Positions 1-20,376 of a stretch of 20,376 bases of DNA are shown in pieces. The translations under genes were made by a program, and so were the position numbers. Below the pieces are notes generated by a model. That model was not told where the DNA came from. It was given only the letters and a program-made list of their open reading frames with translations, and did no database searches. Positions within the stretch are counted from its first letter, which is position 1, and each line of letters begins with the position of its first letter. This DNA comes from a virus, in the IMG/VR virus record IMGVR_UViG_3300042691_012552, positions 1 to 20,376 of that record, one strand, 5' to 3'.

Positions 1-2
1 TG

Positions 3-260
3 GAAGATGCACAAGGATCTGCTGTGATGCGTAATGGACTATATGTTCCCACTAATGTTAATACAAAAGCATGGAGAAAAGCTAAAGTAGTTTTAACTGG
101 ACCGAATGTGGCTTATTGTAAAAAGGATGATATCGTAATTTTCCCTAATGATAAGGGAGTAACTGTTTCTAATATGGAAATCGAAGGATACGGAACGGTT
201 AAGAAGGGTATGTTTTTAAACGAACAAAGAATGTTTGGTATAGCTCATAAAAAAAGCTAA
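3..260 (+). CDS. GroES-like co-chaperonin, C-terminal part (5' truncated)
   Basis: The reading frame is open to the left edge, so the start codon lies outside the window and only about 85 C-terminal residues are visible. The GTG at 24 and ATG at 27 are internal, since the codons before them (E D A Q G S A) continue the frame. The sequence has a GroES-like layout: a GLYVP segment, then KVVLTGPNV, then KKDDIVIFPNDKG (the usual 'GD.V.f....G' strand), then an FLNEQRMFGI end. In T4 the co-chaperonin gp31 works with host GroEL to fold capsid protein gp23, which is encoded downstream here. The family call rests on spacing of small motifs and not on a strong signature, so another small beta-barrel protein is possible. 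The TAA stop lies inside the late-promoter-like motif of the next gene. Confidence 0.45.
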   Translation, partial: EDAQGSAVMRNGLYVPTNVNTKAWRKAKVVLTGPNVAYCKKDDIVIFPNDKGVTVSNMEIEGYGTVKKGMFLNEQRMFGIAHKKS

Positions 261-263
261 ATA
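257..263 (+). promoter_or_regulatory. Late-promoter-like motif CTAAATA
   Basis: CTAAATA, then five bases, then the GTG start at 269. The TAA of the upstream gene's stop codon (258-260) is part of the motif. It resembles the T4 late -10 element TATAAATA read by sigma factor gp55. Confidence 0.55.
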
Positions 264-268
264 TTTAG

Positions 269-760
269 GTGGCAGACCCTAAACAACCTAAAAGAGATGA
301 AATTAAGCCATATAAATATGGCACAGAATATAACATGGCAAGAGTATCTAGAAATGCTCTTGCCTCTCTTTTGCAGAACAATGTTTGTATTCTTTCTATA
401 ATAAGAAGAGTACAACCACCAGATAAATCAAAGCATCCTCGTCCTATTAATGCTAGGAGAAGGATGCTTTGTTGTAATAGTATAGAATTCTTGGAATCAT
501 ATAATGGTAAAATAAAATTGGGTCATTTTAATCCAAAAGGTATTGGGCTCCCTTATGATCCTATGGCTTATAATTTATTAGCAACATGGGATTTATTAAT
601 GATTGATTATAGAGTTATTAATATGGATGATTGTTATTTAAATTATGCTTATCCTATTAATACTAGGGAAATGAGAAATATGTTTTGGAGAGAAATCTTT
701 AATAAAACATTTTATTTGATGTCACCACAAGAAAAATACGGCTGGATGAATACATGGTAG
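269..760 (+). CDS. Conserved phage protein, possible SH3-like beta-barrel
   Basis: 163 residues. The GTG start is chosen because it lies exactly 5 nt after a CTAAATA motif, the spacing used by most genes here; it gives MADPKQPK. The body contains a strand-rich region around residues 35-115, with NNVCILSI, RRRMLCC and then NLLATWDLLMIDYRVIN. This pattern (paired hydrophobic strands, a Cys-containing strand, then a WDL...D.R strand) resembles small T4-like phage proteins often labelled SH3 beta-barrel fold proteins. The last 30 residues (FWREIFNKTFYLMSPQEK) are probably helical. No enzymatic motif is visible. It lies between the co-chaperonin fragment and a 119-aa unknown protein. The role is unknown; the fold suggestion is from memory of the family pattern only. 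Confidence 0.6.
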   Translation: MADPKQPKRDEIKPYKYGTEYNMARVSRNALASLLQNNVCILSIIRRVQPPDKSKHPRPINARRRMLCCNSIEFLESYNGKIKLGHFNPKGIGLPYDPMAYNLLATWDLLMIDYRVINMDDCYLNYAYPINTREMRNMFWREIFNKTFYLMSPQEKYGWMNTW

Positions 761-791
761 TTGACATTTGTATATTTATTTTAAATATAAT
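761..791 (+). promoter_or_regulatory. TTGACA element overlapping a late-like motif
   Basis: TTGACA at 761-766 starts right after the upstream stop. TATAAT is present at 786-791 but 19 nt away, and TAAATA at 782-787 is 15 nt away. The late-like motif TTAAATA (781-787) sits 6 nt before the ATG at 794. The site could combine an early sigma-70-like and a late promoter. The spacing is not ideal for sigma-70, so this is tentative. Confidence 0.4.
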
Positions 792-793
792 TA

Positions 794-1153
794 ATGTTAC
801 TTAAAGAATATGATTTTAATTATTTCCTACAAAGAAATGTAGTTTTTGTTTTAGAAAATAAAATAATAAAAGAGGGTAAATTATTTCTGTTTAACCAAAA
901 AGATTATTATCTTATATTTTATCTACGTACTGGAAATAATGAACAGAAAAAATTTGAAATTCCGTATCCATTTTCTGTACAAAGAATTAATAATTATTTA
1001 GTTTTGGATTATTCTTTGAGTGCTATATCTGGTGGTGATTCTGAATTGTATTACAGGCTAATATCTTTGAACCAAAATTCTAATTCTAGATTTTATAATA
1101 ATAAAATTGTAATTTTTGAAAAAAATGCTGTTGATTTTTCTGTCGTTTTGTAG
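794..1153 (+). CDS. Hypothetical protein, 119 aa
   Basis: Not recognised. The protein is rich in Asn, Tyr, Phe and Ile, with no transmembrane segment or catalytic motif. Alternating hydrophobic stretches (VVFVLENKIIKEGKLFLF, YYLIFYLRT, NYLVLDYSL) suggest a mostly beta fold. The ATG lies 6 nt after TTAAATA, and a TTGACA box begins directly after the preceding stop, so this gene may open a new transcript. The helicase gene follows after 12 nt with no promoter motif, so the two are probably co-transcribed. The composition is normal for such an AT-rich genome. Confidence 0.65.
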   Translation: MLLKEYDFNYFLQRNVVFVLENKIIKEGKLFLFNQKDYYLIFYLRTGNNEQKKFEIPYPFSVQRINNYLVLDYSLSAISGGDSELYYRLISLNQNSNSRFYNNKIVIFEKNAVDFSVVL

Positions 1154-1165
1154 TATGTTGTTGGG

Positions 1166-2791
1166 ATGGCTTTACTAGACTATTTTCCATCTCAATTTAA
1201 TCCACTTATACAACAAGTGGAATTACTCAATAAAATTGATGAAGCTTTTAATGATGGTTATAAATTTGTAATTTGTTGTGCTCCTACTGGTAGCGGAAAA
1301 TCATTTTTATCCAAGACATTAGCAAATATTTCTTCTGAACCGAGTCAAGAATTCAAAAATCTTGTAGAGAACGGAAGCGCATTCAGATTAGATACTTACG
1401 GTAATTATACAAAAGAACAAGAATGTTTAGATGAAAAACCTTTTGGTGTATTTGCTTTGACTATTACTAAAAGTTTACAAGATCAGTATACCGAGTTATT
1501 CGAAGATTCAAAAGCCTTAAAAGGTAAAACAAATTACATGTGTAATGTTGATCCTGAATATGATGTAGATGTTGCTCCTTGTTTATTCACACCCGGATTG
1601 AAAGAAAAATGTATATTAAACAATACATGTTCTTATTACAATGCAAGGAAAGAAATGTTAACCAATAAATTTGGGGTGCTTAATTATAGCATGTTTCTTT
1701 CTATGCCTGAACATGTCAGGAATAGGCAATATATTATATGCGATGAAGCTTCTGAGGTTGAAGATGAATTAGTAAAAAGATTTAGTCGTTCTTTACCATA
1801 TAAGTTGTTAAAAAGATTAGGATATTCTCCGAAAGAAATCCCTGTTGAGAATTACAGTAAATTTAAAATTTGGTTAGATAATTTAATCATAAAAATCGGA
1901 GATGAAGTGGATGCATTGAAGCGTCTTTTAAATAAAAAGAAAGGCAAAGCCGAATTCGATTCGAATATACAAAGATTTAAATTATTCAATAATTTGCTTC
2001 GTCAAATGCAAGGAACAATGGACACATGGAAAGAATGTGAATATGTTATTGAACATAACTTAGACGGTATCACATTAAAACCTTTTCGTGTAGATAATTT
2101 AGCAAAACATATATTTTCACATGCTGATAAAATTTTATTAATGTCAGCAACTATTATTGATCCTGAAAATTTTGCAAAAACTTTAGGAATTAAAAAATTC
2201 AAATACATTGAAGTAGATTCAACATTTGATCCTAAAAATGCTCCAATATTTGCATCTACAGGAAATAAAATAAATTATAAAAACTTAAAAGAAAAGTTAC
2301 CTTCAATTAAGGAAACAGTAGAAAAAATCTGTTTAGCACATAAAAACGAAAAAGGTATTATCCACACTCATACCAACGAAATTACTCAATATTTAAAAGA
2401 TAATATTGATGATCCTAGATTTTTGTTTCGTATTGATGGAATGGATAACGAAAAGATTTTGAAGTTACATTTCGAATCTAAAGAACCAACAATATTAGTA
2501 AGTCCATCAATGGCATACGGAGTGGATTTAAAAGAGGATTTAGCTAGGTTTCAAGTTGTAATCAAAGCTGCCTACCTTCCTTTGTACGATGAAAGGATTA
2601 AAAGGCTTTTTAAAGAAGATAAGGATTGGTATGTAAATAAGATGTTAAACAATCTTATTCAAGCTTGTGGTAGAGGAGTTAGATCGAAACAGGACAAATG
2701 TGTAACCTATATATTAGACGGGACTATTTCTGATACAGTAATTAGATCAGCATATAAATTACCAAAATACTTTTTAAAGAGATTTGTTTAA
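1166..2791 (+). CDS. DinG/XPD-like superfamily 2 helicase with Fe-S cysteines
   Basis: 541 residues. Walker A is APTGSGKS (39-46), the Walker B/DEAH-like box is DEAS (193-196), SAT (motif III) is at 327-329, and motif VI is QACGRGVRS (499-507). Between Walker A and DEAS there are four cysteines, C126, C139, C149 and C155, followed by YYNAR. This is the place and spacing where DinG, XPD and Rad3 helicases bind a 4Fe-4S cluster. Such enzymes unwind DNA 5' to 3' using ATP and can remove R-loops or D-loops. The role in the phage is inferred to be replication, recombination or clearing transcription conflicts. The ATG at 1166 gives MALLDYFPSQFNPLIQQ, a plausible Q-motif-like N-terminus. No promoter motif and no clear ribosome site precede it, and it follows the upstream stop by 12 nt, suggesting coupled translation. 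Confidence 0.85.
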   Translation: MALLDYFPSQFNPLIQQVELLNKIDEAFNDGYKFVICCAPTGSGKSFLSKTLANISSEPSQEFKNLVENGSAFRLDTYGNYTKEQECLDEKPFGVFALTITKSLQDQYTELFEDSKALKGKTNYMCNVDPEYDVDVAPCLFTPGLKEKCILNNTCSYYNARKEMLTNKFGVLNYSMFLSMPEHVRNRQYIICDEASEVEDELVKRFSRSLPYKLLKRLGYSPKEIPVENYSKFKIWLDNLIIKIGDEVDALKRLLNKKKGKAEFDSNIQRFKLFNNLLRQMQGTMDTWKECEYVIEHNLDGITLKPFRVDNLAKHIFSHADKILLMSATIIDPENFAKTLGIKKFKYIEVDSTFDPKNAPIFASTGNKINYKNLKEKLPSIKETVEKICLAHKNEKGIIHTHTNEITQYLKDNIDDPRFLFRIDGMDNEKILKLHFESKEPTILVSPSMAYGVDLKEDLARFQVVIKAAYLPLYDERIKRLFKEDKDWYVNKMLNNLIQACGRGVRSKQDKCVTYILDGTISDTVIRSAYKLPKYFLKRFV

Positions 2792-2800
2792 GAACATGGT

Positions 2801-2834
2801 TAGCTACCAATATTACTAAATATATTAGTAGCTA
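2801..2834 (+). promoter_or_regulatory. Imperfect palindrome around the gp15 late-like promoter
   Basis: TAGCTAC (2801-2807) pairs with GTAGCTA (2828-2834). After one mismatch, AATAT (2809-2813) pairs with ATATT (2822-2826), leaving an 8-nt loop. CTAAATA (2816-2822) lies in the middle. The motif-to-ATG gap here is 11 nt, unlike the usual 5. The right arm includes the A of the start codon. No T-run follows, so a terminator is unlikely; an operator is possible. Confidence 0.45.
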
Positions 2835-3958
2835 TGTATAATAAAACTTTTAATTTTGAAATTCGTGATCTATTGACCCAATTTATAGCGGCAATGGATG
2901 ATGTAGTTATATCTCGCTATAATAAAGATAGAGAAGAAAAGGAAAGAATAAAGGTTAGATATATACATGCTCCAAAAGAAAGAGTTTTTTATGATCTGGT
3001 AAATAAGGCACAAAACATTACATTGCCAGTTATATCAGTCAATATGACTGGAATTCAAAGAGACGAATCTAGAGTCTTTAATAAGATTGATGGTTTTTAT
3101 GAACCAGTAAGAAGGGAAATGCATGGTAAGCTCACTACTCATATAGCGATGCCAATTCCTGTTAATATTAATGTTTCTGTAAGTATAATAACAAATTATC
3201 AATCTGATTTAGAGCAAATAATATCAAATTTTGTTCCTTATTCTAATCCATATATAATTATATGTTGGAAAACTCCAGAATCTTTTAGAATTAATAATAT
3301 AGAAGAAATAAGATCTGAAGTATTATGGGATGGTTCAATTCAAGTAGAATATCCCACTGATATAGAATCTTCTACTAAACCTAGATTTGCAGGAAATACA
3401 ACTTTTACTATTAAAGGTTGGTTATTTCCTGCTGCTGAAGATGATTATTATAAAAATATATATTTTGTTAATAATCATTTTAGATTAACAGAAAAATATA
3501 ATTTGAATTATGATTCATATTCAACTGATTTGTCTGCTGAAAATGGATTGACTGTTTCAGAAACTATTTCTATTTCTGGAGCACCATTAATAACAAATCT
3601 CTATATTTATAGAGATAATGGTCCGTTCGAATTATCTGGTACTAATGTAGTTATTGAAAATAGAAATACATTTATACTTTTAGGACAAAACTTTCAATAT
3701 ACCACAAATGTATTAGTCAGTAGCGATTCTAATACACTTTATACTAATTTAACATCATTATCTTATACGTATTACCCAAAATTAAGTGGATTTATTTTAC
3801 CAGAACAAAATTACAAGATAATGAATAAAAATTCCATTCATATAAATCTACCTAGATTTACTGAAAATGCAAATATAAATTTTGTTGTTACGAATCCTAT
3901 AGGTTGGAAAGATACTAATTCAATTGATACACAAATGTACTATATTTCAAGTGTATAG
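2834..3958 (+). CDS. 15: Tail sheath stabiliser and completion protein (T4 gp15-like)
   Basis: 374 residues; T4 gp15 is about 270. The first 220 residues follow the gp15 pattern: an aromatic start (MYNKTFNFEIRDL), a KERIKVRYIHAPKER stretch matching 'IRVPITYASKE', then LPVISVNMTGIQRDE, PIPVNINVSVSIITNY, the helix DLEQIISNFVPYSNPYI, and the closing TFTIKGWLFPA matching T4 'TFEVNGWMYPP'. gp15 forms a hexamer at the head-proximal end of the tail, caps the sheath and tube, and joins the tail to the neck. The C-terminal 150 residues are an extension with no counterpart I recognise; it looks beta-rich (an immunoglobulin-like or decoration domain is possible). The gene is followed by the portal gene. 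Confidence 0.75.
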   Translation: MYNKTFNFEIRDLLTQFIAAMDDVVISRYNKDREEKERIKVRYIHAPKERVFYDLVNKAQNITLPVISVNMTGIQRDESRVFNKIDGFYEPVRREMHGKLTTHIAMPIPVNINVSVSIITNYQSDLEQIISNFVPYSNPYIIICWKTPESFRINNIEEIRSEVLWDGSIQVEYPTDIESSTKPRFAGNTTFTIKGWLFPAAEDDYYKNIYFVNNHFRLTEKYNLNYDSYSTDLSAENGLTVSETISISGAPLITNLYIYRDNGPFELSGTNVVIENRNTFILLGQNFQYTTNVLVSSDSNTLYTNLTSLSYTYYPKLSGFILPEQNYKIMNKNSIHINLPRFTENANINFVVTNPIGWKDTNSIDTQMYYISSV

Positions 3959-3961
3959 TGA

Positions 3962-3968
3962 ATAAATA
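3962..3968 (+). promoter_or_regulatory. Late-promoter-like motif ATAAATA
   Basis: ATAAATA, then AAAAC (5 nt), then the portal ATG at 3974. It lies in the 15-nt gap after the gp15 gene. Confidence 0.6.
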
Positions 3969-3973
3969 AAAAC

Positions 3974-5788
3974 ATGGCTGATAATTTCAATGATGGTAAA
4001 ACATCTACATTTGGTAGAGAATTGATGAATTATATTTCATCAAAATTGCCATATACTGGTATTGATGTAACAAAACTTACTGATACATTAAATCCAAAAT
4101 ACAAATATTTTGAGGATACTGGAACTAGAAGAGCAGAAGTTCTATCTAGGCATTCAATTTCTCAAAATTTTGATTATAATAATTCTTCTTTAGGGCAAGT
4201 AACTTCGGATAAACATTATAGCCAAATAATGTATGCTAATATCCAAAAGGATAAAGCAGCAAGAATTAGAGACTATAGAATAATGGGTGCATTTTCAGAA
4301 GTAGCAAATGCATTAGATGAGATATGTGATGAATGTATTAATATAGATTCGAACTTGAACAGTTGTATGAATCTAAAATATAAAAATATTTCTTTATCTA
4401 ATTACCAAATGGATGCCTTACAAAAGGAATTTTTGAAGTATACCAGTTATTTTGATTTTGAACATAAGGGATGGAGTTATTTTAGACAGTTTTTAATTGA
4501 AGGAGAAATATATTGGGAACATATTATTCACAAGGACTATCCAGATGAAGGTATTTTAGGTGTTGTTCAGGTTCCAACAGAATTAATTGATCCTGTATTT
4601 TCTAATGTACAAAATGTAATGGTTAAGGGATATTTATATAGAAAGCCTAAATTTGATCCTAATAATCCATTAAAACAAATTGGCGTTGATTTTATTCCTA
4701 TGGATAAAAATCAGATTACTTATGTAAATTCTGAAGTATGGAATGAAAACAAAACCATGCGTCTTCCGTTCTTGGAAAATTGTCGTAGAGCTTACAGACA
4801 ATTATCAATGATCGAAGATTCGATTGTTATATATCGTTTGGCTAGAGCACCAGAAAGATTAGTGTTTAATGTTGATGTGGGAAACATGCCTGCTCCAAAA
4901 GCAGAAGCATATCTTCGTAAATTAATTACTAATTATTGGAGCAGCAAAACTTATGATCCAAATCAAGGTGGTATTGTACAAAAATTTAATCCTCAATCTA
5001 TTCTAGATAATTTTTGGTTTGCGAAGCGAGCAGGATCTGATGGCACAAGTGTTACGCAATTAGCTGGAGCAGCAAATTTAGGTGAATTGGAAGATTTGAT
5101 GTATTTCGTTAAAAAACTTTATCAATCTTTGAAAGTTCCTACTACAAGATTAGATCCTCAAGATGCATTTCGTGATGGCACAGACATGCTTCGTGAAGAA
5201 TTAAAATTTGCTAGATTTATAATTAGACAACAACAATTGTTTGCAAATGGTATTAAAAATGGTTTCATGACTCATTTACAAATGAAAGGAATGTGGAAAT
5301 CTTTTGGTTTAAAAGAAGATTCTTTACAGGTATCTTTCAATGTACCTACAAATTTTTACGAACTAAGAGAAAGTCAAAAACTAGAATTGAAAGTTTCTAA
5401 CTTCGGTAATTTAGCTTCTAATGAATCTGTTTCTCCTACTTTTGCTCAGAAGAGATATTTAGGATGGACTGATATAGAAATTAAAGCTAACAGAGAATTC
5501 TTAAGAAAAGATAAAGAGTTAAGATGGGAATTAACTCAAATCGAACAATTTGGTCCGAAATGGAAAGAGATGGCTGCACAACAAGCTGAAGCAGCAGCAG
5601 GTGGAGAAGCACCTCCTCCAGCAGGAGGAGGTGGTGGAGGAGGAGGAGGAGGTGGAATGCCACCAGCATTTACTGGTGGACCAGCAGGACCAGAAGGAGC
5701 ACCTCCTGAAACTGGAGGTGAGGCTGGTGCTGCACCAGCAGGTGGAGAAGGAACTCCACCCCCAGCACCTGAAGAAGCACCAGAATAA
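3974..5788 (+). CDS. 20: Portal vertex protein (T4 gp20-like) with Gly/Pro-rich tail
   Basis: 604 residues. The core (residues 1 to about 530) matches T4-type portals: an N-terminal region with YANIQKDKAARIRDYRIM, a helical segment with EVANALDEICDECI, then the conserved stretch around LPFLENCRRAYRQLSMIEDSIVIYRLARAPERLVFNVDVGNMP, and TTRLDP followed by a long helix. The portal dodecamer is the DNA gate of the capsid, docks the terminase and starts prohead assembly. From residue 535 on the protein is low-complexity: 11 glycines in a row (5624-5656), then Pro, Gly, Ala and Glu repeats to the end. This tail is much richer in G and C than the rest of the genome. Typical T4 portals (about 520 aa) lack it. 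The ATG sits 5 nt after ATAAATA. Confidence 0.85.
   Translation: MADNFNDGKTSTFGRELMNYISSKLPYTGIDVTKLTDTLNPKYKYFEDTGTRRAEVLSRHSISQNFDYNNSSLGQVTSDKHYSQIMYANIQKDKAARIRDYRIMGAFSEVANALDEICDECINIDSNLNSCMNLKYKNISLSNYQMDALQKEFLKYTSYFDFEHKGWSYFRQFLIEGEIYWEHIIHKDYPDEGILGVVQVPTELIDPVFSNVQNVMVKGYLYRKPKFDPNNPLKQIGVDFIPMDKNQITYVNSEVWNENKTMRLPFLENCRRAYRQLSMIEDSIVIYRLARAPERLVFNVDVGNMPAPKAEAYLRKLITNYWSSKTYDPNQGGIVQKFNPQSILDNFWFAKRAGSDGTSVTQLAGAANLGELEDLMYFVKKLYQSLKVPTTRLDPQDAFRDGTDMLREELKFARFIIRQQQLFANGIKNGFMTHLQMKGMWKSFGLKEDSLQVSFNVPTNFYELRESQKLELKVSNFGNLASNESVSPTFAQKRYLGWTDIEIKANREFLRKDKELRWELTQIEQFGPKWKEMAAQQAEAAAGGEAPPPAGGGGGGGGGGGMPPAFTGGPAGPEGAPPETGGEAGAAPAGGEGTPPPAPEEAPE
5596..5785 (+). repeat. GC-rich GGN/CCN low-complexity tract in the portal gene
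   Basis: This in-frame tract encodes Gly, Pro, Ala and Glu. It includes GGA/GGT codons repeated 11 times at 5624-5656 and later scattered CCA, GGT and GAA codons. The trinucleotide run is prone to slippage, which would change the number of glycines without shifting frame. The base composition contrasts sharply with the flanking DNA. Confidence 0.8.
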
Positions 5789-5798
5789 TACAATATCA

Positions 5799-5806
5799 TA
5801 TAAATA
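5799..5806 (+). promoter_or_regulatory. Perfect T4-type late promoter element TATAAATA
   Basis: This exact T4 late -10 consensus is followed by ATTAA (5 nt) and the ATG at 5812. It is the best-matching copy in the window and lies in the 23-nt gap after the portal stop. Confidence 0.7.
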
Positions 5807-5811
5807 ATTAA

Positions 5812-6984
5812 ATGGCATGTCCGATTACTCCAATAGAAGCCTTCCAAAGTACTAATCTAAATAACAAGATTGATTCTTTTAGTAGATTGGCAGATAGAAT
5901 TGTTAGAGCTATAGGAGCACCATTAGTAGCTGTAGAAGCACATCAAGACCAGATATTCGAAAACATAGCATTAGCTTGTGAAATGTTTTCTAAATATGCA
6001 GGATACTCTAGAGAATATTTGATATTAGATTCTGCATTATATGAAAAAGGAAGAGGAATTAGATTAGATTATCTATATACATTAGCAAATAGTAATTTAT
6101 CTTTAAGAGAAAAGGTTACACATAAAACAGAATCAGTAAATACTTCCCCATATCTATTAAATGAATCCACATTTTTTATATCTGTATCTTCATTAAATAA
6201 AGTATTTTTTTCATTAAGTCCAGAACTTTCTGCTGCATTTCCTGATGGTTTAGAAAGAAATGTTATTTTGGATACTAGTTCATATATTACATTAGTATCA
6301 GCATTTTCATCAAATCCTACATTAAATGTAATACCAATATCTTCTTATTTTATACCTTCTCATACTAATCAAATAAGTATGAATGGTGTGGTTGATACAA
6401 CTCAACCAACTTTAATTTATAATAACATGTTTGATTATGATGTTATGGATTATCGTAAAGTAATATCAGTTACAAATTTCGAAGAAGGATCTACCACTGG
6501 TGTTAATACATTGTTTACTATAGAACAAACTTTAGCACAGCAAACTTATTTTAGTTATGCAATGGGTAACTATGGGTTCGATCTGATTAGTTGGTATACT
6601 GTTAAAAATTGGTTAGAAACTAGAGAAAAGGTTTTAGCTTTAAAAAGATCTTTTGAATTTGATGATAGAACACAATATCTTAAAATATATCCAGAACCTA
6701 CAAATTCTGTTAGATTCTATGGAGTATTAGATTGTTATATTGAAAAACCAATAAGAGATTTAATAAAAGAACAATGGGTATACAAATATGCATTAGCTCT
6801 TACTAAAATAGGAGTTGGTTATGTTCGTGGGAAATTTAGTGGAGTTAATATATTTGGTGGTCAAGCATGGGCAGCAGATATTAAAGCTGATGGTATAACA
6901 GAAAGAGATAAATTAGAAGAACAACTATACACCAATGCTGCTGGATTGGGTGATGCTGACCCTGCATTTTTTATTGTTGGATAA
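5812..6984 (+). CDS. Neck-like virion protein (possible gp13 homologue)
   Basis: 390 residues. It starts MACPITPIEAFQ 5 nt after a perfect TATAAATA. The N-terminal 75 residues look helical (DRIVRAIGAPLVAVEAHQDQIFENIALACEMFSKYAGY). The C-terminal third has KIYPEP, then an EQWVYKYALALTKIGVGYVRGK helix, then a Gly-rich loop and a closing acidic helix (ERDKLEEQL). That C-terminal layout, with a Trp/Tyr-rich helix then KIxxGxxRGK, recalls neck proteins of T4-like phages (gp13 in T4 is about 310 aa), which join the portal to the tail. The middle (residues 100-230) is a beta-rich insertion that I do not recognise. The position after the portal supports a connector role. The exact T4 counterpart is uncertain. 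Confidence 0.5.
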   Translation: MACPITPIEAFQSTNLNNKIDSFSRLADRIVRAIGAPLVAVEAHQDQIFENIALACEMFSKYAGYSREYLILDSALYEKGRGIRLDYLYTLANSNLSLREKVTHKTESVNTSPYLLNESTFFISVSSLNKVFFSLSPELSAAFPDGLERNVILDTSSYITLVSAFSSNPTLNVIPISSYFIPSHTNQISMNGVVDTTQPTLIYNNMFDYDVMDYRKVISVTNFEEGSTTGVNTLFTIEQTLAQQTYFSYAMGNYGFDLISWYTVKNWLETREKVLALKRSFEFDDRTQYLKIYPEPTNSVRFYGVLDCYIEKPIRDLIKEQWVYKYALALTKIGVGYVRGKFSGVNIFGGQAWAADIKADGITERDKLEEQLYTNAAGLGDADPAFFIVG

Positions 6985-6987
6985 TTT

Positions 6988-7530
6988 ATGAAAAATATAT
7001 ATTATATTATAATAATTATGTTTTCATTTGTTGTTGGTTGTGCTACACCAGCAACAAAACACACTATTTATCAACAACAAATAATACAAAAACAAGAAAG
7101 ATTAACTGATGATGCTAAAGACTTTTTAGTAAAAGCAACACAAATGTTAGAAATAAATTCTGGGACTATAGATCTTATAAGAGTTAGAAATCTTTTAGAA
7201 AAATCTCAATCTTTATTAGGAGTTGATGTTGATGATGGTAAAGAATTAAAAAATTTAAATGGAGCAGAATTAGACAAAGTTATTGATAAAGTTATAACAG
7301 AAGCAGAAAAAGAAAAAGATTCTATAGAAGAATTAAAGAAAAAGAACGAAGAAGAAGTTGGGAAGTTAGTAGTTTCAAACATTGAATATGAAACTTTAAA
7401 AAAAGATCAAGCTTCTAAAAGTCGTAAATTTTATATAACATGTAGTGTTATATTATCATTGATAGCAGCAATATTTTACTTTATTCCATCTGGAACAATT
7501 AAAGGATTGTTTAATTTATTTAAAAAATAG
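6988..7530 (+). CDS. Lipoprotein with coiled coil and C-terminal membrane segment; u-spanin-like
   Basis: 180 residues. The N-terminus is a lipoprotein signal: Met-Lys, a hydrophobic stretch (IYYIIIIMFSF), then the lipobox VVGC with the lipidated cysteine at C18. Residues 30-140 are charged and helical, with a Glu/Lys-rich segment around 100-125 that can form a coiled coil. Residues 148-166 (about FYITCSVILSLIAAIFYFI) form a transmembrane segment, followed by a short basic tail (KGLFNLFKK). A lipobox at one end and a membrane helix at the other is the topology of unimolecular spanins such as phage T1 gp11, which link outer and inner membranes and fuse them at lysis. It starts 3 nt after the neck-like gene with no promoter motif, so it is probably co-transcribed. 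The placement in a head gene cluster is unusual. The topology is read from sequence; the lysis role is inference. Confidence 0.6.
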   Translation: MKNIYYIIIIMFSFVVGCATPATKHTIYQQQIIQKQERLTDDAKDFLVKATQMLEINSGTIDLIRVRNLLEKSQSLLGVDVDDGKELKNLNGAELDKVIDKVITEAEKEKDSIEELKKKNEEEVGKLVVSNIEYETLKKDQASKSRKFYITCSVILSLIAAIFYFIPSGTIKGLFNLFKK

Positions 7531-7531
7531 T

Positions 7532-8017
7532 ATGCCTCCTTTATTTAAAAAAGATGAAAGATTTACTCAAGGTATTTTTAGACCTAAAAATCCAGATAAG
7601 TTTATAGGAAAAGATCTTATAATAGAAAAGAAAAATTTAGGAAAAGCAGCAATATTCAGATCATCATATGAAAGAAAATTTTTTATGTGGGCTGATAGTC
7701 ATCCTAATGTATTAGAATGGGGATCGGAAAATATAATTATTCCATACATAAGTCCGGTTGATAATAGATATCATAGATATTTTGTAGATAATTATGTAGT
7801 ATGGAAAGAAGGAAATGTTATAAAAAAATATCTAATTGAAATCAAACCTTTTGCTCAAACGCAACCACCCAAACCTTCTAATAGAAAAAAGAAAGCTACA
7901 ATTCTTTATGAGAATACTCAATGGAGTATTAATAAAGCAAAATGGGAAGCAGCTAAAAAAGTTGCTTCCCATATTAATGCTGAATTTTTAATTCTTACTG
8001 AAAAGGATTTATTTTAA
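7532..8017 (+). CDS. 4: Head completion protein (T4 gp4-like, nuclease-type fold)
   Basis: 161 residues, close to T4 gp4 (about 150). Matching landmarks are FRPKNPDKFIG near the start, FRSSYERKFFMWADSHPNVLEW (T4 has RSSWE...KWAD.HP.VLQW), IIPYISPVDNRYHRYF, then YLIEIKPFAQT and the end AEFLILTEKDLF. The residues fit a PD-(D/E)xK nuclease fold: E47, D86 and E103-x-K105, although the usual PDF around the aspartate is VDN here. gp4 (gene 50/4) acts on filled heads before tail joining. The start lies 1 nt after the previous stop with no promoter motif, so it is a third cistron after the neck-like gene. Its end overlaps the convergent 396-aa gene by 4 bp (TTAA shared by both stops). Confidence 0.85.
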   Translation: MPPLFKKDERFTQGIFRPKNPDKFIGKDLIIEKKNLGKAAIFRSSYERKFFMWADSHPNVLEWGSENIIIPYISPVDNRYHRYFVDNYVVWKEGNVIKKYLIEIKPFAQTQPPKPSNRKKKATILYENTQWSINKAKWEAAKKVASHINAEFLILTEKDLF

Positions 8018-9204
8018 AAAGGTAATACTCTAATAAATTTATTATAAGATTCGTTTACTTTCTTTTTAGTTTTCTTTTTAGGTTCTGTTTTCTTTTTAGG
8101 TTTTGATTTAGGTTCTGGTTTAGGTTCCGTTTTCTTTTTAGGTTTCTTTTTAGGTTCTGGTGTGGGTTCTAGTTCTAAATCAATTGGTTTAGGTATTGGT
8201 TTAGGTCTTGGTTTAGGTCTTGGTTTAGGTCTTGGTTTAGGTATAGAAACAGGTTCTGGTTCAATATCAATTGGTTTTGGTTTAATGCTTCTTCTGCGTT
8301 TAGTTCGATCTCTTAATGAAGGAGCAATATCTTCTGGTGTTCTTCTTTTTGGTAGATATGGTGTTTCTGGATTTCCTTCTATTGGAGCATCAACTTCTAT
8401 GCCTCTTCTTTCGAAGTCTCTCATTTCACTTTCACTATCACCAGAAGGCATAATGTTCGCTTGTATTTGTTCGCCACCTTCATGTCCTTTGTAACCAGTA
8501 AAAGAAGCTTTTGCTCTCATTGAGCCATCTTCTAATACTTCCATTGGCATATTATAGTGTTTATTTTCTGGTTTCTCACACCATTTAGTAACACGCAAAA
8601 TTGTAATTGGATTAGCTGGACCTTCTGGAATATCCATACCAGAATCTTTAATTCTAAAATACCAAGCAGGAATATCTAACATTTTGTTTATTAATTTTTC
8701 TTTAAAAAATTTTGCTCCTTTTTTTGCTCTTGGATCATTTAAAATTAATCTAGCCTGTTCATCCAAATTAGCAATTCTATTTGATAATTCGAAATCAAAT
8801 ACAAGATAATGATCTTCAAATTTTAAAACATTATGTCCGGTTTGATCTAATTCATCAAATAAAGCTTGTATACTTTCTTGGTTTTCTGGATCAGCATCTT
8901 CTGCTAATTCTTCTAAATCAGTAAAATAATCATGTTGTAGTGATAACTGTATTTTTGATTCGCGTTTTTCTTTATCCCAAAATCTTTCTTTCTCTGCATA
9001 TTCTTGATTTTTACGAGTTAATCCAGTTCCAGCAAGACTTACTCCTCCACCAAATCGTCTTCCTCCAGATCCACCATAATTTCCTCTATCTACAAATCTA
9101 TTAAATACTCTACGAGGATCTGCTAGAGGATCTGCTGGTTCTTCAAAAGCTTCTTTTAAAACTTCCTTATACTTTTCATATATCATTTTTATATCTTCAG
9201 CCAT
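8014..9204 (-). CDS. Basic virion protein with PKPR repeats; candidate internal head protein
   Basis: 396 residues, not recognised by family. It begins MAEDIKMIYEKYKEVLKEAFEEP, an amphipathic helix carrying an L-K-E-A site (16-19) that fits T4 gp21 cleavage. Residues 38-62 are Gly/Arg-rich. Residues 95-240 look folded (EDHYLVFDFELSNRIANLDE; PAWYFRIKDSGMDIP). From residue 285 to the end it is disordered and very basic, with PKPR repeats then K/P/E blocks (KKKPKKKTEPKPEPK). A targeting-like N-terminus plus a polycationic body suggests DNA binding inside the capsid, like T4 internal proteins. It lies on the reverse strand inside the head cluster. Its start is 5 nt after CTAAATA (9210-9216, reverse), implying late expression. 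Structural status is inference. Confidence 0.6.
   Translation of the reverse strand: MAEDIKMIYEKYKEVLKEAFEEPADPLADPRRVFNRFVDRGNYGGSGGRRFGGGVSLAGTGLTRKNQEYAEKERFWDKEKRESKIQLSLQHDYFTDLEELAEDADPENQESIQALFDELDQTGHNVLKFEDHYLVFDFELSNRIANLDEQARLILNDPRAKKGAKFFKEKLINKMLDIPAWYFRIKDSGMDIPEGPANPITILRVTKWCEKPENKHYNMPMEVLEDGSMRAKASFTGYKGHEGGEQIQANIMPSGDSESEMRDFERRGIEVDAPIEGNPETPYLPKRRTPEDIAPSLRDRTKRRRSIKPKPIDIEPEPVSIPKPRPKPRPKPRPKPIPKPIDLELEPTPEPKKKPKKKTEPKPEPKSKPKKKTEPKKKTKKKVNESYNKFIRVLPF
8186..8245 (+). repeat. 12-bp tandem repeat, five units
   Basis: Units begin at 8186, 8198, 8210, 8222 and 8234. The three central units are GGTTTAGGTCTT; the first ends in ATT and the last in ATA. On the reverse strand they encode the Pro-Lys-Pro-Arg repeat of the 396-aa protein. 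Related degenerate TTTAGGTT-type hexamers continue through 8070-8160. The length is a multiple of three, so unit loss or gain keeps frame. Confidence 0.85.
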
Positions 9205-9209
9205 AAGAT

Positions 9210-9216
9210 TATTTAG
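9210..9216 (-). promoter_or_regulatory. Late-promoter-like motif CTAAATA (reverse)
   Basis: Read on the reverse strand, CTAAATA is followed by ATCTT (5 nt) and the ATG ending at 9204. It is divergent from the gp21 copy. Confidence 0.6.
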
Positions 9217-9266
9217 GTTTTTTTGTTATTTTAAATCATTTACACTAAAAAAATTAATAGTTTAAT

Positions 9267-9273
9267 CTAAATA
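9267..9273 (+). promoter_or_regulatory. Late-promoter-like motif CTAAATA
   Basis: CTAAATA, then ATTTT (5 nt), then the gp21 ATG at 9279. Confidence 0.6.
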
Positions 9274-9278
9274 ATTTT

Positions 9279-9950
9279 ATGTCATTAAAATTGATCGTAG
9301 AAAAACCTGCTCCAGAAGAAGAGTTTGAATATATTCTTGAAGAAAAAGATAGAAATAGCCCTGCAACTCTTTATATCAAAGGTCCATACATGATGGCAGA
9401 AAACTTCAATCGAAACAATAGATTATATCGTTTAGAAGAAATGGTTAAAGAAGTGGATCGATATACTAGTGAAATGATAAAAACAAATCGTGCATTAGGA
9501 ACATTAAATCACGAAAGCAGCGCAGAAGTTAATTTAGATAGAGTCTGTCATATAGTAACTGAATTAAAACAAGACGGTAATATTTTTCATGGAAAAAGTA
9601 AAGTATTAACTACTCCATGTGGACAAATAGTTCGCTCATTAATTCAAGACGGTGTAAAAGTGGGAATGAGTTCAAGGGCATTAGGACAATTAGAAGAAGC
9701 ATCTGGTGGTAAAAATATTGTAAAGGATTTAAGATTAATTTCAATAGATTGTGTTGCTGATCCTTCATTTCCTAAAGCTTTCGTAAATGGTATTTTAGAA
9801 TCTAAACAATGGGTTCTTGGTGAGTCAGGTCAATTTGAAGAAGTCTATGATGGATTTGAAAAACAAATTTCAAAGTTACCAAAAGTTCAAGTAGAAGCTT
9901 ATCTTAAAGAATGTATTTTGGATTTCTTAAATAAAATTAAATTTAACTAA
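9279..9950 (+). CDS. 21: Prohead core protease (T4 gp21-like)
   Basis: 223 residues, near the T4 gp21 length of about 212. Key features are YIKGPYMMAENFNRNNRLY at 32-50 (substrate strand region), the histidine motif TLNHESSAEVN with H78, and GVKVGMSSRALG at 125-136 with the nucleophile Ser131 or Ser132. This matches herpes-like assembly proteases of T4 type. The enzyme sits in the prohead core, cleaves scaffold and capsid proteins after L-x-E or I-x-E, and then degrades itself. Possible substrates in this window carry L-x-E-[A/T] near their N-termini: gp22, gp23 and several small basic or acidic proteins. The gene has its own late-like motif 5 nt before the ATG and is followed, in T4-like order, by a small core protein, gp22 and gp23. 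Confidence 0.88.
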   Translation: MSLKLIVEKPAPEEEFEYILEEKDRNSPATLYIKGPYMMAENFNRNNRLYRLEEMVKEVDRYTSEMIKTNRALGTLNHESSAEVNLDRVCHIVTELKQDGNIFHGKSKVLTTPCGQIVRSLIQDGVKVGMSSRALGQLEEASGGKNIVKDLRLISIDCVADPSFPKAFVNGILESKQWVLGESGQFEEVYDGFEKQISKLPKVQVEAYLKECILDFLNKIKFN

Positions 9951-9953
9951 ATA
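9947..9953 (+). promoter_or_regulatory. Late-promoter-like motif CTAAATA
   Basis: The motif contains the gp21 stop codon (TAA 9948-9950), followed by CAACT (5 nt) and the ATG at 9959. Confidence 0.6.
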
Positions 9954-9958
9954 CAACT

Positions 9959-10201
9959 ATGGATATAATTAAAGAAAATATCGTAAAATTTGTTGATACT
10001 ATAATTCAAGATGATTATAGAAAAGCACATAAATATTTGGAAGTCTTAATACAAGAAAAAGTAAAAGAAAAAATTAAAAAGGCTTCTAAATTAAAACCAT
10101 TCGGAAAAAAAGAAGATTCTAAAAAGAAATCAAAAAAGAAAGGCAAAATGCCTGCTTTCTTGAAAAAAATGAAAGAAAAGAAGTCAGAATCCGAAAAATA
10201 A
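9959..10201 (+). CDS. Small lysine-rich prohead core protein (gp67-like position)
   Basis: 80 residues. The first 40 (NIVKFVDTIIQDDYRKAHKYLEVLIQEKVKEKIKKA) form two predicted helices resembling the start of T4 gp67, where 'I..s.D...A.k.f...m..r..dli..ek' occurs. gp67 is a minor prohead core protein that helps set head shape. In T4 the C-terminal half of gp67 is strongly acidic. Here it is the opposite: residues 40-80 are packed with lysine (KKEDSKKKSKKKGK, KKMKEKKSESEK). The place between gp21 and gp22 also fits a core component. The late-like motif sits 5 nt upstream. The homology to gp67 is a suggestion from pattern and position only. Confidence 0.6.
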   Translation: MDIIKENIVKFVDTIIQDDYRKAHKYLEVLIQEKVKEKIKKASKLKPFGKKEDSKKKSKKKGKMPAFLKKMKEKKSESEK

Positions 10202-10207
10202 TAAATA
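10201..10207 (+). promoter_or_regulatory. Late-promoter-like motif ATAAATA, 18 nt from gp22 ATG
   Basis: ATAAATA overlaps the last base of the preceding stop codon. It is 18 nt from the ATG at 10226, the longest gap in the set, so the gp22 mRNA would have a leader of about 13 nt. CTAATA (10218-10223) lies closer to the start and may be an alternative element. Confidence 0.4.
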
Positions 10208-10225
10208 AAATAGATAACTAATATT

Positions 10226-11107
10226 ATGGAAATTTCTAAACTTTTAAAGGAAGCAACACAGGGTATCTTAACTGATGAAACCCTATCACAAATCCAAGAA
10301 GCATTTGATGGTGCTGTAAATGAGCGTGTCAAGATTCATGTAGAAAAAGCATTGATGGAACAAGATCTAGAATACACTGCAAAAGCAGAACAATTATTAG
10401 AAGCCATTGATGCTGATCATTCTAAAAAACTTAAACGTGTTGTAGAAGCAGTTGATACTAACAATGCTGCAAAATTACAAATGGTTGTAAATCGTTATCA
10501 ATCAATTATTAAAGAACAAGCTAACCAATTTAAATCTGATTTGGTTGATAAAATTTCCGATTACATTGATATCTTCATTGAATCAAAAATCCCGCAGAAA
10601 TCTATTAACGAAGCAGTTAAGAATCAAAAAGCAAGAATCATTCTTAACAATCTTCGTGAGTCATTAGCAATTAATGCTGCATTAATGAGTGAATCATTAA
10701 AAGATGCATTGATCGATGGTAAAACTCAAATCGATGAATCCAAGTCTGCATTAAAAGCTGCACAACAAGAAGCCAAAACTCTTCGTGAATCTTTTGAAAA
10801 AACAAAAGCAGCATTGGTTTTAGAACAAAAGACTGCACATTTAAATCCTAAGAAAAAAGAATATGCTCTTAGAGTTTTTGAAGGCAAGTCTCCAAAATTT
10901 ATTGTAGAAAATATTGATTACACTTTATCACTTTTCGATAAGAAAGAAGAAGAAAGATTAGAAACATTAAAAGAACAAGCTTTCGAATCTCGTAAAGTAA
11001 AATCTGATAGAATTGTAATCGAAGAAGATACACAAGAAGAAATTTCAAATTCAGAAAATAATTTTTCGCACGTTCGAAATTATTTAAATGAATTAGGTAA
11101 ATACTAA
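10226..11107 (+). CDS. 22: Prohead core scaffolding protein (T4 gp22-like)
   Basis: 293 residues (T4 gp22 about 270). The protein is almost entirely helical, low in aromatic residues, and rich in Ala, Glu, Lys and Leu, typical of the core scaffold. The centre has NRYQSIIKEQANQFKSDLVDKISDYIDIFIE, then NEAVKNQKARIILNNLRESLAINAALM, matching the gp22 pattern. The N-terminus carries L-L-K-E-A at residues 6-10, a likely gp21 cleavage site, and there are many internal E-rich sites. The scaffold guides gp23 assembly and is then degraded by gp21. It uses CGT for several arginines, like gp23, while most other genes use AGA; this is typical of strong expression. It is followed by a 99-nt leader and gp23. 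Confidence 0.85.
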   Translation: MEISKLLKEATQGILTDETLSQIQEAFDGAVNERVKIHVEKALMEQDLEYTAKAEQLLEAIDADHSKKLKRVVEAVDTNNAAKLQMVVNRYQSIIKEQANQFKSDLVDKISDYIDIFIESKIPQKSINEAVKNQKARIILNNLRESLAINAALMSESLKDALIDGKTQIDESKSALKAAQQEAKTLRESFEKTKAALVLEQKTAHLNPKKKEYALRVFEGKSPKFIVENIDYTLSLFDKKEEERLETLKEQAFESRKVKSDRIVIEEDTQEEISNSENNFSHVRNYLNELGKY

Positions 11108-11131
11108 TATGTTTACCTACAAATTTGGTAG

Positions 11132-11181
11132 AAGTATAACATACTTGAGTTCCTGCATGTTCAACTAACATGCTTGAGGTC
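11132..11181 (+). promoter_or_regulatory. Duplicated hairpin element in the gp23 leader
   Basis: Hairpin A: AAGTAT (11132-11137), loop AAC, ATACTT (11141-11146). Hairpin B: GCATGTT (11155-11161), loop CAACT, AACATGC (11167-11173). The 15-mer AACATACTTGAGTTC (11138-11152) recurs as AACATGCTTGAGGTC (11167-11181) with two differences, so hairpin arm plus TTGAG is duplicated. The element lies in the only long leader of the window, before the most highly expressed late gene. It could control mRNA stability or translation. No T-run follows, so a terminator is unlikely. Confidence 0.6.
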
Positions 11182-11206
11182 GAAAAAGAAAGAAACAAAA
11201 ACACAT

Positions 11207-12799
11207 ATGAAACAAATCAAACCCGCACAATCATATATTGATCAAGATCGCGCAAAAGTTCTATTGGAAAAATGGCAACCAGTGCTAGATTATACCAGTA
11301 AGAATGTAGCTGCAATTGAAGATGAACACACTCGTTTAAACACTGCAATGCTTTTGGAAAACCAAGAAGCTTATTGCTTACGTGAAGCAAACGTAGCTGG
11401 TGGAACTGATGGAGTATTCGGTTCGGTTAATAATGGGCAATATGGTAATGCTTTTGGAAACACTGATTTCTACGCAGGTGGAGATTCTCGTTTACCAAAA
11501 ATTCTTATCCCCATGATTCGTCGTACTTTCCCCGAATTAATCACTAACGAAATTGTTGGTGTTCAGCCTATGTCTGGACCTGTTGGTCTAGCATTCGCAC
11601 TTCGTTACAAGTACAGCAATCAAACACTAGGTGGTAATACACAAGATGCATCTTCTGGACAAACTCTTAACAATACTACTGTAACACCAGTTTACAGTTC
11701 TTATTCTAATGGAGTTGGTCAAGGCCCAGTACAAGGATACGTTCAAGGTGGTACATTTATACCAGCTCCCGGTATCCATACTAATACAACTGTATCTTAC
11801 TACGGATCTGCTAGTGCTCCATTCAACAAATCTCCCGGTGGAGATAACGAATTAGGATGGCAACATCTAGATTCTCGTTATACTGGTGTAGCTTCTGCTC
11901 AACTATCAGGTAATGCTGAATGGAACTTCTCAGCACAAGATCAGGGTGTTGCTGAAATTCTAAAGAATTTCGAAATCAATGCAAACATCCCAACTGTTGA
12001 AGTATCCTTCGAGAAAACCGCAGTTGAAGCTGGTACTCGTAGACTTGGTGCTAAATGGTCAGTTGAACTTGAGCAGGACTTAAAGAATATGAACGGTATC
12101 GACATTGATGCTGAGATCACTAATGCTATGGCATATGAGATCCAAGCTGAAATCGACCGTGAAATGATTATCCGTATGATCCAGACTTCCTTAAATGGTG
12201 GTTTCGGAAAAGGATATTCTATTTGGTCCCCTCAATCTGCCGATGGTCGTTGGTTGGTTGAACGTAATCGTGACTTCTACCAGAGAGTTATTATCGAAGC
12301 AAACCGCATTGCAATTCGCAATCGTCGTGGTCCTGCAAACTTTATTGTTGCAACTCCTCGCGTTTGTGCAATTTTTGAAATGTTACCCGAATTCCAGTGG
12401 GTAACCGTTCAGGGCAATGTTAGCACCCAGTCAACTGGCGTTGCTAAAGTTGGTTCTCTAGGTGGTCGTTTCCAAGTTTATCGTGACACTCGCACTGAAG
12501 TTCAGAACAGCAATGTTTACGGTGATCTAGGTTACACTACAACAACCCCCGGTGTTGAATATGCCTTATTAGGTTATAAAGGTACTGAGTTCTATGACTC
12601 TGGTATCATTTATTGCCCATACATTCCAGTTATGATTCAGAGAACAATTGGTCCAAATGATTTTGCTCCTCGCGTTGGTCTATTGACCAGATATGGCGTG
12701 GTAGACAATATTTTCGGAGCCGCATTGTATTATCATACAATTATTCTCAAAAATCTTGGTCAGGCATTTACCCCCGGTAATCAGGCCGTATATTTTTAA
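11207..12799 (+). CDS. 23: Major capsid protein (T4 gp23-like)
   Basis: 530 residues from the ATG at 11207 (T4 gp23 is 521). This start is chosen over the in-frame TTG at 11174 because TTG would fall in a predicted hairpin region and add a non-conserved basic stretch. T4 landmarks: a helical N-terminal delta domain, then RRTFPELITNEIVGVQPMSGPVGLAFALR, EKTAVEAGTRRLGAKWSVELEQDL, IDIDAEITNAMAYEIQAEID, GNFI-like ANFIVATPRV, GSLGGRFQVY and YKGTEFYDSGIIYCPYIPV. Residues 57-61 (CLREA) give the likely gp21 cleavage after E60, close to E65 in T4. The gene uses CGT/CGC for nearly all arginines, unlike its AGA-using neighbours. A-rich sequence, not a Shine-Dalgarno site, precedes the ATG. A strong terminator follows. 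Confidence 0.92.
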   Translation: MKQIKPAQSYIDQDRAKVLLEKWQPVLDYTSKNVAAIEDEHTRLNTAMLLENQEAYCLREANVAGGTDGVFGSVNNGQYGNAFGNTDFYAGGDSRLPKILIPMIRRTFPELITNEIVGVQPMSGPVGLAFALRYKYSNQTLGGNTQDASSGQTLNNTTVTPVYSSYSNGVGQGPVQGYVQGGTFIPAPGIHTNTTVSYYGSASAPFNKSPGGDNELGWQHLDSRYTGVASAQLSGNAEWNFSAQDQGVAEILKNFEINANIPTVEVSFEKTAVEAGTRRLGAKWSVELEQDLKNMNGIDIDAEITNAMAYEIQAEIDREMIIRMIQTSLNGGFGKGYSIWSPQSADGRWLVERNRDFYQRVIIEANRIAIRNRRGPANFIVATPRVCAIFEMLPEFQWVTVQGNVSTQSTGVAKVGSLGGRFQVYRDTRTEVQNSNVYGDLGYTTTTPGVEYALLGYKGTEFYDSGIIYCPYIPVMIQRTIGPNDFAPRVGLLTRYGVVDNIFGAALYYHTIILKNLGQAFTPGNQAVYF

Positions 12800-12830
12800 A
12801 TTTAAGTATTTAAAAATAAACAACTTACAA

Positions 12831-12860
12831 AAACCCGCAGAGAAATCTGCGGGTTTTTTT
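12831..12860 (+). terminator. Rho-independent terminator after gp23
   Basis: CCCGCAGA (12834-12841), GAAA loop, TCTGCGGG (12846-12853), then seven T (12854-12860). AAA before the stem can extend pairing. It ends the head transcript. Confidence 0.92.
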
Positions 12861-12861
12861 A

Positions 12862-12890
12862 TTGACATTTATTAAATTTTTTTATAAACT
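12862..12890 (+). promoter_or_regulatory. Putative sigma-70-like promoter
   Basis: TTGACA (12862-12867) begins one base after the terminator T-run. TATAAA (12883-12888) lies 15 nt downstream, or TAAACT (12885-12890) at 17 nt. The 53-aa ORF starts at 12897, so any leader would be very short. It shares TTGACATTT with the box at 761. Confidence 0.4.
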
Positions 12891-12896
12891 TTAATA

Positions 12897-13058
12897 ATGA
12901 TTAAACAATTTTTAACAGAAACACTTTTGGGTGATTTCTTATTTGAAAATGATATATGGACTGTTTGCTTAATTGAGGGTGGTGATGTTCGTCATTTTAG
13001 ATCGGATCAAATTAAGATCCATAAAAATGGTACATTTGATATTATTAAATTGAATTAA
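12897..13058 (+). CDS. Small hypothetical protein, 53 aa
   Basis: MIKQFLTETLLGDFLFEND... to ...DIIKLN. Not recognised. It fills the gap between the gp23 terminator and the homing endonuclease, and a TTGACA/TATAAA pair lies just upstream. Its first ten residues (MIKQFLTET) resemble the short amphipathic N-terminus of T4 internal proteins, with L-T-E-T at 6-9 as a possible gp21 site. The rest has a Trp and a strand-like end (QIKIHKNGTFDIIKL). The stop overlaps that of the convergent endonuclease gene by 3 bp (TTAA at 13055-13058). Coding status is supported by a clean frame, compact junction and upstream promoter, but the length is short. Confidence 0.5.
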   Translation: MIKQFLTETLLGDFLFENDIWTVCLIEGGDVRHFRSDQIKIHKNGTFDIIKLN

Positions 13059-13780
13059 TTACCAATCGTATTTAATTTTTCTATTTTATATCCTTTAGAT
13101 GATTTAATAATATTATTAGAACATCTATTTAGATTGGAAGCTTCTAATTTATTTTGTTTTGCGTATTCAGTTAAATTATCCACTATTATTTTATTTCCAT
13201 GTGGATCAATTATTAAAAACTGTCCATTATATTTTGTTTTCTTGTTTTCTATTTTTAAGTCATATTTATTTTTTACCCAGATATATTTTTTTGGTTTATT
13301 TATAATAGAACTTATATTATTTGGTTTACAATTTAATGTTTTAGCTATATCTTTTACTTTAACATTTTTATTATATAAATTAAACATTAAAATTACTTCA
13401 TCATCCGTAAATTTGCGTTGAGATTCGAAATGATTAATTAAATGAGATTCATCGAATTTTAACCCTAATGTAGAAGATGCTGTTTTACATATATTGTATT
13501 TCGGAACTAATGTATCTAAAAAATATTGTTCCTTTTCAATACATTTATCTTTTGAACATATTTCTAAAATTGAAAATATAAAATCTATATTTTTGTATTT
13601 ATTATAACTATGTTGAAGAAATTTACATGGATTTTTATTTATATGTAGTAATCTTCTATGATTTAAAAATCTTTTATTAAAACTAATAGAAGCACTTCCT
13701 ATATAAAATTCATTATTAACAGGATTTTCTATTTTATAAATTCCTGTTTGTTTTAAATTTTCCTCTAATGTTATTAACAT
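13055..13780 (-). CDS. GIY-YIG homing endonuclease (free-standing)
   Basis: 241 residues. The GIY-YIG nuclease domain spans residues 10-100: GIY (13-15), YIG (26-28), catalytic Arg37 (FNKRFLNH) and Glu84 in IEKEQYFLD, then PKYNIC. These align with I-TevI, including R27 and E75 of that enzyme. Residues 120-170 contain a helix-turn-helix-like repeat (VKVKDIAKTLNCKPNNISSIIN). The C-terminus (residues 187-236, DPHGNKIIVDNLTEYAKQNKLEASNLNRC...KGYKI) resembles the I-TevI C-terminal DNA-binding motif. Such enzymes cut a nearby allele and spread themselves by recombination. It begins 1 nt after the basic protein gene on the same strand, without its own promoter motif, and is very AT-rich, consistent with a mobile insertion. 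No intron is apparent around it. Confidence 0.88.
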   Translation of the reverse strand: MLITLEENLKQTGIYKIENPVNNEFYIGSASISFNKRFLNHRRLLHINKNPCKFLQHSYNKYKNIDFIFSILEICSKDKCIEKEQYFLDTLVPKYNICKTASSTLGLKFDESHLINHFESQRKFTDDEVILMFNLYNKNVKVKDIAKTLNCKPNNISSIINKPKKYIWVKNKYDLKIENKKTKYNGQFLIIDPHGNKIIVDNLTEYAKQNKLEASNLNRCSNNIIKSSKGYKIEKLNTIGN

Positions 13781-13781
13781 A

Positions 13782-14060
13782 TTATTTCCAATCTTTGCAA
13801 GCCATTGCTTTTGGTGTCCCCGCTTTTGCTTTAGAGCATCCGTGTCTTTTTTTAAAGCTCTTTTTTCTCTTTGTATTTCCAGATTTACCTGTTACTCTAA
13901 CTCCAGCTTGACCCCAATGTATACGTTTGATAGAACCATCAGATTGACGAGCACATTTAGTCCACTTTTTTCCTTTTCTGTTTGAGTGTGCTTTTTTTGT
14001 AACTTTAGTGCATTTAGTTTCTAACAAAACCATCATATCATATAATTCATCGAAATTCAT
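13782..14060 (-). CDS. Small basic protein with Cys/Lys-rich C-terminal motif; candidate internal head protein
   Basis: 92 residues. The ATG ending at 14060 is chosen because ATAAATA lies exactly 5 nt upstream; an in-frame GTG at 14075 would put that promoter inside the gene. The first 14 residues are acidic and amphipathic (MNFDELYDMMVLLE) and end in L-L-E-T, a likely gp21 site. The remaining 78 residues are strongly basic (TKVTKKAHSNRKGKKW, KRKKSFKKRH). The C-terminus RKKSFKKRHGC...KAGTPKAMACKDW recalls a short domain I have seen in large phages and algal viruses ('SF..RH.C....GT...W.C..W'; possibly DUF5872, not certain). Two Cys and one His could bind metal. It shares a transcript with the homing endonuclease. 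Function unknown; an internal DNA-binding role is inferred. Confidence 0.6.
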   Translation of the reverse strand: MNFDELYDMMVLLETKCTKVTKKAHSNRKGKKWTKCARQSDGSIKRIHWGQAGVRVTGKSGNTKRKKSFKKRHGCSKAKAGTPKAMACKDWK

Positions 14061-14065
14061 ATGAG

Positions 14066-14072
14066 TATTTAT
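14066..14072 (-). promoter_or_regulatory. Late-promoter-like motif ATAAATA (reverse)
   Basis: Reverse-strand ATAAATA, then CTCAT (5 nt), then the ATG ending at 14060. It decides the start of the basic protein. Confidence 0.55.
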
Positions 14073-14105
14073 CACAATTTTATATAAAAAGTTATATAAT
14101 TTAAG

Positions 14106-14112
14106 CTAAATA
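14106..14112 (+). promoter_or_regulatory. Late-promoter-like motif CTAAATACTATT
   Basis: CTAAATA is followed by CTATT and then the ATG at 14118. The 12 bases match the extended T4 late consensus (TATAAATACTATT, from memory) except for the first bases, and that consensus places the start site at the A of ATG. Confidence 0.65.
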
Positions 14113-14117
14113 CTATT

Positions 14118-14510
14118 ATGACATTTGATAGCTTTGTATATAATGTAAATGCAGATACTCCTCCAATGATTGGACCTAGTTTAACTGCTGCTGATGGTTC
14201 TGTAGTATTAATGACAACAGGTGCGACTTATAGTGGTAAAGTCGTAGATGGTGTATTATATAATGCAATAGCTGGTGCTGGAACAGCAACAGCAACATTA
14301 TCTGTAGGCACAACAGTACCTAATATATCTATTAAAGTACATCCTGTTTATAATGGTTCTACTTTTGCTCTTTATCTAGAAGATCGTAGTACTGTTTTAT
14401 TTACTGTTGTAACTGGTGCTGGTGCTACACTTCAACCATCTGCTACTGGTGTTGCAACATTTGATAATCGTGGACCAATTGAAAGACGTAGATTTGCTGT
14501 AGAGTTTTAA
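14118..14510 (+). CDS. Beta-rich small virion protein, possibly capsid decoration
   Basis: 130 residues, not recognised. Composition is rich in Ala, Thr, Gly and Val, with no Cys or Trp and few charges until the C-terminus (RGPIERRRFAVEF). Regular strands with short turns (SVVLMTTGATYSGKVVDGVLYNAIAGAG; TATATLSVGTT; ISIKVHP; FALYLEDRSTVLFTVV) suggest a beta sandwich. It is a stand-alone cassette: a near-perfect late motif 5 nt before the ATG and a strong terminator just after the stop. That layout suits a protein needed in high copy, such as a head decoration protein, but no homologue is recognised and this role is inference. Confidence 0.65.
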   Translation: MTFDSFVYNVNADTPPMIGPSLTAADGSVVLMTTGATYSGKVVDGVLYNAIAGAGTATATLSVGTTVPNISIKVHPVYNGSTFALYLEDRSTVLFTVVTGAGATLQPSATGVATFDNRGPIERRRFAVEF

Positions 14511-14525
14511 TTATAGTTTATTTTC

Positions 14526-14554
14526 AAAAAACCCCGCTTTAAGCGGGGTTTTTT
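14526..14554 (+). terminator. Rho-independent terminator, possibly bidirectional
   Basis: Six A (14526-14531), CCCCGC (14532-14537), loop TTTAA, GCGGGG (14543-14548), then six T (14549-14554). The A and T runs also pair. The symmetry lets it work on both strands. Confidence 0.92.
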
Positions 14555-14564
14555 GTTTTATACA

Positions 14565-14571
14565 GTAAATA
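14565..14571 (+). promoter_or_regulatory. Late-promoter-like motif GTAAATA
   Basis: GTAAATA, then TTTAT (5 nt), then the ATG at 14577. It lies 10 nt after the terminator and opens the baseplate operon. Confidence 0.55.
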
Positions 14572-14576
14572 TTTAT

Positions 14577-15158
14577 ATGGGTCTTCTATTTGATCGTAGT
14601 AAAACTGGATTTTTAAATCCAGTAAATAAAACAGTAGATGGATTAATAGCAGCATCAAATGGGTTGATGTGTCTTAAAAATGCTATTATAGGGGCTTTTA
14701 TGAGCCCAGCAAGCATATTATCTGGATTAGCATTAGTTGCAGGTGCAATGGTAAATGCTATCATTGCTTCGGTTACTGAAGTAATTTATAAAAGAGTAAA
14801 TCAAATGATTGACTCTGTATTAGCTCCGATAAGAAGAATACAAGAATTAATATCAGATCTAACTTCTGTATTAGTAGATATTCAACAAATAATAAACAAA
14901 GCAACTAATATGGATAATTATTTTAAAGATAAACAAAATTGTTCTACTATGGCTGCGGATTTATTAAATTGTTTAGCTCAATCTGCTATTAATAAAGTTA
15001 GTAAAAAGGTAGCAATGAATGTAGATAAACATGTAGGAAAAATAGCAGATTCTGTATCTAAACAAGCTTTTAAAGCTGATGGTATTTTATCTAAAAGAAT
15101 AGATAAACATACTAAGTTTATTGAAAAAGCTCAATTACAAACTAAATTATTAACATAA
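14577..15158 (+). CDS. Hypothetical baseplate-operon protein with hydrophobic segment
   Basis: 193 residues from the ATG at 14577. An upstream in-frame codon at 14553 would place the late motif inside the gene, so it was not used. Residues 37-69 are hydrophobic (LKNAIIGAFMSPASILSGLALVAGAMVNAIIASV) and could be a membrane-active helix. Residues 70-115 are amphipathic helices (LAPIRRIQELISDLTSVLVDIQQIINKA), and the C-terminus is basic. The gp5-like gene starts 1 nt after its stop, so the two are translated together and probably work together. A hub, tape-measure-like or membrane-penetration role is possible, but I do not recognise the family. Confidence 0.65.
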   Translation: MGLLFDRSKTGFLNPVNKTVDGLIAASNGLMCLKNAIIGAFMSPASILSGLALVAGAMVNAIIASVTEVIYKRVNQMIDSVLAPIRRIQELISDLTSVLVDIQQIINKATNMDNYFKDKQNCSTMAADLLNCLAQSAINKVSKKVAMNVDKHVGKIADSVSKQAFKADGILSKRIDKHTKFIEKAQLQTKLLT

Positions 15159-15159
15159 T

Positions 15160-16383
15160 ATGGGAAATAAATTTGAAGAAAAACATTACGGATTCTTTAG
15201 AGGAATGGTAATGCAAAATAATGACCCTGAACGAAGAGGAAGAGTTAAGATAGCTATACCAGAATTTACATCTCATTTAGCAAGAGATTTAGGATTATCT
15301 CCCGATGTTTATGGTGCTCGATTTGTTGGTGGAGATAATATCAACACAATGTTCAACAAGGAAGCATTAAAGAAATTTTGTGACGTATTAATTTGGGCAG
15401 AACAAGCTGCTCCATTAATTGGAGGTGGAACTGCTGGTGTATTTGATGCGAAATCTGGAGTTGCTACAGTGGGAGAAGGTCATAGAGGTGGAGATTTTAG
15501 AGAGATTTTAGGAGATGAAAGTATAACTCCTTCTGGAGAAAGTGTAGCACCAAAAGCTTGTTTAGCTACAAATGCAGTCCCCGGTAGTTTTGATACTGGT
15601 TGTAAAACAGGAATGTGTGATGTTTATAATGAATCATTAGCTCCTTCACCAATTAACAATGCAACAAAAGGAATGTTTTCTGTACCTAGAGTAGGTGCTC
15701 AAGTTTGGGTTTTTTTTGAAGGTGGAAGTCTAGATCGTCCTGTCTATATAGGATATGTATTTGATAAATCTGATTGGAATAGTGTAATGAATCCACAAGG
15801 TTCTAATCCTAGTTTACATTATCCTGCTGGGTCAGAAAATATGCAAGATGGTGAACCATTCTATTTCACTGGACAAACCGTTTTAAATAGTAAAGCGGGT
15901 TCAATAGAATTTGTAGAAACAGACGATTTCGAAAAAATTAAAATTTCTCATTATAGTGGTTCATACCAAGAAATAGGAAATCATTTAACTGCTGAAGTAA
16001 ATGTAGAAAATAAAACTACTGTAACTAACCAAAATGAATTTCATACCATTAAAGGAGATAGTGCATTTATAGTTTTGGGTGATAGACATGAACACTATCG
16101 TGGTGATCATCACATGACTTATGGTGATCCAGATAATAAAACATATTATGATGAATGGGTGCAAACTGCTGGTCCAGCGTTTGCTCATGCATCTCAATTT
16201 TCTCAAAAAGAAAGAGTAATTAAAGATCCAACAAAAACTGGTGCTTCAAAAGGAGCACCTAATTCAAAGTTTAGTCACCCAAAACAATTAACTTTAAAAA
16301 AAGATTGGACTAGTTTTTTAAAAGGTATGAATCCAAGTGCTCACAATAAAAAAATTCAACACACTGAATTAGGAGTATCGTAA
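15160..16383 (+). CDS. 5: Baseplate hub protein (T4 gp5-like OB-fold), no lysozyme domain
   Basis: 407 residues. The N-terminus FFRGMVMQNNDPERRGRVKIAIPE (12-35) and the later VPRVGAQVWVFFEGGSLDRPVYIGYV (175-200) form the two halves of the gp5/VgrG OB-fold, the ring at the tip of the tail tube. A long insertion (36-174) with four cysteines (C134, C148 and C153 clustered, C74 earlier) separates them. T4 gp5 carries a lysozyme domain after the OB-fold; nothing like it is visible here. Instead residues 250-320 give short strands (KTTVTNQNEFHTIKGDSAFIVLGD), like the start of a beta-helix. The tail spike itself appears to be the next gene, so the T4 gp5 functions are split. It starts 1 nt after the preceding gene. 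Confidence 0.72.
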   Translation: MGNKFEEKHYGFFRGMVMQNNDPERRGRVKIAIPEFTSHLARDLGLSPDVYGARFVGGDNINTMFNKEALKKFCDVLIWAEQAAPLIGGGTAGVFDAKSGVATVGEGHRGGDFREILGDESITPSGESVAPKACLATNAVPGSFDTGCKTGMCDVYNESLAPSPINNATKGMFSVPRVGAQVWVFFEGGSLDRPVYIGYVFDKSDWNSVMNPQGSNPSLHYPAGSENMQDGEPFYFTGQTVLNSKAGSIEFVETDDFEKIKISHYSGSYQEIGNHLTAEVNVENKTTVTNQNEFHTIKGDSAFIVLGDRHEHYRGDHHMTYGDPDNKTYYDEWVQTAGPAFAHASQFSQKERVIKDPTKTGASKGAPNSKFSHPKQLTLKKDWTSFLKGMNPSAHNKKIQHTELGVS

Positions 16384-16386
16384 ATA
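16380..16386 (+). promoter_or_regulatory. Late-promoter-like motif GTAAATA
   Basis: The motif contains the upstream stop (TAA 16381-16383) and lies 7 nt before the ATG at 16394. Confidence 0.45.
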
Positions 16387-16393
16387 TAATTTT

Positions 16394-17470
16394 ATGGCTG
16401 ATGTAACTAATACACAAAAATTTGATAAAGGTAATCAAAAAGAAGTTCTGGTAAAAGTAGCAGAAGATTTAATACCAATCGAAAGCAATATTAAAGCTGG
16501 TGGTAATCAATTAATTACTTACGAGAAAGATAAACATGAATCTATTGGTGCTGTAATAAATACTTTTCCACCTATCAGAAAAGATGTAAAAGGTGAATTT
16601 AGACCAAAAGCAGTAACAATTGAAGGAAAGGGTTCATTCGTAAAAAATGAAACAGTTTCTTATACAGAAGAAGTAGAAAATACTAGATTTCCTTGTGGAA
16701 CATATTCTTTAAATGTTGCCAACAAATATGATCTTAGTGTAGGTGCTGGTGGGATGAATATGTCATCTCTAGGAAATACCAGAATAGGTTCTAATGCAAG
16801 AATGAATATTGTTGCTGGTGAAGAACTAAATATGAGTTCTGGTAATGGAAACATCAATTTAAGAGCAGATCATAATATATCTCTTAAAGCAGATTCCATG
16901 AATTTAGAATGCCCAAATCAAGTAGTAGTAAATTGTAATTTAGGTGTTTCTAAAAATGCTATAATTAACGGATGTGCATTTGTTGATGGTGAAGTTTATT
17001 TACATCATGTGACATGCCCAGCAGAAGTTCAATACACAGGAGGTGGGATGGGTGCATTTGGTCAGCTAATGGTTGGTGCTGGTTCAACTGGATCTGATAA
17101 AGGTGGTGGTGGAACAACAGTTATTGCGTATGCTGATGTTAGTTATATTCAAGCTTTATATAACAGTATTGATGCTCCTAAAACTCCTTGGATTGGTCCT
17201 GACAAAGTACCAGTTTTAGTATTATCCGATAGTGGATCTTATTTAGCGTCATTAGTAGGAAATGGAGGAATTCAAACCAATCCTACATATTCTGTATATG
17301 TATATCCACATCAACACCCGTTTAATAACATACCATTAACCTTCACAGATGGTAATGAATCGTTAAGAAACGCTGCTTCTAAATTAAATTCTGGAGAATT
17401 AGGTTTAGCCTCCAAAATAGAACACGGATATAAAACAATTGGTGCTACTTTGCCGGGGACTTCTGTATAA
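16394..17470 (+). CDS. Beta-helical tail spike / baseplate needle protein
   Basis: 358 residues. Residues 103-190 show a repeating short-strand pattern with Gly, Asn and Ser turns (SLNVANKYDLSVGAGG; NTRIGSNARMNIVAGEELNMSSGNGNINLRADHNISLKADS), like the triple-stranded beta-helix at the C-terminus of T4 gp5 and other contractile-tail spikes. Residues 215-240 are Gly-rich. At 306-308 is HQH (VYVYPHQHPF). An H-x-H motif binds an iron ion at the apex of P2 gpV and phi92 gp138 spikes, though there it is nearer the end of the chain. The gene follows the OB-fold hub gene, so it is the likely spike that pierces the host envelope. The metal site is inference. Confidence 0.6.
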   Translation: MADVTNTQKFDKGNQKEVLVKVAEDLIPIESNIKAGGNQLITYEKDKHESIGAVINTFPPIRKDVKGEFRPKAVTIEGKGSFVKNETVSYTEEVENTRFPCGTYSLNVANKYDLSVGAGGMNMSSLGNTRIGSNARMNIVAGEELNMSSGNGNINLRADHNISLKADSMNLECPNQVVVNCNLGVSKNAIINGCAFVDGEVYLHHVTCPAEVQYTGGGMGAFGQLMVGAGSTGSDKGGGGTTVIAYADVSYIQALYNSIDAPKTPWIGPDKVPVLVLSDSGSYLASLVGNGGIQTNPTYSVYVYPHQHPFNNIPLTFTDGNESLRNAASKLNSGELGLASKIEHGYKTIGATLPGTSV

Positions 17471-17502
17471 GTCCTAAATTAGGGAATATCAATATAGCGG
17501 GT

Positions 17503-18303
17503 CTATTTCGTCTCATTTGCTGTCAAAAGCTTTCTGTATGAAAGCCATTGTGAAAAATTATCATTAATTCCATATGATGCTTTAGCGCAGTGTTCAAATG
17601 GACTATAATGACCTTCGGCCAATAATTGATCGTGTAAAGTATAGTCCTTATCATAATTAATTTCTCCATCAAAAGTTTTATATGATACTCTTGCTGCTCT
17701 TGCAGTAGCCACTTTTAATTTTTCTTTCAAAGAAAGTCCATCCGAAAATTTATCCCCGAATGGGATGTGCCATTCACCCATTTCTTTTTTAACTGGAATA
17801 CTATTATGCATGGCATCCTGCATTTTGTATGCTAAATCTCTAATCTCTGGTTGTGCTGCACTGTGGGCACGAAGTTTGAAAAAGTTATCATATTCAGTTG
17901 CAGTTACTAAAGTAGTGATATGAAAAAATGGTTCCATCAAACGATTAGCAACTTGTTTATGGATTCCTAAATCATTTAATTTCTTAGCATGAACAACAGC
18001 AGAATCTCTTGCTTCATTCCAAATTTGCATTGCTTTAATTTTAGTTGCTTCATCAACTTCATTATCAGCCTGCATTCCTTTTTGGTTTGCACCCCAATGA
18101 ATAGGTAATGCTGGATCAGTCAATACATCTTCAATGAATTTAGAAATAGGAATAGCTCTACTAGAAGCCGCATTTCTAGAAAACATTCTATGAGTCATTA
18201 ATTCAGAATGAATAAAACGAGGATAAGTTAAAACGAAACTTGTGATTCGTTTATCACGAATAGAAGTGTTAACACTATCAGCAACAATTTTTACAGTAAT
18301 CAT
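17503..18303 (-). CDS. thyX: ThyX-like FAD-dependent thymidylate synthase, rearranged motif order
   Basis: 266 residues. ThyX makes dTMP from dUMP using methylene-tetrahydrofolate and FAD. The signature 'RHRxxSxNExSxR' appears as THRMFSRNAASSR (37-49), with the first Arg and the Glu replaced. A region with FFKLRAHSAAQPEIRDLA (140-157) matches the canonical 'F..lR....AQ.EIR..A' motif. Then, near the C-terminus, ARAARVSY...HDQLLAEGHYSPFEHCA (198-236) matches the segment that opens canonical ThyX. The order is thus permuted compared with bacterial ThyX. I recall similar phage proteins annotated as ThyX. It lies 37 nt downstream of clpP on the same strand, with no late motif of its own, so it is likely a second cistron. 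It would supply dTMP for this AT-rich genome. Confidence 0.75.
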   Translation of the reverse strand: MITVKIVADSVNTSIRDKRITSFVLTYPRFIHSELMTHRMFSRNAASSRAIPISKFIEDVLTDPALPIHWGANQKGMQADNEVDEATKIKAMQIWNEARDSAVVHAKKLNDLGIHKQVANRLMEPFFHITTLVTATEYDNFFKLRAHSAAQPEIRDLAYKMQDAMHNSIPVKKEMGEWHIPFGDKFSDGLSLKEKLKVATARAARVSYKTFDGEINYDKDYTLHDQLLAEGHYSPFEHCAKASYGINDNFSQWLSYRKLLTANETK

Positions 18304-18340
18304 TCTTAAATGATACCATAAATTTAACTTTTGTAAAGTA

Positions 18341-18970
18341 TTAAATTACACCATCAACTAACCCATATTTCAAACAAGTAGCAGCATCAAACCAAAGATC
18401 TTTTTTAAGAATACCATCTAATTCTTTCATAGGAATTTTTGTATATTCTTTATATAAAGATTTAATACAAGTCATTAATCTACGATTGTTTTCTTGTTCA
18501 TCTTCTAATCTTTCAAATGTACCTGCACAAATTGAACTAAGTTGATGAATAAGCATGAATCCATTTTTACCTATAAATCTCTTTTTCCCTGCTATACTAA
18601 TTAACGTAGCAGCACTTGCTGCTGCTCCTTCAATATAAGTATATACTTTTGTTCTAAGTGATCTTATAACATCTACTGTAGCTAATCCAGCAAAAATCTC
18701 TCCACCATAACTATTAATTCTTAAATGTATAGTAGGATCGTAATCGGGATCATTTAGAGTAATTTTAGCATGTTGCATTCTAATATCTAATTCTCTTAAA
18801 ATTCTGTTTAATTCAGCGCATGTTACTGAAGATATATCAGCATAAAAATTCACTGAATTATCCAGCATTTTAATAGAACTTTGAGGCATTAATAAATCTG
18901 AAGTTGGTGGAGTTGATGGTACTTCTTTGATATCATCATCCTCTTCTAGCGATCCCCAATATTTTTTCAT
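18341..18970 (-). CDS. clpP: ClpP-like serine protease
   Basis: 209 residues, close to bacterial ClpP. The fold landmarks are LRINSYGGEIFAG (83-95), the nucleophile region GAAASAATL with Ser119, FMLIHQLSS with His142, and KKDLWFDAATCLKYGLVDGVI with Asp191, so the Ser-His-Asp triad is complete. The first 35 residues (MKKYWGSLEEDDDIKEVPSTPP) are acidic and probably flexible. ClpP forms barrel-shaped tetradecamers with a Clp ATPase. Here it could redirect host proteolysis or process phage proteins. The phage also has gp21, so a capsid-maturation role is less likely. The ATG is 6 nt after a reverse ATAAATA. thyX follows on the same strand. Confidence 0.9.
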   Translation of the reverse strand: MKKYWGSLEEDDDIKEVPSTPPTSDLLMPQSSIKMLDNSVNFYADISSVTCAELNRILRELDIRMQHAKITLNDPDYDPTIHLRINSYGGEIFAGLATVDVIRSLRTKVYTYIEGAAASAATLISIAGKKRFIGKNGFMLIHQLSSICAGTFERLEDEQENNRRLMTCIKSLYKEYTKIPMKELDGILKKDLWFDAATCLKYGLVDGVI

Positions 18971-18976
18971 ATAAAG

Positions 18977-18983
18977 TATTTAT
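18977..18983 (-). promoter_or_regulatory. Late-promoter-like motif ATAAATA (reverse)
   Basis: Reverse-strand ATAAATA, then CTTTAT (6 nt), then the clpP ATG ending at 18970. It is back to back with the motif at 18999. Confidence 0.5.
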
Positions 18984-18998
18984 TCGTTATTTTTAAAA

Positions 18999-19005
18999 CT
19001 AAATA
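18999..19005 (+). promoter_or_regulatory. Late-promoter-like motif CTAAATA
   Basis: CTAAATA, then CCATT (5 nt), then the ATG at 19011. Confidence 0.6.
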
Positions 19006-19010
19006 CCATT

Positions 19011-19646
19011 ATGACATATTTAGAGTTATTAAAAAGATTATCTATGCTAGAAGAAGCTGTAATCGTTAAAAATTTAAGCGATGTATCTATATATGAAATA
19101 TCTTCAGACATGGAACGTATAGAAAATGCCAATTTTAGTTATGAATTTTCACAAGATTCTGAGGATATTGAAGATGATGCAAACCAAAGAGGATTTACAG
19201 GGTTTGGTTTATTTGACGATAATGATGATAAAATAAAAGGATATGTATATGGATATCCAATCACAGATGATGAATATGAAGACGTGGAAGATATTCCACT
19301 AGAACAATTCAGAGAATTAGTAAATTTGTATGATAATAATTATGCCAATGTGACCCCAGATAGTTATCGACAAATATTCACTCCACAAAATACTTATTAT
19401 ATATCTAATATGGTAATAGATAGACCATACAGAAGGTATTTGTTGGATTTACTTAAAGAAATGTTTACAACATTACGAAATAGAAACGTAAAATATGTTC
19501 AATTTGATGCATTAAAAGATACCGAAAATTTATTATTTAATCCAGACGGGACACCAAAACAAGAAAGAATGAGAAGATATAATATAAATATAATAGCTTC
19601 GATTAGAACTGAATACGACTCTTTAATGACTATTATAGAAATTTAA
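19011..19646 (+). CDS. GNAT-like acetyltransferase-fold protein, candidate packaged protein
   Basis: 211 residues. Residues 74-86 (DKIKGYVYGYPIT) and 125-168 (NTYYISNMVIDRPYRRYLLDLLKEMFTTLRNRNVKYVQFDAL) follow the GNAT order: a 'G.v.g.' strand, a strand ending in hydrophobic-V-x-P-x-R, a helix, and a strand. The usual acetyl-CoA loop (Q/R-x-x-G-x-G/A) is replaced by RPYRRY, so activity is doubtful. The end (IIASIRTEYDSLMTIIEI) gives a closing strand. The N-terminus MTYLELLKRLSMLEEAV resembles T4 internal-protein targeting sequences (MKTYQEFIAEA) and contains L-E-E-A (13-16), a possible gp21 site. The middle is very acidic. It has its own late motif, and its stop abuts the convergent PAS gene. 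Fold and packaging are inferences. Confidence 0.5.
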   Translation: MTYLELLKRLSMLEEAVIVKNLSDVSIYEISSDMERIENANFSYEFSQDSEDIEDDANQRGFTGFGLFDDNDDKIKGYVYGYPITDDEYEDVEDIPLEQFRELVNLYDNNYANVTPDSYRQIFTPQNTYYISNMVIDRPYRRYLLDLLKEMFTTLRNRNVKYVQFDALKDTENLLFNPDGTPKQERMRRYNINIIASIRTEYDSLMTIIEI

Positions 19647-20213
19647 TTAAAGAATTCTGGATAATCCTAATATAAAAATTCTTTTACCATCTTCGTCTTC
19701 TACATCTAATGCAGTGCATTTTACTTTAGTAATTACTTCTGTAACACGATGTTGATACCTAAAAATCTCTTCAAATGGTGTATTATAAGCAATCATATTG
19801 TGCCATTTCTTTTGCACACTTTGTCTATCATCTATGTGTACTGATAAAAGCCAGTTGTGACCGTGTGCTTCGCTTTCTGATAAGCCAGTAATAGATGTCC
19901 ATTTAGGATTAACTTTTATACATTTTCCTTCTGAATCACAAACAAATTGTGCTAATTCTAGTGTATCTAATATAGAATTTACTAATTTACCCTGTAATTT
20001 AATTTCTTTATAAATTTCGTTTTGTCCTTTTCTGATTTCTACTACTAGTTCGGGGGTTTCTTTTATCAGTCTTAATAAATTATAAAAATCAGTTTTTAAG
20101 AAAATTTTTTTTAAAAAAATAAAAAACCCATAAAATGTTGCCAATACTCCTAGTGTATAATATATCGTATTTATATTTTTATTTAGAAAATTAGAAATTT
20201 CTATAAAATTCAT
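19647..20213 (-). CDS. Membrane-anchored PAS-domain protein
   Basis: 188 residues. A transmembrane helix near residues 16-37 (IYYTLGVLATFYGFFIFLKKIF) is followed by basic residues, a helical linker (40-78, LLRLIKETPELVVEIRKGQNEIYKEIKL), and a PAS domain (80-188). PAS landmarks are ELAQFVCDSEGKCIKVNPKWTSITGLSESEAHGHNWLLSVHIDDR, EIFRYQHR...ITKVKCTALDV and GKRIFILGLSRIL, matching the 'D..G.i..vN.a...ltG.s..e..G..w...vHpdD' consensus. No kinase, cyclase or other output domain follows. PAS domains bind ligands or partner proteins; alone, it may act on a host sensor or bind a small molecule at the inner membrane. Its ATG is 6 nt after a reverse TTAAATA. The stop abuts that of the GNAT-like gene. 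Confidence 0.78.
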   Translation of the reverse strand: MNFIEISNFLNKNINTIYYTLGVLATFYGFFIFLKKIFLKTDFYNLLRLIKETPELVVEIRKGQNEIYKEIKLQGKLVNSILDTLELAQFVCDSEGKCIKVNPKWTSITGLSESEAHGHNWLLSVHIDDRQSVQKKWHNMIAYNTPFEEIFRYQHRVTEVITKVKCTALDVEDEDGKRIFILGLSRIL

Positions 20214-20219
20214 ATATAA

Positions 20220-20226
20220 TATTTAA
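20220..20226 (-). promoter_or_regulatory. Late-promoter-like motif TTAAATA (reverse)
   Basis: Reverse-strand TTAAATA, then TTATAT (6 nt), then the ATG of the PAS gene ending at 20213. Confidence 0.45.
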
Positions 20227-20231
20227 TAAAA

Positions 20232-20259
20232 AAGGATTTAGGTTTGACACTAAATCCTT
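20232..20259 (-). terminator. Perfect 10-bp inverted repeat, possible reverse-strand terminator
   Basis: AAGGATTTAG (20232-20241) and CTAAATCCTT (20250-20259) pair perfectly around GTTTGACA. On the reverse strand the stem runs into a T stretch (20233-20228), as in a terminator. On the forward strand the loop contains TTGACA (20244-20249), a possible -35 box, with only poor -10 candidates near 20267-20276. It may be a terminator, an operator or both. Confidence 0.5.
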
Positions 20260-20287
20260 AAAAAATTTTATATATTTTTTATTACCA

Positions 20288-20376
20288 ATGCCTTATAACC
20301 CCAGCTATAATAAAAAAACAGGTTATTATATGCATACACCACCAAAATGTTCTAATTATGGCAGCAATATCAGATT
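20288..20376 (+). CDS. N-terminal fragment of unknown protein (3' truncated)
   Basis: This frame opens with MPYNPSYNKKTGYYMHTPP and stays open to the window edge, for 29 complete codons. It is rich in Tyr, Asn and Pro and not recognised. No late-like motif sits close to the ATG; a TTGACA lies 38 nt upstream inside an inverted repeat. It is too short to judge, and coding status depends on the sequence to the right. Confidence 0.4.
   Translation, partial: MPYNPSYNKKTGYYMHTPPKCSNYGSNIR

Follow-up and report, generated by a model that had tools for sequence, protein, structure and literature searches.

A predicted flavin-dependent thymidylate synthase with a circularly permuted chain in a T4-like virus, and its relatives among phages and bacteria

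The stretch of DNA considered here, referred to below as the window, comprises 20376 bases of metagenomic virus sequence; it originates from a T4-like myovirus and carries genes for the portal protein gp20, a prohead protease, the major capsid protein gp23, a head-tail adaptor and a tail sheath stabiliser. In Table 1, we have listed the features of a thyX gene in this fragment, which encodes a protein of 266 amino acids and for which the first-pass annotation of the window had named no strand. The gene comes after a gene for a ClpP-like protease on the same strand and converges on the structural genes. The end of what is apparently the same ClpP-like gene also lies upstream of thyX in loci L001-L007 and L015; the prohead protease gene is separate from it, and a free-standing GIY-YIG endonuclease gene is situated downstream of the capsid gene. 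The number of promoter-like sites near thyX is at chance level in a promoter scan, and the site listed in Table 1 is noteworthy only for its conservation, as TTTACA-16/17-TGxTATCAT (or a close variant) is also found ~6 bases before the thyX ATG in the close viral relatives L001, L003, L004, L006 and L015. Transcription of thyX may start at a promoter of its own and yield a leaderless mRNA. No antibiotic gene cluster was found within the window.

Table 1. Location of the thyX gene, its sequence elements and selected neighbours in the window (Tm, T. maritima ThyX)
Feature	Position	Strand	Details and basis
Permuted thyX gene, 266 amino acids	17503..18303	minus	ORF; ATG at 18303, stop 17505-17503
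New N-terminal segment, residues 1-19, strand 3-12	18247..18303	minus	AlphaFold secondary structure
Piece B, residues 20-179 (canonical positions 61-208)	17767..18246	minus	46.1 bits, HMM of 22 canonical ThyX
ThyX signature THRMFSRNAASSR, residues 37-49	18157..18195	minus	profile match 21-54 = Tm 62-95
LRAHSAAQPEI segment, residues 144-154, R145 = Tm R174	17842..17874	minus	alignment to Tm ThyX
Linker, residues 180-198, in the place and of the length of canonical positions 1-21	17710..17766	minus	re-ordered profile scoring
Piece A, residues 199-240 (canonical positions 22-61)	17584..17709	minus	22.5 bits, canonical ThyX HMM
C-terminal tail, residues 241-266, family motif NFxGWxQYR	17506..17583	minus	AlphaFold secondary structure and conservation
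Promoter-like site TTTACA-16-TATCAT, TG ahead of the -10	18310..18337	minus	6 bases before the ATG
Gene for a ClpP-like protease, immediately upstream of thyX	18341-18970	minus
Prohead protease gene	9279-9950
GIY-YIG endonuclease gene	13055-13780	minus

Membership of the 266-residue protein in the ThyX superfamily is clear. Pfam PF02511 (Thy1) matches it with E=1.8e-18 and 67.4 bits against a cut-off of 24.8, in two stretches, of which residues 22-170 correspond to profile positions 60-190 and a C-terminal piece to positions 13-57; PF00303 (ThyA) gives no match, PF02511 alone being found. The NCBIfam equivalog model for ThyX, TIGR02170, scores 76.4 bits, under its cut-off of 87.9. PHROG 85, a phage thymidylate synthase family whose profile name is silent on permutation, matches residues 2-263 (2.4e-71), and since the aligned part of its 866 profile positions is confined to 410-702, canonical and permuted chains may have been merged in it. 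The family is annotated as ThyX, as the first-pass annotation had noted for related phage proteins.

In ThyX, the motif ARVS...H-x-[ST]-PFEH stands ahead of RHRxxSxxxxSxR, and in the window protein this order is reversed. A circular permutation had already been proposed from the succession of an RHR-like signature, an AQxEIR segment and ARVSY...HYSPFEH, and the succession is confirmed and the permutation supported, with small corrections of position: the signature remains at residues 37-49, AQPEIR (previously placed at about 152) occupies 150-155, and the last segment, previously given as 201-235, resolves into ARVSY at 204-208 and HYSPFEH at 232-238. A profile of 22 canonical ThyX (from T. 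maritima, cyanobacteria and other bacteria, and phages) recognises the protein as two pieces whose canonical ranges meet at position 61. Piece B, which contains a strand, the RHR-type helix and loop and the LRxxxxAQxEI region, is the second part of the normal enzyme; piece A, which includes H232 and E237 as the equivalents of Tm H53 and E58, is the first part, and a profile-profile comparison matches it to Tm 21-63 with a probability of 97.6%. The maximum score in 2000 shuffles of the protein was 8.4 bits, as compared to the scores for the two pieces in Table 1. By a strict test, 124 of 136 viral and bacterial relatives have both pieces in the swapped order, and in most of the remaining 12 both are present, one of them being short or weak.

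When the columns of the canonical profile are ordered 60-208 and then 1-61, the window protein aligns as one stretch with 56.0 bits (family mean, 40.8). The canonical order yields 25.8 bits, a segment transposition that keeps strand 1 in place 26.7 and the permuted profile deprived of its 1-21 spacer 27.2. Only the circular order with the spacer, among the models tried, gave a contiguous alignment of both pieces, and circular permutation is supported by these comparisons as the best of the tested models. Judged by sequence, the chain starts just past the H-x-S-P-F-E-H motif (canonical position ~61/62), runs on to the canonical C-terminal region and continues through a ~20-residue spacer into the ARVSY...SPFEH helix pair and a new tail. 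AlphaFold assigns to this tail the remainder of a strand (240-247), a second strand (250-255) and a helix (256-265), and its residues N249 and R257 are at least 95% conserved. A PDB profile alignment ran through the tail, which by eye bears a likeness to the RHR strand and helix. The idea that NFxGWxQYR is a leftover second copy of that canonical strand and helix, marking a permutation that went by way of duplication, is nevertheless unsupported and no more than a lead, as the tail by itself resembles neither canonical ThyX nor the N-terminal copy in profile comparison and is modelled as strand-strand-helix.

Structure prediction, which the first-pass annotation had recommended together with phylogeny, gave a confident AlphaFold model of the window protein built on 56 relatives (pLDDT 93.5, pTM 0.90). 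In the PDB, ThyX and its relative PolB rank first, with a best E of 2.8e-6; the alignments are partial, often ~150 columns, because the sequence order differs. Against a viral model, A0A0B5A4Q6, the match reaches TM 0.94 over 271 columns. The protein is accordingly predicted by the model to have the ThyX fold, and relative to T. maritima ThyX (TM0449), with which it is homologous over positions 22-208, it has its parts swapped at 61/62 and an additional N-terminal strand as well as the NFxGWxQYR tail. PolB (4p5a, 4p5b) is catalogued as a UMP/dUMP methylase and its sequence matches the permuted profile by piece A only.

Many residues of canonical ThyX are retained, including the equivalents of Tm H53, H79, R80, S88, R90, N169 and R174. 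The five that are invariant in the 22 canonical sequences (H53, H79, S88, R90 and R174) appear as H232, H38, S47, R49 and R145, and in the 136 permuted relatives, for which phage and bacterial sequences were pooled, the equivalents of H53, S88, R90 and R174 are conserved at 100% and that of H79 at 99%. Within the signature, H38, R39, S42, N44, S47 and R49 correspond to Tm H79, R80, S83, N85, S88 and R90 and are present in 98-100% of the same set, in which the positions of N85, Q75 (as E), T55 (as S) and E58 are also occupied. The counterpart of R147 is N120 or R121, depending on an uncertain shift in the alignment. Two losses in the signature that had been pointed out earlier are real, i.e., Thr37 at the position of Arg78 (Thr in 99% of the permuted family) and Ala45 at that of Glu86 (Ser or Ala in the permuted set), but of the 22 canonical ThyX, 14% also have Thr at position 78 and no more than 50% have Glu at position 86. 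A larger change had been overlooked: Tyr91, present in 100% of the canonical set, is replaced by Ala50 in the window protein and by Ala in 99% of the permuted family. Arg165 is likewise replaced by Thr, and both Ala for Tyr91 and Thr for Arg78 are also found in the bacterial members. Tyr91 is reported to be strictly conserved and critical for activity, its mutation reducing flavin oxidation ~1000-fold, and Arg78 to face the flavin N1 (PMC11940539). With both replaced, the catalytic machinery of the permuted proteins seems, from their sequences, to have been remodelled, and other residues would have to deal with the flavin anion and with the water that leaves. Candidates, on a purely speculative footing, are the family-specific conserved residues Thr37, Lys116, Asn120, Arg121, Trp178, His179, Asn249 and Arg257.

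The permuted form is widespread. Among 50,697 phage records in INPHARED, 1,023 match, 998 of them in a single stretch spanning ≥80% of the protein, and ICP1, PaP1 and rV5-like phages are among the carriers. With canonical T. maritima ThyX as the query, 2,078 records were retrieved (1,486 at ≥80% coverage), a set that may overlap with the former. Genomes in GTDB that encode it belong to Pseudanabaena, Eremiobacterota, Saccharibacteria and others. It also occurs in 149 plasmid records, 138 of them from Acinetobacter; the Acinetobacter plasmids listed, e.g., NZ_CP096896, are ~107-108 kb in size and are possibly phage-plasmids. The phylogeny of the homologues places the permuted family in a single clade (SH-aLRT 100) with one breakpoint, the deep position of which is unsure because its stem is very long. 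The window protein falls within an all-viral clade (support 100), and its close viral relatives are 70-88% identical to it and keep the invariant positions. The Pseudanabaena sequences group with a phage sequence, L021 (support 97), whose thyX adjoins a phage minor tail protein gene, and this grouping suggests that permuted thyX was exchanged between phage and Pseudanabaena, in either direction.

Genome content among relatives at ~50% identity to the window protein, many of them known from draft assemblies or MAGs, speaks to function. In the Pseudanabaena order, the permuted gene is present in 26 of 38 genomes, and in 24 of these 26 neither ThyA nor canonical ThyX was found, the exceptions being one genome with ThyA (G154) and one with canonical ThyX (G162). 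All 19 of the loci that were re-fetched, out of 26, were verified; in two of the genomes with the permuted form only, the contigs that bear the gene measure 4.53 and 4.73 Mb, close to the size of the whole assembly, and the neighbourhood of the Pseudanabaena gene at L091:4980-5801 is that of an ordinary chromosome, with genes for ABC transporters, an L,D-transpeptidase and an IMP dehydrogenase-like protein. Thymidine kinase (TK) was absent from all seven genomes of the Pseudanabaena group that were checked, and FolA was absent from five of seven, with weak partial matches in two. Pseudanabaena are photoautotrophs that are grown in mineral media and must therefore make dTMP. The 12 genomes of the order that lack the permuted gene comprise eight with canonical ThyX only, two with ThyA only, one with a partial ThyA-like match and one with none of these; the last (G171) and the genome with just a partial ThyA-like stretch, in a 515-residue ORF (G155), could reflect incomplete assembly or yet another route to dTMP. 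ThyA and canonical ThyX are also absent from 11 Eremiobacterota-type MAGs and from one complete Saccharibacteria genome that have the permuted form. In five Saccharibacteria-type loci, thyX is followed by genes for dCTP deaminase (dcd) and thymidylate kinase (tmk), i.e., dUMP supply, methylation and dTMP phosphorylation, and the cluster sits, where this is visible, between the genes for ribosomal proteins L1 and L10. A Nanosynbacter MAG (L121:1293-2201 and 2348-3292) has a permuted thyX directly followed by a full-length thyA, unrelated synthases side by side. On the viral side, ThyA was found in none of 28 records with the permuted gene, and in phage PaP1 this gene is two genes away from nrdB/nrdA. 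Replacement of ThyA without a need for FolA is thus seen in the bacterial relatives. From the patterns of replacement and the gene clusters we infer that permuted ThyX functions as a thymidylate synthase, and certain bacteria appear to rely on it alone for dTMP synthesis.

Taken together, the gene in the window is predicted to encode a circularly permuted flavin-dependent thymidylate synthase, a reading to which we would give a probability of roughly 0.87. Pieces A and B would pack as they do in ThyX, with the sites for FAD, dUMP and CH2-THF rebuilt at subunit interfaces; the enzyme would reduce FAD with NAD(P)H and convert dUMP to dTMP with the methylene of CH2-THF, and as THF would be released, no dihydrofolate reductase would be needed. 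For the phage, such an enzyme would supply dTMP for replication. It may be that one ancient permutation founded the family, that the family has moved between phages and bacteria, and that the permuted form became the resident thymidylate synthase of most Pseudanabaenales and of several Eremiobacterota and Saccharibacteria. A more far-reaching proposal seems to us evenly poised between right and wrong: that these proteins are a separate class of single origin, in which permutation is combined with a rewired active site that makes dTMP without Tyr91 or Arg78, two residues at present regarded as central to catalysis by ThyX. The class would be in circulation among phages and, in one cyanobacterial order at least, would have taken over from the thymidylate synthase of the cell, with phage-host transfer as a possible route.

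One alternative is that only the ARVSY...SPFEH helix pair moved to the C-terminus, canonical strand 1 having stayed where it was, so that there would be no true circular permutation. The model does have an N-terminal strand just ahead of the counterpart of canonical strand 2, and sequential structure alignments extend to ~200 columns in some cases, but no homology between this N-terminal strand and canonical strand 1 could be detected, canonical columns 1-20 placed in front add no bits beyond those of shuffled control columns, and the transposed order falls well below the circular one in score, all of which makes the relocation unlikely. An artefact of assembly or reading frame, conceivable for a metagenomic virus fragment, is already refuted by the same order in isolate phages (~1,000 records) and in genomes of bacteria, one of them complete and two represented by single contigs of chromosome size.

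It is also necessary to ask whether the reaction has changed, such that the family would consist of permuted enzymes with the ThyX fold that act, e.g., as dUMP hydroxymethylases or as UMP/dUMP methylases for modified nucleotides (the role of PolB in the biosynthesis of polyoxin), while dTMP would be the product of only some members. The loss of Tyr91 and Arg78, the high rank of PolB in the PDB comparison (TM-score 0.60, normalised by target length) and the commonness of DNA base modification in phages are all in keeping with this. We nonetheless regard a changed reaction as quite improbable, given that the permuted gene is the only thymidylate synthase gene found in many Pseudanabaenales genomes and is clustered with dcd and tmk elsewhere, that the members in those settings have the identical substitutions, and that no base-modification gene was recognised within the window. 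The missing canonical catalytic residues might alternatively mark the protein of this phage as an inactive or degenerate remnant of ThyX, a notion that has very little in its favour when the reading frame is open, the fold is predicted with confidence, the close viral relatives are as similar as stated above at retained invariant positions, and the losses are family-wide and not private to the window.

ThyX is a drug target, and its mechanism is disputed. If its job is indeed done by a permuted chain without Tyr91 or Arg78, the permuted family makes it possible to test directly which residues are needed for the chemistry. Numerous genes of phages and bacteria labelled "thymidylate synthase", which profiles match mainly via one piece, would then have a distinct architecture, and the bacterial genomes would hold a record of the replacement of an essential enzyme of DNA precursor synthesis by a form common to phages. 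In the open-access papers that were searched, we found no description of ThyX as a permuted protein, and an earlier description elsewhere is possible; in most of the other literature matches, as far as their titles and abstracts go, "permuted" refers to the phage genome, and the remaining contexts concern other proteins.

Tandem (fused) ThyX of ~500-557 residues occur in Acidobacteria, Opitutaceae and Cyanobacteria and have two ThyX copies per chain, an arrangement from which permutation by duplication could start. In the deep tree they stand apart from the permuted family, and the permuted HMM does not match them; tandem ThyX is thus unsupported as an intermediate, although the tree, with its very long branches, leaves some probability for it. 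The fused ORFs that we recorded (L208-L215, 499-557 residues) are from an Acidipila MAG, an Opitutaceae MAG and genomes of the cyanobacterial phylum, and most of them have two copies. A different kind of interruption is seen in a close viral relative of the window protein (L010:3621-5720), in which an intein with a Pfam intein splicing domain interrupts the active-site motif between SRNAAS and SRAIP; long ORFs in which canonical ThyX is split near the corresponding point (profile 85/86) occur in several cyanobacterial cases.
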